Positions 1 through 64,000 are shown, counted from the first letter of the stretch. The stretch is 64,000 bases of DNA from DHVE2 group archaeon (GCA_026993785.1 JALWRZ010000010.1:213199-277198), one strand, 5' to 3'. Notes: generated by a model not told the origin, from the sequence alone. Program-made: numbers and translations.

Positions 1-1
1 C

Positions 2-625
2 AAAAAAACGGGTACCACCACGGTAGGTATTGTTACGAAGGATGGTGTGGTTCTGGCTACCGAGCACAGGGCTAGCATGGATACCTTCATTGCGCACAAG
101 GTTGCCAAAAAGCTTTACAAGCTTGACTACAATATAGGAATGACCACAGCGGGTTTAGTGGGAGATCTGCAGGTCCTTGTTAGGTACATGAAGGCGGAGA
201 TATCGCTCTATCGAATAAGGAGGAACATGTATATGCCGGTGGGCGCGGCAGCCACGCTTCTCTCAAATATCCTCAATGAGAGAAAGTTCATGCCTTACTA
301 TGTGGGTCTAATTGTTGGAGGCTTTGATAGTAAAGGCTATCATGTTTACTCTATCGATGCTGCGGGAGGAGCGATAGAGGATAAATATGCCAGCGTGGGC
401 TCCGGGTCCCTATTTGTGTATGGCGTTTTGGAGGATAGATGGAAAGATAATCTTTCCCTGGATGAGGGAATAAATCTTTCCATTCGTGGAATAAATGCGG
501 CTATGAGGAGGGATGCCGCCAGCGGTGATGGCATATCAGTGGCTACAATAACCAAGGAGAGGGGATTTGAAGAAATAAGCGATGAAGAAGTGGAGAAAAG
601 GCTCAAAAAGATGAAACTGAAGTGA
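2..625 (+). CDS. psmB: Proteasome beta subunit (5' end outside window)
   Basis: Catalytic beta subunit of the archaeal 20S proteasome, a threonine protease in the cytoplasm. The reading frame is open from base 2, so the true start and part of the propeptide lie upstream. The visible start reads TG-TTTVG, the classic autoprocessing site: cleavage after the Gly exposes catalytic Thr1, coded at 14-16. The Asp, Lys and Ser motifs of the family follow (GLVGD, SIDAAGG, SGS). The mature length of about 203 residues is normal. The TGA stop overlaps the GTG start of the next gene (GTGA), so the two are probably cotranscribed. Identification is secure; only the N-terminus is missing. Confidence 0.97.
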
Positions 626-2574
626 TTTGGATGCCATGGGAAGATGTTCTTGAGCAGGCTTTAGAGATAACGGCTCAGTTGGCACCAGGTGTGGATATAA
701 CCAATATAGATTTAGAGGGTCCTCTTATAGTGATTTATACTAAGGACATGGAGTTCTTTGCTGACCATCCAGAAGTTATAAAGAAGATAGCGCAGACCAT
801 AAGACGGAGAATATCTGTAAGACCTGACCCATCGCTTCTGATGGATGAGAAGGAGGCTAGGGAGGAAATCCTCAATCTGGTACCCGAAAGCGCAGGTATC
901 AAGGATATCTATTTTGTTCCCGAAACGGGGGAGGTGGTTATTGAAGCTGAATCGCCCAGGGATGTTATTGGAGAAGGCGGTCAGCTTCTCAACGAGATTA
1001 AGAAGAAGGTAAAATGGGCGCCCCGAGTGGTTCGTGCCCCACCTTTAGAATCCAAGATCGTTAAGGAGATGAGAGAATACCTGAGATTGATACGGGAGGA
1101 GAGGAGAGAGATACTGCGAAATATAGGCAAGAGGATAAATAGACCTCCTCTGAGTGGGGAGCAGTGGGTTCGTGTAGAAGCGCTAGGAGGTTACAGAGAA
1201 GTGGGGAGAAGTGCGACGCTCATAATGACGCGAACAAGCAGAGTGCTTGTAGACTGCGGTCTCGACGTGGCCTCGGTTAATAAGGAAGAGCCCTGGAGCG
1301 GTGCACCCTATTTATATGTTCCCGATGTGTGGGATGCCAGTGATCCCCAGAATCCCTTCAAACATATAGATGCAGTAGTTTTGACACATGCGCATCTTGA
1401 CCACTGTGGATTGATACCTCTGCTTTACAAGTACAACTACGATGGCCCCGTTTATATGACAGAGCCCACAAGAGATTTGGCGGCGATGCTTCTTATAGAC
1501 TACATAAAGGTGGCGCAATCTGAGGGCAAGAAGGTTCCATATGAGTCCAAGCACATTAAGGAGATGATAAAGCATACCATAACTCTTAAATACGGGGAGA
1601 CTACAGATATAGCTCCCGATATAAGGCTCACATTTCACAACGCAGGCCACATTCTGGGCTCCGCCGTAGCGCATTTCCATATAGGAGAGGGACTTTACAA
1701 TGTGGTGGTAACAGGGGACATAAAATTTGAGAGGTCCTGGTTATTCAACGCCGCCCATAACAGATTCCCAAGAGTGGAAACAGTTGTTATGGAGAGCACC
1801 TACGGTGGTCGGGAGGATTATCAGCCTTCCCGAAGAGAGGCCAGCGAAAGATTAAAGGACATAGTTAATAGAACAATCGAGCGCGGCGGTAAGGTACTCA
1901 TTCCAGTGTTTGCTGTTGGTCGCTCTCAGGAGGTTATGCTTGTTCTGGAGAATTATATAAGGAAGGGCGAGATCCCCGAGGTACCCATATATCTGGATGG
2001 CATGATATGGGAAGCCACGACTATCCATGCAGCCTACCCCGAATATCTTAACAAGGATTTGAGGGAGCTTATATTCCTCAAGAAGGAAAATCCGTTTCTC
2101 TCTCCCATATTCCATCGTGTGGAAGCTGCTGAAAGAAGGGAAGAGGTGATAAACTCTGCGGATCCCCTTATAGTTCTTTCCACTTCAGGTATGATGAACG
2201 GAGGTCCTGTTTTGGAGTATTTCAAGCACTGGGCGGATGATCCCAAGAACACCTTAGTATTTGTGGGTTATCAGGCGGTGGGCACCCTGGGCAGAAGAAT
2301 ACAGAACGGCCTTAAGGAACTTATTATGAGCCACGAAGGGCATCCCATAAAAATTGAGGTGAAGATGAATATTGAAACCATCGACGGCTTTTCCGGTCAT
2401 TCAGATAGACGGCAGCTTGTTCAGTATATTGCATCTATGAATCCCAAGCCTGAAAGAGTGATTCTGTGCCACGGTGAAGAAAGCAAATGCATAGACCTTG
2501 CCATAGGTCTCCATAAGAGATACGGAATAGAAACCATAGCTCCGAAGAATCTGGAGGTTCTAAGAGTTAAATGA
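622..2574 (+). CDS. fttA: aCPSF1/FttA: KH-domain beta-CASP ribonuclease, transcription termination factor
   Basis: Archaeal homologue of the CPSF73 nuclease. The family cleaves nascent RNA and promotes factor-dependent transcription termination. Residues about 1-180 form the N-terminal KH region. The metallo-beta-lactamase core carries [10 protein letters not shown] (the HxHxDH zinc motif), and further metal ligands appear in the GHILGS and VTGDIKFE segments. The beta-CASP part ends with the GFSGHSD and CHGEE motifs. The length of 650 is usual for the family. The listed start is the GTG overlapping the psmB stop; an ATG nine bases downstream (631) is an equally good start. The gene abuts convergent trm5 without a spacer. 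Confidence 0.95.
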
Positions 2575-3513
2575 TTAAAGAAGTTTAATGAGAAATCCAA
2601 ACATGTCTAAGGAAGGAGAATAGGCGTGAACTCTCCTTTTTTCGAGAATTTTTATTCTGTAACCTAACTTTTCGGCTGTTTGGATAAGATTCTCCTCTCT
2701 TTTATTCTCCCGTGGTAGGATTTCGTAGTAATGTATTTCGCCACCTTTTTTCAATGTAGCTAAGGCATAGGGAAGAAACTCAAAGGAGGAGTGGGGGAGA
2801 TTCATTATGACCCTATCCACATCCTTCATTCTCTTTGCAATCACCCTGGCATCACCGAGATACACTTCTATTCCCTCCACCTTGTTTATTCTTATATTTT
2901 CCTTCAGATACTCCACTGCGTGGGGGTTTATATCGCAGGCATAAATTTTCACCTTTCTGTATTTGGCTATAAGAATTGAGAAGGGTCCGCATCCTGCAAA
3001 CATATCAAATATCTTTTCTCCATCCCTCACTCTCTGCACAACTCGCCATCTTTCCGTCGCGAGCCTGGGAGAAAAATATACCTTGCCAAGATCCACCTTT
3101 AATCTTATACCATATTCCCTATGGATGGTTTCCAAGCTGTCTCCCTTAACAAGCTTAAGTTTTCTTATTCTCTCCTCACCTTCAACGCCGTAATCTATCG
3201 CTATCACTCTAATATTCCTTCTCTTCTTGAGCTTCTCTATAACTTTATCCAGATCTCTTCCTTCTCTGTATTTCACAATGGCGATATCCCCCACAATATC
3301 GTATGCACCTATCTTTCCCCTCTCTTTTCTGTACTCTTCAAAATCTTCGTAGACAATGGGGAAACCCTCCATCTCTTCTTTAACTGGGATAATTACGTAT
3401 TCTCCATCTTTCTTTATTTTTAGCTCTGCGATAAGATCACGAGATGCCAAATATCTGCGAATCCTCTCTGCCTCTTTCCTGTGCACTTTTACGCCGGGAG
3501 CTCTCATCCTCAT
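2575..3513 (-). CDS. trm5: tRNA (guanine37-N1)-methyltransferase Trm5
   Basis: Transfers methyl from SAM to N1 of G37 in tRNA, which prevents frameshifting. The SAM-binding motif FAGCGPFSILIAK and the family NLPHSSFEFL motif near the C-terminus identify it; an N-terminal D1-like domain precedes the Rossmann core. The length of 312 fits archaeal Trm5. The start overlaps the stop of the upstream kinase gene by four bases, so it is probably read from the kinase transcript. Related Taw2 aminocarboxypropyl transferases share the fold, but the NLP motif favours Trm5. Confidence 0.9.
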   Translation of the reverse strand: MRMRAPGVKVHRKEAERIRRYLASRDLIAELKIKKDGEYVIIPVKEEMEGFPIVYEDFEEYRKERGKIGAYDIVGDIAIVKYREGRDLDKVIEKLKKRRNIRVIAIDYGVEGEERIRKLKLVKGDSLETIHREYGIRLKVDLGKVYFSPRLATERWRVVQRVRDGEKIFDMFAGCGPFSILIAKYRKVKIYACDINPHAVEYLKENIRINKVEGIEVYLGDARVIAKRMKDVDRVIMNLPHSSFEFLPYALATLKKGGEIHYYEILPRENKREENLIQTAEKLGYRIKILEKRRVHAYSPSLDMFGFLIKLL

Positions 3514-6500
3514 TCCTTAGGGATTCTTACTACAAATATGCTTCCCTGGGGTTTGTTATCCTCGACCCATATCTCTCCATCGTGAAGTTCCACAAGCATC
3601 TTCACAATGGTGAGACCAAGTCCGCTGCCCTTCACAGAGGTATCTGCCCTCTGAAACGGCTCGAAAATCTTCTTCTTTATTTTATCAGGTATTCCTGGGC
3701 CATCATCCGCTATTCTGATTTCCACCATGTAGTCCTTCTCTTCCGCCGTCACATCCACACGATTGGCACCGTATTTGAACGCATTATCCAAAAGATTCGT
3801 GAATACTTCCTTTAAAATGGGATAAGCTTCTATGAAGATATCCTTCATATCTATACGAAGCTCCTTCTCGGGATATTTCTCGCGGATAAGTGAGGCTACG
3901 CCCTCTATCATCTCCCTTAAGTTGATCTCCTCTTTCTCCTCATCTATTTTCTTTCTGCCCAGCTTGGAGAAGAGTCTTGCTCTTTCAATTATCTCCTCGG
4001 CCTCCTTTATGGCATTGTCCATGGCCTCCAAGAACTCCTCCGATGGCATCTCTCTCATAAGGTCAATATAACCCCTCAGCACCGCTAGAGGATTCTTCAG
4101 GTCATGGCTTATTATGTGGACCATAAGCTCCTGCAGGTTCCTGGCCTTTTTCTCCTCTTCCATGGCCTCTAATCCTGCAAGGGCTACGCCCATATGAGAC
4201 GCGAGCATATCCAGGAGAAGTCTCTCATCCTCACTTATGCTATCGACCTCATCGCGCTGCACATCAAGCACCCCGTATACTTTGTCCTTCGCATAGATGG
4301 GCGTAGCATACTCGCATCTCGCACTTTCAACACCTGGCACATAAAGAGGATCTTTAGTAACGTCAGGGCTGTAGTAGGGGGCTTTGTTCCTTATAACCCA
4401 AGGGGTAATTCCCTTGTCTCCATAGAGATCTAGGACTACATCGGGATTGGTGTAACCTCTGTGCTTCCTGATAATTACTTTATCACCTACTACTTTGCCT
4501 ATGGCTACATTGCGGAAATTGAGAATGTTGTAAAGAGAATCGATTGCGATCTCATAAATTTCATCCTCATTCCTGGCCAGTTTTATCTCCTCGAATACCT
4601 TCACCATAGCTATGAGATTGTCCTCCATCTCCTTAATCTGGGTTATATCTTGAAGGGAAACCATGTCTCCGGGAGCTCCTTCCCACTCCACCACATTGGC
4701 CTTGGTTAGGGCCCACAGAACCTCTCCATTTTTCTTCAAAAATTTCACTATGTAGCTCTCGGGGATCTTCTCTCCTCTCATTCTCCTGCGGTAGTTCTCA
4801 AGGAGGTAATCTCTCATATCAGGATGCACAAATTTTGTGAAGCGCTCGCCGATCATTTCATTCACAGCATATCCGAGCATATCTGCCAGTGCCTTATTTA
4901 CAAATACCATTTTCTCATCCTGAATCACGGCGATGCCGCTCAGCATGTTTTCCAGAAGATTCTTGTATTTCTCCCATTCTTTTCTTAGCCTCTCTTCCCA
5001 TCTTTTTCTTTCGGTAATATCCATATTCACTCCAATGGTTCCTATAACGTTACCTTTGGAATCCTTGAGAGGAGAAGCATGGATTAGAACATTGATGAGT
5101 TTTCCATCCTTCGTGATGAAAACAGATTCGTAGGAATCGCTTATGCCCTTCTTTCTTCTCTCTGTACCTTCCTTCATCTTTCGGTATCCTTCCTCGGTGG
5201 TTAGCTCCCTTAGATTCTTACCTATAAGCTCTTCTGGTCTATAGCCAAGCATTTCCGCAAATTTCCTATTGGTGAAGGTTATGTTATCGTCCAAATCGGT
5301 GGTGACTATACCAACTATGCTTGTGTTTATAAGATTTTCAAATCTTTCCCTCGCTATCTCTGTCTCGGTATAAAGCTGGGCATTGGCAATGGCTATGGAG
5401 AGAACCGGTGCTATGGTTTCCAGAAGTTTTTTCTCTTCCTCACCTATATTTTTCTCCTTGCTTTGAATGAATACGGCTCCAATAACCTTGTTTTTATAAC
5501 GCAGGGGCACGCCTAAAAACGAACCAGGAATCCAGCCGATAACATGAACCTTAACAGGAACCTTCTTTACATCCCTCTCAAAATCTTTCAAAAGAAGAGT
5601 TTTTCCTGTTTTTATCACGAAACCTGTCAAAGAATCTGTGAGTTTTAGAGGTTTAAGTTTGTAGGTTATATCCACATCCTCTTCTATGAATTTCTCCATT
5701 CTTACCTCATTATTTTTTTCGTCGTAGACAGCTATGGAGTAGGTATCAAAACGCATGATTTTCTTCAATTCTTCATAAATTTTCAGGTAAAGCTTCTGTA
5801 AATCTAACTCGGAGCTTATACTCTGTGTAAAATCGTAGAGGAGCTGAAGCTGCTGGTTTTGCTTCAACAACCTTTCTTCTGCAGCCTTTCTTTCCCTTAT
5901 ATCCTCCAAGATTGCACCCATAGTTTTTACTTTTCCATTCTTATCCCTTACCACTATGATTTTTAGATGCACAGGTATCTTGTTTCCATACTTATCCTTT
6001 CTCACAGTTTCTATCTCCCATTTCCCGCTTTTTCTCATCTCTTCCAGCTCTTTTTTCTGCTGCCCCTCATAAACTTCAAAAATAGACACATGCTTTCCTA
6101 GAAGCTCATCTTTTTTCCAACCAAAGATTTCTTCCATGGCTTTGTTGGCATATATGATTTTTCCCTCATTATCTGTGAGTATTACTCCATCACTGAAATG
6201 CTCCAGCGCTGTGGCAAGTCTAAGAATTTCTTTCTCTCTCTCCTTCCTTTCAGTGATATCTCGTCCTGTAATTAAGGCATGAACTTTTCCATTTATTATA
6301 AACGCGGATGGTGATATTTCGAGGAAAAAGATTTCCCCATTTTTTCTTTGTGCAGGGACCTCGATGAGGGGATATCTCTTGAATCCCAGGGTTCCCTTGA
6401 GAATCATCTCCGCAATTTTTCTCGTTCTCTCTCGATATTCTTTTGGTACGAGATATTCAAAATATTTCTTTCCCACAATCTCTTCGGCAGTGTATCCAAA

Positions 6501-7697
6501 TATCTTCTCTGCCGCCGGATTCCAGTACTCTATTCTTCCTTTGGAATCCACCATTATTATGGCATCTCTCGCCATCTCGCCTATAGCCCTGTAGCGCATC
6601 TCTATCTCATTTCTCTTTGAGAGGTCTCGGGCAATGATGATAACGAGCTCCTTGCCTCCAATTTCCACCAGATTTGCAGAGAGCTCGATGGGAACAAGAT
6701 AACCTTTTTTATGCCTATTAAACACCTCCATTACAATGTGCTTATTCTTCTTGAGTATGCTTCCTATGGTGGGTAGTCTATCTCTCATCTCTTCAGGTAT
6801 TATGGCTTCAAGTCCCTTCTCCAACAGCTCTTCGCGGGTATAACCAAGCATTTCCGCTGCTTGTTTATTTACATCTATAATTTTGCCATCTAATGTTTCA
6901 ATGAAAATTCCATCGGGAGAGCTATCTATTATGGATTTGTAGAATTTTCGCTCCTCTTCAAGCTTTTCTTCCAATTTTTTTCTTTCCGTGATATCATGCT
7001 TTATGGCTACAAAGTTGATTATCTCCCCCTTCTCATTTTTTACGGGAACGATGGTCATCTCTTCCCAGTAGAGTGTTCCATCCTTTCTCTTATTTATCAA
7101 CTCCCCATGCCAGATTTTGCCCGAGAGAATGGTGTCCCACATATTCTTGTAAAATTCCCTGGTATGTTTGCCACTTTTCAGAATTCTTGGATTCTGACCA
7201 ATAGCTTCCTTAGCTGTATAACCGGTAAGCTTGGTGAATGCGGGGTTAACATACTGGATGGTGCCATTAACATCCGCAACAACAAGGGCTTCCACCATAT
7301 TATCTGTGGCAGATTTGATTATCTTTGTTTCCTGGTAAATTTCATAGAAACGGGTGCGATCTATTATTGTAGCCACGAAAAATTCTCCTGTAAAATTGAA
7401 TCTCAACTCTACAAAATAAGTCTGGCCATGGGTATTAGTAAGCCTAACAACATCAGTTCTTGCTTCACCACTCTTTTTAGCTCTCTCTAAAGCGTTCTGA
7501 ATGATTTTGCGATCTTCATCAATAACCAAATCCAGAAAATTTTTACCTATAATCTCTTCTTTTTTTACCTTTCCTCTTCTAAGGGTCTCTGCATTACAAT
7601 CCAAGATAGTGTAATCTTTATCCAAAAGCACAATACCGATCGTGATCTCATCGCATATTTTTCCTAATCTCTTCTCTACAGGGGTCACGGATATCAA
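3510..7697 (-). CDS. Large cytosolic sensor histidine kinase, about seven PAS and two GAF domains
   Basis: A 1395-residue kinase with no membrane segment. Reading along the protein I see five consecutive PAS domains (about 10-610, most ending in a D-I-T-E-R-K-type junction), a GAF domain (630-780), two more PAS domains (790-1030) and a second GAF (1040-1180). The dimerisation/phosphoacceptor helix follows, with the histidine in HIISHDLKNPL, then an HATPase domain with N box LLDNAFKYGA, DDGPGIP and GSGLGLTIVK. All catalytic boxes are intact. It lies 50 bp downstream of a receiver-only protein, its likely partner. The input signal is unknown; such PAS/GAF arrays usually sense redox, gases or small ligands. 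From the first GAF onward it has the same layout as the kinase at 47.2 kb. Confidence 0.92.
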   Translation of the reverse strand: MISVTPVEKRLGKICDEITIGIVLLDKDYTILDCNAETLRRGKVKKEEIIGKNFLDLVIDEDRKIIQNALERAKKSGEARTDVVRLTNTHGQTYFVELRFNFTGEFFVATIIDRTRFYEIYQETKIIKSATDNMVEALVVADVNGTIQYVNPAFTKLTGYTAKEAIGQNPRILKSGKHTREFYKNMWDTILSGKIWHGELINKRKDGTLYWEEMTIVPVKNEKGEIINFVAIKHDITERKKLEEKLEEERKFYKSIIDSSPDGIFIETLDGKIIDVNKQAAEMLGYTREELLEKGLEAIIPEEMRDRLPTIGSILKKNKHIVMEVFNRHKKGYLVPIELSANLVEIGGKELVIIIARDLSKRNEIEMRYRAIGEMARDAIIMVDSKGRIEYWNPAAEKIFGYTAEEIVGKKYFEYLVPKEYRERTRKIAEMILKGTLGFKRYPLIEVPAQRKNGEIFFLEISPSAFIINGKVHALITGRDITERKEREKEILRLATALEHFSDGVILTDNEGKIIYANKAMEEIFGWKKDELLGKHVSIFEVYEGQQKKELEEMRKSGKWEIETVRKDKYGNKIPVHLKIIVVRDKNGKVKTMGAILEDIRERKAAEERLLKQNQQLQLLYDFTQSISSELDLQKLYLKIYEELKKIMRFDTYSIAVYDEKNNEVRMEKFIEEDVDITYKLKPLKLTDSLTGFVIKTGKTLLLKDFERDVKKVPVKVHVIGWIPGSFLGVPLRYKNKVIGAVFIQSKEKNIGEEEKKLLETIAPVLSIAIANAQLYTETEIARERFENLINTSIVGIVTTDLDDNITFTNRKFAEMLGYRPEELIGKNLRELTTEEGYRKMKEGTERRKKGISDSYESVFITKDGKLINVLIHASPLKDSKGNVIGTIGVNMDITERKRWEERLRKEWEKYKNLLENMLSGIAVIQDEKMVFVNKALADMLGYAVNEMIGERFTKFVHPDMRDYLLENYRRRMRGEKIPESYIVKFLKKNGEVLWALTKANVVEWEGAPGDMVSLQDITQIKEMEDNLIAMVKVFEEIKLARNEDEIYEIAIDSLYNILNFRNVAIGKVVGDKVIIRKHRGYTNPDVVLDLYGDKGITPWVIRNKAPYYSPDVTKDPLYVPGVESARCEYATPIYAKDKVYGVLDVQRDEVDSISEDERLLLDMLASHMGVALAGLEAMEEEKKARNLQELMVHIISHDLKNPLAVLRGYIDLMREMPSEEFLEAMDNAIKEAEEIIERARLFSKLGRKKIDEEKEEINLREMIEGVASLIREKYPEKELRIDMKDIFIEAYPILKEVFTNLLDNAFKYGANRVDVTAEEKDYMVEIRIADDGPGIPDKIKKKIFEPFQRADTSVKGSGLGLTIVKMLVELHDGEIWVEDNKPQGSIFVVRIPKE

Positions 7698-7747
7698 ATT
7701 TTACTTCTCATATTAAATATTTTGCGTATTTTTATCCCTCGGGATAA

Positions 7748-8074
7748 TTAAAATTCCAGGTATTTAAGAAGTTCCTCGATACGGAATGGCTTATGGAGAA
7801 CTTTATATTTCTCGTGGGTCAAATCATCAAAGGCTGAAATTATGAGTATCCTATCTTTATTCACCTTCTTTTCCGCCTCCTTCGCTAGAGTGAATCCATC
7901 CACTCCCGGAAGTTCGTAATCAAGAATGTAGAAATCATAATTCTCCTCTTTTATTTTTTCAAGAGCCTCTTCTCCATCATAAAATGCATCTACCTCTGCA
8001 GATTTTTTCTTCTTCAGTATATCCTTAATCAACCCGACCATGGAACGGCTATCTTCTACCACCATTATTTTCAT
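7748..8074 (-). CDS. Stand-alone response-regulator receiver (CheY-like) protein
   Basis: A 108-residue receiver domain with no output domain. The acidic pair E7-D8 (VVEDS), the phospho-accepting D52 (ILDYELPG), a Ser in ISAF and the conserved Lys in HKPF are all present, so it should be phosphorylatable. It is first in an apparent unit with the large PAS/GAF kinase (50 bp gap), and the two probably form a phosphorelay. With no effector domain it would have to act by protein contact or pass the phosphate on. A TATA-like ttatata stretch sits about 25-30 bases before the start, and a perfect 14-bp palindrome lies just upstream of that. Confidence 0.93.
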   Translation of the reverse strand: MKIMVVEDSRSMVGLIKDILKKKKSAEVDAFYDGEEALEKIKEENYDFYILDYELPGVDGFTLAKEAEKKVNKDRILIISAFDDLTHEKYKVLHKPFRIEELLKYLEF

Positions 8075-8112
8075 CGTAATAGATATCGTTATGGAAGTAT
8101 ATAAAAGGTTAT

Positions 8113-8126
8113 ATGAGCATGCTCAT
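8113..8126. promoter_or_regulatory. Perfect 14-bp palindrome upstream of the receiver gene TATA box
   Basis: ATGAGCATGCTCAT equals its own reverse complement. It lies directly upstream (on the minus strand) of the CCTTTTATATA promoter element of the receiver/kinase unit, where an archaeal activator or a repressor that occludes the factor-B site would bind. Assignment as an operator is inference; the palindrome itself is exact. Confidence 0.4.
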
Positions 8127-8196
8127 TTTGTAGCACTTTGCATCAAAATTTTTCGATTAATATCGCTGATTCTCACAAAATTAGAATACTCTCTAT

Positions 8197-8221
8197 ACTT
8201 TTAAATAACCTGGTTCGAACC
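8197..8221 (+). promoter_or_regulatory. Promoter of the secreted peptide gene with a 10-bp palindrome
   Basis: The TATA-like element ACTTTTAAATAA is followed at 8212-8221 by GGTTCGAACC, a perfect palindrome located between the TATA box and the expected transcription start near 8225. A site there would block transcription when occupied. GGTGAT at about 8230-8235 is a Shine-Dalgarno sequence for the ATG at 8240. Confidence 0.45.
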
Positions 8222-8239
8222 GTTTTCTTGGTGATTAAG

Positions 8240-8455
8240 ATGAATAGGAAACTCCTATTTGGGATTATAGCGATTCTGGCGCTCTTCGGTATAGCGGTCC
8301 TCTCAGGGGTGCACGCCAGCACGGGGGTTACGCTTCTGGACGATTCATCCTCCAATGGCCAAACGCAGGACGATCCTCCGCTTGACTATGATTATGCAGT
8401 GATATTCCATACCCAGCTATTGGACGATCCTCCGCTCGATTATGATTATGCTTGA
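8240..8455 (+). CDS. Small secreted peptide with duplicated DDPPLDYDYA motif
   Basis: A 71-residue protein of no family I recognise. Residues 1-26 form a clear signal peptide: basic start MNRK, a hydrophobic stretch, then a plausible cleavage site after VHA. The mature part is about 45 residues, acidic and rich in Asp and Tyr. It contains the same 10-residue block, DDPPLDYDYA, twice, the second copy ending exactly at the C-terminus; the repeat is also visible in the DNA (spacing 57 bases). A TATA box and GGTGAT Shine-Dalgarno support the ATG at 8240. The last 10 bases overlap the 3' end of the convergent STAND/TPR regulator. It could be a secreted signal, a processed peptide or a small surface protein. 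Confidence 0.72.
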   Translation: MNRKLLFGIIAILALFGIAVLSGVHASTGVTLLDDSSSNGQTQDDPPLDYDYAVIFHTQLLDDPPLDYDYA

Positions 8456-11013
8456 TTTTTTGTGACAATGGCCACCACCTTTTTCTCCCCTTCTGCGATT
8501 TTTTGATAATCTTCCACATCTATGTGGGAGAATCTGGAGAGGATATCCGCGGCTAATTTTGCATACCTTACAGCTCTAAACTCATTACCAAGTTCCATGG
8601 AGAGGGATATAGCTCTGTCAAAGTACTCCTTGGATTTTTCTCCCTCTCCCATATCCGCATAGGTGTAGCCAAATTGAATATATATGGAGGGAAGGACATC
8701 CAGGCCCCCCATCTCCCGAAACTCTTTCTCCACCGAGGATAGGAGCTCCAAAGCTCTTTCGTAATTCCCTCTATGATGATGTATTGCCGCAATATTTCTT
8801 TTAGTTAGCGCGATATTCCACCTATCCCCAATCATTTCGAATATTTTTAGAGCATGAAGGAAATGATTCTCCGCCAGATATATGTTCTTCTCTCCTCCCA
8901 AATCATAATAAACCAGTCCAAGGTTACCAAGGGCCTTTGCCTCTTCCCTTCTATTGCCGGAAGCCTCAAAATAGTTCTTCGCCCTCTGGAGATAATCCAG
9001 GGCAAGATTCTCCGCTTTGGTATGGCGATAAAGAATGCCTAAACCCTGATAGGCGTATCCAAGAGCCTCGTAATCTGAAATCCTCTCGCTTATCTTGAGA
9101 ACCTCGCTGAAATGCTCCTCCGCACTGTAGGTATCCCCAGAATACAGGGATAGGAGACCAAGTACATATCTAGCTCTGGCTATAACTCTCATATCCCTCA
9201 TTTCAACTATATATCTCAATGCCTCTTTGAGAGCCTCCTTTGCTTTTACATACTTACCCCTCTTTCTCAGGATATCCGCCATCTCCACAGCACTGAGTAC
9301 AAAGTAATCCACATCCCTGTGCTTGGAAAGATCCCTGGCCTTCTCATAGTTCTCTAAAGCCTCATCCATCTTGCCCTCCACATCGTAGGTGGCAGCAAGT
9401 ATTCCGTAAAGCTCCCATTCATGATCGCTAACAGATAAATCATAATTGTTCAGGATGGAATAGGCGAGCTCCCTGATTTTCTGAAGCTCCCCTTTCATTA
9501 GATATCTACGATAGGATTCCACAAGCAACCGGGATGCCATGGGTATCTCATCTCCGCGGATATAGTGATACACAGCCTCCAGATGCTCTCCCTCTTCTTC
9601 AAGATATCTTGCGGCATAGTGATGATACTCCTTAACCCTGTGGGGCGGCAAGCTCTTATAGACGAAATCCCGGATTATTCTGTGGAGGAGAACCCTCTCA
9701 TCTCCAATTTCCTTAAGTATATTTTTGTTGACAAGAGAATAGATCACGATGTAATCCACATCGTTCAACAGGAGGAAATTTGGTTTGAAAGGTCTTCGGA
9801 AAATGGACGCGAGTTCAAGCGCTTTCCTCTCCTCGGGAGTAAGTGAATATATCACATTCTCAATGAAGAATTTTCTTACCATCCGGGGATTCCCATTTTT
9901 CGCCAGGAGCTCGAGCACCAGCGGCGTTGCACCATATTCGGAGATTATTTTTTCTGCCTCTTCAACACTTTTTCCATTATCGACCAAGAAGGTAATGGCA
10001 TCATTCCTCTCAAGATCGCCCAGCGCAAGCTCTTCAAGCAGAACCATCTTACTTGCGGGGACAATACCATGGGGGATCTCTGCGCCTATCAAAATTACCC
10101 TTAATTCCTTGGTTTCATCCACCATATTCAAAATTCTGCGTAGCATGTCCTTCACATCTTCCCTGGCATTCTCCAATCCATCAAAGATAAGAACCTCGTT
10201 TCTCAGATCATTTCTGAGAATCTGGTATACATTTTCCCACCTGAGCTCCTTCTCAAATCCCATCAGGGCGCTTTTCATATATCTTTCAAGCTTGGATTTA
10301 CCTATCTTGGATAGGAAATTACTAAGCTTTATTATGAGATCTGCCGCGCTGACCCACTGTTCCACCTGAAACCACACAAGATTTCTGTTTTTTAAATAAT
10401 CCTTCACGAATTTATTAACCAGGGTAGTTTTACCGCTGCCGGATATACCTGTGATCATTAAAATCCTCTTTCTTGATTTCAGCCAGCTCTTGAGCTGAGC
10501 AAACTCTTTTTTGCGTCCATAGAAATATCTTATTTTAAAATCCATCTCTATCATATGCACCGCTTTATCGTTTAACCCCATAAGATCCATTAGATCCAGC
10601 TTCTTATCCTTGGTTACAAAAAGCGCCGCTGAGATTACATCTATCCCAAATTTTTTGGGGATATCTTTTATTTTCATCTGAGAGACATTCCCAGAGAGGT
10701 CTATTATACTCACATATATCTCCTTTATCTTATCCCTAATTTTTTTCGCTTCTTGAATGCCGAGAGGCGTGAGAAAATATACAGACCGTCTGTTCCGGAA
10801 ACCATTAACCCTGGCCTTTTTTTGCGCAACCAATCGCATCTCCAGAAGCTTCTTCATCTCCCGGGGAACGTTATTTCTACCCAATCCAATAGCTTCACCT
10901 ATTCCATCCTGGGTTAATGCCCTAGGGGAAACATAATCCTCAATCTCCTTTGATGAATAATTTAAAAGGTAGAGAAGAATCCTCTCCCTGGCAGTTAAGA
11001 GCTTCTTTGACAT
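8446..11013 (-). CDS. Winged-helix/STAND ATPase/TPR transcription regulator
   Basis: An 855-residue regulator with MalT-like logic. Residues 1-95 are a winged helix (a QDGIGEAIGL recognition region, then the RSVYFLTPLG wing). Residues 165-450 are a STAND-type NTPase with Walker A GISGSGKTT at about 189-197 and Walker B VLIFDGLENA. Residues about 480-840 consist of TPR units (EALENYEKA, ALDYLQRAKNYFE, ALELLSSVEKEF and others). In this class a ligand or partner protein binding the TPR or arm region allows ATP-driven activation. A TATA-like ACTTATATG lies about 27 bases before the ATG, suggesting a leaderless mRNA. It is tail-to-tail with the secreted peptide gene, which may be its signal or target. 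Confidence 0.9.
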   Translation of the reverse strand: MSKKLLTARERILLYLLNYSSKEIEDYVSPRALTQDGIGEAIGLGRNNVPREMKKLLEMRLVAQKKARVNGFRNRRSVYFLTPLGIQEAKKIRDKIKEIYVSIIDLSGNVSQMKIKDIPKKFGIDVISAALFVTKDKKLDLMDLMGLNDKAVHMIEMDFKIRYFYGRKKEFAQLKSWLKSRKRILMITGISGSGKTTLVNKFVKDYLKNRNLVWFQVEQWVSAADLIIKLSNFLSKIGKSKLERYMKSALMGFEKELRWENVYQILRNDLRNEVLIFDGLENAREDVKDMLRRILNMVDETKELRVILIGAEIPHGIVPASKMVLLEELALGDLERNDAITFLVDNGKSVEEAEKIISEYGATPLVLELLAKNGNPRMVRKFFIENVIYSLTPEERKALELASIFRRPFKPNFLLLNDVDYIVIYSLVNKNILKEIGDERVLLHRIIRDFVYKSLPPHRVKEYHHYAARYLEEEGEHLEAVYHYIRGDEIPMASRLLVESYRRYLMKGELQKIRELAYSILNNYDLSVSDHEWELYGILAATYDVEGKMDEALENYEKARDLSKHRDVDYFVLSAVEMADILRKRGKYVKAKEALKEALRYIVEMRDMRVIARARYVLGLLSLYSGDTYSAEEHFSEVLKISERISDYEALGYAYQGLGILYRHTKAENLALDYLQRAKNYFEASGNRREEAKALGNLGLVYYDLGGEKNIYLAENHFLHALKIFEMIGDRWNIALTKRNIAAIHHHRGNYERALELLSSVEKEFREMGGLDVLPSIYIQFGYTYADMGEGEKSKEYFDRAISLSMELGNEFRAVRYAKLAADILSRFSHIDVEDYQKIAEGEKKVVAIVTKNQA

Positions 11014-11108
11014 ATTACTATTCCAATATCCTTTTTGGCATATAAGTTTTTCCCCTCGTTATCATATCATATAACAAAAGATTGAAAATTTAAAAAATTT
11101 TAACATGA

Positions 11109-11744
11109 TCACAGATCTTCTTCCTCCATTAGGGCTTTGAGAATATTAAACGACTTTCTTAGTTCTTCCTTTAAATATTGGTGATACAGGGCAGCAGCGG
11201 GATGATACATGGGCAGGATTAATATTTTATCAGTCTTATAAATTTTCCCTTGGGATTTAGTTATACTTTCCATTTGAAATCCAAATTTCTCTAGAATATA
11301 TTTTGAGGAAAATCTGCCCAAAGGGCATATTATTCTGGGATTCAGTAGATTTATCTGACGATCCAGAAAAGGTGAGCATAGCTTTATCTCCATATCTGTT
11401 GGGTCCCTATTTCCTGGGGGACGGCATTTTACTATATTGGTGATATAAACATCCTCTCTCGTTAATCCTATGGAACTGAGGAGTTCGTCTAGGAATTTAC
11501 CAGCAGCACCTACAAAGGGCCTGCCAAGCTCATCCTCTCTTCTTCCCGGGGCTTCTCCCACAAACATCACTCTTCTTCTATGACCCCCCTCCCCTGGCAC
11601 CGCATGTTTCCTTGTTTTATGCAGCGGACATTTTTTGCATTCTCTTATCTCTTTCTCAATCTCTTCCATGGAGTCGCTGAAGGAGAAAAGGTCTGTCTGC
11701 ATAGGCCATCCATGGGATGGGAGAATATAAATTTTTAGAGTCAC
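11109..11744 (-). CDS. Family 4 uracil-DNA glycosylase (4Fe-4S)
   Basis: Removes uracil from DNA, important in a thermophile where cytosine deaminates quickly. The motif GEAPGRREDELGRPFVG is the family 4 active-site block. Four cysteines in CKKC, VKCRPP and KLCSPF match the Fe-S ligands of the family. The GTG start used here overlaps the stop of the MIP18 gene (GTGA); the conserved part begins only near MEEIEKEI, so an internal ATG is possible. It is the last gene of the iscS operon, which suits an Fe-S enzyme. The second C-terminal motif reads YHPAAALYH. Confidence 0.92.
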   Translation of the reverse strand: MTLKIYILPSHGWPMQTDLFSFSDSMEEIEKEIRECKKCPLHKTRKHAVPGEGGHRRRVMFVGEAPGRREDELGRPFVGAAGKFLDELLSSIGLTREDVYITNIVKCRPPGNRDPTDMEIKLCSPFLDRQINLLNPRIICPLGRFSSKYILEKFGFQMESITKSQGKIYKTDKILILPMYHPAAALYHQYLKEELRKSFNILKALMEEEDL

Positions 11745-12040
11745 CAGCCATAGAGCTTTTTAAGTTCCTCGCTCATTCTATCGGGACTCCATGGGGGATC
11801 AAAGGTAAGCTGCACGGTTATCTTTTCCACGCCTTCCAGTTGCTTTATTCTCTCTTCAACCTGGGCGGGAAGAACGTTCATTAGGGGGCATCCTGGAACC
11901 GTAAGGGTCATTTTAACGTAGACATCCTTACCATCGGTAACCCTAACCTCATAGATTAATCCCAGATCCACTACATTTGCACCAATTTCCGGATCCACCA
12001 CGTCTTTAAGAGCCTTCCAGACTTCTTCTTCATTTACCAT
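11741..12040 (-). CDS. MIP18/DUF59 family Fe-S assembly protein
   Basis: A 99-residue protein of the SufT/MIP18 type, thought to help mature or carry Fe-S clusters. The family signature is clear: DVVDPEIGANVVDLGLIY near the N-terminus and the cysteine motif TVPGCPLMN in the middle, then FDPPWSPDRMS. It lies 12 bases after the YHS gene and overlaps the UDG gene by four bases. Its place in an operon with iscS- and iscU-like genes supports an assembly role. A related domain is also fused to the IscU protein two genes upstream. Confidence 0.92.
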   Translation of the reverse strand: MVNEEEVWKALKDVVDPEIGANVVDLGLIYEVRVTDGKDVYVKMTLTVPGCPLMNVLPAQVEERIKQLEGVEKITVQLTFDPPWSPDRMSEELKKLYGW

Positions 12041-12052
12041 TTTTTCACCTCC

Positions 12053-12214
12053 TTAACAGGAATTTTCATCCCATTTCTCCATTATGTATCTAGAGGGTTT
12101 TTCCTTAAATTTTCTCAGGCATTCATCGCTGCAGAAATAGTAAATGCGTCCATGATATTCATACTTCAACTCCGATTTTTTCACCTTTTTGCCGCACACC
12201 GGATCAAAGGGCAA
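12053..12214 (-). CDS. YHS-domain metal-binding protein
   Basis: A small protein of about 53 residues made almost entirely of a YHS/TRASH-like domain: DPVCGKKV, an HGRIYYFCSDECLRKF block and a final NSC. The cysteines probably bind a metal (copper, iron or zinc). I place the start at a TTG (12214) because GGAGGTGA stands five bases before it. An ATG at 12244 in the same frame would force a 41-bp overlap with iscU and adds residues not typical of the domain. Position inside the Fe-S operon suggests iron or copper handling. Confidence 0.82.
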   Translation of the reverse strand: MPFDPVCGKKVKKSELKYEYHGRIYYFCSDECLRKFKEKPSRYIMEKWDENSC

Positions 12215-12833
12215 TCTGCTCACCTCCAATGAAAATCTTGGCATTTATGGGTAAGGTTTCGAATACTTCCATAATATTAGAAATTATCTCCTCCAGGAAT
12301 TCATCCCTTGGCACGGAAAGATGTATTTCCACCTCGCCCTCCTTTATTATCAATTTCTCTATAACCCCTGCCGAAATGAGGTCCTTATCCGTGTGGGGAT
12401 CGAGTATGCCCTTCAGGAGGGTCCTTATAAAATCTTTATCTAGGCCTCTTCTTCCCTGGATATATTCCCATTTTTCAAGGGCAATGCGCAATCCTGCAAC
12501 GGCAAGAACTGCACAGTGAAACTTTATTTTTGGCAGACCCCCAAGATTATCCACAACCTCCTGGAAAACTATCTTTCTGGCCTCTTCTATGCTTTTTCCC
12601 TTAACCATCTCGGTTATCATTGAACTTGTGGCAATGTTGGCCGCGCAGCCATAGGATTCAAAGGAAATATCCTCTATTATTTCCTTCTCTGGATCTATTT
12701 TGAGGTACAATTTGATCATATCTCCACAGGCCACGCTGCCCGTTAAAGCAGTTACATTCGCATCTTCTAATTTCCCCGCGTTTTTCGGATACATAAATAA
12801 CTCCATGACCTTTCTGGAATATCCCACCTTCAT
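12204..12833 (-). CDS. IscU-like scaffold fused to a DUF59/MIP18-like domain
   Basis: Residues 1-125 are an IscU/NifU-N scaffold on which Fe-S clusters are built. The ligands are visible: C36-G-D38, C63 (YGCAAN) and H106-C107 (KFHC). Residues about 128-209 resemble a MIP18/DUF59 domain (LLKGILDPHTDKDLISAGVI) but lack its usual cysteine. The usual IscU length is about 130, so the extra 80 residues are a fusion. The start overlaps the stop of the iscS-like gene by four bases, and the two products very probably interact. The LPPVK chaperone motif of bacterial IscU is replaced by LPKIK. Confidence 0.9.
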   Translation of the reverse strand: MKVGYSRKVMELFMYPKNAGKLEDANVTALTGSVACGDMIKLYLKIDPEKEIIEDISFESYGCAANIATSSMITEMVKGKSIEEARKIVFQEVVDNLGGLPKIKFHCAVLAVAGLRIALEKWEYIQGRRGLDKDFIRTLLKGILDPHTDKDLISAGVIEKLIIKEGEVEIHLSVPRDEFLEEIISNIMEVFETLPINAKIFIGGEQIAL

Positions 12834-13993
12834 TTTTTCCTCCTCCTATACAACGGGCTTATTTTCCTCAATCTTTCAATTATTTCCTCCATTTTCTCCA
12901 CTACAATCTTCATCTCCTCCATGGTGTTGTACCTGCTGAGCACCATACGTGTGGAGGAATTGGCATATTCCACACCAACCCCCAGGGCCTTTATGACATA
13001 GGATGGTTCAAGAGATTCATTGTAGCACGCGGAGCCTGTACGGAGGATTATGCCCTCCTGATTCGCAAGCATGAGTATGGCCTCCCCCTCCACACCCCTG
13101 AAGGAAACATTCACATTATCGCATACTCGCCTCTCCTTGGGACCATTTAAACGGGAATCCGGGATTTCCAGCAGGTGCTCTATAAGAAAATCGCGCATAT
13201 TGCGCATCTTTTCCACATGCTCTTCCCTCATGATTTCAATTGCCTTTGCGAAGCCCATTATGGCAGGCATATTGGGGTATCCTGCTCTTCTTCTCCGCTC
13301 CCTGTACGCACCGTGCAAAATCGGCTCTATTTTAAGACCCTCACGAATGAAAAGCGCACCTGAACCAAGAGGGCCATGAATAACATGCCCCGAGAAGGTA
13401 AGCATGTCCACTGGAATTTTTTCCACATCTATGCGTTCCCTAAGAAAAGAATGTGTTGCATCTGAGTGATATAGTGCACCACTGTCCTCTGCGAGTTCTC
13501 CAATCGCCTTTATATCCTGAACCACCCCAATCTCCTGATTTGCATGCTGAATACTCACAAGCTCCGCGCTTTTAATCTTCTCTTTCAGAATTTCTAGATT
13601 CACAAATCCCTCAGAATTCACAGGCACTTGCTCCACCTTGGCTCCAAAATTTCTAAGGTATTCAGCGCTTCTCAATACGCATTTTCTCTCGATGGGTGAG
13701 GTGATTATTCTTGCCACTCCTTTTTTTCGAAGAATGGGAAATACTGCACCTTTGATGGCCAGGTTGTTTCCTTCAGTCACACCTGAGGTGAACACTATTT
13801 CTTCAGGATATGCATTGATCCTCTTTGCCAGTGTTTCCCGAGCTTTCCATAGGGCTTCGGATGCCTCCTCTTCGTATCTGTGTCCGAATTCGCCTCCTGG
13901 AACTCCAAATTTATCCAGGTAGTACCTTTTCATCTCCTCGAAGACTTCCAAAGCTACACGGCTTACATTTCCATTATCTAGATAAATTTCCAT
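12830..13993 (-). CDS. IscS/NifS-like protein lacking the PLP lysine
   Basis: About 387 residues with the full fold of a class V cysteine desulfurase and the persulfide cysteine C323 (RTGSACYNE). The pyridoxal phosphate lysine is gone: where the family has SxHK, this protein reads TFSGHVIHG (Val204). Two other cofactor contacts also differ: the His of the EHK motif is Arg (IERK), and the Gln of the DAxQ motif is His (DATHS). Desulfurase activity is therefore doubtful. A structurally characterised IscS of Archaeoglobus fulgidus is reported, as I recall, to lack this lysine as well. The ATG at 13993 lies 30 bases from the TATA box; earlier in-frame starts fall too close to it. Confidence 0.88.
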   Translation of the reverse strand: MEIYLDNGNVSRVALEVFEEMKRYYLDKFGVPGGEFGHRYEEEASEALWKARETLAKRINAYPEEIVFTSGVTEGNNLAIKGAVFPILRKKGVARIITSPIERKCVLRSAEYLRNFGAKVEQVPVNSEGFVNLEILKEKIKSAELVSIQHANQEIGVVQDIKAIGELAEDSGALYHSDATHSFLRERIDVEKIPVDMLTFSGHVIHGPLGSGALFIREGLKIEPILHGAYRERRRRAGYPNMPAIMGFAKAIEIMREEHVEKMRNMRDFLIEHLLEIPDSRLNGPKERRVCDNVNVSFRGVEGEAILMLANQEGIILRTGSACYNESLEPSYVIKALGVGVEYANSSTRMVLSRYNTMEEMKIVVEKMEEIIERLRKISPLYRRRKK

Positions 13994-14017
13994 ACAATTA
14001 TCCATTGATAACACATA

Positions 14018-14045
14018 TTTAAATATTTCTGGATATTTTTGTGTA
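14018..14045 (-). promoter_or_regulatory. iscS operon promoter with the shared Fe-S regulon element
   Basis: On the minus strand this reads TACACA-AAAA-TATCCA, then GAAATA and the TATA box TTTAAA. It is one of five aligned 28-bp copies in the window. The TATA box begins 30 bases before the ATG at 13993, which implies a leaderless mRNA. The element overlaps the last codons of the upstream membrane protein gene. Confidence 0.75.
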
Positions 14046-14772
14046 ATATCTTCTTAGAGAGTTCCAGAGGAAGATTGTGAGTGCTATTAATGAGATGAGC
14101 GTTCTTCCGAGGAAGTATATAATAAGAGCAAATCCTCCAAAGGGGGCTAAAATGCACCACCACAGTGGAACTTCGTAGAGCAAATATACGGTCATCAAAG
14201 CCATGGGATTTCTCTTTAAAGAGTAGGAGTATGCGAATAGGAACCCGTAAGATATTATATCCCACCAGTTCCAGTAATGGGAAATAAGAGGAAGATTGTA
14301 ATTCAGCGCAAATAAACTCGTAGTTGCCAAGATTCCAGCCCATCTGCCACCTATTTTGAACAATTCAAAGGTAACTGAGTGGTAAAAGTAGGCAACCAGT
14401 GCGCCACCAATTCCCCAGTAAAGGATGGCGTAGAGAGGTATATAAATATTCCAGGTTTCCACAAATCCCGGTTTGGCAGTCAGATAAATCTCCTGAGGAT
14501 CTATTTTTATCCCATTAAAAATGAGAAAAGGAATCATAACAAGCATTGTGGCTATGGACATAAGGGCAAGCAGGTGCACTAAACTTTCCCGATAAGGGGA
14601 ATAGGATTCGCTCCTGATTGGTTTTCCATAGAAAATTATTGCTAGAAGGTAGATGGCAAAGAAAATCAGTATCAGGGATGCCAGCCTCATCCATAAACTC
14701 TCGCCCCACATTAAAAAAAGCGGGATGGAAGAATAGGTTATTAGGGTGAAACCTGTGGCATATCCCAAGGCC

Positions 14773-14798
<26 letters not shown>
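14019..14798 (-). CDS. Polytopic membrane protein, possibly a degenerate CPBP-family member
   Basis: A 259-residue protein with about seven membrane segments and no soluble domain. The spacing of the last four helices, with a FALNYNLP motif and a closing YLLYEVPLWW helix, recalls the CPBP (CAAX protease/bacteriocin-processing) family. However, the EExxxR motif and the catalytic histidines of that family are not present, so if related it is not an active protease. Its start overlaps the end of cutA by 26 bases. No function can be assigned. Its 3' end contains the iscS promoter element. Confidence 0.75.
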
Positions 14799-15647
<849 letters not shown>

Positions 15648-15679
15648 TCACCACCATATGCTACTCTAACTGCATCCTA

Positions 15680-16213
15680 TTAAAACTTTTGGGAGAAGAG
15701 GTTATGACGAACTTTCTCCCACTCCATAACATCCATGCCGTGGGGGCTTTTACGCTCAGCAGGATAGCCAACAGCTACTATGCATAGAACCCTGTAATTC
15801 TCAGGAATACGTAGGAGCTCTTTAACAAATTCCTCCGCAGAAACACCTCTCTTATGCTCTCTTTTTCTTATTTGAACCCAGAAGGATGACAGGCCTAGAG
15901 CAAACGCTGCCAACTGAATATGCTCTGCCGCAATGGCACCATCTTCTATCCACACATCATCAATTTCTTCATCCACGGCTACTACGATGGCCAGAGGAGC
16001 GTTTCTAATTCCCTGTGCTCCAGCCTTTGATTCAGCGAGTTTATCAAGCAATTGCGGATCATCTACTACAATGAATATCCATGCTCTTCTATTGTAAGAG
16101 CTGGGAGACAGGAAAGCTGCCTCCAGAATTTTCTCTAACTTCTCCCTCTCTACAGGCCTCCTTTCGAATCTCCTTATGCTCCTTCTTCTTCGCAAAACCT
16201 CGAAGAATTCCAT
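15680..16213 (-). CDS. Nitroreductase family FMN-dependent oxidoreductase
   Basis: About 177 residues. The N-terminal FFEVLRRRRSIRRFERRPV is the FMN phosphate-binding region of nitroreductases. Further family blocks are AFLSPSSYNRRAWIFIVVDD and AIAAEHIQLAAFALGLSSFWVQ. It should bind FMN as a dimer and transfer hydride from NAD(P)H; the natural substrate cannot be told. I choose the ATG at 16213 because a GGTGG stands just before it and the domain starts at once; an upstream ATG (16246) would add 11 unconserved residues. Confidence 0.9.
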   Translation of the reverse strand: MEFFEVLRRRRSIRRFERRPVEREKLEKILEAAFLSPSSYNRRAWIFIVVDDPQLLDKLAESKAGAQGIRNAPLAIVVAVDEEIDDVWIEDGAIAAEHIQLAAFALGLSSFWVQIRKREHKRGVSAEEFVKELLRIPENYRVLCIVAVGYPAERKSPHGMDVMEWEKVRHNLFSQKF

Positions 16214-16337
16214 TCCGATACCACCCATGTTGCATGAGAACTTCATATATAAATGGATTTATGTTCCATCTCAAATACTTTACAACTTCTTGTCAGATGT
16301 TCTGGAAATTTCCTCTTCACAGCATTTTTCATCATTC

Positions 16338-16451
16338 ATGCGTAAGCCATGCAATAAGAAAAGTAAATGGCTTATCAAAGAAATTGAGAATGGGAGAGAA
16401 ATAAAAGAGATTGTAAAGAGACAGAGAATCCTCAAAGAAACGCCTGAATAA
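16338..16451 (+). CDS. Possible 37-residue basic protein in an otherwise gene-free stretch
   Basis: The 358-bp gap between the nitroreductase gene and the cysteine synthase-like gene holds one short frame with coding-like composition: MRKPCNKKS followed by a charged helix-like tail ending RQRILKETPE. The same frame stays open upstream to about 16176, so this may be the end of a decayed longer gene. No Shine-Dalgarno or convincing promoter is seen. The rest of the gap holds the nitroreductase promoter (ATATATAAA near 16245) and, at its right end, the shared operator at 16521. Confidence 0.2.
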   Translation: MRKPCNKKSKWLIKEIENGREIKEIVKRQRILKETPE

Positions 16452-16520
16452 GCGTTCTGGCGAAAGTTTTTCCAAAGAAAAGAGCTTATGATATAGGGAT
16501 GGATACTTGAGATGTAACAA

Positions 16521-16548
16521 TGCACAGAAATGTCCAGAAAAATTTAAA
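16521..16548 (+). promoter_or_regulatory. Promoter of the cysteine synthase-like gene with the shared Fe-S regulon element
   Basis: TGCACA-GAAA-TGTCCA, an inverted repeat with one mismatch, is followed by GAAAAA and the TATA box TTTAAA (16543-16548). The ATG at 16572 is 29 bases from the start of the TATA box, so the mRNA is probably leaderless. Second of five aligned copies. Confidence 0.78.
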
Positions 16549-16571
16549 ATATAGCTTAATATGAGGAATTT

Positions 16572-17504
16572 ATGGGGGACAGCAATGTGTTTGTGAGCAC
16601 CGTAGAGCTGTTTGAGAGGTACAAGCCCACACCCTTAGTGAGGATGAGTCATCTATCAGCACCTAAGAGAGAGGTGTATGCAAAGTTGGAGTTTTTCAAT
16701 CCATTCAGTCGAAGCATCAAAGATAGACCTGTTTTCCATATGTTTATGGAAGCGAAGAAGAGGGGGGTTCTTGACGGTGGGAAGGAGCTCTTCGAGGCAA
16801 CTTCTGGAAATACGGGAATTTCTCTGGCTGCTCTCTGTAGTATCATGGGAATAAAGTTTCGAGTATATATACCGAAGCCTACACCGCAGATCACGGAGAT
16901 TCTTCTTAAAATCTTCGGTGCGGAGATCATCAGAACAGAATGGGGTACCCTTGATATGGATGCTGTGAAGCAGGTAAAAGAGGAGGCTGAAAAATATGGG
17001 GCGGTGAATCTAAATCAGTTTGAGAACGATGATAATTTTAACTCTCATTACCTCTTCACAGCCCGAGAGATAGATGAGCAACTAAAAAGTGTGAGAAAAA
17101 AGCCTGATGTTATAGTGGCAGGATGCGGCACCTCGGGGCACATTGCGGCACTCTCCAAATATTTTAAGAAGAAGTATCCTGAAGTGAAAATAATAGGTGT
17201 GGTCCCAGCGCAAGGTGAGAAGATCCCAGGGATTAAAGGACTTGAAACGCAGCCCAAATGGTTTTTCCAAGTTGAGGTGGATGATGTTATTGAGGTAACG
17301 CAGATAGGCGCGATAGAAGGTGCCATTGAGATCGCCAGAAACGAGGGACTATTCATCGGTCTCAGTGCGGGGGCTGTGGTTCAAGCGTATAAGAAGGTAT
17401 TTCACAGGTTGGGGAATGGAACTTATGTGTTGATATTTCCGGATGATGGATTCAAGTACATTGAAGCATTTAAAAAATATTTTTCCTCCAGCAGGAGAGT
17501 GTAA
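16572..17504 (+). CDS. Cysteine synthase-like PLP enzyme
   Basis: A 310-residue fold-type II pyridoxal phosphate enzyme of the cysteine synthase/cystathionine beta-synthase family. The PLP lysine is in FNPFSRSIKDRP, the substrate loop is ATSGNTG, the phosphate-binding glycines are in GCGTSGH and the C-terminal Ser motif in GLSAGA. It should add sulfide to O-acetylserine or O-phosphoserine to make cysteine; which donor it uses cannot be decided by eye. A leaderless promoter with the shared regulon element links its expression to the Fe-S genes. A desulfhydrase-type reverse reaction is also conceivable. Confidence 0.9.
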   Translation: MGDSNVFVSTVELFERYKPTPLVRMSHLSAPKREVYAKLEFFNPFSRSIKDRPVFHMFMEAKKRGVLDGGKELFEATSGNTGISLAALCSIMGIKFRVYIPKPTPQITEILLKIFGAEIIRTEWGTLDMDAVKQVKEEAEKYGAVNLNQFENDDNFNSHYLFTAREIDEQLKSVRKKPDVIVAGCGTSGHIAALSKYFKKKYPEVKIIGVVPAQGEKIPGIKGLETQPKWFFQVEVDDVIEVTQIGAIEGAIEIARNEGLFIGLSAGAVVQAYKKVFHRLGNGTYVLIFPDDGFKYIEAFKKYFSSSRRV

Positions 17505-17517
17505 TGTAGGGAAATCA

Positions 17518-17538
17518 TTTAAAACCTCTTTGCAGAGG
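17518..17538 (+). promoter_or_regulatory. Candidate promoter with hairpin before the small unclassified gene
   Basis: A TATA-like ATTTAAAACC (TTTAAA at 17518-17523) is followed by CCTCT-TTGC-AGAGG at 17525-17538, a perfect 5-bp inverted repeat. This is the usual promoter-to-start distance for leaderless genes here and would drive the small frame at 17549 and the ThiS-like gene. The inverted repeat could equally be a terminator hairpin of the upstream gene. Confidence 0.35.
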
Positions 17539-17548
17539 TAAACCTGCG

Positions 17549-17761
17549 ATTATTGTTGTTGTTTCGCCAAAACTTGAAATAGATGAGACGCTATTTGATG
17601 CATTCATTAGGAAAGTTCCTCAGGAATCACTATTGGATCTCTTTTTCTCAATTTCCGAAGAGAATAAAAAAGGAGGAATAATCTATGGTTTTAAACAAGC
17701 GAAAAATGACTGCATCTACAGATTTAAAATAGCACCAAAAATAAAAAATAAAGGAGTGTAA
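17549..17761 (+). CDS. Unclassified 70-residue protein with no ATG/GTG/TTG start at its 5' end
   Basis: The frame is open from 17510 to the TAA at 17759 and has coding-like composition (PKLEIDETLFDAFIRK, then KKGGIIYGFKQAKND). No standard start exists until a TTG in the middle. The ATT at 17549 has GAGGTAA about eight bases before it and lies 31 bases from a TATA box, so initiation at ATT is possible. The alternative is a pseudogene that lost its 5' end. It ends 10 bases before the ThiS-like gene, whose GGAG Shine-Dalgarno lies in its last codons, suggesting cotranscription. No family recognised. Confidence 0.4.
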   Translation: MIVVVSPKLEIDETLFDAFIRKVPQESLLDLFFSISEENKKGGIIYGFKQAKNDCIYRFKIAPKIKNKGV

Positions 17762-17771
17762 TCGCATCGTA

Positions 17772-17963
17772 ATGATAACTGTGAAAATCTTAACTCGTAA
17801 CGAAATGCATGTGTTTGAAAGAGCCAGTCCCAGTGAGATTTACGAGAAGTTAGGGCTCTATCCTACAGAATGGCTAGCCATACATAATGATAAGATAATA
17901 CCTGATGATATGGTAGTTGAGTCGGGGGAAATTATTTTAGTTCCTGTAGTTTCAGGCGGATAA
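17772..17963 (+). CDS. ThiS/MoaD-type ubiquitin-like sulfur carrier
   Basis: A 63-residue beta-grasp protein ending in VPVVSGG. The terminal Gly-Gly is the site that an E1-like enzyme adenylates and converts to thiocarboxylate. The length and IHNDKIIPDDM/GEIILVP pattern fit ThiS-like carriers; in archaea such proteins (SAMPs) can serve tRNA thiolation, molybdopterin synthesis and protein conjugation. Its 3' end overlaps the convergent ncsA gene, a tRNA thiolase that uses such a carrier, so tRNA thiolation is the most natural role. The E1-like gene at 21.8 kb is a candidate activator. Confidence 0.85.
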   Translation: MITVKILTRNEMHVFERASPSEIYEKLGLYPTEWLAIHNDKIIPDDMVVESGEIILVPVVSGG

Positions 17964-18872
17964 ACTTTTCACTCTTTCTAGAAGCAAGCAGGACTTACAG
18001 AGAGTTCCTGTGGTACTTTCTCCACACTTGACGCATTCTCGGTACTCATTCTTTTGCTCTATATTTTGCAGTTTATCCTTTAACTCAAGATAGAATTGCA
18101 CGATCTTCTCTCTTGTGCCTGGAGCCTCATTCTCTAGCATCGATATTATTCTTCGGAATTCATTTCGCAAAGCATAAGGGGCATAGGGACATTCTCGGGA
18201 ATCATGAGGAATTCCTTTCAATATAGCGTAAATGAGAACTTCTTTCTCAGAAATCAACCTGAGAGGGACTATTCTTGGAACATAGTTCTTTATACTCTTG
18301 CTGTGAGGCGCTAACTTCGCAAGTTTCGAAGTATCATCTCTAAGAATGTTCATAAGTATGGTCTGCGCATAGTCATCCAAATTGGTGCCTATCGCCAAAT
18401 AATCCGCATTCATCTTTCTTGCCTCTATGTTCAGTGCTTTTCTTCTCCATATCCCGCAATAGGTGCAGGGCTTGAGTTTATCCTCGATGTCCATAACATC
18501 GTCTAAAGTTATCCCGAACACATCTGAGAATCTTACAATCCTGTGCTCTACTCCCAACTGTCGGGTTAGTTGACTTGCTGCCTTTATTGTCTCTTTCCTG
18601 TATCCCTCAATTCCTTCATCAACAGTTATGGCAACTATCCTGATATTTTTATCCACAAGTTTATGAAGAAGGTATAACAGCACACCGCTATCCTTGCCAC
18701 CACTGAGTCCGACAGCGATAGTCCCCTTCTTTATTTTTATCTGCTCTTTTATTTCTCTCTTCACACGCTTAATTACAAATTCTTCAAAATGCCTCTTGCA
18801 TAGATGCCTCTGGGTAGAACGGATATATATCACGGCATCAGAGTCGCATAGATCGCATCTGGGAACGCCCAT
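17952..18872 (-). CDS. ncsA: tRNA 2-thiolation enzyme, NcsA/TtuA family
   Basis: A 306-residue PP-loop ATP pyrophosphatase that adenylates a tRNA uridine and inserts sulfur. The domain order is an N-terminal zinc finger (CDLC plus CKRHF), the PP-loop VGLSGGKDSG, the CTYCG motif that with another cysteine can bind an Fe-S cluster, and a C-terminal zinc finger (CVKCG, CKSC). The ATG at 18872 lies about 30 bases from a TATA-like AATTTATTA, indicating a leaderless mRNA. Its tail-to-tail neighbour encodes a ThiS-like carrier, the likely sulfur donor. Confidence 0.92.
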   Translation of the reverse strand: MGVPRCDLCDSDAVIYIRSTQRHLCKRHFEEFVIKRVKREIKEQIKIKKGTIAVGLSGGKDSGVLLYLLHKLVDKNIRIVAITVDEGIEGYRKETIKAASQLTRQLGVEHRIVRFSDVFGITLDDVMDIEDKLKPCTYCGIWRRKALNIEARKMNADYLAIGTNLDDYAQTILMNILRDDTSKLAKLAPHSKSIKNYVPRIVPLRLISEKEVLIYAILKGIPHDSRECPYAPYALRNEFRRIISMLENEAPGTREKIVQFYLELKDKLQNIEQKNEYRECVKCGESTTGTLCKSCLLLERVKSLSA

Positions 18873-18934
18873 AAGCAAAGGTATGGATGAAGTAATAAAT
18901 TATTTTCTCCTGGTTCATAGAAAAGTTTATTTAC

Positions 18935-18954
18935 ATTTGAGTATTTGCTCAAAT
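18935..18954. promoter_or_regulatory. ArsR-family operator
   Basis: ATTTGAG-TATTTG-CTCAAAT is a perfect 7-bp inverted repeat with a 6-bp spacer. It lies between a TTTATTTA promoter element and the ATG of the ArsR-type gene at 18964. Its form and position match operators of the SmtB/CadC family, so the downstream regulator probably represses itself and the ATPase until metal binds. Confidence 0.8.
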
Positions 18955-18963
18955 ATAGAAGTG

Positions 18964-19320
18964 ATGGAAATGGTTGAGGTATGTAAGGTTTATGAGGAGC
19001 ATCTAGAAAACATAACCAAGGCAAAGGAGAAACTGCCGGATAAAGAGAAGATTCTCGATATCGCAGATTTTTTTGATGCGCTGGGAAATCCAACTCGTTT
19101 AACAATTCTCTTTGCGTTGCTTGGGGACGAACTCTGCACCTGCGACCTCTCTCATATAACAGGGCTTTCTGTTTCTGCTATATCTCACCAGCTCAGAATA
19201 CTGAAAGATAGAAAAATCATAACATATCGGAAGGATGGGAAAAATGTGTACTATCGCCTCAGTGATGAGCATATAACGAGAATTCTAAAAAGAGCACTGG
19301 AGCATATGGAGGAAGAATAA
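18964..19320 (+). CDS. ArsR/SmtB-family metal-sensing repressor, CadC-like
   Basis: A 118-residue winged-helix repressor. The dimerisation and DNA-binding region runs through ALGNPTRLTILFAL, ELCTCDLSHITG and SVSAISHQLRILKD. The CTC pair in ELCTCDL together with Cys6 (VEVCKVYEE) matches the alpha3N thiolate site of CadC, so it probably senses Cd, Pb or Zn. I choose the ATG at 18964, directly after the operator; the frame extends upstream only by chance. It sits two bases before the P-type ATPase gene, which it should control. Confidence 0.92.
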   Translation: MEMVEVCKVYEEHLENITKAKEKLPDKEKILDIADFFDALGNPTRLTILFALLGDELCTCDLSHITGLSVSAISHQLRILKDRKIITYRKDGKNVYYRLSDEHITRILKRALEHMEEE

Positions 19321-19321
19321 T

Positions 19322-21379
19322 ATGGGGAAAAAGCTCAAGTTAGAGGGTTTGGACTGCGCAAGCTGTGCATATGATATAGAGGGTGCTCTGAAAAAAGAGG
19401 GGTTTGAATCAGCGTCAATCAATATTGTGACGAGCGAACTTTATGTTGAGGGGGATATTGAAAAAGCCAAAGAGATAGTAAAGCGAGTGAGGCCGGAAGT
19501 GAAATTCAGCGAGAAAGAGGAGAAGCCTGAAGAGAATGAAAAACAGGCACTCTATTTTTTAGTTCCCTCTTTTGCACTATTTGTGATAGGGATAATTTTA
19601 AGGTACTACTACAGTTTAAACAATCTCTTCATATTCTCACTCTTCACAATAAGTTACATTCTTGTAGGATGGAAAGTGTTTAAAAGTGCAGCAATAAACT
19701 CTACCCACGGCAACATTTTTGATGAGAATTTTCTCATAATGGTGGCCACTATAGGCGCATTTGTAATTGGAGAGTATCCCGAGGCTGTGGGAGTGATGTT
19801 GTTTTATACAGTGGGCGAGTTCTTTCAGGATCTAGCAGTGAGCAATTCAAAACGCTCTATTAAATCTCTTTTAGCATTAAAAGCTGAATATGCGAATCTG
19901 AAAAAGGGGGATAAGATAGTTAAGGTCAAGCCAGAGGAACTGAGGGTCGGGGATATTATCATAATAAAACCTGGAGAAAGAGTTCCCGTGGATGGAATTA
20001 TAATTGAGGGTAGTTCTAATGTGGATGCATCTGCTCTGACAGGAGAGAGTGTTCCCAAGCGACTTCATGAAGGTGAAGAAATCTTTTCGGGTATGGTGAA
20101 TCTGAATAACCTTTTAACGGTAAAGGTAACAAAAGAACTCAGAGAATCAACAGTTTCGAGAATTTTGGAACTGGTTGAAAATGCCAGTGCTAGAAAGGCT
20201 AAAACGGAGAAATTTATCACGAAATTTGCTCATTACTATACTCCTGCAGTAGTGGGTCTTGCGGCACTGGTTGCAATAGTTCCGCCCATAGTTTTGGGAG
20301 AACCTTTTTCTTCCTGGGTCTACAGAGCACTTATTCTTCTGGTTATATCTTGTCCGTGTGCTCTAGTTCTCTCAATTCCACTGGGCTACTTTGGAGGGAT
20401 CGGGAGGGCTGCCAAGGATGGAATACTGGTCAAGGGTGCCAATTTTTTGGACGCACTTAATGATGCGACAGTGGTTGCATTTGACAAGACAGGAACGCTG
20501 ACCAAGGGCGTATTCAAGGTAATGAAAATAGAGAAGAGAAACGGGTTCAGTGAGGAAGAGATCATCAAATTCGCAGCCTTGGCAGAGGGTTACTCAAATC
20601 ATCCAATAGCAAACGCCATAAAAGAAGCATATGGAAAAGAGATAAATGAACTAGAGGTCGATGAGTATGAGGAGATACCGGGTCACGGGATTAGGGCCAA
20701 AATAGGCAGTATGGAGGTGATGGTGGGTAACGATAGATTGTTACACAAATTCAATATTAAGCATGACACATGTAGAGTTACCGGGACCGTTGCCCATGTG
20801 GTGGTCAATGGAAAATATGCAGGTTACATAATAATCTCTGATGAGATAAAGGAGGATGCTGTAGAGGCGGTTAAGGAACTGAAACAATTGGGAGTCAACA
20901 AGGTGATTATGTTAACTGGAGATAGCAAAGATGTTGCAACCGAGATAGGCAGGCATCTGGGTCTAGATGTCACATATGCTGAACTGCTACCCGAGGATAA
21001 AGTTCGGGTTATAGAGGAACTTGAGAAGGATATGAGCCATGATGAGAAGGTAGTGTTTGTAGGTGATGGTATAAACGATGCACCTGTGATTGCAAGGGCA
21101 GATGTGGGTGTGGCAATGGGCGCACTTGGAAGCGATGCTGCAGTTGAGACTGCAGATATTGTAATAATGGATGATAAGCCCTCAAAATTGCCAAGAGGTA
21201 TACGTATATCGAGGAAAACTCGGTGGATTGTGTGGGAAAATATAGTTTTTGCACTGGGAGTCAAACTGGTATTCATAAGTTTTGGAATTGTGGGAGAGGT
21301 GAGTATGTGGGAAGCAGTGTTTGCAGATGTGGGAGTGGCTTTAATAGCAGTTTTCAATGCTATGAGAATACTGAGGTGA
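19322..21379 (+). CDS. Zn/Cd/Pb-transporting P1B-type ATPase (ZntA/CadA type)
   Basis: A 685-residue metal-export ATPase of the cell membrane. An N-terminal HMA domain carries GLDCASCAYD (residues about 9-18). The ion-binding motif is CPC (about 344-346), the phosphorylation site is DKTGT (about 387), followed by TGDS and GDGINDAP. The last membrane helices contain DVGVALIAV, whose Asp is typical of the Zn/Cd/Pb group P1B-2. It follows the CadC-like repressor by one base and should be induced by the same metals. Copper transport is unlikely from the C-terminal helix motif. Confidence 0.93.
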   Translation: MGKKLKLEGLDCASCAYDIEGALKKEGFESASINIVTSELYVEGDIEKAKEIVKRVRPEVKFSEKEEKPEENEKQALYFLVPSFALFVIGIILRYYYSLNNLFIFSLFTISYILVGWKVFKSAAINSTHGNIFDENFLIMVATIGAFVIGEYPEAVGVMLFYTVGEFFQDLAVSNSKRSIKSLLALKAEYANLKKGDKIVKVKPEELRVGDIIIIKPGERVPVDGIIIEGSSNVDASALTGESVPKRLHEGEEIFSGMVNLNNLLTVKVTKELRESTVSRILELVENASARKAKTEKFITKFAHYYTPAVVGLAALVAIVPPIVLGEPFSSWVYRALILLVISCPCALVLSIPLGYFGGIGRAAKDGILVKGANFLDALNDATVVAFDKTGTLTKGVFKVMKIEKRNGFSEEEIIKFAALAEGYSNHPIANAIKEAYGKEINELEVDEYEEIPGHGIRAKIGSMEVMVGNDRLLHKFNIKHDTCRVTGTVAHVVVNGKYAGYIIISDEIKEDAVEAVKELKQLGVNKVIMLTGDSKDVATEIGRHLGLDVTYAELLPEDKVRVIEELEKDMSHDEKVVFVGDGINDAPVIARADVGVAMGALGSDAAVETADIVIMDDKPSKLPRGIRISRKTRWIVWENIVFALGVKLVFISFGIVGEVSMWEAVFADVGVALIAVFNAMRILR

Positions 21380-21384
21380 TGTGT

Positions 21385-21843
21385 ATGGGAGTTGTGCTGG
21401 CAGTATGTATGAGCGAGAGAAAAGGAACCGAGAAGAGAAATGTTGGAAAGGGATTGTTTAAAGAGAATTACGGAATGGTTGGAGATGCTCATGCCTCTTA
21501 CAATTCTCCCAGGCAGGTAAGTTTGCTGGAGTATGAAAGTATAAAGAAGTTTGAAATGCAGTATGATACGAAAATTGATTACGGCGCATTTGGAGAGAAT
21601 ATAACGGTTAAAGGCTTAGATTTGAAAAATATCAAAAAAGGAACGAAAATAAGGATCGGAGAAGATGTGCTCTTGGAGGTTACGCAGATAGGTAAGAGGT
21701 GCCATACCGGTTGTGTAATTTACCAGAAAGTGGGAAAATGCATCATGCCCACAGAGGGTATTTTTGCAAAGGTTCTAAGAGGTGGATATGTGAAGGCAGG
21801 GGATAGACTGGAGATTGTAGGAGATGATAAAAATGGAAGATAA
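21385..21843 (+). CDS. MOSC-domain protein
   Basis: A protein of about 152 residues consisting of a single MOSC domain (the C-terminal domain of molybdenum cofactor sulfurases). Visible blocks are GLFKENYGMVGDAH, RQVSLLEYES, YGAFGENITVKG, the invariant cysteine region KRCHTGCVIYQKVGKC and GIFAKVLRGG. Such proteins are thought to bind Mo cofactor or move sulfur from a cysteine. GAGGTG six bases before 21385 sets the start. It overlaps the E1-like gene by 11 bases, and its start follows the ATPase stop within a few bases, so it may belong to the metal operon. Confidence 0.9.
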   Translation: MGVVLAVCMSERKGTEKRNVGKGLFKENYGMVGDAHASYNSPRQVSLLEYESIKKFEMQYDTKIDYGAFGENITVKGLDLKNIKKGTKIRIGEDVLLEVTQIGKRCHTGCVIYQKVGKCIMPTEGIFAKVLRGGYVKAGDRLEIVGDDKNGR

Positions 21844-22810
21844 TGTAATTGAGGAAATGTATGCACGGCATTTTCCACTCATTTCCAGAGAAGAGCAGGA
21901 GAAAATAGCAAAGAAGAGGGTAACCGTTGTGGGTGCTGGAGCGTTGGGATCATGGGAAGCCTATTTTCTGAAAAAACTTGGAGTTGAAAATATACGAGTC
22001 ATAGATAGGGATTTTGTGGATATTACCGACTTGCCTAGAACGGCATATGAGAAAGAAGATATTGGCAAGCCGAAGGTAGACGCTTTAAAAGAGAAACTTG
22101 GTATTTTGGGATATTTTGAAGATTTAAATCCCGGCACTATGGAGATATTAGATGGCTCAGACTTGGTTATGGATGGAACAGATAATATTTATACTCGGGA
22201 ATTGATAAACGATTACTGTGTAAAAAACAGAATACCATGGATATACGTTGGCATTTTAAGTTATTATGGAAATATTATGCCTATAATCCCTAGGAAAACT
22301 GCCTGTTTTCGATGCATGATTCCCAGTCTTCCATCTCGGCCTATGCCCACCTGCGCGACTGAAGGAATTATGAGTTATATTGCACCCTTCGCTGCTTCAC
22401 TCGCTGTGGCATTATGTGCAAAAATATTGCTGGATGAAAAAATTGATAACAAGATGATTTTCTTTGATCTTAAAAACATGGAATTTAATAAAATAGAGAT
22501 TCCCAAAAGAGAAGATTGCGAGTGCTGCGCTTATGGTAATTTTATATTTTTGAAAAAAATTATAAAAATTGAGAGGGACTGCGAGGGCGCGTTTATAGTA
22601 ACACCACCTGAAAGAATGAATGTAAATATTGATGAGATAGAAATAAAACTGAAAAATCTTGGGAAGGAGTATATAAACTTGAAAAGGTTCATCCAGTTTA
22701 TGGATGATGATAAGAAGATAATAATCTTTGATTCTGGGAGGATGGTCATAAAAGGTGCACACTCTGAAAAAGAGGCAAAAAACATATTTGTCAGATATAT
22801 GGGTGATTAA
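21833..22810 (+). CDS. E1-like sulfur-carrier adenylyltransferase (MoeB/ThiF/UbaA type)
   Basis: About 325 residues. The ATP-binding Rossmann motif is VVGAGALGSWEAY; RDFVDITDLPRTA and the DGTDN motif follow. Two cysteine pairs (CFRC and CECC) bind structural zinc, and TCATEG carries the candidate catalytic cysteine. The enzyme should adenylate the Gly-Gly end of ubiquitin-like carriers. About 70-80 residues at the C-terminus go beyond the usual E1 core and form an unassigned domain. It lies between the MOSC and thiI genes, overlapping the first and one base from the second, which points to one sulfur-transfer operon. Confidence 0.92.
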   Translation: MEDNVIEEMYARHFPLISREEQEKIAKKRVTVVGAGALGSWEAYFLKKLGVENIRVIDRDFVDITDLPRTAYEKEDIGKPKVDALKEKLGILGYFEDLNPGTMEILDGSDLVMDGTDNIYTRELINDYCVKNRIPWIYVGILSYYGNIMPIIPRKTACFRCMIPSLPSRPMPTCATEGIMSYIAPFAASLAVALCAKILLDEKIDNKMIFFDLKNMEFNKIEIPKREDCECCAYGNFIFLKKIIKIERDCEGAFIVTPPERMNVNIDEIEIKLKNLGKEYINLKRFIQFMDDDKKIIIFDSGRMVIKGAHSEKEAKNIFVRYMGD

Positions 22811-22811
22811 G

Positions 22812-23894
22812 ATGATAATTGTGAGGTATGGAGAAATATCTCTGAAAAAGGGAAAGAGAAAGGATTTTGAAAAGAAGTTAGTAAAAAATATAAAGAACGC
22901 TTTAAAGAGAGATGGGTTTGAAGCAGAGATCAAGATTTTGAGAGGGAGAATACTTGTAGACACTTTGGATGATGCAAAAAGCATAATTGCAAACCAGCCC
23001 GGAGTTGTATCGGTTTCTGTAGCGAAAGAGATGGAATATGAGGAGGTATTTGATTATTTAAGAGAGAAGTTAAAAGAGTACAATCCAAGAAGTTTCAAAA
23101 TAGAGACCCAGAGAGTGGATAAGAATTTCCCCAAGAAATCACAGGAAATAAACGAAGAAATAGGAGAGTTTGTAGTCAGAGAGTTCGGATGGAACGTAGA
23201 TCTGGAAAATCCCGAATTAAGAATTGGAATTGAAATCATAGAGAATAGAGCATACGTCTTCTTTGAGAGAATAAGAGGAATAGGAGGTTTGCCCGTAGGC
23301 ACTCAGGGGAAGGTTATAGCGCTAATAAGTGGAGGAATAGATAGCCCCGTATCTGCGTTTTTGATGATGAAAAGAGGTGCAAAGGTGATAGCCTTGCATT
23401 TTCAACAGAGCGAGAAACAGCGAAAAGTTGTAGAAGATATGGTAAAGGTGCTAAACAGATACTCTCCGGAGAATATAGAACTCATTGTTGAATCTCATCA
23501 TCAGGTTCTCAAACCATATATTCTTACATTGAATAAATTAAAAAAGAGAGAGTGGACATGCATTTTTTGCAAAATTGCAATGCTTAAACGCGCTGAAGAA
23601 ATTGCTCGGGAAAAAGGTGCACTTGGAGTGGTAATGGGTGACTCTCTTGGGCAGGTCGCATCACAGACTCTTGAGAATCTGTACATCATCTCTCAAAACA
23701 TAAAAATGCCAATCTACAGACCATTGATAGGCTTTGATAAGAATGAAATAATTACAGTTGCCAAAGAGATAGGTACCTATGAAAATTTCTTAGAGTATCC
23801 TCATTGTAACTGCCCATTTAAGCCCGAACATGTGATAACACGGGGAAATTATAAGGAATTTAAGAAGATATCATCTCATCTTGATACTATTTAA
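22812..23894 (+). CDS. thiI: ThiI-family tRNA 4-thiouridine synthetase
   Basis: A 360-residue enzyme with N-terminal ferredoxin-like region and THUMP domain (about 1-160) followed by the PP-loop domain with ALISGGIDSPVSA. A CIFCK and an HCNCPF motif in the second half resemble archaeal ThiI proteins, which lack a rhodanese domain and may use bound sulfide or Fe-S chemistry. It makes 4-thiouridine at position 8 of tRNA and can support thiazole synthesis. The ATG at 22812 follows the E1 stop by one base. Its last codons overlap the convergent nadA gene. Confidence 0.93.
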   Translation: MIIVRYGEISLKKGKRKDFEKKLVKNIKNALKRDGFEAEIKILRGRILVDTLDDAKSIIANQPGVVSVSVAKEMEYEEVFDYLREKLKEYNPRSFKIETQRVDKNFPKKSQEINEEIGEFVVREFGWNVDLENPELRIGIEIIENRAYVFFERIRGIGGLPVGTQGKVIALISGGIDSPVSAFLMMKRGAKVIALHFQQSEKQRKVVEDMVKVLNRYSPENIELIVESHHQVLKPYILTLNKLKKREWTCIFCKIAMLKRAEEIAREKGALGVVMGDSLGQVASQTLENLYIISQNIKMPIYRPLIGFDKNEIITVAKEIGTYENFLEYPHCNCPFKPEHVITRGNYKEFKKISSHLDTI

Positions 23895-24807
23895 TTTCAA
23901 GCATCCTCTCTATGGCTTTTTTTGCTTTATCTGCTATCTCAGGTTTCACGGAAACTTTGTTTTCCATATTTTTGAGAGACAAATATATTCCTTCCACGGT
24001 ATTTTTTTTCATTTGAACGCAAATCCTCTTCTCATTTATCGGGTAAAACCTTTTTTCTGGATACAATTTTTGAAGTCTGTAGGTCATATCTCTCTCTGTG
24101 CCCACAATGAATTCTTTACTATTTGATTGACCGGCATGTTCGATCATCTGCCCTGTTGATAGAACGAAGTCTGCTGCGTCCTGAACTTCAGGAGGACATT
24201 CTGGATGAACCATAAGTTCCGCAAATGGATGCTCTCTTCTAGATTTTTCAATATCATCCAATGTTATTTTTTTATGCACATAGCATCCTCCATCTTGCGG
24301 TACAGGTATTATTTTTTTCTCGGGAACATTTATTGCAACCCATCTTGCAAGATTTGCATCAGGACCAAATAAAACAGTTTTCTGCGGTAATGAGTTAACA
24401 ACTTTTATTGCATTCGCAGAAGTACATACAATATCCGCCTCAGCCTTAGTTTCCGCAAGCGTGTTAACGTATACAACAACACCCGCATCGGGATATTTAT
24501 TTTTATACTCTATAAGTCTATCCGCAGGCAACTGAGCAGCCATTGGGCATCGTGCCGCGGGAGACGGCACAAGAACTATTTTATCAGGATTTAATATAGC
24601 CGCCATCTCTGCCATGAAATCAACACCGCAGAATACGATCACATCTTTATCTTTTATTCCTGATGCTTTTCTCGCAAGTTCAAGGGAATCGCCAATAAAG
24701 TCTGCGATATCCTGTATCTCTGGGACTTGATAGTTATGCGCAAGGATTATTGCATTTCGTTCATCTTTCAATTTATTTATTTTTTCAACCATCTCTTGAG
24801 TATTCAT
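23887..24807 (-). CDS. nadA: Quinolinate synthase
   Basis: Condenses iminoaspartate with dihydroxyacetone phosphate to quinolinate in NAD synthesis, using a 4Fe-4S cluster. The start ILAHNYQVPEIQDIADFIGD is diagnostic. Candidate cluster cysteines lie in FCGVDF, GGCYVH/HPECP and near the end in ICVQMK. I choose the ATG at 24807, preceded by GGTGGGC; an earlier ATG (24819) overlaps that Shine-Dalgarno. nadB and nadC are not in the window. The promoter, about 90 bases upstream, carries the shared regulon element, consistent with an Fe-S enzyme. Confidence 0.96.
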   Translation of the reverse strand: MNTQEMVEKINKLKDERNAIILAHNYQVPEIQDIADFIGDSLELARKASGIKDKDVIVFCGVDFMAEMAAILNPDKIVLVPSPAARCPMAAQLPADRLIEYKNKYPDAGVVVYVNTLAETKAEADIVCTSANAIKVVNSLPQKTVLFGPDANLARWVAINVPEKKIIPVPQDGGCYVHKKITLDDIEKSRREHPFAELMVHPECPPEVQDAADFVLSTGQMIEHAGQSNSKEFIVGTERDMTYRLQKLYPEKRFYPINEKRICVQMKKNTVEGIYLSLKNMENKVSVKPEIADKAKKAIERMLEIK

Positions 24808-25111
24808 AAGCCCACCCATAACTGTATTTTGAACACGCTTTCAAGGAATCTCCTGTTTAATATATTCATTTTATGTGTATATAAAATAACATACTTAAAT
24901 ATTTCTGGACAAAACTGTTACACTATACAGTACTCTGTCCAATAGTTTGGGCAACTCTTCTAGAATTATGAGGCTCTGTTACTGACTGTTCTAAAAGATA
25001 GCCTATGGAATCTATATTCTCATCCTTGAAAAGACTGTTCGATGGGACTCTATCCTCTCTCCTTTCGCACTCTCAATTTGTACAACAGATAAGTCGATTT
25101 GTAAATTGTCA
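24808..25111. other. Intergenic region between nadA and the DUF438 gene
   Basis: Beyond the nadA leader (about 60 bases) and the two divergent promoters, I find no gene. TGGACA at 24905-24910 and TGTCCA at about 24936-24941 form a long-spaced inverted pair. The stretch from 24945 to 25110 is unremarkable in all frames. Confidence 0.5.
24894..24921 (-). promoter_or_regulatory. nadA promoter with the shared Fe-S regulon element
   Basis: On the minus strand: GTAACA-GTTT-TGTCCA, then GAAATA and the TATA element TTTAAG. Spacing is identical to the other four copies. The predicted transcript start leaves a leader of about 60 bases before the nadA ATG, so here a Shine-Dalgarno is used. Confidence 0.75.
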
Positions 25112-25139
25112 TACACATTTATGTCCAGAAAGATTTAAA
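25112..25139 (+). promoter_or_regulatory. Promoter of the DUF438 gene with the shared Fe-S regulon element
   Basis: TACACA-TTTA-TGTCCA is followed by GAAAGA and TATA box TTTAAA (25134-25139). The start codon at 25172 is 38 bases from the TATA box, giving a short leader with GGTGAT as Shine-Dalgarno. Confidence 0.75.
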
Positions 25140-25171
25140 AACGAGTATTCATCTCCAAACATGGTGATAAA

Positions 25172-26491
25172 ATGTCAGAATTATTGAATAATGGAGAAGC
25201 GAAGAAGGAAAAACTGAAGGACATGCTCAAAAAATTGCAGGAGGGAGTGGATGAAGATGCCATAAAAGAGGAGTTCAAGGATGTGCTTAGGTCTATCTCT
25301 CCCCTTGAAATCCCTCTGATAGAGCAGGAACTTGTGGCTGAGGGCATCTCCCCCAAGGAGATAGCCAGGATGTGCGACATACATGTTGAGATATTTCGGG
25401 AGAGTGTGAGGGGTGCTGAGAATGAGATAAAGGAACTTCCATCGGGACATCCTTTGCGCACCCTCTATGAGGAGAATATAGAGATAATGAAAGATGCGGA
25501 GGCCCTGAATTTATATGCCTCATCCCTCACCCGTTTGAAGGGGGAGAAAAGAGAAAATGTGCTTGCAACCCTCAAAAATATTGTTAAGGGCTTGAAACTC
25601 ATAGGTCGCACCCACTATAATCGCGAGGAGATGATAGATTTTCCGTATCTGGAGAGAAGAGGCCTTAACGCGGTACCTGCGGTTCTCTGGAGAAAGCATG
25701 ATGAGATTCGAAGCGAGATATCCAGACTTCTGCGGGAGATTGAGAGGAAAAACTATGAAGAAGTGGTTAAATTGTCCCAAGATCTGGCGAATCGTCTCAT
25801 AGATATGGTATTCCGAGAGAATAATATACTCTATCCCACATTAAAGGTGCTTCTTGGTGAGGGAGAATTTAAGGCCATAAGGGAAGTGGATGATGAGATA
25901 GGCTACTATAAGGTTCATCCCGGCAATGAGTGGAATAGCGATGCTCCCCAAATAATGCCCTATGAGGTCAAAGATGAACTCACGGCAGAGCAGTTGATGA
26001 ATTTGCCACAGCATCTTTTAGATGAGATGAAGGAGAAGATGGGGGGCATCGATAAAATTAAGGCAGATAAAAGTGAGTTGATCAGGGAGGGAGATGTGAA
26101 AATAGAGCATGGCTACATGCTCCCTGAAGAGATTTCGACCATGCTTGCCACAGTTCCTGTGGATATAACGTTCATAGACTCGCAGGATCGTGTCCGCTTT
26201 TTCTCAGGTGGTTCCCGTATATTCACCCGCACCGAGAGCATACTGGGTCGCCCGGTGCAAAAATGCCATCCTCCCAAAAGCGTGCATATAGTAAACAAAA
26301 TTCTGCAGGCATTCAAAAATGGAGAAAGAGATAAGGCAGAGTTCTGGATAAATATGGGGCCAAGGAAAATATTTATACGGTACTATGCAGTTCGTAAGAA
26401 CGGAGAATATCTGGGCACAGTTGAGGTGACCCAGGATATAACAGAGATGAAAAATATTGAAGGTGAGAAAAGATTGCTGGACTGGAGATGA
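25172..26491 (+). CDS. DUF438/hemerythrin/PAS protein, probable redox or NO-stress protein
   Basis: A 439-residue cytosolic protein. Residues about 10-85 are a DUF438 domain. The region 88-240 looks like a hemerythrin-type four-helix bundle with potential di-iron ligands (SGHPLRTLYEEN, GRTHYNREE, WRKHDEI, RENNILYPTL). Residues 310-430 form a PAS-like domain with the CHPPKSVHIV motif common to this family. Relatives of the DUF438/hemerythrin type include the RIC proteins (ScdA/YtfE), which repair Fe-S centres after nitrosative or oxidative damage. Its promoter carries the same element as the Fe-S assembly genes, which fits. It overlaps the next gene by four bases. Confidence 0.88.
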   Translation: MSELLNNGEAKKEKLKDMLKKLQEGVDEDAIKEEFKDVLRSISPLEIPLIEQELVAEGISPKEIARMCDIHVEIFRESVRGAENEIKELPSGHPLRTLYEENIEIMKDAEALNLYASSLTRLKGEKRENVLATLKNIVKGLKLIGRTHYNREEMIDFPYLERRGLNAVPAVLWRKHDEIRSEISRLLREIERKNYEEVVKLSQDLANRLIDMVFRENNILYPTLKVLLGEGEFKAIREVDDEIGYYKVHPGNEWNSDAPQIMPYEVKDELTAEQLMNLPQHLLDEMKEKMGGIDKIKADKSELIREGDVKIEHGYMLPEEISTMLATVPVDITFIDSQDRVRFFSGGSRIFTRTESILGRPVQKCHPPKSVHIVNKILQAFKNGERDKAEFWINMGPRKIFIRYYAVRKNGEYLGTVEVTQDITEMKNIEGEKRLLDWR

Positions 26492-27570
26492 GGGATATGA
26501 GGGGAAATCGCGAGATATTTGAAAGGAGGCTTCGAAAATTCCAATCGCTTCTGCGGGAGAACAATATCGGTGGTGCGGTAATCCGTGCTCTATCCACCTT
26601 TACCTATTTCACGGGTACTCGATGGCTCCGTCCTTCATTGCTCATTCCCGCTGAAGGTGAGCCCACCGCACTCGTTGTGGAAGGTGAGGCGGAAGAATTC
26701 AGGCGCCGCTCATGGATTCATGATGTTGTTGAATATCAGGAAGTGGAAACGCTTATGGCCATGGTGGTTGGATGGATAAAGAGCAATGGGTACAAGAGAG
26801 TGGGCCTGGAGTTCACTGTTGAGAGAGATGCATATCTCCTTTTTCTCAAGGTCTTTCAAAGATTAAATCCCACCGTGGAGATAGTGGATATCTTGGATCT
26901 CACGTTCCAACTGCGAGCCACCAAGGATAACTGGGAGAAGGAAAATATAAGAAAGGCCGGGGAAATAGTAAAGAAGGGCATGAATCTTGCCTCTGAAATA
27001 ATCTCGCCAGGAATGAGCGAACTGGAAATTGCGTCGGAAATACAGCATCTTCTCACAGGGGAGGGAAGTGAGGACCCCAAGATATACGTGTCCACCACAC
27101 CGAGGGTTCATGCGGAACCTTTCAGGGATGCTTTCGTGAAGAAGGATTCCGTGGTCACAGTAGTTATAGGCGCTGATTACAATAACTACTATGCCAATAT
27201 GGCGAGGACCTTCGTTCTCGGAAATCCAGGCAGTGAGGTGGAGAGGGCGCTGGAAGTGAAGAGGAGGGCATATGATATAGCTGTAGAGAGCACGCAGCCA
27301 GGGGTTAAGTTCATTAATGTAGAAAAGAAAATAGCGGAACTCTATCGTCATGAAAGGCTGGAGCCATACTACATAAAGGGCTATACTCATGGTGTAGGAT
27401 TGCTTATCGAAGAGCCGCCCATAACTACGATCGTGGTAGCGCATCGTTTCTGGGAAATTCAAAAAGATATGGTTCTGGCAATAATTCATCCTCCCCTTAT
27501 GCTTCCCCAGGGCGCAATTAAGCACGAGGATACCTTCATAGTGGGGGATGACCTAGAGAAGGTGACGTAA
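26488..27570 (+). CDS. M24 (creatinase/aminopeptidase P) fold protein without metal ligands
   Basis: A 360-residue protein with the two-domain layout of Xaa-Pro dipeptidases: an N-terminal creatinase domain (LRENNIGGAVI, FTYFTGTRWLRPSL) and a pita-bread C-terminal domain. The five metal ligands are largely lost. The two Asp positions read VVIGADY and YANMARTF, and the first Glu reads AIIHPP. Only the His in THGVGLLIEE and the Glu in KHEDTFIV remain. It is therefore probably not a metallopeptidase; creatinase itself works without metal, so another hydrolase activity or a binding role is open. It overlaps the DUF438 gene and precedes the copper ATPase by two bases. Confidence 0.82.
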   Translation: MRDMRGNREIFERRLRKFQSLLRENNIGGAVIRALSTFTYFTGTRWLRPSLLIPAEGEPTALVVEGEAEEFRRRSWIHDVVEYQEVETLMAMVVGWIKSNGYKRVGLEFTVERDAYLLFLKVFQRLNPTVEIVDILDLTFQLRATKDNWEKENIRKAGEIVKKGMNLASEIISPGMSELEIASEIQHLLTGEGSEDPKIYVSTTPRVHAEPFRDAFVKKDSVVTVVIGADYNNYYANMARTFVLGNPGSEVERALEVKRRAYDIAVESTQPGVKFINVEKKIAELYRHERLEPYYIKGYTHGVGLLIEEPPITTIVVAHRFWEIQKDMVLAIIHPPLMLPQGAIKHEDTFIVGDDLEKVT

Positions 27571-27572
27571 AA

Positions 27573-29555
27573 ATGAAAGATATGGATGAGATGAAGCATA
27601 AGCATACCCACAGTAAGCATCACAGGCATATGATGGAGGATTTCAAAAGGAGGTTCATAGTATCCACGATTTTAACGATCCCCATACTCCTGCTATCTCC
27701 CCTCATTCAGGGATTCCTGGGAATTCATTTCACATTTCCAGGTGATATTTATCTTCTCTTTCTTCTCTCTGCCACAGTATACATCTATGGTGGATGGCCC
27801 TTTTTGAAGGGTATATGGGATGAATTAACGAAGAAAAATCCGGGTATGATGACTCTAATCGCCCTTGCAATCTCCGTTGCCTTCTTTTACAGCGCTTTAG
27901 TCACCTTTGGAGTGAAGGGAAAAACATTTTACTGGGAACTGGCAACGCTCATAGACATCATGCTCCTGGGACATTACATTGAAATGAGGTCTGTTTTAGG
28001 TGCGTCCCGTGCACTGGAAGAACTGGTAAAACTCATGCCCAGCCAGGCGCATCTCCTGGTGGGTGATAAAATAAAGGATGTGCCCGTAGAAACCCTGAAA
28101 AGAGGGGACATTGTGGTGGTGAAGCCGGGAGAGAAGATTCCATCGGATGGAATAATTATTGAAGGTGAAACCACAATAGATGAGTCCATGCTAACAGGCG
28201 AGTCTGAGCCTGTTTACCGAAAAGTGGGTGCTCAGGTGATTGGCGCATCCATAAACCTTGAAGGCACAATAAAGGTGAGGATAGAAAAAACAGGGAAGGA
28301 CACGTATCTTATGCAGGTATTAGAACTGGTGAAACAGGCTCAAGAAACAAGGTCCAGAACGCAGAACCTGGCCAACAGGGCAGCAAGATGGCTCACCATC
28401 ATTGCGATAACTGCAGGGACAATCACCCTTGCCTACTGGCTCTATGCCGGTTTCACCTTTGAATTTGCCCTGGAGAGAATGGTTACCGTGATGGTGATAA
28501 CCTGTCCCCATGCCCTGGGCCTTGCAGTGCCGCTCGTGGTTGCGGTATCCACAGCCTTATCTGCAAAGAAGGGAATTCTCATCAGGGATCGGGACTCCTT
28601 TGAGAGAAGCCGTGAGATAAATGCAGTGGTGTTTGATAAAACAGGAACTTTGACTGAGGGGAAATTTGAGGTAACAGATATTATCTCCCTAGGAGACATC
28701 TCGAGAGATGAAGTTATAAGATACGCTGCCTCCCTGGAACAGCAGTCCGGACATCCCATCGCCAAGGGTATAGTAGAAAAGGCCAGAAAAATGAACTTGG
28801 ATTTTTATGATATTACAGAATCTAAAGTTCTCCCGGGAAGAGGTGTAATCGGAAAGAAAAATGGACAAGAAATCATGGTGGTGAGTCCCCAGTTCTTAAA
28901 GGAAAAGGGATTATGGAGAGAGAATGAGGAGATAAGAAGAGTATTGGAAGAGGGAAAAACCATGGTTTTTTTGGTCATTGACGGAAAACTGCAGGGTGCC
29001 ATAGGAGTTGCAGATAAAATAAGAGAGGAATCAAGAGAGGCGATTAAATCGCTTAAAAGAGAAGGAATGAAGGTTTTTATGCTTACCGGTGACAATTCCC
29101 GTGTGGCAAGTTGGGTTGCCAGAGAGTTAAATCTGGATGGCTTTTTTGCCGAGGTACTCCCCCATCAGAAATCCGAGAAAATAAAAGAGTTGCAGGATAA
29201 GGGCTATCTGGTTGCCATGGTTGGGGATGGAATAAACGATGCCCCTGCACTTGTGCAGGCCAATGTGGGAATCGCAATCGGTGCCGGAACCGATGTGGCC
29301 ATAGAGAGCGCAGATATAATCTTAGTAAAAAGTGATCCTCGAGATGTGAGAACCACCATAGGTCTTGCCAAGGCTACGTACAAGAAGATGCTTCAGAATC
29401 TTGCGTGGGCAACGGGTTATAATGCCTTCGCTATTCCCCTCGCAGCCGGAATTCTTTACAAGTACGGCATTCTTCTAAGCCCCGCTGCAGGAGCCATACT
29501 CATGAGTTTAAGCACTGTAATCGTCGCCATAAATGCCAAGTTTTTGAAAGCCTGA
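27573..29555 (+). CDS. Copper-type P1B ATPase (CopB-like, CPH motif)
   Basis: A 660-residue metal ATPase of the cell membrane. The N-terminus is rich in His and Met (KHKHTHSKHHRHMM) instead of an HMA domain. The ion motif is CPH (about residues 310-312), typical of the P1B-3 group, which exports copper. Catalytic motifs DKTGTLTEG, MLTGDN and VGDGINDAPAL are intact. It is the third gene of a unit with the DUF438 protein and the M24-like protein, so copper export may be coupled to the response to Fe-S damage, since copper destroys exposed Fe-S clusters. Confidence 0.92.
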   Translation: MKDMDEMKHKHTHSKHHRHMMEDFKRRFIVSTILTIPILLLSPLIQGFLGIHFTFPGDIYLLFLLSATVYIYGGWPFLKGIWDELTKKNPGMMTLIALAISVAFFYSALVTFGVKGKTFYWELATLIDIMLLGHYIEMRSVLGASRALEELVKLMPSQAHLLVGDKIKDVPVETLKRGDIVVVKPGEKIPSDGIIIEGETTIDESMLTGESEPVYRKVGAQVIGASINLEGTIKVRIEKTGKDTYLMQVLELVKQAQETRSRTQNLANRAARWLTIIAITAGTITLAYWLYAGFTFEFALERMVTVMVITCPHALGLAVPLVVAVSTALSAKKGILIRDRDSFERSREINAVVFDKTGTLTEGKFEVTDIISLGDISRDEVIRYAASLEQQSGHPIAKGIVEKARKMNLDFYDITESKVLPGRGVIGKKNGQEIMVVSPQFLKEKGLWRENEEIRRVLEEGKTMVFLVIDGKLQGAIGVADKIREESREAIKSLKREGMKVFMLTGDNSRVASWVARELNLDGFFAEVLPHQKSEKIKELQDKGYLVAMVGDGINDAPALVQANVGIAIGAGTDVAIESADIILVKSDPRDVRTTIGLAKATYKKMLQNLAWATGYNAFAIPLAAGILYKYGILLSPAAGAILMSLSTVIVAINAKFLKA

Positions 29556-29557
29556 AC

Positions 29558-29791
29558 TCATCCACCGCTTATTATGGGGAACACAGAAATCTCGGATGCT
29601 AAAGGATCATCTTCCCGGGCATATTTGCCTCCGATGGATACCTCCACTACTTCATTTTTTAGGAGTGGATACTTTTCCTTAAGCAATAGGATGAGATCCT
29701 TCACCCTCGCACCTTCTTCTATCTCTATCTCCTCGGAGAATTTCCCTATCTCTGCGGCGAATCTTCCGAAATAGCGAATTTTAACCTTCAT
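29558..29791 (-). CDS. MoaD-like ubiquitin-fold sulfur carrier
   Basis: A 77-residue beta-grasp protein ending VFPIISGG. The MoaD pattern is clear: KIRYFGRFAAEIG at the start, VKDLILLLKEKYP in the middle and the terminal Gly-Gly that becomes a thiocarboxylate. In molybdopterin synthesis it would be the small subunit partnering MoaE (33.1 kb). Its start overlaps the E1-like gene by four bases, so carrier and activating enzyme are co-expressed. Archaeal SAMP-type protein conjugation is another possible use. Confidence 0.9.
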   Translation of the reverse strand: MKVKIRYFGRFAAEIGKFSEEIEIEEGARVKDLILLLKEKYPLLKNEVVEVSIGGKYAREDDPLASEISVFPIISGG

Positions 29792-30438
29792 AGCTTCACC
29801 TCCATAAAATTGGTACTCAGGGCATCGTATATGAGAAGTCTATTTCTGAGGAGATCTCCTTTTCCGCTTAGATATTTCATGGCTTCTAAGGTCTGCAGAG
29901 AAGCAATCATCCCCGCGGTGGCACCCAGAACTTGAGGTGCTTTTTGTGATATCTTCGTAAAAAAATCCTGCAATTTTTTCGTGGTTTTATCTATGAAGGT
30001 GACCATGCCCATATAGCCTTCCACTGCACCGAATATATAGGGTATTTCTCTTCTGAGTGAAAACTCCTGCAAAATGAATCTACCTTCCAGGTTATCCATC
30101 CCGTCGATTACCACATCAACCCTATGGGGAATATCGAATTCTTCGCTTATCCTCTTTTTAATGGGAATCACATTTATCTCCGGATTTATCTCCCTGAGTC
30201 TTTTGGCAGCAACGTAAACCTTATCCCTTCCTATATCCTCTTTCCTGTAAAGCACCTGTCTGTTAAGATTGGATACCTCCACAACATCCTGATCCACGAG
30301 GATTATTGTTCCCACTCCAGCGAGAGCGAGATATAGGGAGGAAAAGCCACCAAGACCGCCCACCCCTGCAATGAGCACCGATGAATTCTTCAGACACTCC
30401 TGGCACACAAGCTCCTTCTGTCTGAGATACCTTTCCAT
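29788..30438 (-). CDS. Short E1-like adenylyltransferase (MoeB/HesA type)
   Basis: A 216-residue E1-like enzyme. The start ERYLRQKEL contains the arginine that contacts ATP in MoeB; the Rossmann motif is LIAGVGGLGGFSS and the crossover region VEVSNLNRQVLYRKEDIG. It lacks the CxxC zinc pairs seen in the other E1-like protein at 21.8 kb and ends shortly after the adenylation domain. The minimal domain should still adenylate a Gly-Gly carrier. The adjacent MoaD-like gene is the obvious substrate. Confidence 0.88.
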   Translation of the reverse strand: MERYLRQKELVCQECLKNSSVLIAGVGGLGGFSSLYLALAGVGTIILVDQDVVEVSNLNRQVLYRKEDIGRDKVYVAAKRLREINPEINVIPIKKRISEEFDIPHRVDVVIDGMDNLEGRFILQEFSLRREIPYIFGAVEGYMGMVTFIDKTTKKLQDFFTKISQKAPQVLGATAGMIASLQTLEAMKYLSGKGDLLRNRLLIYDALSTNFMEVKL

Positions 30439-30524
30439 ATTTGCTAATTGTGGTTCTTCTTAAAAAATATTCTGTAGTTCAGAAAATATGCCCTCTTTAT
30501 ATCCTATTATGCATATGGGTTATT

Positions 30525-31385
30525 ATGCCCCTGCTTGAGGTGAAGAGCGTAACCAAGTATTATGGAAAGAAGAAGGTGCTGGATAATGTGAGTTTCTCCC
30601 TTGAAAAGGGCGAGATCCTAGCTCTTTTAGGCCCAAATGGTGCGGGAAAAACCACACTTATGAGGATAATTGCAGAGGGACTAACCCATCGAGGTCACGT
30701 ATTATTTAAGGGCAAGATTTTAAAGGATAGAAGCGTAATAGGATACTGCCCGCAGGAGGGCATACTTTACGAAGATTTGACCGCATACGCCAATCTAAAG
30801 TTCTACTCCTATCTCCACAAGAGAGACGGTAGATGGGCAAGGAAAATGATGGAAAAATTCGAGATTCCGGATAAAAAGGTTAAGGAACTTTCTGGAGGGA
30901 TGAAAAAAAGATTGAGCATAGTCATCGCCCTTGTGGGAGAGCCTGAACTCTTGATTTTGGATGAACCCACCGTGGGTCTTGATGTGGAATCCCGTCACCA
31001 GGTCTGGGAGATCATAAGGAACCTGAGAGAGGAGGGCAAGGGCATAATCCTATCCACCCACTATATGGAGGAGGCTGAGCATCTTGCCAATAGGGTGGCG
31101 ATAATCAACGAGGGGAAGATAATCTCCCTGGATGCCGTGGATGCATTGAAGCGAAGTTCTGGAATAAAAAGTGCCATAGAGATCCGGGGCCTATTTAAAG
31201 ATATTCCCCAAGGTTTTGTGAGGGAGAATTCTTCCCTGGTATTCTATTCCCAGGAGCCTAAAAGGGATCTGGTTAATGCGGTAACCATAGCATCTAAAGT
31301 GGGCAAGATAAAAGAAGTTGTGGTTAGAGAACCCACTCTTGAGGATGTATTCATAAAATTGACAGGAAGGAGGTTGAAGGAATGA
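30525..31385 (+). CDS. ABC transporter ATP-binding protein
   Basis: A 286-residue ATPase subunit with Walker A GPNGAGKTT, signature LSGGMKKRLS, Walker B LLILDEPTVGLD and the switch His in STHYMEEAEHL. The MKKR signature and the C-terminal tail ending in EPTLEDVFIKLTG are typical of DrrA/NatA-like exporters with an ABC-2 permease. The ATG at 30525 begins the conserved region; the frame upstream is promoter sequence with TTTATATCC near 30495. It overlaps the permease gene by four bases. The substrate is unknown. Confidence 0.93.
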   Translation: MPLLEVKSVTKYYGKKKVLDNVSFSLEKGEILALLGPNGAGKTTLMRIIAEGLTHRGHVLFKGKILKDRSVIGYCPQEGILYEDLTAYANLKFYSYLHKRDGRWARKMMEKFEIPDKKVKELSGGMKKRLSIVIALVGEPELLILDEPTVGLDVESRHQVWEIIRNLREEGKGIILSTHYMEEAEHLANRVAIINEGKIISLDAVDALKRSSGIKSAIEIRGLFKDIPQGFVRENSSLVFYSQEPKRDLVNAVTIASKVGKIKEVVVREPTLEDVFIKLTGRRLKE

Positions 31386-32602
31386 AGGGCGTGTATGCAT
31401 TCTTCTGGAAGGGGATGAAAGAGTTCTTCGCATCCAAGGAAGCTGTTTTCTGGACATTTATATTTCCCATAATTTTCGGCTTGCTCTTCGCTGGAGTATT
31501 CGGGCATGAATCCTCTCCCTCTTCCATTCCTGTAGGCATAGTGCCGGAAAGGGATTCCAATAACACCCTCTGCGAAGTCTTTGTGAATGGAATGCAGGAG
31601 GCGATAGTGGATGGAAAGAAACTGTTCGAGTTGCATAACTACTCTTCAGAGAGCAGTGCCATGTCTTCCCTTAAAAATGGAAAGGTTAAGGCACTGCTAA
31701 TCTTCGATGACAATTTCACGGAGAATATCACCTCGGGAATCGGTCAGGAGAAAATAAAAGTAATCCTGGATAAGAGGGATGCCCAGGAGTATCAACTCGT
31801 CAGCTCAGTGCTTGCCTCTTACATATCCTCCTTTGAAGACAGAGTGAGGGAGATAAAGATGAATATAACCATGGAATACCTTACTCAAAATGGAAACCTG
31901 ACACAGGAGAATATCACCTATGTGGAGAGGTGGATGAAAAGCTTTGCTAATCCTCTCAAAACCCAAGAAGAGATTTACCACGGGAAATCCTCTGCAAAAA
32001 CTGCAAGGATGTGGTATCTAACCGCTGCCATCGGAGTAACCTTTGTTTTCTCAGGGATGATATCCGCGGCCTCTATGATATCCTCCGAGATAGAGAAAGG
32101 CACGGCAAGAAGATTATTGACCACAAAAACCAAGCCCTGGGAGATGCTAACGGGAGATATACTCACCGTGCTTTTGATTCAGCTAATTTCCTCACTTCTC
32201 ATCGTTCTATCCTTCATCGTGGTTTTCAGAGAACTCATAATTTTTCCGCCATCGGTTATTCTCATGCTGGTTATAGCCGCGCTTAGCACAACTTCCCTGG
32301 GTTTGCTTTTCTCAGGGATAACGAAGACCCAGAGAGCCGCAGCGGGCATGGCCAACGCCATAGCCTGGCCCATATCGTTCATAACGGGGATTTTCTTCCC
32401 CTCCTTCCTTCTGCCTGAATGGATGCGTTCCATCGGAGATTACTTCCCTGCCAGTGCTTTACTTCGTGGCATTAGAAAGGTGATAATTTACAATCAGGGC
32501 ATCGGGGATTACATGCCACAGATAATAGGGGCGATAGCCCTCACCCTAATTTTCCTGGTGATTGGCTCCATTCTCTTCAGGTGGAGAATGAGAACCCTTT
32601 AA
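31382..32602 (+). CDS. ABC-2 type permease
   Basis: A 406-residue membrane subunit. One membrane helix near the N-terminus (WTFIFPIIFGLLFAGVF) is followed by a large extracytoplasmic domain of about 170 residues and five helices in the C-terminal half, with the ABC-2 motif EIEKGTARRLLTT between them. This DrrB/YhgE-like layout is typical of exporters of lipids, drugs or ions. It overlaps the ATPase gene by four bases and meets the convergent OsmC gene with a four-base overlap. The external domain is of the YhaP/NatB type, with several N-glycosylation-like NxT/S sites. Confidence 0.9.
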   Translation: MKGVYAFFWKGMKEFFASKEAVFWTFIFPIIFGLLFAGVFGHESSPSSIPVGIVPERDSNNTLCEVFVNGMQEAIVDGKKLFELHNYSSESSAMSSLKNGKVKALLIFDDNFTENITSGIGQEKIKVILDKRDAQEYQLVSSVLASYISSFEDRVREIKMNITMEYLTQNGNLTQENITYVERWMKSFANPLKTQEEIYHGKSSAKTARMWYLTAAIGVTFVFSGMISAASMISSEIEKGTARRLLTTKTKPWEMLTGDILTVLLIQLISSLLIVLSFIVVFRELIIFPPSVILMLVIAALSTTSLGLLFSGITKTQRAAAGMANAIAWPISFITGIFFPSFLLPEWMRSIGDYFPASALLRGIRKVIIYNQGIGDYMPQIIGAIALTLIFLVIGSILFRWRMRTL

Positions 32603-33009
32603 CCTTTTTTCTCACACGGATTTATTATTTCGTACGTTCGGGTTACATGCGTGGATTTGGAAAGCATGGCATGAATGGAGCAGTATTTTTCTGCAGACAG
32701 CTTTATAGCCTTCTCAACACTTTCTCTTTTCACATTGCCCACAATGACATACTTCAGGTAAATTTTAGTATAAATCCTGGGATACTCCTTAGCCCTTTCA
32801 TAATCTATGTGTATGCTCACTTCCCTCACATCTTCCCTCATCTTTTTGAGGATTGTGAGAACATCTATGCCTGTACAACCACCAAGACTGGCCAACAATG
32901 CTTTTATAGGGCTCATAGCCTTGCCGTTTCCTGCCAGAATAAGCGATGAATTTTCATCCTCGGCAGTTATGAGCATATCCTCATGGATGCGAACCCTCAT
33001 TTTTCCCAC
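32599..33009 (-). CDS. OsmC-family protein
   Basis: A protein of about 133-136 residues of the OsmC/Ohr family. The first reactive cysteine is in ALLASLGGCTGIDV and the second in SAEKYCSIHAML; together they form the peroxidase site that reduces organic hydroperoxides in this family. A Glu/Arg partner typical of Ohr is not evident, so it belongs rather to the broader YhfA/OsmC-like group. Starts at 33009 or at the ATG at 33000 are both possible. It is convergent with the ABC permease gene. Confidence 0.88.
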   Translation of the reverse strand: MGKMRVRIHEDMLITAEDENSSLILAGNGKAMSPIKALLASLGGCTGIDVLTILKKMREDVREVSIHIDYERAKEYPRIYTKIYLKYVIVGNVKRESVEKAIKLSAEKYCSIHAMLSKSTHVTRTYEIINPCEKKG

Positions 33010-33058
33010 CTATTGGCAATAGGACCCAAATATTAAAATATTTCTACTTAAAGCTGAA

Positions 33059-33430
33059 TTATTCCTCAAAAATGTCCATTCTACGCAGCGGTTCCCTCTT
33101 CTTTATCTCGTCAATTCCGAATCTGCAGGCTTTGAATCCCTCATCCCTATGCACTGTGGATACCAGAACAGCGGCTAAAAGTTCACCCACGTCAACTTTT
33201 CCCACAGAGTGATAGAGAAGCACGTCTTCTACGGGATAAAGCTTCCTTATTTCCTTCTCAATTTCCTCCATGATTTTTCTCGAGTTTTCCTTCTCTTCGC
33301 ATTTCATACCCTTCACTTTTCTTCCATGAGCAAGCCTGCGAACATATCCAAAATAGCTCACAAGAGAGCCATGGCCTCTGGAAATTTTCTGTAAAAGCTC
33401 CTCCTCTCCCATGCGGCCGATGATTATCAT
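33059..33430 (-). CDS. moaE: Molybdopterin synthase catalytic subunit MoaE
   Basis: A 123-residue MoaE. The family blocks are GSLVSYFGYVR at the N-terminus, the MEEIEKEIRKLYPVEDVLLYHSVGKV-type middle region and the active-site end ACRFGIDEIKKREPLRRMDIFE, whose lysines correspond to the catalytic residues. With a MoaD-like partner it converts cPMP to molybdopterin. The MoaD-like gene at 29.6 kb is the candidate partner. It overlaps nop5 by four bases, a head-to-tail linkage with no clear functional reason. Confidence 0.93.
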   Translation of the reverse strand: MIIIGRMGEEELLQKISRGHGSLVSYFGYVRRLAHGRKVKGMKCEEKENSRKIMEEIEKEIRKLYPVEDVLLYHSVGKVDVGELLAAVLVSTVHRDEGFKACRFGIDEIKKREPLRRMDIFEE

Positions 33431-34230
33431 TTTTTAACCTCCTCTATCCTTCTGTTGAGGCCTTCCTTAAGCTTATCTCCCACAAATTCGCCCCCATAGT
33501 AATCTACCCTGGCGGCGATGGCTATCTTAGCTGCAAGGCTCCTGGCTATCTTACCTCTCAGTTTTCTGGGCGCGTTTCTTACCTCTGCCACTTTGAATAT
33601 GGTGCCATGCTTCGGGCATTTCGCTCCCGATTTGAGGTGGCGGAAAAAGGCATCCTCGGCGCCAAGCACCTGAATAGTACTAGCCGGAAGAGTGGCAAGT
33701 CTCTTAAGGCTCCCCGCATCGGATATAAGAGTGGCTGCTATAATGGGTCCCACAAGATATGTGAGATTGGGAGCTATTTTCTTAGCTCTTTTTTCAATTT
33801 CCTCATATAGCTTTCCTCTTATCTCCTCTAACGAATTTATCTCTTTCAGGATCAGCTTTGCCACAGGATCTTCTATGTTTTTTATTCTTCTTATTCTCTC
33901 CCACTCCACCATCCGCTCCTTCATGAGATTCAGGATGGATACAATATCATTGTATGTGTTCAGGGCCTCTATGAGAATATAGTCCTCTCCCAGGTATTCT
34001 TCCATCTCTCTTCTGGCTAGGGAAATTGCGGTTTTCCGCAGCTCTTCTAAATTGCCAATCTCACCCTCTATCCTGACATCTTCCTCTCCTATGAAATCCT
34101 TCAAGAATTCAAGCTCTCCACGACGTATTTTTTCGAGAAATTCCACCCTTTTCTCTGGCGGGAAAATGTATTCTTCCACAACCTTTCCATCCTTGATTCT
34201 GAAAGCCCCATACCATTTAATCACTATCAA
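33427..34230 (-). CDS. nop5: Nop5, C/D box RNP core protein
   Basis: Scaffold protein of the box C/D RNP that guides 2'-O-methylation of rRNA and tRNA. The C-terminal Nop domain is unmistakable: YLVGPIIAATLISDAG, LKRLATLPASTIQVLGAE, HGTIFKV and GKIARSLAAKIAIAARVDYY. An N-terminal fibrillarin-binding region and a short coiled coil precede it. At 267 residues it is clearly shorter than most archaeal Nop5 proteins (roughly 370-420). The fibrillarin gene, often adjacent in archaea, is not in the window. Confidence 0.93.
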   Translation of the reverse strand: MIVIKWYGAFRIKDGKVVEEYIFPPEKRVEFLEKIRRGELEFLKDFIGEEDVRIEGEIGNLEELRKTAISLARREMEEYLGEDYILIEALNTYNDIVSILNLMKERMVEWERIRRIKNIEDPVAKLILKEINSLEEIRGKLYEEIEKRAKKIAPNLTYLVGPIIAATLISDAGSLKRLATLPASTIQVLGAEDAFFRHLKSGAKCPKHGTIFKVAEVRNAPRKLRGKIARSLAAKIAIAARVDYYGGEFVGDKLKEGLNRRIEEVKK

Positions 34231-34744
34231 CGAATCTCACCCCATACCAGAGAAACTCATCATCTATTTTTTCTGTATAGCTTTCTATCACATTCTCCTC
34301 CAGCAGATAGGATAATGCGTCCCTGATAGAGGATATATCGTAGCCCTTGAGATCTCCCTGCAGATACTTTGCCAGTTCAGTTAAGCCTTCCTCTTCCTTC
34401 TGTGGCGTGTTTTTCACACTCACCCTTAAATAGCCCCGCATCTTTATTTCCGCCTTTATAATGCGCCCGATTTTTAGATGGATGGAATCGTAATAGATGG
34501 CACGTCCTATACCCAGAAAATCTCCGTAATACCAACCACAGTGGGGACACATGTAAAGCGGGATATCGCTCTCAGCATCCACAAGCATCAGTTTGCCCTT
34601 ACCACAGTGCCTGCATATAAGGTCTGGAGTTATTTCTACCTTGGGTCTTTCATATACCACATAATCCTCTAACTTTGCACCACAGAATGGACAGTAGTTG
34701 GCATTATCGCTGAGCTTGGCACCGCAGTTGGGGCAATACTTCAT
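34217..34744 (-). CDS. Double zinc-ribbon protein of unknown function
   Basis: A 175-residue protein. An N-terminal zinc ribbon (YCPNCGAKLSDNANYCPFCG) is followed by a second zinc-binding module (CRHCGKGKL, CPHCGWYYGD) and a helical C-terminal half of about 90 residues, which may be a winged-helix-like segment (DISSIRDALSYLLEENVIE). Nothing catalytic is seen. The gene overlaps nop5 by 14 bases and would be transcribed with nop5 and moaE. A role in RNA or transcription is plausible only from the zinc ribbons and the neighbour. Confidence 0.8.
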   Translation of the reverse strand: MKYCPNCGAKLSDNANYCPFCGAKLEDYVVYERPKVEITPDLICRHCGKGKLMLVDAESDIPLYMCPHCGWYYGDFLGIGRAIYYDSIHLKIGRIIKAEIKMRGYLRVSVKNTPQKEEEGLTELAKYLQGDLKGYDISSIRDALSYLLEENVIESYTEKIDDEFLWYGVRFVDSD

Positions 34745-34783
34745 AGCTGCCCTATGATTTGGTGGGATTTAACATTTTCCTCG

Positions 34784-34870
34784 CTAAACTGGATCAACGA
34801 GCCAGCCCATAAAGAGAATGCTCCCTGTAGTTTTATCCACTATGAGAAACAGGAAAGGATGGTTGATTTT
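34784..34870 (-). pseudogene. Remnant of a serpin gene (C-terminal 28 codons)
   Basis: The minus strand encodes KINHPFLFLIVDKTTG and then SILFMGWLVDP before a TAG stop. This is the conserved C-terminal end of serpin protease inhibitors (consensus HPFLFLI...TGSILFMGRV.NP). An in-frame TGA at 34871-34873 closes the frame just upstream, and no further serpin sequence is seen before the divergent gene at 34925, so the rest of the gene has been deleted. It indicates a recently lost protease inhibitor. Confidence 0.75.
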
Positions 34871-34924
34871 TCATACATCAGCATCTAAATGCTTTTATTT
34901 ATCCTTTTTGCAAAAACACCAGAT

Positions 34925-35461
34925 ATGCATTCTCAAAAAAGGAAGTTAGAGCTGCACCTTTTAAGCAGAAAAAGTAGATATAATCTGCTCAAAATCTATA
35001 AATACCCTGACCACCATAGAAGATTTGTGGATGATATCGAGAGGAGGATAAGAAAGCTCGAGGATTTGCTTGAGAAATATCTGGAGAATGATTATTTAAT
35101 TTACATCAGGCATATCCTCGCTTCCTATCTCCGGCTTATAAATCTTTATGTGGAATATGGAAAGATAAGTCCGGCAATAATTTTTCCGGAGGTAAAGGAT
35201 CCCATATCTCGGGAAATAATCGAGATTCTATTTGCCTCTGGACAATTAAACACCTCACAAATAACTCAAGAGCTGAAGAAATCCCGAGGGAAAGCATCTC
35301 GGCGTATAGTCAGGGAGAAATTGAATAATCTTGTGGAGGCGGGAATTGTGGAATGCGAAGAAAGGAAAAATGAGAAGGTGTATTCCATCTCTGAGTATGC
35401 TGTCAAGAAGTGGTTAAAAGTGCTCGGAATAAATATAAGGGGAGATGCCCCTAAGGAATGA
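34925..35461 (+). CDS. Helical winged-helix regulator-like protein
   Basis: A 178-residue protein. The first 90 residues are charged and helical (RRFVDDIERRIRKLEDLLEKYLEN). Residues about 95-170 form a winged helix: SREIIEILFASGQLNTSQITQEL, a KASRRIVREKLNNLVEAG recognition part and the wing VECEERKNEKVYSIS. It is likely to bind DNA, but no target is evident. The ATG at 34925 follows a TTTATTTAT promoter element by about 28 bases, so the mRNA should be leaderless. The following gene starts 13 bases after its stop. Confidence 0.75.
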   Translation: MHSQKRKLELHLLSRKSRYNLLKIYKYPDHHRRFVDDIERRIRKLEDLLEKYLENDYLIYIRHILASYLRLINLYVEYGKISPAIIFPEVKDPISREIIEILFASGQLNTSQITQELKKSRGKASRRIVREKLNNLVEAGIVECEERKNEKVYSISEYAVKKWLKVLGINIRGDAPKE

Positions 35462-35474
35462 TGGAGGTGATAGA

Positions 35475-35870
35475 ATGGCAGAAGAGAAAAAGAAGGTGGA
35501 GATAGAAATGGACGATGATGAAAAGGATATAGAAGAGTTTAAAGAATTGATGAATACTCTCAAAGACACTGTACCCGCGCTTATAAAGGGAATTGTGGAT
35601 GCCATCTACTCCGAGCAGAGTGCAGAGGACTTTGGCAAGCAGGTGGCCAATTTCTACAAATCCCTGATAGACGCAGGCATGAGCAATGAGCAGGCTTTCA
35701 CACTTACTCAGAAATTTATGGAAAGCAGAGATATCGTTGGTATCTTGAAGAAGGTACTCTCCGAAGGAAATTGGGGGAAATGGAAAAATGAGAATGTGGA
35801 GCCAGATAAGATCGCAGAGAGGGTTAAAGAGGAGATAAGCGAAGAGCTAAAGAAAGAAGAAGAGAGCTGA
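35475..35870 (+). CDS. Acidic helical protein of unknown function
   Basis: A 131-residue soluble protein, strongly acidic at both ends (MAEEKKKVEIEMDDDEKDIE at the start, KEEISEELKKEEES at the end). The middle is amphipathic and helical, with SAEDFGKQVANFYKSLIDAGMSNEQAFTLTQKFM resembling a helical bundle. No family is recognised. The ATG at 35475 has GGAGGTGA four bases before it, a strong Shine-Dalgarno. It lies between the winged-helix gene and a small membrane protein gene, all likely cotranscribed. Confidence 0.75.
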   Translation: MAEEKKKVEIEMDDDEKDIEEFKELMNTLKDTVPALIKGIVDAIYSEQSAEDFGKQVANFYKSLIDAGMSNEQAFTLTQKFMESRDIVGILKKVLSEGNWGKWKNENVEPDKIAERVKEEISEELKKEEES

Positions 35871-35879
35871 GGGTTCTGC

Positions 35880-36110
35880 ATGGGACGCTCAGTGCTGTAT
35901 CTCATAGCGTATGTCCCTCTCCTTATAATTACTCTTATTTTCAGCTATATGGGGTATCTCCAGAAGGCGAAAAAATACAGGCGCATATTCTACAAAACCC
36001 TGAGAAAAGAAGGCGTGCCCAGAAAGACCGCAAAGGCCCTTTGCAATGAGATAAGAACTCTCAAACTTCGAGATTTCCTCAAATACGGAAATATGAGAAG
36101 TACCTGGTAA
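35880..36110 (+). CDS. Small membrane-anchored basic protein
   Basis: A 76-residue protein with one membrane helix at the N-terminus (SVLYLIAYVPLLIITLIFSY) and a basic cytoplasmic tail (KKYRRIFYKTLRKEGVPRKTAKALCNEI). No family is recognised. It follows the acidic protein gene by nine bases, so an acidic soluble and a basic membrane-bound product are made together; pairing of the two is an attractive but untested idea. Its 3' end overlaps the convergent trmG10 gene by 32 bases. Confidence 0.7.
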   Translation: MGRSVLYLIAYVPLLIITLIFSYMGYLQKAKKYRRIFYKTLRKEGVPRKTAKALCNEIRTLKLRDFLKYGNMRSTW

Positions 36111-37020
36111 GGGATTTATGCACCCTCAGGGGATACATCTCCACCAGGTCAAAATATTTCTCCCCTATTTTTATGCTCCGCTGATCAGGAAGAGAGATAA
36201 CCACCTTCGAGGATATCTCCTGAAATTTTTTGAATGCTCTCTCATAGAGCTGATAAACATCCTCTCCTCTGGTGGATGAGGATTTTCCATAGGGAGGATC
36301 AGTTACGATGGCATCGTATTTACCCTCAATCTCGCCCACATCCTTCGATTCCAATTCCGCCTTCAATCCAAATTTTCGAAGATTGATGCGCGAAGCTTCA
36401 ATCATCCTTTCATCTATATCGGAGCCATAGATGCGCATGCCCAAGAGTCCTGCTTCTATGAGTATACTTCCTGTGCCGCAGAAAGGGTCCAGAATTCTTG
36501 CACCACGGGGAACTCGGGCAAGATTCACCATTGCCCTTGCCAGGCGGGGATGCATAGTGATTGGGTATGATACGGGGAGATTTTTCGCTCTCCTGCTCTC
36601 AAAACTCTCCGAAGATGTGTTGTATAGTTCTATCCCCACATGAATTTTTCTGGCTATGGCCACGCGAACCACATGTTTCGGAAAGCTTAAGTTAACCCTG
36701 CCTTTTATTCTTCTACCTATTTCCCTCTCAAGCATCGCAGCGGAAATATCACGGAGTCCCATGTATCTTCTAGCTCTCACTGCAAAATCATCCAGTTGAA
36801 GATTTATCTCAGGGATATCCATAGATGTGGAGATATGCTGAGAGATCCTTCTAAGCAAACCGCCTCTTTTGAGCGGTTCCCATTCCTTGGTCTCTAAAAT
36901 AACCACGGGAAAATCCTTCTCTACAATGGAATAGGAGATGCCCTCTCCCACAAGTATTCCTCTCGTTTCTGCCATGGCCAGTTCCGGGTATTCGCCCCAT
37001 AGCTCAAGCATAACTCTCAT
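36079..37020 (-). CDS. tRNA (guanine10-N2)-methyltransferase TrmG10
   Basis: A 313-residue methyltransferase that makes m2G/m22G at tRNA position 10. A THUMP-type N-terminal region (about 1-150) is followed by the catalytic domain with the SAM motif ILDPFCGTGSILIEAGLLG and the base-methylation motif TDPPYGKSSS. The sequence HPRLARAMVNLARV before the SAM motif is also typical of the Trm-G10/Trm11 family. It is convergent with the small membrane protein gene, with a 32-base overlap. Identification rests on the fold order and the DPPY motif and is firm for the family. Confidence 0.9.
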   Translation of the reverse strand: MRVMLELWGEYPELAMAETRGILVGEGISYSIVEKDFPVVILETKEWEPLKRGGLLRRISQHISTSMDIPEINLQLDDFAVRARRYMGLRDISAAMLEREIGRRIKGRVNLSFPKHVVRVAIARKIHVGIELYNTSSESFESRRAKNLPVSYPITMHPRLARAMVNLARVPRGARILDPFCGTGSILIEAGLLGMRIYGSDIDERMIEASRINLRKFGLKAELESKDVGEIEGKYDAIVTDPPYGKSSSTRGEDVYQLYERAFKKFQEISSKVVISLPDQRSIKIGEKYFDLVEMYPLRVHKSLTRYFSYFRI

Positions 37021-37110
37021 ATTTCTCCCGATGTTGAACTACTTGCCACATTAAAATTTTACGCAGCATAATGCGTGAAAAATCTATTAGGGAAATGCGC
37101 ATGCACCCTT

Positions 37111-37953
37111 ATGAAACTCAGGCTCGATTGCATACCCTGCATTCTCAGGCAGGTTTTAAGGGCTTCCCGTCATTCCTCCCTGATGATGGAGCTTCAGGAA
37201 AAGATACTCCGCGAAAATATGCGACTACTTTTGAAAGAGAACTGGAATGTGACACCGCCGGAGCTTGCCCATAAGGCCCACGCCATAGTTAGAAAGTATG
37301 CAGGGGGAGACCCATACAAGGAGGTAAAGAAGAAGAGCAATGACGAAGCCCTTTCTCTTTATGAAGAGTTGAAAAATATTGTGGAAAATAGCAGAGATCC
37401 CCTTAGAACCGCTGTGAGGATAGCAATAGCTGGAAACATTATAGATTTTGGTGCCCTTGAAAAATTTGACGTGAGGAGAACAGTAGAAGACGTGCTCCAA
37501 AAGAATTTTGCCCACGATGATTATGAACTTTTTGTTAACAAGCTTGAGCATGCCTCTACCATTCTTTATTTCGCAGATAACGCTGGGGAAATAGTTTTCG
37601 ATAAGCTTTTAATAGAGACTCTGAGAAAAATGGGGGAGTATAAAATAACCCTCGTGGTAAAAGGAGGTCCCATAATCAATGATGCCACCATGGAAGATGT
37701 GAAGTATGTGGGGTTGCATCAACTTGTGGATGATATAAGATTTCTATCCAACGGAGAGGTGGGATATGAAAGAAACTCGCCCGAAGTGCGGGAATGGATT
37801 GAAAACCACGATGTTGTTATTTCGAAGGGACAGGGAAACTATGAAGGACTCAGCGAGTTTAGAGGTATCTTCTATATGCTCATAGTGAAATGCCCTGTGG
37901 TTGCCGAGGATATCAATGCTAAGGTAGGGGATATTGTTCTCCTATACCGGTAA
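37111..37953 (+). CDS. DUF89/ARMT1-like metal-dependent phosphatase
   Basis: A 280-residue member of the DUF89 family of damage-control phosphatases, thought to hydrolyse sugar phosphates and other reactive phosphate metabolites. The N-terminal DCIPCILRQ motif, the metal and substrate motifs FADNAGEIVFD and KGGPIINDAT, and the KGQGNYEGL motif near the C-terminus are intact. The ATG at 37111 is chosen because family members start with M-K-x-x-x-DCIPC; a GTG at 37075 would add 12 residues. It faces convergent folD. Confidence 0.9.
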   Translation: MKLRLDCIPCILRQVLRASRHSSLMMELQEKILRENMRLLLKENWNVTPPELAHKAHAIVRKYAGGDPYKEVKKKSNDEALSLYEELKNIVENSRDPLRTAVRIAIAGNIIDFGALEKFDVRRTVEDVLQKNFAHDDYELFVNKLEHASTILYFADNAGEIVFDKLLIETLRKMGEYKITLVVKGGPIINDATMEDVKYVGLHQLVDDIRFLSNGEVGYERNSPEVREWIENHDVVISKGQGNYEGLSEFRGIFYMLIVKCPVVAEDINAKVGDIVLLYR

Positions 37954-37972
37954 ACCACCTAGGAATTGCTCA

Positions 37973-38794
37973 TTAGGGAATCACTCCCTGCAACTTGGCT
38001 GCTTTGACAAGATTCTCAATGAGGCATGCGTTTGTAACGGTACCAACGCCCCCAGGCACCGGAGTTATCTTCGCTTTTCTCTCTATGGCTTCGAAATCAG
38101 CATCACCAACAATTTTCCCATCCACCACGTTTATACCCACGTCTATAACTATTGCGTCATCGTGCACCATATGCGCCTTGAGAAATCCGGGTCTACCCAC
38201 AGCTACAACTACTATATCCGCGTTTTTTGTTTTCTCCTCTAAATTCCTTGTTTTGCTATGGGTGATGGTTGGTGTGGCGTCCCTGTTGAGAAGCATGAGC
38301 GATAGAGGCTTGCCCACCACAGGAGTGCGGTTAATTATGAGAACATCCTTGCCTCTCAGCTCCGTCACGTTTTCAAGGATCCTTATGACTGCGCGGGGCG
38401 TATTGGGGGTAAGAACTTCCTTTCCAAGAAGAAGCTTTCCGTAGTTGACAGGGCTAATCCCATCCACGTCTTTAACGGGAGAGATGGCTTCCCTGACCTT
38501 CATGGCATCTATATTACGCGGCAACGGAAAATTTACCATTATTCCATGCACATTGGGATCTGAGTTGAGATTCTCTATAAGCTCAAGCACCTGCTTTTCC
38601 GTAGCGTACTTGAGATGATGGATTACCCCGTCGAATCCCATTTTTCTTAGAAGCTTTAAGTTGGATTTGGCATATACCAGCGAGGATTCATCCTCACCCA
38701 CTACAATGTTGTGAAGCATAAGCTTCTCTCCCCGTGCCTCTCTCTTTGCCTTTTCCCTAATTTCCTTGGCCAGAGATTTACATTGGATAATCAT
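37973..38794 (-). CDS. folD: Methylenetetrahydrofolate dehydrogenase/cyclohydrolase FolD
   Basis: A 273-residue bifunctional enzyme linking 5,10-methylene- and 10-formyl-tetrahydrofolate. The signature blocks are DESSLVYAKSNLKLLRKMGF, VHGIMVNFPLP, the NADP motif region INRTPVVGKPLSLMLLNRDAT and the terminal TPVPGGVGTVTNACLIENL. The substrate Lys in the first block is present as K43 within VYAKSN. Presence of FolD shows that this archaeon uses folate-type one-carbon carriers, at least in part. Confidence 0.95.
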   Translation of the reverse strand: MIIQCKSLAKEIREKAKREARGEKLMLHNIVVGEDESSLVYAKSNLKLLRKMGFDGVIHHLKYATEKQVLELIENLNSDPNVHGIMVNFPLPRNIDAMKVREAISPVKDVDGISPVNYGKLLLGKEVLTPNTPRAVIRILENVTELRGKDVLIINRTPVVGKPLSLMLLNRDATPTITHSKTRNLEEKTKNADIVVVAVGRPGFLKAHMVHDDAIVIDVGINVVDGKIVGDADFEAIERKAKITPVPGGVGTVTNACLIENLVKAAKLQGVIP

Positions 38795-38908
38795 AGACTT
38801 CTTAATCTCACCATGGATTAAAAATTTTGTGAATTATGACCCTCTCTCTTTCCGAAAGATAAGATTATGATTCGAAAAATATATCTCCTTCCAGGGGAAT
38901 ACCCCCCT

Positions 38909-40123
38909 ATGTCTCTGGATAAGGTGCTTAAAAAAATTGAAGAGCTCCAGGATGAGATGGTGAATTTTACCGTGGAAATGATAAAAATAAAGGCAGTGAA
39001 TCCGGCATTTGGTGGTGAGGGTGAGGCTAAGAGAGCAGAGTTTTTGGAAAAGAAGCTGAAGGAGATATGCGATGAAGTTAAAAGATACGATACCACCGAT
39101 GATAAGGGCATACTGCGGCCGAATCTGGTGGGAATAATATACGGAGAGAATAGGGATAGAACCCTATGGATTATAGGGCATATGGATACGGTGCCTGAGG
39201 GAGACCTCTCTCTTTGGGAGCATGATCCCTACGATCCGGTAGTCAAAGATGGGAAAATATATGGTCGTGGGACTCTTGATGATGGCCAGGCCATAGTTAC
39301 TTCATACTTTGCTGCCAAGGCAATACTTGATTCTGGTCTCAGGCCGAAGATCAATATAGGACTGGTTTATGTGGCCGACGAGGAGGCAGGCAGCAAGTAT
39401 GGACTGCACTATCTTATGGATAAGGGAATATTCAAGAAGGGCGACCTTGTTGTCATCCCCGATGCAGGTAACGAAGATGGCTCCTTCATAGAGATAGCGG
39501 AGAAGAGTGCCATGTGGATCAAAATCACCACCGTAGGTAAGCAGACCCACGCCTCAATGCCTGAAACGGGGATAAATGCCCATAGGGTGGCCATGAAATA
39601 CGCGCTGCTTGTGGATGAGTTCCTGCACAGGAAGTACGATGCGAAGAATGAACTTTTCTCACCTCCGGAATCCACCTTCGAGATGACCAAGAAGGAGGCC
39701 AATGTGGGAAACATAAACACCATTCCTGGGAAAGATGTGTTCTATTTCGATTTCAGGGTTCTTCCCGAATATGACCTGGATGAGATACTTGAGGATATGA
39801 GAAAGATAGCGGATATCGTGGAGAATGTGTTTGGAGCAAAAATAGAAATGGATATAGTGAGCAAGTCCAAGGCAGCACCGCCCACGCCTGTGGATAGCGA
39901 AATAGTTCAAAAATTAATTAAAGCGTTGAAAGAGCTTAGGGGCATCGAAGCCAAAGCCGGTGGAATAGGTGGTGGCACTGTGGCAGCAGCATTCCGAGCC
40001 GTAGGTATTCCTGCGGTGGTGTGGATGACCGCCGACGAGGTGGAGCACCAGCCCAATGAATTCTGCAGAATAAAGAACCTGGTGGAGGATGCGAAGGTCT
40101 TCGCTTATCTTTCCCTCACATAA
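38909..40123 (+). CDS. M20 family metallopeptidase (ArgE/DapE/carboxypeptidase type)
   Basis: A 404-residue dizinc hydrolase. Metal and catalytic residues are visible: the His-Asp pair in IIGHMDTVPEGD, the Asp in GRGTLDDGQA, the Glu-Glu pair in YVADEEAGSKYG, a later Asp in IPDAGNEDG and a final His in VEHQPNE. A dimerisation domain lies in the middle. It resembles the Sso-CP2-like succinyl-diaminopimelate desuccinylase group of archaea, but the substrate cannot be fixed by sequence alone. The ATG at 38909 follows AGGGGA; a start at 38867 would add 14 unconserved residues. Confidence 0.9.
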   Translation: MSLDKVLKKIEELQDEMVNFTVEMIKIKAVNPAFGGEGEAKRAEFLEKKLKEICDEVKRYDTTDDKGILRPNLVGIIYGENRDRTLWIIGHMDTVPEGDLSLWEHDPYDPVVKDGKIYGRGTLDDGQAIVTSYFAAKAILDSGLRPKINIGLVYVADEEAGSKYGLHYLMDKGIFKKGDLVVIPDAGNEDGSFIEIAEKSAMWIKITTVGKQTHASMPETGINAHRVAMKYALLVDEFLHRKYDAKNELFSPPESTFEMTKKEANVGNINTIPGKDVFYFDFRVLPEYDLDEILEDMRKIADIVENVFGAKIEMDIVSKSKAAPPTPVDSEIVQKLIKALKELRGIEAKAGGIGGGTVAAAFRAVGIPAVVWMTADEVEHQPNEFCRIKNLVEDAKVFAYLSLT

Positions 40124-40196
40124 TTTTTTGAGACGAATATCGAGAAAAAATTACTAAAATCGTAATATTTATTAGGCATGATGCAATCTTCCTATT

Positions 40197-40430
40197 GTGT
40201 GTCTTGCAATACCGGGAAAAGTTGTGGAGCTTCGTGGCAATGTGGCCGTAGTGGATTATGGAGGAATTAGAAGAGAAGCCCGCGTGGATTTCATCCCAGA
40301 TGTGAAAGTTGGAGATTATGTAATCGTTCACACAGGTTTTGCCATAGAGAAGATGGATGAAGAGGCGGCTAAGAGAAGTATAGAGGCCTGGAACGAGATC
40401 TTCACTCTTGAGGATTTTCCGGAGGAGTGA
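40197..40430 (+). CDS. hypC: Hydrogenase maturation protein HypC
   Basis: A 77-residue chaperone that carries the Fe(CN)2CO group with HypD during [NiFe]-hydrogenase assembly. The N-terminal MCLAIPGKVVE contains the essential Cys2; the GTG start places it correctly. The OB-fold pattern continues through VDYGGIRREARVDFI and GDYVIVHTGFAIEKMDEEEA-like residues. A TATA-like AATATTTATT lies about 28-30 bases before the GTG, suggesting a leaderless mRNA. First gene of hypCDFE. Confidence 0.95.
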   Translation: MCLAIPGKVVELRGNVAVVDYGGIRREARVDFIPDVKVGDYVIVHTGFAIEKMDEEAAKRSIEAWNEIFTLEDFPEE

Positions 40431-40433
40431 AAA

Positions 40434-41531
40434 TTGCAGGAAGCGTGGAGAGATGAGATTCTTGCCAAAAGAGTTCTGGTCGCCATATTTAACAAGGCGG
40501 AGAAATTGGGCAGGGAAGTTAGATTCATGGATGTTTGCGGCACCCATGAAGACACAATTACGCGCTATGGAATAAGGTCTCTACTGCCCAAGAATGTTAA
40601 GATTCTCGCGGGTCCCGGATGTCCTGTATGCATCACGCCTGTGGAAGATATCGTTGCAATGATGGAGATAATGAAAAAAGAGCCTAGTATACTGGTAACA
40701 ACCTTCGGGGACATGTACAGAATACCCACTCCCAAGGGTAGCTTTGCCGATATGAAAAGTAGGGGTTACGACGTGAGAATCGTTTATTCCATCTACGATT
40801 CCTACAAGCTTGCCCTCAAGCATAGGGATAGGCTTGTTGTGCATTTCTCCCCAGGATTTGAGACCACCACCGCACCTACAGCTGGAATGCTGTGGGAAGC
40901 TATAGAAAAGAAGGTGGAGAACTTTAAAATCTACTCTGTGCATCGCCTAACCCCGCCCGCCGTGGAGTTTCTATTGGAGCAGGGAACCATGCTGGATGGA
41001 CTCATCACCCCAGGTCATGTTTCCACAATCATTGGAGTTAAGGGATGGAAATATCTGACCTCGCGCTACGGAATTCCTCAGGTTATTTCAGGATTTGAGC
41101 CTCTGGATGTCCTCATATCCATACACATGCTTTTGCAGATGCTTATAGAAGGCCAGGCGGAGATAAAGAACGAATACGAGAGAGCGGTCAAATATGAGGG
41201 AAACATTGAAGCGCAGAAGAAAATAGATGCTTTGTTCAATGTGGTGGATGCTAAGTGGAGAGCATTGGGCATAATTAGGAGAAGTGGATATGTTCTTAAG
41301 AAGGAATATGAGGAGTATGAGATAAGGAGCAGCTATGAGGTGAATATAGAGGAGTTGCCAGATCTGGAGAAGGGATGCAGATGCGGCGAAGTGCTTCGAG
41401 GCTTGATACTTCCCTACGAATGCCCCCTTTTTGGTAGGGTTTGCACACCCCGTAATCCTGTAGGGCCATGCATGGTTTCCTATGAAGGAACATGCCAGAT
41501 TTTTTACAAGTATGGCTCCCTTTACGGGTGA
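40434..41531 (+). CDS. hypD: Hydrogenase maturation protein HypD
   Basis: A 365-residue 4Fe-4S protein that, with HypC, assembles the Fe(CN)2CO moiety. Family motifs are MDVCGTHEDTITRYGIRSLLP, AGPGCPVCITP, FSPGFETTTAPTA and a C-terminal cluster motif beginning GCRCGEVLRG. It starts with a TTG three bases after the hypC stop; the GGAGGAGTGA in the end of hypC serves as Shine-Dalgarno. The gene ends four bases before the chosen hypF start. Confidence 0.95.
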   Translation: MQEAWRDEILAKRVLVAIFNKAEKLGREVRFMDVCGTHEDTITRYGIRSLLPKNVKILAGPGCPVCITPVEDIVAMMEIMKKEPSILVTTFGDMYRIPTPKGSFADMKSRGYDVRIVYSIYDSYKLALKHRDRLVVHFSPGFETTTAPTAGMLWEAIEKKVENFKIYSVHRLTPPAVEFLLEQGTMLDGLITPGHVSTIIGVKGWKYLTSRYGIPQVISGFEPLDVLISIHMLLQMLIEGQAEIKNEYERAVKYEGNIEAQKKIDALFNVVDAKWRALGIIRRSGYVLKKEYEEYEIRSSYEVNIEELPDLEKGCRCGEVLRGLILPYECPLFGRVCTPRNPVGPCMVSYEGTCQIFYKYGSLYG

Positions 41532-41535
41532 GAGC

Positions 41536-43848
41536 ATGGAAGCCTGGATAATCAAGGTGGAAGGCGTTGTTCAAGGTGTGGGTTTTAGACCCTTTGTTTA
41601 TAGAATCGCCCATAAGTATGAGATCAAGGGATACGTAAAGAATCTGGGAGATGCAGGGGTAGAGATCTTTGTGGAATCTTCACACGAGAATGTTCAAAAA
41701 TTTGTAAGTGCACTTAAAGAAGAGGCTCCTCCACTGGCCAGGGTCGAAAATCTGAAGATGCGAAAAACATCGCTGCGAGGATTCAAGAACTTTGAAATAA
41801 AGAGAAGTTCCTGGGGTGGTGGAGATGGAGATTCCATCATACCTCCCGATGTGGCAATCTGCGAGGATTGTGTGAGAGAGCTTTTTGATCCCAAAGACAG
41901 GAGATATCTTTACCCGTTTATAGTGTGTACCAACTGCGGTCCCAGGTTCAGTATAATCGAAGAGCTTCCCTACGACAGGGAGAACACAAGTATGCGGGAA
42001 TTTCCCATGTGTGGCGAGTGCAAAAGAGAGTATGAGGACCCACTCAACAGGAGATATCATGCTGAGCCAATTTGCTGCGAAAAATGCGGTCCCAGATACA
42101 TTCTCATGGATGCCCAAGGTAATGAAATTTCAGGTGATCCAATAAAGGAAGCTGCCAGACTCATTGATGCAGGTGAAATACTTGCCATAAAGGGCATAGG
42201 AGGCTTTCATATTGCATGCGATGCCACCAATGAGGCTACGGTAAAAAAATTGAGAACAAGGCTTGGAAGAGAGATGCAGCCCTTTGCGTTAATGGCTAGG
42301 GATATGAAGAGCGTAGAGCGCTTTGCAATTGTGGACGAAAAAGAGAGAGAGGAGCTAATGAGCTATCGCCGCCCCATCGTGCTACTGAGAAAAAGGGATG
42401 GGATGGAGCTTCCAGAAGCCATTGCCCCTGAGCTGCATACCATAGGAATAATGCTTCCTTATGCGGGGGTGCACTATCTTCTCTTCCACTATTCCACTTC
42501 GCCGCTTTATGTTATGACCTCCGCGAACCATCCCGATATACCCATGGTAAAAGACAATGAGAATATAGAAGAGATAAGAGATGTGGTGGATTATTTTCTG
42601 CTGCACAATCGAAGAATAGTGAATAGAATAGATGACAGTGTGGTTAGATTTGTAGATTTCCATCGTGCCATAATAAGGCGTTCAAGAGGCTTTGTCCCGC
42701 TGCCCCACGATTTTCCATTTTCCTATCAGGGTCTTGCCTTGGGAGCGGAGCTTATGAACTCATTTTCTGTGATAAAGAGGAGAAGGATATATCCAAGTCA
42801 GTATATAGGTAACACATCCAAACTGGAGGTTATGGAATTCTTGAAGGATGCTCTCCATCGTTTTCAGAAACTTCTACGACTTACGAATTTTGAGCTGATA
42901 GTGGTGGACTCCCATCCTCTTTACAACACCTCAAAATTTGGAAAAGAGCTAGCTGAAGAGCAAGGTGCAGAAATTCTGGAGGTGCAACATCATTATGCCC
43001 ATATAGCTTCTGTTTTGCTTGAGTCCCGTGTTCAGGACTTGATAGGCATAGCTGTTGACGGTGTGGGTTATGGTAGCGATGGAAAAATCTGGGGCGGGGA
43101 AATAATCTATGCAGGCAGAGAGGGAATTAAGAGAATATCCCATATCTCCTATTATCCCCTGCCAGGGGGTGATCTTGCCACCTATCATCCCTTCCGCATT
43201 CTTCTTGGTCTTCTCTCCAAGATCTATGCGCCTGAAGAAATAGATGAGATCGTCACCGGCAAACTTTCCCACGGTATAGAGGGGCTTAGATATGGAATGC
43301 AGGAATACAGAGTGCTGCTTAAACAATTAGAGCGGGGAATAAACCTGAGCTATACCTCCTCTGCGGGAAGGTTCTTGGATGCCGTATCCTCCCTTCTAAA
43401 TGTATGTCAGAGAAGGACATATGAAGGTGAGCCTGCTATGAAACTGGAATCTCTTGCTATGAAGGCCACTAAAAATATTGAGCTTGAGAGAGAGGTGAAT
43501 GATCTCATCCATGTGGAAACTGCGATTCCTCAGATGCTTGAAGCTTTGAAGAAGGGGGAGAGAAGGGAGAATATCGCTTATGCAGCCCACATCTTTCTGG
43601 CTAGAGCACTCGCAGAGAAAGCGGTAGAGGCTGCTGAATCCTTGAATATCAAAGATATCGGAATAAGCGGGGGCGTAGCGTACAACCAAATAATTGTTCG
43701 AGAAATAAGGAGGTATGTGGAGCAGAGAGGTTTCAAGTTCCATGTGCCTGTAGATATCCCTAGGGGAGATAATGGGATAAGTGTGGGGCAGGCTTATATT
43801 GGAGGCATGTATCTCCAGGGTTATGTGAAGAAAGAGGAGGTGAGATGA
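41536..43848 (+). CDS. hypF: Carbamoyltransferase HypF
   Basis: A 770-residue enzyme that makes the cyanide ligand precursor of [NiFe] hydrogenases from carbamoyl phosphate. Domains in order: acylphosphatase (VQGVGFRPFVYRIA, residues 1-90), two zinc fingers (CEDC/CTNC and CGEC/CEKC, about 105-190), a YrdC-like domain (about 200-380) and a Kae1-like carbamoyltransferase domain with the HHYAHIASVLLE metal motif and GVAYNQIIV. The ATG at 41536 matches the family N-terminus, just upstream of the acylphosphatase motif; earlier starts would overlap hypD. Confidence 0.95.
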   Translation: MEAWIIKVEGVVQGVGFRPFVYRIAHKYEIKGYVKNLGDAGVEIFVESSHENVQKFVSALKEEAPPLARVENLKMRKTSLRGFKNFEIKRSSWGGGDGDSIIPPDVAICEDCVRELFDPKDRRYLYPFIVCTNCGPRFSIIEELPYDRENTSMREFPMCGECKREYEDPLNRRYHAEPICCEKCGPRYILMDAQGNEISGDPIKEAARLIDAGEILAIKGIGGFHIACDATNEATVKKLRTRLGREMQPFALMARDMKSVERFAIVDEKEREELMSYRRPIVLLRKRDGMELPEAIAPELHTIGIMLPYAGVHYLLFHYSTSPLYVMTSANHPDIPMVKDNENIEEIRDVVDYFLLHNRRIVNRIDDSVVRFVDFHRAIIRRSRGFVPLPHDFPFSYQGLALGAELMNSFSVIKRRRIYPSQYIGNTSKLEVMEFLKDALHRFQKLLRLTNFELIVVDSHPLYNTSKFGKELAEEQGAEILEVQHHYAHIASVLLESRVQDLIGIAVDGVGYGSDGKIWGGEIIYAGREGIKRISHISYYPLPGGDLATYHPFRILLGLLSKIYAPEEIDEIVTGKLSHGIEGLRYGMQEYRVLLKQLERGINLSYTSSAGRFLDAVSSLLNVCQRRTYEGEPAMKLESLAMKATKNIELEREVNDLIHVETAIPQMLEALKKGERRENIAYAAHIFLARALAEKAVEAAESLNIKDIGISGGVAYNQIIVREIRRYVEQRGFKFHVPVDIPRGDNGISVGQAYIGGMYLQGYVKKEEVR

Positions 43849-44859
43849 ATGAGAATAAAGATGATGCATGGAGCCGGTGGAGAGGCCATGGACGAGCTTA
43901 TAAGCGAGTTTATACTTAAGACATTTAAATTGAAATCTGCTGGAAGCGTATCCTTAGATGATCTAGATGATGGTGGAAGCATAAAATATGGTGAGGAAGA
44001 GTTGATATTTACGATAGATGGACATACCGTGAAACCCATATTTTTCCCGGGTGGAGACATAGGTCGCTTAGCCATAAGTGGAACAGTGAATGATCTTGCA
44101 GTAATGGGTGCAGAGCCTCTCGCCATAGCAACTTCTTTAATAATTCAGGATGGATTTGCAGGAGATGATCTCAAAAGAATTCTCCAATCCATGGATGAAA
44201 CTTCCCACGAGGTTCCAGTTCCAATAATAACAGGAGATACCAAGGTCGTGGAGGAGAAAATAGGAATATTTGTGATAACTGCGGGAATAGGAAAAGCTAA
44301 AAGAATAATAAGGGATTCAGGAGCGAAGATTGGGGACGTCATACTGCTCAACGGAGGCATTGGGGAGCATGGATTCGCCATTTTAAGCGTTCGTGAAGGA
44401 ATTGAATTTCAATCTTCGCTGAATAGCGATGTCTCTCCCCTATGGTCGCTTATAAAAGAGGTGGGCGAAGCTATTGGCTGGGAGAATATCCATGCAATGA
44501 AAGATCCAACTAGAGGAGGATTGAGTGAGGCACTTAACGAGATGGCCAGGAAATCTGAAGTGGGTGTGGAAATATGGGAGAGTAATGTACCCCTTAACCC
44601 TGCAGTCAAGGCTGCCAGTGAAATGCTGGGAATATCTCCCTTTGATATGGCCAACGAGGGAAAAGTGGTTATGTTCGTATCCTCAGAATATGCGGAGGAG
44701 GCCTTAAAAGCAATGAGAAGACATCCTCTGGGGAAGGATGCGGCAATTATAGGGAGAGCGGTTGAGCAATATAAAGGCAAGGTTATAGTGAACACGGAAA
44801 TCGGTGGGAGAAGATTCCTGGAAAAACCTCTGGGAGATCCTGTGCCTCGAGTTTGCTGA
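43849..44859 (+). CDS. hypE: Hydrogenase maturation protein HypE
   Basis: A 336-residue ATP-dependent dehydratase of the PurM fold that turns the carbamoyl group on its own C-terminal Cys into thiocyanate. That tail, PVPRVC, is intact. Other motifs are HGAGGEAMDELI at the start and MKDPTRGGLSEALNEMA. It begins directly after hypF. hypA, hypB and the hydrogenase structural genes are not in the window, so the operon must act on enzymes encoded elsewhere. Confidence 0.95.
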   Translation: MRIKMMHGAGGEAMDELISEFILKTFKLKSAGSVSLDDLDDGGSIKYGEEELIFTIDGHTVKPIFFPGGDIGRLAISGTVNDLAVMGAEPLAIATSLIIQDGFAGDDLKRILQSMDETSHEVPVPIITGDTKVVEEKIGIFVITAGIGKAKRIIRDSGAKIGDVILLNGGIGEHGFAILSVREGIEFQSSLNSDVSPLWSLIKEVGEAIGWENIHAMKDPTRGGLSEALNEMARKSEVGVEIWESNVPLNPAVKAASEMLGISPFDMANEGKVVMFVSSEYAEEALKAMRRHPLGKDAAIIGRAVEQYKGKVIVNTEIGGRRFLEKPLGDPVPRVC

Positions 44860-44898
44860 AGAACATCCAGCTTAAGAAAATCAAAAAATAAGAAAAAA

Positions 44899-46257
44899 TT
44901 AGAGAGAGAGCCAGATAAAGTATATGGCAAATACTGCAGCTAGGATGTACATTAGCACACTTACTTCTTTGAACCTACGGCGAGCAAGTTTGGTTACTAC
45001 ATAAGTTATTATGCCAGCACCAATGCCATTGGAGATGCTGTAGGTGAATGGCATAACTATAAGGGTTACAAATGCGGGTATGTATTCTGTATAATCATCA
45101 AAGTTCACATGCTTCATGTTAGAAAGCATAAATAGACCTACGAGGATAAGCGCTGGTGCTGTCGCGGCAGCAGGTACCAGGGCTACGATGGGTGTTATGA
45201 ATAGCCCCACGGTGAAGAGAAGCGCAACAACCACGCTAGTCAATCCTGTACGACCGCCTTCCTCCACACCAGCAGCGCTTTCTATGTAGGTAGTCACGGT
45301 AGAGGTGCCAATCAGTGCGCCAAAGGTTGTGCCAATTGCATCGGTTAAAAGCATTCTCGTAAGAGGCTTTTCGGGGATATTTCCTTTCTCGTCCAGATCA
45401 CCCACCTTTGCAGATAATCCCGTGACTGTACCCAAGGTATCAAAGAAATCCACCATAAGGAAAGCGAAGATTACACCAATAGCTCCCACATCAAATAGAC
45501 CTCTGAAATCCATGTGAAGAGCTATGGGCGCAATGGAAGCTGGGAGAGATATGGGAGAAGAAGGCAGTGAGAATCCATTGGGATAAAGGTAAGACGCAGC
45601 GTTGGGATCCAGAGATGCCCATATAACGGCAAGAAGGGTGGAGCTGAGAATCCCCCACAGCAAAGCACCCTTTATTCTGTTCACGAAGAGTATGATAGTT
45701 AATCCTAGGCCAAAGAGAGCAACGATGACATCGGCATGCAGTATATTACCCAGAGTTATGAGCGTAGCTGGGTTATCCACAACAATGTGGGAATCTTCCA
45801 GTCCTATTATCGCCAGGAACAGGCCTATGCCCGCGCCGATGGAATATTTCAACGTTACAGGAAACGCATTGGCCACCATAGTACGGACCTTAGTCACGGA
45901 GAGAGCAATGAAAATCAGACCTTCGATGAACACTGCTGCCAGAGCAATTTGCCAGGAATAGCCCATCACCATTACCACACTGTATGTGAAATACGCGTTG
46001 AGTCCCATGCCTGGAGCTAAGGCATAAGGTTTCTTAGCATACAGACCCATTATTATCGTGGCGACAGCTGTGGCTATAACTGTGGTGGTCACTAAAGGTG
46101 CAAAGGGCATCCCTGTTTGGCTGAGAATTGCAGGATTTACGAAAATTATGTAGGCCATGGTCATAAAGGTGGTAAAACCGGCAATTATCTCGGTTCTTAC
46201 TGTGGAACCTCTTTCACTTATTCCAAAAAAGGAGTCTAGTTTTTCAGCGCATGTCAT
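44899..46257 (-). CDS. NCS2-family nucleobase permease (AzgA-like)
   Basis: A 452-residue transporter with about 12-14 membrane segments. The N-terminus SERGSTVRTEIIAGFTTFMTMAYI and the motifs PGMGLNAYFTY and GTSTVTTYIESAAGVEEGGRTGLTS are diagnostic for the AzgA/GhxP branch, which imports adenine, guanine or hypoxanthine with protons. The precise base cannot be decided. The start lies 50 bases from the dispersed repeat that separates it from sixA. Confidence 0.92.
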   Translation of the reverse strand: MTCAEKLDSFFGISERGSTVRTEIIAGFTTFMTMAYIIFVNPAILSQTGMPFAPLVTTTVIATAVATIIMGLYAKKPYALAPGMGLNAYFTYSVVMVMGYSWQIALAAVFIEGLIFIALSVTKVRTMVANAFPVTLKYSIGAGIGLFLAIIGLEDSHIVVDNPATLITLGNILHADVIVALFGLGLTIILFVNRIKGALLWGILSSTLLAVIWASLDPNAASYLYPNGFSLPSSPISLPASIAPIALHMDFRGLFDVGAIGVIFAFLMVDFFDTLGTVTGLSAKVGDLDEKGNIPEKPLTRMLLTDAIGTTFGALIGTSTVTTYIESAAGVEEGGRTGLTSVVVALLFTVGLFITPIVALVPAAATAPALILVGLFMLSNMKHVNFDDYTEYIPAFVTLIVMPFTYSISNGIGAGIITYVVTKLARRRFKEVSVLMYILAAVFAIYFIWLSL

Positions 46258-46305
46258 GTAGCCACCATGGGAAATATGGCATTCGAATATTTAATAATTT
46301 CACCA

Positions 46306-46448
46306 CGGAGGGGGCTGGCGCCCCCTCTCTACACCCCCACGGGTTTTGTTGGTTGCAGGAGGGAATGGGAACCCGCCGGAGGTTCCCAGTGCTGGTGGTT
46401 CCCAGGATTGCTGGAAGTACTAGAAACCCGCTGGAGGTGTCTAGTGGG
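46306..46448. repeat. Dispersed hairpin-rich repeat, copy A
   Basis: Three inverted repeats stand in a row. GAGGGGGC-TGGC-GCCCCCTC lies at 46308-46327, TGGGAACC paired with GGTTCCCA at 46366-46388, and CTAGAAACC with GGTGTCTAG (one mismatch) at 46420-46444. The last two share the loop CGC(C/T)GGA. The core TTTTGTTGGTTGCAGGAGGG recurs, inverted, in copy B at 53.2 kb. No transposase is present. It sits in the 236-bp gap between the permease and sixA genes. Confidence 0.75.
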
Positions 46449-46493
46449 AAAGGTTTATGTGGTTGTAGTATAATAGTATAGAGGGTGATATGA

Positions 46494-46961
46494 ATGAAGC
46501 TCTATCTGGTACAGCATGGGGAAGCTTACAAAAAAGAAGAAAATCCCGAGCGTTCATTAACATCACAGGGAAGGGAGGATGTAGAGCTGGTAGCGAGATT
46601 TCTGAAGGATAGGGGTATAAAGGTGACGAAGATTCTTCATAGCACGAAATTGAGAGCTAGGCAAACTGCGGAGATTTTAGGTAAATATCTTGTTGCTCCT
46701 CTTGAAGAGGTGGAAGACCTGGAGCCTCTGGCAGATCCAAAGATATGGGCAGAGAAGATGAAGAAATGGCAGGATGACACAATGATAGTTGGCCATCTCC
46801 CACATCTCTCAAAGCTACTATCAATTCTTCTCTGCTCAGAGGAGAAAGAGATTGCAAAATTCCATATGGGCGGTGTAATATGTCTTGAGAGGAACGATGG
46901 ATGGAGAATAGTTTTCTCTATTCCACCATGGATCCTAAAAAGTGCGGAGGGCCGGATTTGA
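46494..46961 (+). CDS. SixA-like phosphohistidine phosphatase
   Basis: A 155-residue histidine phosphatase-superfamily protein. The catalytic motif is QHGEAYK (the usual RHG has Gln in place of Arg, as in some SixA proteins such as those with xHG), the second is LHSTKLRARQTAEILG, and the second histidine is in VGHLPHLSKLL. SixA removes phosphate from histidine-containing phosphotransfer proteins; whether it does so here is open. GGGTGAT lies before the ATG. The last six codons and stop run into the tRNA-Leu gene on the opposite strand (19-base overlap). Confidence 0.88.
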   Translation: MKLYLVQHGEAYKKEENPERSLTSQGREDVELVARFLKDRGIKVTKILHSTKLRARQTAEILGKYLVAPLEEVEDLEPLADPKIWAEKMKKWQDDTMIVGHLPHLSKLLSILLCSEEKEIAKFHMGGVICLERNDGWRIVFSIPPWILKSAEGRI

Positions 46962-47027
46962 ACCGGCGAACCCCTACGGGACCAGACCCTGAATCTGGCG
47001 CCTTTGACCTGGCTCGGCAACCTCCGC
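46943..47027 (-). tRNA. tRNA-Leu (anticodon CAG)
   Basis: An 85-base tRNA with a long variable arm. Acceptor GCGGAGG pairs with CCTCCGC, discriminator A; the anticodon stem CCAGA/TCTGG encloses the loop TTCAGGG, giving anticodon CAG for CUG codons. The T arm reads GCCGG-TTCAAAT-CCGGC. CCA is not encoded. No intron. It overlaps the 3' end of the SixA gene on the other strand. Confidence 0.95.
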
Positions 47028-47165
47028 CCGGTTATCCCTAATACACTTCTCCTATTTCAAATTTATATCCAGACAGAGTTTTCCTTAAAGGACGAAAATT
47101 TCCAAATGCATTATCAAAAATGATAGAGCATCGACAAGATTAAAGTATTATAGGCGAATTACTCA

Positions 47166-49535
47166 ATGATGAGCAGGGGAATTGATTGTTCAGAGCTACT
47201 CAGGGGATTGAAGGATCTTGTGGTAATATTCGATTCGGAAGGAAAGATATTATTTGTAAATGATACGGTGGGAGATTACGGTGTTACACGAGATGAGGTT
47301 ATAGGCAATAATATAATGAATTATGTGAGTCGAGAATTCTGGGATAAAGTGCGAGAAGATCTTAAAAGCCTTGGAAAGGAGAGATACGTGGAAGGCGAGG
47401 TAAAGATGCTAACTCCTGAGGGAGAGAGATGGGTGGAATATAGAACCACCCTGTGGAAAGAGGAGAATAGAAAGATAAACTATCTTTCGATACTTCGAGA
47501 TATTCATGACAAGAAAACGCGTCAGGAAGAGCTCCATAGGCTCTATGAGTTTACAAAGAAAATAAGTTCTACATTGGAACTCGAGGAGCTTTTCGAGGTA
47601 AGCTATCATGAATTAAGCAAATTTCTGAGTTTTGATGCCTACACCGTCGGTCTAGTTGATAAAGAGAAAAATCTTGTTAAAATCGAGTTCAGTGTGGAGG
47701 GTGGTAACAGACTACCAAAGAGGAGCTATAAGATATCTCCGGAAAAATCCCTTTCAAGCTGGGTAGTGTACCACGGGAAGCCGCTTCTCATAGGTAATCT
47801 CGATGAAGAAGAGGAGAGACTACCTGCCAAGGTGCATAAAATTGGAAGAACCACAAAATCCTGGCTTGGTGTTCCGCTTATATTCAGAAATGAGGTTATT
47901 GGTTTAATAAATATTCAGAGTTTTCAGCCTTACCTATATGGGGAGGACGAACTTAAGCTACTGGAAAATTTTTCCAACCAGCTGTCTATGGCCATAGGAA
48001 ATGCATTGCTTTACCGGAATGTAAAGCTTAAGGAGAAGGAAGAAAGAAAGGAGAGGGAGAAATATAGAAGAATTCTGGACAATCTTCTAACAGGTATAGT
48101 TATCATACACGAGGGAAAAATAGTGTATGCCAACGAAGCAATGGAGAAGCTGCTCGGTTACTATATTGGAGAATCATTGGGTGAAGAATTTCTTAAGTTT
48201 GTGCACCCAGAGATGCGGGAATATGTGAAAGATAACTATATTCGGAGAGTTATGGGACTCCCTGCGCCGGAGAGCTATATCATCGAGCTTATAGATTCCA
48301 AGGGCAGGTCGCGATGGGTTCAGCTTAGAGCCACACTTGTGGAATGGGAGGGTGTATCCGCAGACCTAGTATCTCTTCAGGATATTACTCCCATGAAGGA
48401 TATGGAGAAAAAACTCATGTCTCTGGTAAAAGTTTTCCGTGATCTCAAGCTGGCAAGAACCAAAGAGGAAGTTTATGCTATGACCATGGACGCACTTTTC
48501 AAAATACTTAATTTTTCCTATGCTGCTCTTTCCGAGGTGCAAGGTGATAGAATAATTCTTGTGGATTATCGTGGTTATGATCCAAAGAGGATAAGAGAAG
48601 TTAAGCTCAAAAGCGAGAAAAGTGTTGTGGCATGGGTTGCAAGAAACAGAAAGCCCTACTATGTTCCCGATGTTAAAAAGGATCCCCTGTATGTGCGAGG
48701 TGGTAAAGGTACAGGATGCGAATACGCCACACCTATAATTGTTGGAAACAAGGTATTTGGAGTCATAGATGTTGAGAGGGATGAAGTGGATAGTATAACT
48801 GAGGAGGAAAGAAATCTACTGGATATGCTGGGGGAGCATGTCGCTGTAACTCTGGCCGGACTTCAGCGACAGGAAGCATTGCAGAAAGCGAAGAATTTTC
48901 AGGAACTTATGGTCCACATAATGAGCCATGATCTGAAGAATCCTCTCTCGGTGGCCCGAGGTTATCTGGATATGCTGGAAGAAGAGTATAACGAGGAATA
49001 CCTCAGCGGCATATCTCGTGCACTAGAGCATTCCTTTACCCTCATTGAGAAAGTAAGGCTCTTCTCCAAACTTGGTATGGGTAGGATTAAGGAGAATAAG
49101 ACGGAGATAAACCTCAGAGAATCATTGGAAAGATTGGCATCCATAATAAAGAAAAAATACAAAGATGCTAGGATTACGATGAACATAGGAGAAGCTAAGC
49201 TTTACGCATATCCGCTTCTCGAGGAGGTGTTTATGAATCTGCTTGATAATGCATTCAAGTACGGGGCTGAAGAAGTGAGGGTATCGGTGGAAGAAAGTGA
49301 TGGCTCACTTCTTATAAAAGTGGCCGATAACGGTCCAGGAATACCTGACGACATGAAACAACGGATTTTTGAGCCCTTTGAAAGGCTATCCTCTAAGAAG
49401 GGGAGCGGATTGGGGCTTGCAATAGTGAAGATGATAGTGGAACTCCATGATGGCAAAATATGGATAGAGAATAATGAGCCTCAAGGGAGCATATTTGTGA
49501 TACAACTACCCAATGGAAGAAGCAAAGATATCTGA
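47166..49535 (+). CDS. Cytosolic PAS-GAF-PAS-GAF sensor histidine kinase
   Basis: A 789-residue kinase without membrane helices. The order is PAS (1-115), GAF (125-285), PAS (295-410), GAF (420-565), phosphoacceptor helix with HIMSHDLKNPLSVARGYLD, and HATPase with LLDNAFKYGA, DNGPGIPDD and GSGLGLAIVKM. It closely parallels the C-terminal two thirds of the large kinase at 3.5-7.7 kb, including the SLQDIT and CEYATPI segments, so the two are paralogues. No response regulator is adjacent. The ATG pair at 47166/47169 gives the start. Confidence 0.92.
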   Translation: MMSRGIDCSELLRGLKDLVVIFDSEGKILFVNDTVGDYGVTRDEVIGNNIMNYVSREFWDKVREDLKSLGKERYVEGEVKMLTPEGERWVEYRTTLWKEENRKINYLSILRDIHDKKTRQEELHRLYEFTKKISSTLELEELFEVSYHELSKFLSFDAYTVGLVDKEKNLVKIEFSVEGGNRLPKRSYKISPEKSLSSWVVYHGKPLLIGNLDEEEERLPAKVHKIGRTTKSWLGVPLIFRNEVIGLINIQSFQPYLYGEDELKLLENFSNQLSMAIGNALLYRNVKLKEKEERKEREKYRRILDNLLTGIVIIHEGKIVYANEAMEKLLGYYIGESLGEEFLKFVHPEMREYVKDNYIRRVMGLPAPESYIIELIDSKGRSRWVQLRATLVEWEGVSADLVSLQDITPMKDMEKKLMSLVKVFRDLKLARTKEEVYAMTMDALFKILNFSYAALSEVQGDRIILVDYRGYDPKRIREVKLKSEKSVVAWVARNRKPYYVPDVKKDPLYVRGGKGTGCEYATPIIVGNKVFGVIDVERDEVDSITEEERNLLDMLGEHVAVTLAGLQRQEALQKAKNFQELMVHIMSHDLKNPLSVARGYLDMLEEEYNEEYLSGISRALEHSFTLIEKVRLFSKLGMGRIKENKTEINLRESLERLASIIKKKYKDARITMNIGEAKLYAYPLLEEVFMNLLDNAFKYGAEEVRVSVEESDGSLLIKVADNGPGIPDDMKQRIFEPFERLSSKKGSGLGLAIVKMIVELHDGKIWIENNEPQGSIFVIQLPNGRSKDI

Positions 49536-49615
49536 AAAATTAAGCAAAGTGGCGAAGGTTTTATAAGCACAATGCGCATTATATCCCTCAGTAATTATTG
49601 TAATGGGTGATAAAT

Positions 49616-51016
49616 TTGCCTCTGTTTGGTAGAAGAAGGAGTGAGTCCACTCTAAAGATCTACGAGAGAACCTTAGAGGATGCTAAAGATGCCATAAAGA
49701 GGGGAGAGGAGGATAAGGCGCAGATACTTCTTAGAAGAATACTACGGTGGGTCACCGAGGACATGGATAAGATATCAAGAATGAGGGATGAGGATAAAAA
49801 TAAGATCTCGGAGATTTTGACAGAAGCAGGAGAGAATATGCTTATCCTCAAGGATTACGAATACGCCATAAAAGCTCTTGAGAAAGCCAAAACATTGAAC
49901 TACAGAAATGTTCGCGCCTGGGTAGATATAGGACGGAATCTACTGCAAAGGAACACGCAGATACCCTACGCCATCTCATGCCTTCAGGAGGCCATAAAGA
50001 TCGATCCGAAAAATGTGGAAGCCCACATTCTTCTTGGTGATGGTTACCGCTTACAGGGTCAGATTGATAAGGCAAAGGAAGAATACAGGAAGGCCTTGGA
50101 GATCGATGAGAGTAATGAGCTGGCACTTGAAAAGCTTCTCAGGATAGAGCCTAACAATGTTGAGCTTCTCAAGAAATACGGTGAGGTCCTGGAGAAGAAA
50201 GGTGATAAAGAGAATCTTCTCATCGTGTACAACAAACTGGCCTCTTTAACTAAGGAGGAGAGTTACCTGGAAAAGGGATTGCAACTGGATCCTGATAACA
50301 AGGATCTCCTCATAACAAAGGCATATATGCTTAAACAGCAGAATAAATATAGTGAAGCCCTGGATATTGCAAAATCGTTGCTGGAGAAGTATCCAGATGA
50401 TCCGACGGTGCAGTTGCTCTACGGGGAGATAGTTGAGAGTGAGGAGGAAGAGGAATTCAAGCCTATAGAAGTAGAGGAGCTTTTCGAGGATCTTAACATC
50501 GAGGGCATTGAAGAAATTCCCCTTGAGGAGAATTATACCTACGAGGATTTCTTGAATTATTATGCGAATGGACAGATAGAGAAGGCTCTAGAAACCTGGG
50601 ATAAGCTGCCGGAAGAGGAAAGGGATAAGCTTCTGAAAGAGAATGCCAATCTACAGTTTGCCCAGTTCCTATTTGAGCATGGAAAAACACAGCATGCAGA
50701 GCGTCTTATAGATTCTCTTCTGGAAAAAGAGATCACGCAGGATCTTCTATATCTAAAAGCAAGAATGCTTATTGAGAAAGGGGAGCTGGAGGAGGGAGAA
50801 AAGTATCTCAACGAGATCCTCAAGAGAAACATAAAGCATGCCCATGCGCTGTTCCAGAAGGCCAGGATAATGAGCCTGAAAGAGAACGAAATGGGTGCCA
50901 GAAACTTTCTCACAATGGCTATAAAACTGGTCCCAGAAATTAAAGAGAAGGCAAAGGAAGATCCTCTGCTTAAGAAATACGAGGAAAAAAGCTGGTACCA
51001 AAAGCTCGTTTCTTAA
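49616..51016 (+). CDS. Tetratricopeptide-repeat protein
   Basis: A protein of about 466 residues made of helical TPR units, such as YEYAIKALEKAKTLNYRNV, YAISCLQEAIKIDPKNVEA and IDKAKEEYRKALEID, with an acidic linker in the middle (ESEEEEEFKPIEVEELFEDL). No enzyme or DNA-binding domain and no signal peptide are seen, so it is a cytosolic scaffold of unknown partner. I prefer the TTG at 49616, which has GGGTGAT just before it; a GTG at 49607 would lie inside that Shine-Dalgarno. It follows the kinase gene by 80 bases, with a TTTTATAA promoter in between. Confidence 0.85.
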   Translation: MPLFGRRRSESTLKIYERTLEDAKDAIKRGEEDKAQILLRRILRWVTEDMDKISRMRDEDKNKISEILTEAGENMLILKDYEYAIKALEKAKTLNYRNVRAWVDIGRNLLQRNTQIPYAISCLQEAIKIDPKNVEAHILLGDGYRLQGQIDKAKEEYRKALEIDESNELALEKLLRIEPNNVELLKKYGEVLEKKGDKENLLIVYNKLASLTKEESYLEKGLQLDPDNKDLLITKAYMLKQQNKYSEALDIAKSLLEKYPDDPTVQLLYGEIVESEEEEEFKPIEVEELFEDLNIEGIEEIPLEENYTYEDFLNYYANGQIEKALETWDKLPEEERDKLLKENANLQFAQFLFEHGKTQHAERLIDSLLEKEITQDLLYLKARMLIEKGELEEGEKYLNEILKRNIKHAHALFQKARIMSLKENEMGARNFLTMAIKLVPEIKEKAKEDPLLKKYEEKSWYQKLVS

Positions 51017-51019
51017 TTT

Positions 51020-51838
51020 TTACAATTTTTCCAAATCCTTGGAGCTCACAACCTCAACTCCTATTTTCTCGAGAATTTCTATCACCTTTCTTCGCTCATC
51101 TCCTTTTAGTCCCTTTCTATGGATGTACGCCATTTTGCAGTTATCACTCTTGATACAGGCACGCTTTACTATATTTTCATCTATATGTTCCACTGCGTAT
51201 CTGGGAATCATGTGGCCAAAGGAAATTTTGTATTCTAGGGCTACATCAGTTATGCGGGGCATATAATGTCCTCCACCGATTCCCAACGCGGAGGGATACC
51301 TTTTCTCCTCCAGTGCCAGAATAGTTTTTGCGATTGCCTCCCCGGCTTTGTCATCTCTCCACTCCTCTTCCGTGCTACCAATCTCAATGAAAAATGTGGG
51401 CGTATTTAAATAGGGGCCATGATGCGTTGCCTCGAAGGACACATTGTAACCAGGAATTACATTGCTTTTCAATATTCTTAGGGCCTGAGTCATAAGATGT
51501 GGATTGGTGAGAACCACGCATCTATCTTTACCTCCAAATTCAGCCTTCCCCCAATTTCCTATGGGGTGTACAGTCAGGCTGCGCAATTGTGCCTCACTCC
51601 TGTGCTTGGAAGCCACGATTATATTATCAAATTCTATTCTCAGCTTCTCCCTGATATCCATATCTACATTCTCCGCGAAAATCTTGGGACCCTTTATATG
51701 AACCATATAGAACCTCTCATTTCTATATACCGGGAAATTTTGAAATGTGCCGATCTTTTTCCAATCCTCCATAGAGAACAGTTTTTCCCGTATGTTTAAG
51801 GAGGCCAGATCATCTTGGGAAGTCAGTATTAAATCCAT
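51020..51838 (-). CDS. dtdA: D-aminoacyl-tRNA deacylase, archaeal DtdA (DTD2) type
   Basis: A 272-residue zinc enzyme that recycles D-aminoacyl-tRNAs. The conserved blocks are SKHRSEAQLRSLTVHPIGNWG, SFEATHHGPYLNTPTFFIEIGSTEEEW in two parts (SFEATHHGPY and FIEIGSTEEEW), and LGIGGGHYMPR, with the histidines that bind zinc. The ATG at 51838 is used; the alternative at 51856 would add six residues. It is convergent with the TPR gene. Confidence 0.93.
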   Translation of the reverse strand: MDLILTSQDDLASLNIREKLFSMEDWKKIGTFQNFPVYRNERFYMVHIKGPKIFAENVDMDIREKLRIEFDNIIVASKHRSEAQLRSLTVHPIGNWGKAEFGGKDRCVVLTNPHLMTQALRILKSNVIPGYNVSFEATHHGPYLNTPTFFIEIGSTEEEWRDDKAGEAIAKTILALEEKRYPSALGIGGGHYMPRITDVALEYKISFGHMIPRYAVEHIDENIVKRACIKSDNCKMAYIHRKGLKGDERRKVIEILEKIGVEVVSSKDLEKL

Positions 51839-51884
51839 AGAGGTGCATATTCTCACATTATATCAAAGTTGCGAAACTCGTAAA

Positions 51885-53099
51885 TCATAGGAAATAGAAA
51901 TAGATGAGCAGGGTAACAACAAGAACGAAAAATACTGAGGGAAGCACTCTTTTTATCACTCTATACACATCTGCCTTAAAATGCTGGGCAGAAAGAACCA
52001 GGCATAGATGTACAGGGGATGTGAGGTGTCCGGCATAGCCCGATGCATAGGCGAGGGCTATTGCGGGATAGGTCATGGGGTATGCTAGAAGAAGCGGAAA
52101 AGTTGCGGCCACGTAAGCCACAGTCACTCCTGTCATGAAGCCTGCAAGATAAGGAAGAAGCATTATTACCACAAAGTTGGGCACATGGTACATATTGAAA
52201 GATTCGTAGGTGTAATACATGGAGTTTGTTTCCAACACAGCGATTTTCATAAAAAGCGCGGCAAAAGTTACTCCGAGAAATGTAGGTTTGAGGGCAAATT
52301 TAATGCCATATTTCACATCTTCCACTCTTTTTTTAGTGAGGAGAAGGACTATGAGAAGTAAATCGATGAAAAGAAGAGAGAAAAACAAATCCACCCGAAA
52401 TCCAAGGGTTGCTATCATAACCAACAGAATGGGCCAGGAGGAGTAGAGAAGCTTTAGAAACTCCCTTTTCTTTCCATTTTTTAATGCACCTTTCTTTATG
52501 TTTTTTCTCTTCATAATCGGGTAATAGAGAAATATGAAACCTCCGGTGATTGCCAGTATCGTGAGAAAAAACATATGGATAACGAAATCTGGGATAGTGA
52601 GATTAAATGTAGTTGCAGCAACAATTACTCCCGTATATAGAGGCCACCAGTATTCCCATAAATGACGGAACCAATAGTTAAGAGATGTTGCTTCAATAGG
52701 GTCAAGCTTTAATTCCTTAGCTAAAGGGTCTACAAGTCGAGCTGAAACATATGCACCGCCAGGCATAGGCAGAAGTCCTATGAATGCAGAGATGGATACC
52801 ATAGATGCCCCAAGAGAGGAAGTTAGGTTTTTGACGGCATTTACCATAACTTCTAGATATCCTATCTTCTCCATAAGGGCCACAATTAATAAGGAAAGAA
52901 AAACTATGACCACGATTCTCCATAAATTTTTCCAGTTTTTGAGATCTTCTAAGACCTTGCTCCAATTGGCCCCAAGGGTAAATAAAAGAAATAGCGCGCC
53001 GATGAATATGGCTACCGCTATGTTCACCTTGAATCTTGGGAGCGCAATTATGATAAGTATTGCGGTCAGAATCATGAGGAAACCTAAGGTTACACTCAT
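51885..53099 (-). CDS. DUF401-family integral membrane protein, putative transporter
   Basis: A 404-residue protein with about 10-12 hydrophobic segments. The features of the DUF401 family are visible: IGLLPMPGGAYVSARLVDPLA, the NYWFRHLWEYWWPLYTG block and PYLAGFMTGVTVAYVAATFPLL with a final GYAGHLTSPVHLC. The family is related to anion/gluconate-type permeases, but no substrate is known. The ATG at 53099 starts the first helix; the frame upstream is the dispersed repeat, not coding. Confidence 0.88.
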   Translation of the reverse strand: MSVTLGFLMILTAILIIIALPRFKVNIAVAIFIGALFLLFTLGANWSKVLEDLKNWKNLWRIVVIVFLSLLIVALMEKIGYLEVMVNAVKNLTSSLGASMVSISAFIGLLPMPGGAYVSARLVDPLAKELKLDPIEATSLNYWFRHLWEYWWPLYTGVIVAATTFNLTIPDFVIHMFFLTILAITGGFIFLYYPIMKRKNIKKGALKNGKKREFLKLLYSSWPILLVMIATLGFRVDLFFSLLFIDLLLIVLLLTKKRVEDVKYGIKFALKPTFLGVTFAALFMKIAVLETNSMYYTYESFNMYHVPNFVVIMLLPYLAGFMTGVTVAYVAATFPLLLAYPMTYPAIALAYASGYAGHLTSPVHLCLVLSAQHFKADVYRVIKRVLPSVFFVLVVTLLIYFYFL

Positions 53100-53171
53100 T
53101 GGGCAGGTTATAGTTTTTGAGTATTTATAATTTGCACCACTGTGCAACTGAATATTTATGGCACATCTCCT

Positions 53172-53286
53172 CTGGGAACCACCAGCGGGTTCCCATACCC
53201 TCCTGCAACCAACAAAACTCATGGGGGGTTTAGAAAGGGGGGTTTGCCCCCCTTCGAGGTTTAGAAAGGGGGCTTCGCCCTCTTCA
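53172..53286. repeat. Dispersed hairpin-rich repeat, copy B (inverted)
   Basis: Inverted counterpart of copy A at 46.3 kb. The shared core (minus strand) runs from CCCCCCATGAG through TTTTGTTGGTTGCAGGAGGG to GGGAACCCGCTGGTGG. AAGGGGGG-TTTG-CCCCCCTT (53235-53254) and a second weaker hairpin lie on the right side. It occupies the divergent gap between the DUF401 gene and the amidohydrolase gene. Confidence 0.75.
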
Positions 53287-53340
53287 TGGGAAAGATTATA
53301 TAGAGTTGCAAGAATATCTTTTATCCCGGTGGTGAATGAT

Positions 53341-54945
53341 ATGAAGAGCGTAACCTGTTTCATAAACGGTAAAATTTATTCATCCTTTGCACCGATTAAA
53401 GTGGTGGAGGCTTTGGTGGTTGCAGATGGAAAGATAATCTATTCAGGAGCTACCCATACAGCCAAGAAACTATGTGAGATGCTCAATGGAGAGTTTGTAG
53501 ATTTAGGGGGACGTGTAGTTCTTCCGGGATTTGTGGATTCCCATATGCATCTGGATGAGCTCGGGATGTACCTCAACATGGTGGATTTAAGGGGGATTAA
53601 GAGCATAGAAGAGCTGAAGAGAAAAATCAAGGAATATGCAAAAAAAGCTGAAACCACATGGATTCTTGGGCATGGATGGGACCACGAAATTTTTAAGGAG
53701 CGAAGATGGCCAACCCGATGGGACATTGATGAAGTCGTGGAGGATAAACCTGTGATGCTCTCCAGAGTATGTCTCCATGCTGCTGTTCTCAACACAAAGG
53801 CTCTGGAAATCATAGGTTTAATTGATGCCGACCTCCCCGGACTGATGCGGAATGATAGTGGTGAGATAACTGGTGTGGTGAAAGAGGAGACATTCGAGAT
53901 TGCGCGAGAGAAATTCAAAGAAGAGCTTGCTCTAGATGACTATAGAAAATTCATCTCCGACGCAATGCAGTACTCCGTTTCCCAGGGAGTCACTACTGTT
54001 GGTTTTGTGAGCTGTGATGAAAAGTCGCTTCAGGCATTAATGGATTTGGAGGGGAAGCCAATTAGGGTGAGGGTTTATCTAGACCCCGGGAAAAGGGAGC
54101 CTGGAAATATGTATGGCAACACTGATATTTTAGATGCTCTCAAAAAGCTGGGGATAAGAAGGGGTTTTGGAGATGATATGATTAAAATAAATGGCGTAAA
54201 GATACTCTGCGATGGAAGCTTAGGTGCCAGAACGGCGTGGCTCTCTGAGCCTTATGCCGATGATCCCACTACCTCGGGATATCCCAATATTGATAAAGAG
54301 ACTCTGAGAAGAATAGTGAAAGAGGCACATGAGGCCGGCTTACAGCTATCGCTCCATGGAATAGGGGACAGAACCATCGATATGATTTTAGATGTATATG
54401 AGAACTTGGAAGGGATAAAAGAGAGGAGACATAGGATAGAGCATGCCTCCATCCTAAGGGAAGATCAAATTGAAAGGATGGCATCTCTTGGAATCGTAGC
54501 GGCTGTTCAACCCCATTTTGTTATCACGGATTGGTGGGCCAAGAATAGGGTAGGGAAAAGAAGAGCCCGATGGATTTATCCCTTCAAGAGTATGCTTAAA
54601 AAAGGCGTGGATATAGGTTTTTCCACGGATTCTCCGGTAGAGGTGCTGAATCCTTGGGAAACGGTGTATGCTGCAGTTACCCGGGGAAAATACGAAAAGG
54701 TGTCTCATTATGAAGATACCAAGCATGAGTCACTGAGCTTAGAAGAAGCCCTGTACGCCTACACCCAGGGCTCTTCGTATATTCTATTCGAGGATAAAAA
54801 CATAGGAACCTTGGAAGAAGGAAAACTGGCCGATTTTGTAATCGTGGATAAGGACCCCTTCCTGGTAGAGGAGAGAGAGCTTAGAAACATAGAGGTGCTG
54901 GAAACCTATGTGAACGGCGTTGTGGTATTCAAAAAAGAAAAATAG
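53341..54945 (+). CDS. YtcJ-type amidohydrolase
   Basis: A 534-residue metal-dependent hydrolase of the amidohydrolase superfamily, YtcJ/exoenzyme regulatory group. Metal motifs are GFVDSHMHLDELG near the N-terminus, LSLHGIGDRT, RIEHASIL and FSTDSPVE. The N-terminal beta-sandwich start MKSVTCFINGKIYSS and the end LADFVIVDKDPF are typical. The substrate is unknown; members of this group hydrolyse varied C-N bonds. The ATG at 53341 has GGTGGTGA upstream. It is convergent with the repeat protein gene. Confidence 0.92.
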   Translation: MKSVTCFINGKIYSSFAPIKVVEALVVADGKIIYSGATHTAKKLCEMLNGEFVDLGGRVVLPGFVDSHMHLDELGMYLNMVDLRGIKSIEELKRKIKEYAKKAETTWILGHGWDHEIFKERRWPTRWDIDEVVEDKPVMLSRVCLHAAVLNTKALEIIGLIDADLPGLMRNDSGEITGVVKEETFEIAREKFKEELALDDYRKFISDAMQYSVSQGVTTVGFVSCDEKSLQALMDLEGKPIRVRVYLDPGKREPGNMYGNTDILDALKKLGIRRGFGDDMIKINGVKILCDGSLGARTAWLSEPYADDPTTSGYPNIDKETLRRIVKEAHEAGLQLSLHGIGDRTIDMILDVYENLEGIKERRHRIEHASILREDQIERMASLGIVAAVQPHFVITDWWAKNRVGKRRARWIYPFKSMLKKGVDIGFSTDSPVEVLNPWETVYAAVTRGKYEKVSHYEDTKHESLSLEEALYAYTQGSSYILFEDKNIGTLEEGKLADFVIVDKDPFLVEERELRNIEVLETYVNGVVVFKKEK

Positions 54946-54951
54946 AGAAAA

Positions 54952-57189
54952 TTATTCATCGGAGCCGCTATGATAGATGATGGATGTGGTAATCTTATCC
55001 CATTCTCCATCCAGATTATAATCTACCTTTACTATCTTTGCACCCTTGAACACATAATGGTCTCTTAGCCCGTTGTCGTTGGCATCTCTGTACCAGTACT
55101 TGCCCATAATTGTTATGTTGATCAGGCCAGTATCATTCAAGAACTGTTGCTGCTTTACTCCCCATACCTCCAGGTACTCCGGATTCCCATTTCCATTTTT
55201 ATCTATCCGATGAATTACAAGAAACGTGTGATTCTGAAACTCTGCGAGACCTTCATCATCGATGTTGGTTTCATTGCCCCTCAGCACCACTAGATGTATC
55301 TCCGTGATATTGCCCGTGGTAGAATTCCTGTAGGCAAGATAACCGCCCATCTTTATGGCTTTTCTCTCAAATACTCCGTTGGAGTTGTTATCGTAGGCGT
55401 AGGCAATTTCGCTCAAGCCCCGCTCTTTTTCATATATTCCATCCCTATTTTTGTCCCAAAGCTCTCTATAGAAGACTCTGCTCTTCTTCATCTCCGGATT
55501 ACCATCGCTATTCTCATCCTTCATGGTGGAATTGATCCAGAGAACTGCTTTATGCGTAGCTCCTGTAGCGTTTGGACCTGTGGCATTGAAGTACATCCAT
55601 CCGGCCATCTTGAAGTTCTTGTATTCTGGATTTCCATCGCTGTTTTCATCGCGATAGATATAATGAACAAACAGCTTTCTAGCATTTTGGTAGTAACCTT
55701 CATTGGGCTCCGATTCGTTGGAGAGGTAAAGCTTGAATTCCACAGTGTCGTTATAGGCATCATCGTTGGGATTTTCTATCTTCCATTCTGCCATGCCTTT
55801 GCACACAGATTCGTTTACTCCGTCTCCATTGGTATCTTCATAGGATACACCGGTTATCTTTGCATCCACATACTCTGGATATCCATTACTGCTGTTATCA
55901 AAGTACACAGCGGAAGCTGCCATTCCATTGAGTGAATCAAATTTTCCATCTTCATTCGAATCCTTTTTGAGATATCTCCAGTGAATGAATCTTGCATATT
56001 CGGGGTTACCATCATCATTGTTATCCACCTTTTTGTAGCCAGTAACACTCACCGCTAAAATTTCTGGTTTTCCATCTTCATTCCTGTCCACGGTAAGTTT
56101 AGTTGCAAAATAGCCACAGACATATTCATAATTCCCGTTGCTGTTGTTATCGTATCTAATAGTGTTTCCAAGCATAACAAGATGCTTCTCGTACACACCG
56201 TTCTCATCCTCATCCCATGTTTCGTTGCCAACCGCTTTTGCACGGACAATCTCTGGATTACCATCGCTATTCTCATCCTTCATTATTCTTTCCAAAGCAG
56301 CTACAGCCCTCACCTCAGAAACATTGTTCTCGTTGGCATCTTCGCTGTAATACATGGCATCCAGCCATTTTTCGTACTCAGGATATCCATCGCTGTTGTT
56401 ATCAAAGTACAAATGCAGGTGATAACGGATTATTTTAACCTCGTAGACACCATTTTTATTCTCATCCTGGGTGAGATTAAGATATGCAACCTCTTTGTAA
56501 TACTCATAGTTTCCATCGCTGTTGTTATCATACTTCACCACATGCCTAAACTTGGTTACATTGAACTCAGTCCAGTTGAAGCCGTGGGGACCAAAGCGCA
56601 TGAATCCCGGGACCATGGTTTTTCTTCCCTGCTTCTCTATCCACTCCAAATCAGGTAGGGGCAAACCGTAGATTCCAACCTTTATTCTCTCTCTTAGGCT
56701 GAATAATCCTTTTTTCTCCATTCCTCTCTCTATATCCATTGCATAACCAGGGAAAACTCTGTACAGAGAACCGCGATCCTCCAATTCCTTGGGTTTGAGA
56801 TAGCTTCTCTCCTTCTCCCCTGGGATGTAGTTTCCATCGCTTACTGCAAATCCCTGGCTATGGGAGTTATCCGAGGGGAAGGATGAATAACTGCTATCTA
56901 CAATTTCCAAGGCATCAGGGATGCCATCACCGTTTTCATCCAGGAGAGTAAGGGCTTCTATGGGACTGCTTTCCACATTTAAATTCTCAACAGAATCCAG
57001 CTGAGAATCCCCGTCTTTATCCACCGTCGCCATAGGATTCTTTACGTTCATCCCTGAATAGATCAGTTCTGGTGTCGCTGTTTCCTCTGGCACTCTGTGG
57101 GAATTGAGAGCAAGAAATACGCCTATTCCACTTAGCGTAATTATTACGACGAGCACCCCGACAACTATCTTCTTCCCTAACCCATCCAT
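54952..57189 (-). CDS. Membrane-anchored surface protein with about 22 DxNxDG repeats
   Basis: A 745-residue exported protein. One hydrophobic helix (VVGVLVVIITLSGIGVFLAL, residues about 10-29) is a signal anchor; the rest is outside the cell. The whole length is filled with repeats of the type DNNSDGNYEY, DENSDGNPEI and DKNGNGNPEY, spaced about 20-30 residues apart. These are calcium-binding loops like those of dockerin and thrombospondin type 3 repeats, set between beta-like strands. No catalytic domain is seen. Calcium-stabilised surface adhesion or a structural role is likely. A TATA element (TTTTTAAATATTT) and GGTGAT precede the ATG. Confidence 0.85.
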   Translation of the reverse strand: MDGLGKKIVVGVLVVIITLSGIGVFLALNSHRVPEETATPELIYSGMNVKNPMATVDKDGDSQLDSVENLNVESSPIEALTLLDENGDGIPDALEIVDSSYSSFPSDNSHSQGFAVSDGNYIPGEKERSYLKPKELEDRGSLYRVFPGYAMDIERGMEKKGLFSLRERIKVGIYGLPLPDLEWIEKQGRKTMVPGFMRFGPHGFNWTEFNVTKFRHVVKYDNNSDGNYEYYKEVAYLNLTQDENKNGVYEVKIIRYHLHLYFDNNSDGYPEYEKWLDAMYYSEDANENNVSEVRAVAALERIMKDENSDGNPEIVRAKAVGNETWDEDENGVYEKHLVMLGNTIRYDNNSNGNYEYVCGYFATKLTVDRNEDGKPEILAVSVTGYKKVDNNDDGNPEYARFIHWRYLKKDSNEDGKFDSLNGMAASAVYFDNSSNGYPEYVDAKITGVSYEDTNGDGVNESVCKGMAEWKIENPNDDAYNDTVEFKLYLSNESEPNEGYYQNARKLFVHYIYRDENSDGNPEYKNFKMAGWMYFNATGPNATGATHKAVLWINSTMKDENSDGNPEMKKSRVFYRELWDKNRDGIYEKERGLSEIAYAYDNNSNGVFERKAIKMGGYLAYRNSTTGNITEIHLVVLRGNETNIDDEGLAEFQNHTFLVIHRIDKNGNGNPEYLEVWGVKQQQFLNDTGLINITIMGKYWYRDANDNGLRDHYVFKGAKIVKVDYNLDGEWDKITTSIIYHSGSDE

Positions 57190-57371
57190 GATATCACCAA
57201 CTCCTCCTATGAAGAAATATTTAAAAAGAGGTTGGATAAAAAAGTTCCAAAAGATTTAAATACTTAACTCTCAAAGAGAGGGCTAGAGAGCTGCGAGAGA
57301 GCCTCTCAGAGCTATATTCATTCCAAGCTCACCCGGCATATCGGATATAAAGAGAAAAAGAGAGATAAGAT
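57190..57371. other. Intergenic region with an imperfect hairpin
   Basis: Contains the minus-strand promoter of the repeat protein gene (two TTTAAAT-type elements near 57223 and 57258). An imperfect inverted repeat follows, GAGAGGGCT pairing with AGCCTCTC around 57278-57311. The hairpin could be part of the 3' end of the DUF35 transcript. No gene is visible. Confidence 0.4.
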
Positions 57372-57803
57372 TTAGGTACCCTCTTTTTCCAATTCCATCT
57401 TATTCCAATCGGGAACAAACTTATAGCCATACTGGATAATCCCAGCCTTTCCGTCCTCGGCAATTCTTCTGAAAACCGCTTTCACGGGCATGCCTATGTA
57501 CACCTTTTCGGGTTCAACATCCACTATCTGCCCTGTGATCTTGGGTCCCTCGGGAGTCTCAATAATTGCCATTATGTACGGCTTCTGATACTTAAATCCC
57601 AGAACATTCTGATGCACAATAGTGTAGGAGTACACCTTACCCTCACCGCTTAGTTGAAATTCTTCCATCTTTCCCAGGCTTTTTCTTCCGCATTTTGGGC
57701 ATACGTTGCGGGGAGGAAAATAAACGGTGCCGCACTCAGGACAGCGGGTGCCTATGAGATTGTAACGATATCTGCGCTCTCTCCAGAAACGAGGTACGAC
57801 CAT
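57372..57803 (-). CDS. DUF35 zinc-ribbon/OB-fold protein of the HMG-CoA synthase complex
   Basis: A 143-residue protein with an N-terminal rubredoxin-like zinc ribbon (CPECGTVYFPPRNVCPKCG) and a C-terminal OB fold. In archaea the DUF35 protein bridges acetoacetyl-CoA thiolase and HMG-CoA synthase in a channelling complex and holds the CoA intermediate. The gene order here, HMG-CoA synthase, thiolase, DUF35, each without gap, is the arrangement described for that complex. The start is the ATG one base after the thiolase stop. Confidence 0.93.
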   Translation of the reverse strand: MVVPRFWRERRYRYNLIGTRCPECGTVYFPPRNVCPKCGRKSLGKMEEFQLSGEGKVYSYTIVHQNVLGFKYQKPYIMAIIETPEGPKITGQIVDVEPEKVYIGMPVKAVFRRIAEDGKAGIIQYGYKFVPDWNKMELEKEGT

Positions 57804-58970
57804 TTACATCACCTCCAGAATGTGCACCACACTTGAGGTCATTGTTCCACCAACATTGTGGGCCAATCCAACCCTTGCATCGGGTACCTGTCTTTTGCCG
57901 GCTTCATTGCGCAGCTGCTTAACAATCTCAACAACCTGGCCCACGCCTGTGGCGCCTACAGGATGGCCCTTGGCTTTAAGACCTCCGGATACATTGTAGG
58001 GCAGATCGCCATCGTAATATAACTGTCCCTCTTCTGCCAGTTTTATACCCTCGCCCTTTTTTGCAAAGCCCAGATCTTCTATCCCAATTAGGGCAATTAT
58101 TGAGAATGCGTCGTGTATTTCAACTAAATCAATATCCTTAGGTTCCTTCTTTGCCATTTTATATGCTTTCTTTCCTGCCTCAATTGTTGAAGGAGATGTG
58201 GTTAAAGAATTTCTTGCATGGAGAGATATGTAATCATTAGCTGCTACTGAGGCACTTATCTTAATAGGTGAATCTGTGTATTTCCTAGCAATGTCTGCAG
58301 AGGCAAGAACGACAGCCGCCGCGCCATCACTCACCGGAGAGCAGTTCATAATAGTGAGAGGATCAGCAACCATTGGAGCGTTAAGTACCTGATCAACGGT
58401 TACTTCTCTTTGAAAATGTGCATCTGGATTCATAGCTCCGTGTTTGTGGGCAATAACAGGAAGTAGAGCCATTTGTTCTCTTGTAAGTCCATATTCGTAC
58501 ATATATCTCTGGGCCATCATTGCTCCAAGTGCGGGAAAAGTAGCACCTAAGAAAACTTCCCACTCACGGTCTGCAGCTCCTGCCAGTATATCCGTGACCA
58601 TGTCTCCCGGCAAATCCGTCATTTTCTCCACACCGCCCACAAGAACTATGTCGTAAAGGCCCGAGGCTACAGCCATGTATCCTGCATGCAGAGCAGCAGC
58701 ACCGCTGGCGCAGGCAGATTCTATACGCAGCGCGGGAATCTTTGTTTCCGCCAGACCTGCAAAATCGGCGATTAACGCACCCACATGGTCCTGGCCCACA
58801 AAGCTACCGGCACTCATATTACCGCCAAATATTGCCTGTATATCCTCTGCGCATATACCTGCGTCTTCAAGGGCTTTTAAGCCTGCTTCCACAGCCAGGT
58901 CTCGCAGGCTCTTCTCCCAGTGCTCTCCGTATTTGGTTTCACCAGCGCCTATAATTGCCACATCGCGCAT
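57804..58970 (-). CDS. Acetoacetyl-CoA thiolase (archaeal type)
   Basis: A 388-residue thiolase that condenses two acetyl-CoA, first step of the mevalonate pathway to archaeal lipids. The nucleophilic Cys is in RIESACASGAAALHAG and the catalytic His in GGLKAKGHPVGATGVGQ, with HDAFS before it. The C-terminal cysteine of classical thiolases is replaced by the HNVGG motif, as in the SCPx-like archaeal group. It lies between HMG-CoA synthase and DUF35 genes with no spacing. Confidence 0.94.
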   Translation of the reverse strand: MRDVAIIGAGETKYGEHWEKSLRDLAVEAGLKALEDAGICAEDIQAIFGGNMSAGSFVGQDHVGALIADFAGLAETKIPALRIESACASGAAALHAGYMAVASGLYDIVLVGGVEKMTDLPGDMVTDILAGAADREWEVFLGATFPALGAMMAQRYMYEYGLTREQMALLPVIAHKHGAMNPDAHFQREVTVDQVLNAPMVADPLTIMNCSPVSDGAAAVVLASADIARKYTDSPIKISASVAANDYISLHARNSLTTSPSTIEAGKKAYKMAKKEPKDIDLVEIHDAFSIIALIGIEDLGFAKKGEGIKLAEEGQLYYDGDLPYNVSGGLKAKGHPVGATGVGQVVEIVKQLRNEAGKRQVPDARVGLAHNVGGTMTSSVVHILEVM

Positions 58971-60014
58971 TTAATCCACCTCCACTATCATACGGCGGAA
59001 TTTGAGGTAGGTAGCATAATCGATATACTTGGCCCTCTTTATCATATCCCAAACCTTGGGAGCTGCGTCTCTATTGAACCTCTCCATCTCCTCTGTAACC
59101 GTTATATCGAAGGCATCACTTCCTGCGCCACTTCCAAAGGATACTGCCAGAATCCTATCCCCGGGCTTGGAGATATCCAGGACTGCACTCAATCCTGTTG
59201 GTGTTGCACCCGAGTATGTGTTCCCAATGTAGGGCGTTAGCAATCCGGGATCTATCTGCTCCTTCGTGAAGCCCAACCTCTTCCCCACGCGATAGGGAAA
59301 CTTGCCGTTGGGCTGGTGAAATACAACATAATCATAATCCTTAGCTGTGGTTCCCATTTTCTCCATGAGCAGTTTTGCCGCCGAGATAATATGCTTAAAG
59401 TAGGCTGGTTCTCCGGTGAAGCGTCCCCCGTGGGAGGGATATCTCTGCCCCTCTCGGCGCCAGAAATCGGGTGTGTCAGTGACGAAAGACACCGTCTCAT
59501 TTATCTCTGCAATTACCCCTTCTTTTCCTATTATAAAAGCGGTTCCTCCTGCCGAGGCAGAATAGTCAAGAGCATCTCCAGGCTGACCCTGGGAGGTGTC
59601 TGTACCTATAGCTACGCCGTACTCTATCATACCCGCCTTTACCATGGCATATACATTCTGCATTGCTGCAGTTCCTGCTTTACATGCAAATTCTAGATCA
59701 GCAGCGTGGGCGTTATAAGAGCCAATGACCTCTGCAATAAGCGATGCGGTGGGCTTAACCGCATAGGGATGAGATTCGCTTCCAACAAAAATAGCACCTA
59801 TTTTCTCACTTGGAATATTCTTTCTACGCAGTGCGTTGCGTAGTGCTTCCACAGCGATGGTGGCAGCATCCTCGTCGTATCCAGGCACCGATTTGCTCTG
59901 GATATTCAATCCTTTCTCGGGATGTTCGGGAGAATCACCCCACATTCTGGCTATCTCTGCAGTCTTTATCCTGTAGATGGGAATATAGCTCCCATATGTT
60001 ACAATACCTACCAT
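58971..60014 (-). CDS. Hydroxymethylglutaryl-CoA synthase
   Basis: A 347-residue enzyme that adds acetyl-CoA to acetoacetyl-CoA. The nucleophilic Cys is in [13 protein letters not shown], the His in [11 protein letters not shown], and the [13 protein letters not shown] region closes the active site. The N-terminal [15 protein letters not shown] is typical of archaeal members. It heads the three-gene mevalonate cluster. Its promoter would lie in the 110-bp divergent region shared with sufC; no strong TATA is obvious on this strand. Confidence 0.95.
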
Positions 60015-60096
60015 AGTCTCACCTGCTGAGGGAATAGAGAAGAAACTATTTAACTCTTATCGTATACATTCTTCGTCAATAAACGAAGAAAAATTA

Positions 60097-60124
60097 TGGA
60101 CAGATTTGTCCAGTAATATTTAAA
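60097..60124 (+). promoter_or_regulatory. sufCB promoter with the best copy of the Fe-S regulon element
   Basis: TGGACA-GATT-TGTCCA is a perfect inverted repeat, the cleanest of the five copies. GTAATA and the TATA box TTTAAA (60119-60124) follow at the common spacing. The sufC ATG at 60147 lies 28 bases from the TATA box, so the mRNA should be leaderless. Confidence 0.82.
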
Positions 60125-60146
60125 AATGATGATACAATGCAAATGT

Positions 60147-60902
60147 ATGGAATCGCTGCTTAAAATTGAAAATCTTCGGGTTGCTGTGGAAAATAAGGAA
60201 ATAATCAATGGACTTAATCTTAATGTTGGAAGGGGTGAGTTTCACATAGTTATGGGTCCCAACGGCTCAGGGAAGAGCACCTTAGCTTTAGCGCTTATGG
60301 GTCATCCCAAATATGAGATAAAGGAAGGGAAAATAGAGTTTGAGGGAAAGGAGATTGTGGGATTATCTCCCGATGAAAGAGCCAGAAGGGGCATATTTAT
60401 GGCTTTTCAGCATCCTGAGGAGATAGAAGGGGTGAAGATAATCGACTATCTTCGGCTTCTTCTGGAAAAGGTAAAAGGTATGGAGCCATTAAAAGCGCAG
60501 GAAATCATCGCCAAGAAGGCGAAGGAGCTATGGTTTTCTCCCGATATGCTGCATCGCTACATAAATGTGGGTTTTTCAGGGGGCGAGAGAAAGAGATTCG
60601 AAATTCTCCAAGCTCTACTACTTGAACCAAAGCTTCTTATTTTAGATGAGCCTGACAGTGGAGTGGATGTGGATTCTCTAAGCCTCATATCCCTCAAAAT
60701 GCGGGAATTTCATAAAAGGGGGATGGCCATACTGCTCATAACCCATTACGGGAGAATCTTGCAGCATATAGATCCCAAAATTGTGCATGTTCATATCCTC
60801 AAGGAAGGTCGCATAGTGCTCAGTGGAAAGGAGGAGCTTGTGGAAAGAATTGAGAAGGAAGGTTTCAAAAAGGTATTTGAGGAGTGTGGGTGCAATGAAT
60901 GA
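60147..60902 (+). CDS. sufC: Fe-S assembly ATPase SufC
   Basis: A 251-residue ABC-type ATPase that drives Fe-S cluster assembly on SufB. Walker A GPNGSGKST, signature FSGGERKRFE, Walker B LLILDEPDSGVD and the switch His in LLITHYGRIL are intact; the SDD/ERK-type signature is SufC-specific. The ATG at 60147 is chosen because earlier ATGs (60126, 60136) would lie within about 20 bases of the TATA box. sufB overlaps its end by eight bases. Confidence 0.95.
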   Translation: MESLLKIENLRVAVENKEIINGLNLNVGRGEFHIVMGPNGSGKSTLALALMGHPKYEIKEGKIEFEGKEIVGLSPDERARRGIFMAFQHPEEIEGVKIIDYLRLLLEKVKGMEPLKAQEIIAKKAKELWFSPDMLHRYINVGFSGGERKRFEILQALLLEPKLLILDEPDSGVDVDSLSLISLKMREFHKRGMAILLITHYGRILQHIDPKIVHVHILKEGRIVLSGKEELVERIEKEGFKKVFEECGCNE

Positions 60903-62214
60903 TGCCCAGGAAATAAGATACCAGATAGAGGAACAGATAGAGTTACTAAGCGAAAGAAATAAAGAGCCAGAATGGATGACGAGGCTTAGATATCGAGGCC
61001 TTAAAGCTTTTCTTGAAGCTCCTCATAATGACCCAGTGATAAAAGATCCTCTGGAATTTGTGATCCATCGCAGCCAAGAGATTTTTCCGGAGGTAAAATC
61101 ACTGGATGATCTGCCACCGGAGATGCGAAGCCTTCTGGACCGTCTTGGGATAGCAGAAGTGGAAAAAAAGTATGTGACCGGTCTGGCAGTGCAGAGCGAT
61201 ACTAGTATTGTGCTCAATGAATTTCTGAAGCAATGGAGAGAGAAGGGCCTTATTGTGGAATCCATGGAGGATGCTATTCGAAACCATCCCCATCTTAAAG
61301 AGCGTTTTATGCATCTCTTTGATCCCGGAGAAAGTAAACTGGCTGCATATCATACGGCGGTGTGGAACGGTGGAGTTTATATCCGTGTAAAGTCAGGACT
61401 CAAGGTTCCCATGCCGCTGCATCTTTTCTTTCTCATACAGAACAGCGCATTAGCTCAGGCACCCCATATAATAATAGAAGCTGAGCCTGGAAGTGAGATA
61501 CATCTTATAGAGGGATGCACCTCTCCAATTCTCCTGAGGCATTCTCTGCATCTCGACATGACCGAAGCATACATAGGCGAGGGCGCCAAACTTAGATTGA
61601 GCGTGCTCCAAAACTGGCCAGAGTATGTGCATACTCGCCCTATGACTCGCGCGAGGGTAGGAAAGAATGCAGAGTTCATAAACACCACCGTGGGTCTCGG
61701 AACTGGTAAAAGCAATATTGCAAATCCCAAATACTGGGTAGACAAAGGTGGCTACGTGGAGCTCAACACAATAATCCTTGGCAAGAAGGATTTTTATATA
61801 GACATGGGTGGTGAGATGTATCTTCAGGGCATTGGTGCCCGTGGGCTCAATGCCAGTAAGAGCGTAATAATGGACAACAGCAGGGTAATAACCAAGGGAA
61901 TCATAAAAGCAATGGCTCCTAAAACAAAGGGGCATATAAGCTGTGATGCCCTTATACTTAATTCCTCTGCAAAGATGGAGACCTATCCGGGTCTTGTCTC
62001 CCACGTGGATGATGCCGAGCTGAGCCACGAGGCGGCCATAGGCAAGATAAGAGAGGAAGAGCTCTTTTATCTCATGAGTCGCGGACTAAAAGAGGAAGAA
62101 GCAACTCAGCTCATAGTGAAGGGATTTGTGGATCCCCTGCTTAAAGATATTCCCATGGAGTTCGTAGTGGAAATAAGAAAGATAATAGAAATGGCCGTGA
62201 GTGGGGGATTTTAG
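60895..62214 (+). CDS. sufB: Fe-S scaffold SufB
   Basis: A 439-residue beta-helix protein that, with SufC, forms the scaffold of the SUF system. Family motifs include LIEGCTSPI, KRSR-like VLQNWPEYVHTR, DKGGYVELNT, the HISCDALILNSSAKM block with a candidate cluster Cys, and SHEAAIGKIREEELFYLMSRGL near the end. No sufD, sufS or sufU follows; archaea often have this two-gene form (also called SMS). The ATG at 60895 overlaps sufC. Confidence 0.95.
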   Translation: MNDAQEIRYQIEEQIELLSERNKEPEWMTRLRYRGLKAFLEAPHNDPVIKDPLEFVIHRSQEIFPEVKSLDDLPPEMRSLLDRLGIAEVEKKYVTGLAVQSDTSIVLNEFLKQWREKGLIVESMEDAIRNHPHLKERFMHLFDPGESKLAAYHTAVWNGGVYIRVKSGLKVPMPLHLFFLIQNSALAQAPHIIIEAEPGSEIHLIEGCTSPILLRHSLHLDMTEAYIGEGAKLRLSVLQNWPEYVHTRPMTRARVGKNAEFINTTVGLGTGKSNIANPKYWVDKGGYVELNTIILGKKDFYIDMGGEMYLQGIGARGLNASKSVIMDNSRVITKGIIKAMAPKTKGHISCDALILNSSAKMETYPGLVSHVDDAELSHEAAIGKIREEELFYLMSRGLKEEEATQLIVKGFVDPLLKDIPMEFVVEIRKIIEMAVSGGF

Positions 62215-62258
62215 ATCCCCATGAGGTGGCTCCTCAGCGTCTATAATCTTAAAAGAAG

Positions 62259-62333
62259 TGCTCCGGCCGGGATTTGAACCCGGGTCGAGGGGTTGAGAGC
62301 CCCTAATGCTTGGCCGGGCTACACCACCGGAGC
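62259..62333 (-). tRNA. tRNA-Glu (anticodon CTC)
   Basis: A 75-base tRNA on the minus strand. Acceptor GCTCCGG pairs with CCGGAGC, discriminator A. The anticodon stem AGGGG/CCCCT encloses CTCTCAA, giving anticodon CTC for GAG codons. The T arm reads CCGGG-TTCAAAT-CCCGG. CCA not encoded. Its 5' end is partly duplicated just upstream. Confidence 0.95.
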
Positions 62334-62341
62334 ATGGATTT

Positions 62342-62383
62342 GGTGGTTTGCCTGCCCATCGGGCGGGCCTAACCACCGGAGCA
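62342..62383 (-). repeat. Partial duplicate of the tRNA-Glu 5' end folded as a hairpin
   Basis: Reading the minus strand, TGCTCCGGTGGTT repeats the first 12 bases of the tRNA-Glu gene about 50 bases upstream of it. The copy continues into a long imperfect hairpin in which GGTGGTT pairs with AACCACC and GCCCG with GGGC (62342-62377). It looks like a truncated tRNA duplication or a structured leader. Confidence 0.6.
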
Positions 62384-62394
62384 GTTTGTGCGCT

Positions 62395-62416
62395 TCAGCA
62401 TTTGGCGTAATGCTGA
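62395..62416. terminator. Perfect 8-bp hairpin between agmatinase and tRNA-Glu genes
   Basis: TCAGCATT-TGGCGT-AATGCTGA is an exact inverted repeat. It lies 33 bases past the agmatinase stop, so it may end that transcript or be part of the tRNA precursor; no T run follows it on the minus strand, so terminator function is uncertain. Confidence 0.35.
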
Positions 62417-62448
62417 GCCACATATAAAATTTTCCTTTTATAAATCAT

Positions 62449-63303
62449 CTAATGTCTGCTGACGGCTGCAACTATCTCTTGAATTAATCTCGCTGCGAGC
62501 ACAGAGGTGTTGCCATTGTCGCAAGGGGGACAAACTTCTACGATATCAGCACCTATTAATCTTGGGCCCAGAAAATCTATAATACGCTTGACATCCAGTG
62601 GTGTGAGTCCGAAATATTCAGGAGTCCCTGTGCCAGGGGCAAAAGATGGATCTATCCCATCGATATCTATGGAGAGATAAACATTATCCGCGCTGAGAAT
62701 CTCTAGGGCATTTTCTATGGCGTCTTTCCATCCCATTTCAAGGAAATCGTAGGAGGTTATCCACCGGTATCCAATTTTTCTTGCATATAAAATCTCTTCC
62801 TGGGATGCGGATCTTACCCCTATGGACACCACTTTGCCCCTTAGATACTCGTAGGCTCTTCTTGCCACACAGGCATGGCTGTATTTATTGCCCAGATACT
62901 CATCTCTGAAATCCGCATGTGCATCTATGAATATTATCCCCGTATCCTCCTGCTCTGCCAAGGCCTTTGCAGCACCAATTGTTATAGAATGCTCTCCTCC
63001 AATCATTATGGGAAACTTATCCCTGAGAGAGAGAGATGTAGAGTATACTGCTTCAATAACACTTTCTGCAGAGCCAAATTCATCCAGGCTGCCAATATTG
63101 CCCATATCGTGCATTTTAACCTGACGCATAGAAAAGTTGTGCTCTAAAAGATAGCTCTCAAGATTGTAGGATGCCTTCCTTATCTCATCCGGGGCAAATT
63201 TAGAACCGGCACGATAGGATGAAGTACCATCAAATGGCACCCCAAATATTATAAAATAGGAATTTTCGAAATCCGAATCTGCATCGGCAAAATGCAATCG
63301 CAT
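62449..63303 (-). CDS. speB: Agmatinase-family ureohydrolase
   Basis: A 284-residue binuclear manganese ureohydrolase. Metal ligands are in GGEHSITIG, DAHADFRDEY (Asp-x-His-x-Asp) and SIDIDGIDPSFAPGTGTPE. It should release urea from agmatine or a related guanidino compound to give putrescine. The ATG at 63303 is used because the aIF5A stop ends directly before it; longer frames run into aIF5A. Linkage with aIF5A suggests work in the polyamine or hypusine branch. Confidence 0.92.
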   Translation of the reverse strand: MRLHFADADSDFENSYFIIFGVPFDGTSSYRAGSKFAPDEIRKASYNLESYLLEHNFSMRQVKMHDMGNIGSLDEFGSAESVIEAVYSTSLSLRDKFPIMIGGEHSITIGAAKALAEQEDTGIIFIDAHADFRDEYLGNKYSHACVARRAYEYLRGKVVSIGVRSASQEEILYARKIGYRWITSYDFLEMGWKDAIENALEILSADNVYLSIDIDGIDPSFAPGTGTPEYFGLTPLDVKRIIDFLGPRLIGADIVEVCPPCDNGNTSVLAARLIQEIVAAVSRH

Positions 63304-63305
63304 AT

Positions 63306-63701
63306 CTATTCGCCCATCACACGCATGATGGCCCTCTTGCCCAGAGCCTCCCAATACTGCACGGTCTTACCCGGAGCAATTTGGTCCTTGAGATTTTCAG
63401 GAATTTTGAGCTCGAAAGTTTCAAAGGTTTCGGAATCCATGAGCTGAACTTCATCGCCCATTACCGCAAGAATCTGCGCCTCTTTCTTCTCTATAATGGG
63501 AACCTTCACCTTATGCTTCACAGGATAGACAACGCTTCGCTTCTGACCGTCGAAAACTCCTATGGCCACTATTCTTGCTTTGGCTTCACCATGCTTCCCC
63601 GGCTTGCTGGTGGTCATCTCAACTATCTTGCAGGGCTCATCGTCAATAACCATATACCCGCCAACCTTAAGTTCTCTAACTTCCACATCTCTCCACGACA
63701 T
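63306..63701 (-). CDS. Translation factor aIF5A
   Basis: A 131-residue elongation/initiation factor that rescues stalled ribosomes. The lysine that becomes hypusine or deoxyhypusine lies in [11 protein letters not shown]. An N-terminal SH3-like domain and a C-terminal OB fold follow the normal layout. The ATG at 63701 (MSWRDVEV) is preferred over one two codons upstream. TTTATATAG lies about 35 bases upstream. agmatinase starts right after the stop. Confidence 0.95.
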
Positions 63702-63732
63702 TTTCAATCCCTCGACGGTAAATGGGATTCTC

Positions 63733-63742
63733 TTTATATAGA
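63733..63742 (-). promoter_or_regulatory. TATA box of the aIF5A-agmatinase unit
   Basis: CTATATAAAG on the minus strand, about 33-40 bases before the aIF5A ATG, is a good archaeal TATA box. The upstream AAC/AAAAAT region is A-rich, as expected for the factor-B site. Confidence 0.55.
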
Positions 63743-63839
63743 TTTTTGTTAAAGAACTGAAGCACGCCTATGAACACAGAATCAGCAAAAGAATTAAATA
63801 AGAGCAAGGCTAAAAACAGAGGGTCAAGAGCCCGAGGGC

Positions 63840-64000
63840 GGCCACGGGAAGCGGACATCTACGGCCCTAAATTCCGGAAGGGAAGGGTTTGGAAAGGGAA
63901 ACCGTAGGTGTCCCTTCCTGAGGAAAGTCCCCCCTCCATCGGGCAGCCGGCCCCGCGCAAGCGGGGGTCCCGAGAGGGATGGCAACGGAGCAGAAACGAC
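63840..64000 (+). ncRNA. rnpB: RNase P RNA, 5' part (cut by window end)
   Basis: Catalytic RNA that trims tRNA 5' ends. Conserved region I, GAGGAAAGTCC, is at 63920-63930. The preceding helix P2 is formed by GGAAGGGA (63876-63883) and TCCCTTCC (63911-63918), with a P3-type hairpin between them (GGTTT pairing with AAACC). The GCAACGGAGCAGAAAC stretch near the window end is a further conserved block. The 5' boundary is approximate; a TATA-like AATTAAATAA near 63792 predicts a start around 63820-63850. The 3' half lies outside the window. Confidence 0.88.

Follow-up and report, generated by a model that had tools for sequence, protein, structure and literature searches.

A gene for a small secreted-type protein lies beside the gene of a large regulator in the DNA of a DHVE2 group archaeon. 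Is the small protein the precursor of a peptide signal that its neighbour reads? Such a functional link had been proposed in an earlier note on the window (i.e., the whole analysed stretch of 64,000 nucleotides, to which all positions refer). Here, we compare the locus with 18 genomes of the DHVE2/Aciduliprofundum family, archaea of deep-sea vents, and with the wider class, represented by 400 genomes. The relatives are mostly fragmentary metagenome assemblies and the sample is small (14 species, one or two losses); one family genome, G007, is a complete single contig and carries the module.

Layout of the locus and its two main proteins

Positions 7748-11013 hold three open reading frames (ORFs), namely a receiver gene (minus strand), a 71-aa gene (plus strand) and the gene of an 855-aa regulator (minus strand). 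The latter two run tail-to-tail (8240-8455 vs. 8446-11013) with a 10 bp overlap at their ends, as had been described. The features and their basis are as follows.

7748-8074, minus: response regulator consisting of a receiver only (108 aa), divergent from the peptide gene (PF00072 match)
8098-8105, minus: response-regulator TATA box, TTTATATA on the minus strand (position conserved in 14 species)
8114-8125, no strand: operator-like palindrome TGAGCATGCTCA (kept in 14 species)
8200-8207, plus: TATA-like box of the peptide promoter, TTTAAATA (alignment of 14 upstream regions)
8212-8221, no strand: previously reported palindrome GGTTCGAACC, probably chance (not conserved)
8240-8455, plus: small secreted-type protein, 71 aa, putative propeptide and pheromone precursor candidate (translation, 14 family members, AlphaFold2)
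8240-8317, plus: N-terminal basic and hydrophobic segment, residues 1-26, signal-peptide-like or membrane anchor (sequence, hydropathy)
8369-8398, plus: repeat copy 1, DDPPLDYDYA, residues 44-53 (translation)
8423-8452, plus: repeat copy 2, DDPPLDYDYA, residues 62-71, extreme C-terminus (translation)
8446-11013, minus: wHTH-STAND NTPase-TPR regulator (855 aa) of PH0952 type, putative receptor of the peptide (domain search, profiles, model)
10720-11013, minus: predicted winged-helix DNA-binding domain, regulator residues 1-98 (alignment, weak Pfam matches)
10024-10533, minus: STAND NTPase domain, regulator residues 161-330 (domain search, alignment)
9499-10023, minus: HD/WHD/arm region, regulator residues 331-505, limits approximate (6MFV profile match, model)
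8494-9498, minus: TPR superhelix, regulator residues 506-840, candidate peptide-binding region (domain search, model, Foldseek)

The small gene encodes MNRKLLFGIIAILALFGIAVLSGVHASTGVTLLDDSSSNGQTQDDPPLDYDYAVIFHTQLLDDPPLDYDYA (71 aa, ATG 8240 to stop 8455, plus strand). Its start codon is supported because all relatives have a Met at the aligned position, closely preceded by a GGTG ribosome-binding motif. Both copies of DDPPLDYDYA are exact and the second ends at the stop codon, which agrees with what had been reported. A basic N-terminus and a strong hydrophobic segment (peak hydropathy 2.6-3.2) are found in 14/14 precursors; an AlphaFold2 single-sequence model of the window's precursor places a helix at residues 3-28 and leaves the remainder unstructured at low confidence. 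The junction between VHA and ST is a possible cleavage site. Signal-peptidase sites are not clearly conserved among the precursors, while most of them keep [MV]H directly after the hydrophobic segment, and the segment could also be an uncleaved anchor. Precursor length is 71-78 aa in 13/14 cases (G002 being truncated at 71) and 118 aa in G005.

The regulator (orthologues about 840-855 aa) shows the expected architecture in a domain search, i.e., an N-terminal winged helix, an AAA/STAND NTPase and C-terminal TPRs; an AlphaFold2 model based on 24 homologues has a mean pLDDT of 87. Pfam matches of the winged helix (HTH_Crp_2/TrmB/MarR) are weak and all below cut-off; the model gives helix-helix-helix-wing order at the N-terminus, and the GRNNVPRE stretch of the predicted recognition helix is near-invariant among regulators. 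Within the NTPase, the P-loop (G189-x2-G-x-GK195) and D278 are invariant. The TPR part, for which a superhelix is confidently predicted, is matched by TPR_12 (E=1.5e-22) and by further TPR models. In Foldseek, PH0952 of Pyrococcus horikoshii (PDB 6MFV) and the peptide-binding TPR proteins LGN and APPBP2 are among the neighbours.

PH0952 is the nearest natural solved protein by sequence (E 2.5e-67, profile positions 153-474) and the best Foldseek match (E 1.1e-18). Given a low global TM-score (0.25-0.31), the regulator matches PH0952 in its domains, not in their arrangement. Both proteins comprise an N-terminal DNA-binding domain, NTPase-HD-WHD, arm and TPRs. With its N-terminal winged helix, its STAND NTPase with HD-WHD-arm and its C-terminal TPR sensor, the regulator belongs with the STAND proteins of PH0952 type and is not an RRNPP receptor. 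The accessible part of the PH0952 publication describes a STAND protein with a TPR sensor and an ArsR-like N-terminal domain and, in that part, names no inducer or partner peptide (PMC6468293), whereas a candidate peptide gene adjoins the regulator studied here.

Distribution of the trio and its intergenic sites

We searched for the small gene with one sequence, with profiles and in the DNA beside regulator orthologues, and found it in 14/18 family genomes. The one-sequence search returns close relatives within the genus and weak ones within the family. A profile built from the 14 proteins was run against the 400 class genomes. Every strong match (E below 1e-21) falls within the DHVE2/Aciduliprofundum family, and the remaining genomes hold no credible relative; the weaker matches there (E 2.8e-5 to 0.01) were rejected as mostly hydrophobic N-termini or hits inside long ORFs. 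Regulator orthologues are present in 17/18 family genomes and, within the order, are confined to this family. We found no paralogous regulator-peptide pair within the same genome and no regulator copy among the viruses of IMG/VR.

Conserved pairing in relatives had been suggested as a check, and it was found throughout: the regulator adjoins the small gene tail-to-tail in 13/13 testable genomes (the contig of G002 is cut), with stop codons ranging from a 10 bp overlap to 13 bp apart in the 12 measured cases. The response regulator likewise faces the small gene in 13/13 testable loci (the contig of G006 is cut). It matches Response_reg (PF00072, E=2.8e-19), and its relatives keep the phospho-acceptor Asp, the acidic pair and the Lys. 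The genes flanking the trio vary between genera and no gene beyond it is conserved beside it. Judged by this conservation, the trio is a three-gene module private to the Aciduliprofundum/DHVE2 family.

Regulators lacking an adjacent small secreted gene, which had been named as an observation that would speak against the pairing, are confined to three family members (G004, G010, G012) and to genomes beyond the family. Outside, about 20 regulator homologues from other Thermoplasmata (roughly 21-30% identity) have no such gene nearby according to a filter on size and hydropathy, which accepts 14/14 known precursors.

The response-regulator gene had been overlooked in the earlier note, as had the conserved palindrome TGAGCATGCTCA at 8114-8125. 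Between 10 and 12 of its bases are kept in 14/14 species, where a spacing of 7-8 bp separates it from the TATA box of the response regulator downstream; the start codon of that gene is 36-41 bp away from the palindrome. Since it lies upstream of both predicted TATA boxes, it should be a DNA site and not an RNA hairpin. The winged helix of the regulator is a natural candidate for its binder, because of the near-invariance of GRNNVPRE. Across the 1.66 Mb of this genome, there is a single exact copy of the 12-mer. A genome-wide regulon was considered and rejected: among 16 sites with up to 1 mismatch, the module's own is the one exact site, and the near-matches inspected are mostly coding, the few intergenic ones being isolated (L095 and L099 in this genome, L121 in G007).

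The palindrome of the earlier note, GGTTCGAACC, fared differently. It is present and perfect (a single occurrence, 0 mismatches), but its proposed operator role was rejected: if up to 1 mismatch is tolerated, random expectation is about one site in the window, and the palindrome is missing upstream in 13/13 relatives, so it is probably chance. A weak candidate for a second site, resembling AGnATnCTCT, is seen just before the peptide TATA box (8160-8200) in many species but not in all, and we do not count it as a conserved element; in G007, G008 and G016 it reads GAGAATTCTC.

Repeat identity and the peptide-less genomes

Each of the 14 precursors carries 2-4 C-terminal repeats. In the complete precursors, i.e., leaving out the truncated one of G002, the final copies are DDPPLDYDYA, DDGPPLDYDFV, TDPPLDYDYW, TGPKIPDDSWDW, DGPHPPGDTPW(GQ), DGPHPSEPGSW, DPPHPPIIDDPW (two species), EGPHPADNYAW, DGPHPTDPDAW, DGPHPTDPSNW, DGPHPPYPDAW and QGPHPPLGDMDW. 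The last copy directly precedes the stop codon in 12/13 of them and ends two residues short of it in G006.

Next, we compared repeat identity within and between precursors. Copies of one precursor share 0.88 identity. Copies taken from different species share 0.45, and 0.62 if both species belong to one genus. Permuting the repeat partners never yields a value as high (0/20000); when partners are shuffled within genera only, 26/20000 permutations do, which is about the floor since 864 arrangements are possible. For the pooled copies, we obtained a dS of 1.15 and a dN of 0.092 (ratio 0.08, bootstrap 0-0.18), and the two copies in the window differ at 3 synonymous codons only. Because the differences between copies are mostly silent, the sameness of the copies is selected, being held by purifying selection, while the code drifts between species. 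Exceptions to this pattern of old duplicates are G003, G009 and G013, whose copies are near-identical in DNA too. In the sister species G011 and G013 (DI/DA versus SN/SN), both copies changed in step, to which conversion between copies may have contributed. The overall pattern is what one would expect of a ligand read by one receptor, though it falls short of proof. The longer G005 precursor (L033:2569-2922) has four TGPKPPLDGWDW-type copies with extra cysteines ahead of them, where copies 2 and 3 encode the same protein with 9/12 codons different.

Fast change between species, together with a small precursor of the exported type, would also suit repeats that are released as an antagonistic peptide (an archaeocin or a kin-discrimination factor), with the STAND protein and the response regulator sensing or controlling it. 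No gene for immunity or export is conserved beside the trio, though, PADLOC matches are weak and generic, and the gene is single-copy and tracks the regulator tree, unlike a mobile locus. We thus consider an antagonist quite unlikely.

The three genomes that retain the regulator without the peptide (G004, G010, G012) yield no small gene in the profile search (best E 0.018, a signal-like piece only), and neither an adjacent response regulator nor the palindrome is found at their loci (L032, L038, L040). In G004/G010, about 1.8 kb separates the regulator from a receiver gene that looks different, with the gene of a 582-aa protein in between. This protein starts with MGKPVYLGK and directly follows the regulator in G004 (L032) and G010 (L038); in G012 (L040), it comes after a histidine kinase that follows the regulator. 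On the regulator tree, two changes are required, or a single one should the tree be slightly off, such that peptide loss amounts to one or two events.

We also compared regulator branch lengths. They are 0.99 for G012 and 1.14 for the G004/G010 stem, as against 0.29-0.44 in species of their genus that carry the peptide; the branch of G015, whose contig stops before the peptide position, is 0.61. The single control gene, a leuC-like neighbour, shows no acceleration (0.86-0.90 identity in every pair). Absence of the peptide thus coincides with long branches of the regulator and not of the control, which we count for a functional circuit. The acceleration spans all domains, is weakest in the winged helix and is not centred on the TPRs. 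Among the regulators compared, no residue is invariant in peptide-bearing and consistently lost in peptide-less ones; the binding site on the regulator is therefore not located by comparison.

These observations bear on two further alternatives. The three genes might be independently useful and stand together by chance or shared transcription, for which one could cite that the pairing is confined to one family and that distant regulator homologues do without the partner. Such a coincidence is very unlikely: the block persists while all flanks change, the peptide and the adjacent response regulator are missing together where the regulator is kept, and the regulator is accelerated after the loss. 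Alternatively, the small protein might stay membrane-anchored, with its acidic, proline- and aromatic-rich tail offering an envelope protein or a protease a bivalent motif to dock on, while the regulators only control it. The lack of a clearly conserved signal-peptidase site, the [MV]H after the hydrophobic segment in most members and the two copies as a source of bivalency agree with this. It poorly explains both the change between species under strict identity within a precursor and the long branches of the regulators left without a peptide, and we regard it as unlikely.

Proposed circuit, known systems and flanking genes

The reading we favour is a peptide circuit. As its N-terminus suggests, the precursor would be exported by the Sec route, and proteolysis would free the C-terminal repeats as short linear peptides, to which the repeats themselves point; the species code would read, e.g., DDPPLDYDYA here and GPHPSEPGSW in G007. 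Re-import would probably use oligopeptide ABC transporters of the SBP_bac_5 type. Such proteins are found in 17/18 family genomes; they are general nutrition genes, possibly for food, and prove nothing specific. Pairing and co-loss suggest that the peptide would bind the TPR superhelix of the neighbouring regulator, and binding would, by analogy with MalT, flip its NTPase from closed to open. Given the position of the site, the winged helix would then act at TGAGCATGCTCA and alter expression of the receiver-only response regulator, possibly also of the peptide gene. The conserved trio with its varying flanks, the repeat identity, the palindrome and the long branches after loss all argue for such a circuit from sequence comparison. 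We give the whole chain (export, cleavage, re-uptake, TPR binding, STAND switch and control at TGAGCATGCTCA) an even chance. That it is an archaeal pheromone circuit, in which a STAND regulator of the Apaf-1/MalT/PH0952 type reads a species-specific peptide code held as tandem copies in the neighbouring gene, we propose tentatively, at slightly less than even.

Among known systems, the FxSxx-COOH/HaaA RiPP systems also pair a STAND/NB-ARC-TPR protein with a short peptide of conserved C-terminus, and they need a radical SAM enzyme. The precursor could accordingly be read as a RiPP core peptide whose modifying enzyme is encoded elsewhere, all the more as HaaT and FxSxx TPR proteins are the best NCBIfam matches of the regulator and the C-terminal repeats are aromatic-rich. 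The scores lie far under the cut-offs (59.2 vs. 1125 and 57.6 vs. 300 bits, respectively), reflecting shared STAND/TPR domains. Moreover, neither a radical SAM enzyme nor another conserved modifying enzyme is seen beside the trio, judging neighbours from ORF lists and window homology, and the precursor bears a Sec-like signal. A RiPP is hence highly improbable.

MalT carries a C-terminal, LuxR-type DNA-binding domain and its ligand is maltotriose, in contrast to the N-terminal domain found here. Like the regulator, MalT of Escherichia coli is a STAND transcription factor with a TPR-like sensor; according to the accessible part of the source, a ligand activates it by binding in that sensor (PMC6468293).

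The RRNPP(A) systems of Bacillota (PlcR-PapR, Rgg-SHP, NprR, Rap-Phr) share a small precursor beside a TPR regulator, a C-terminal peptide and multiple copies. Within RRNPP, Rap proteins act on response regulators such as Spo0F. C-terminal pheromones are encoded beside the TPR receptor and re-imported via the oligopeptide permease, and Bacillus Phr propeptides hold 1-4 pheromone copies, with their gene adjoining that of the TPR receptor (PMC11343458). RRNPP_detector applies five criteria, including a propeptide of 10-100 aa by default, its export by SEC as called by SignalP and a receptor of about 250-500 aa (PMC10075063). When tested here, the precursor falls within the propeptide range, the receptor has TPRs and the genes are direct neighbours, while the regulator with its 855 aa exceeds the receptor range. 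As to export, 14/14 precursors show the basic N-terminus and strong hydrophobic segment described above. By analogy, this suggests that the module may work like RRNPP without being a member. The RRNPP/PlcR/Rgg comparison drawn earlier thus stands for the layout and fails for membership: RRNPP(A) receptors are HTH-TPR proteins of 250-500 aa from Bacillota, whereas the regulator is archaeal and has a STAND NTPase and a winged helix of archaeal type.

A literature search found no archaeal peptide pheromone, most subscription papers being outside its reach. A Haloferax study of 2025 lists only small or unidentified molecules as archaeal quorum-sensing signals (PMC12240190), and a large RRNPP survey covered Firmicutes and viruses (PMC10075063). 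If the link is true, the module would be the first known archaeal example of such a system, TPR-receptor peptide signalling would have arisen outside Bacillota with a different receptor class, and archaeal PH0952-like STAND proteins would gain a candidate type of natural ligand. The species code would, on the same reading, be an immediate and cheap handle for testing with synthetic peptides.

Two groups of flanking genes in the window are worth recording. A 1395-aa multi-PAS/GAF histidine kinase (3510-7697, minus strand) adjoins the response regulator. The trio has a related kinase as neighbour in G001, G002 and G017 and lacks one in most other species; in G012, such a kinase stands beside the peptide-less regulator. 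On the other side, DUF59-like, YHS-like, IscU/NifU-like and cysteine-desulfurase-like genes (11741-14014, minus strand) form, judged by eye, a probable iron-sulphur cluster assembly operon.
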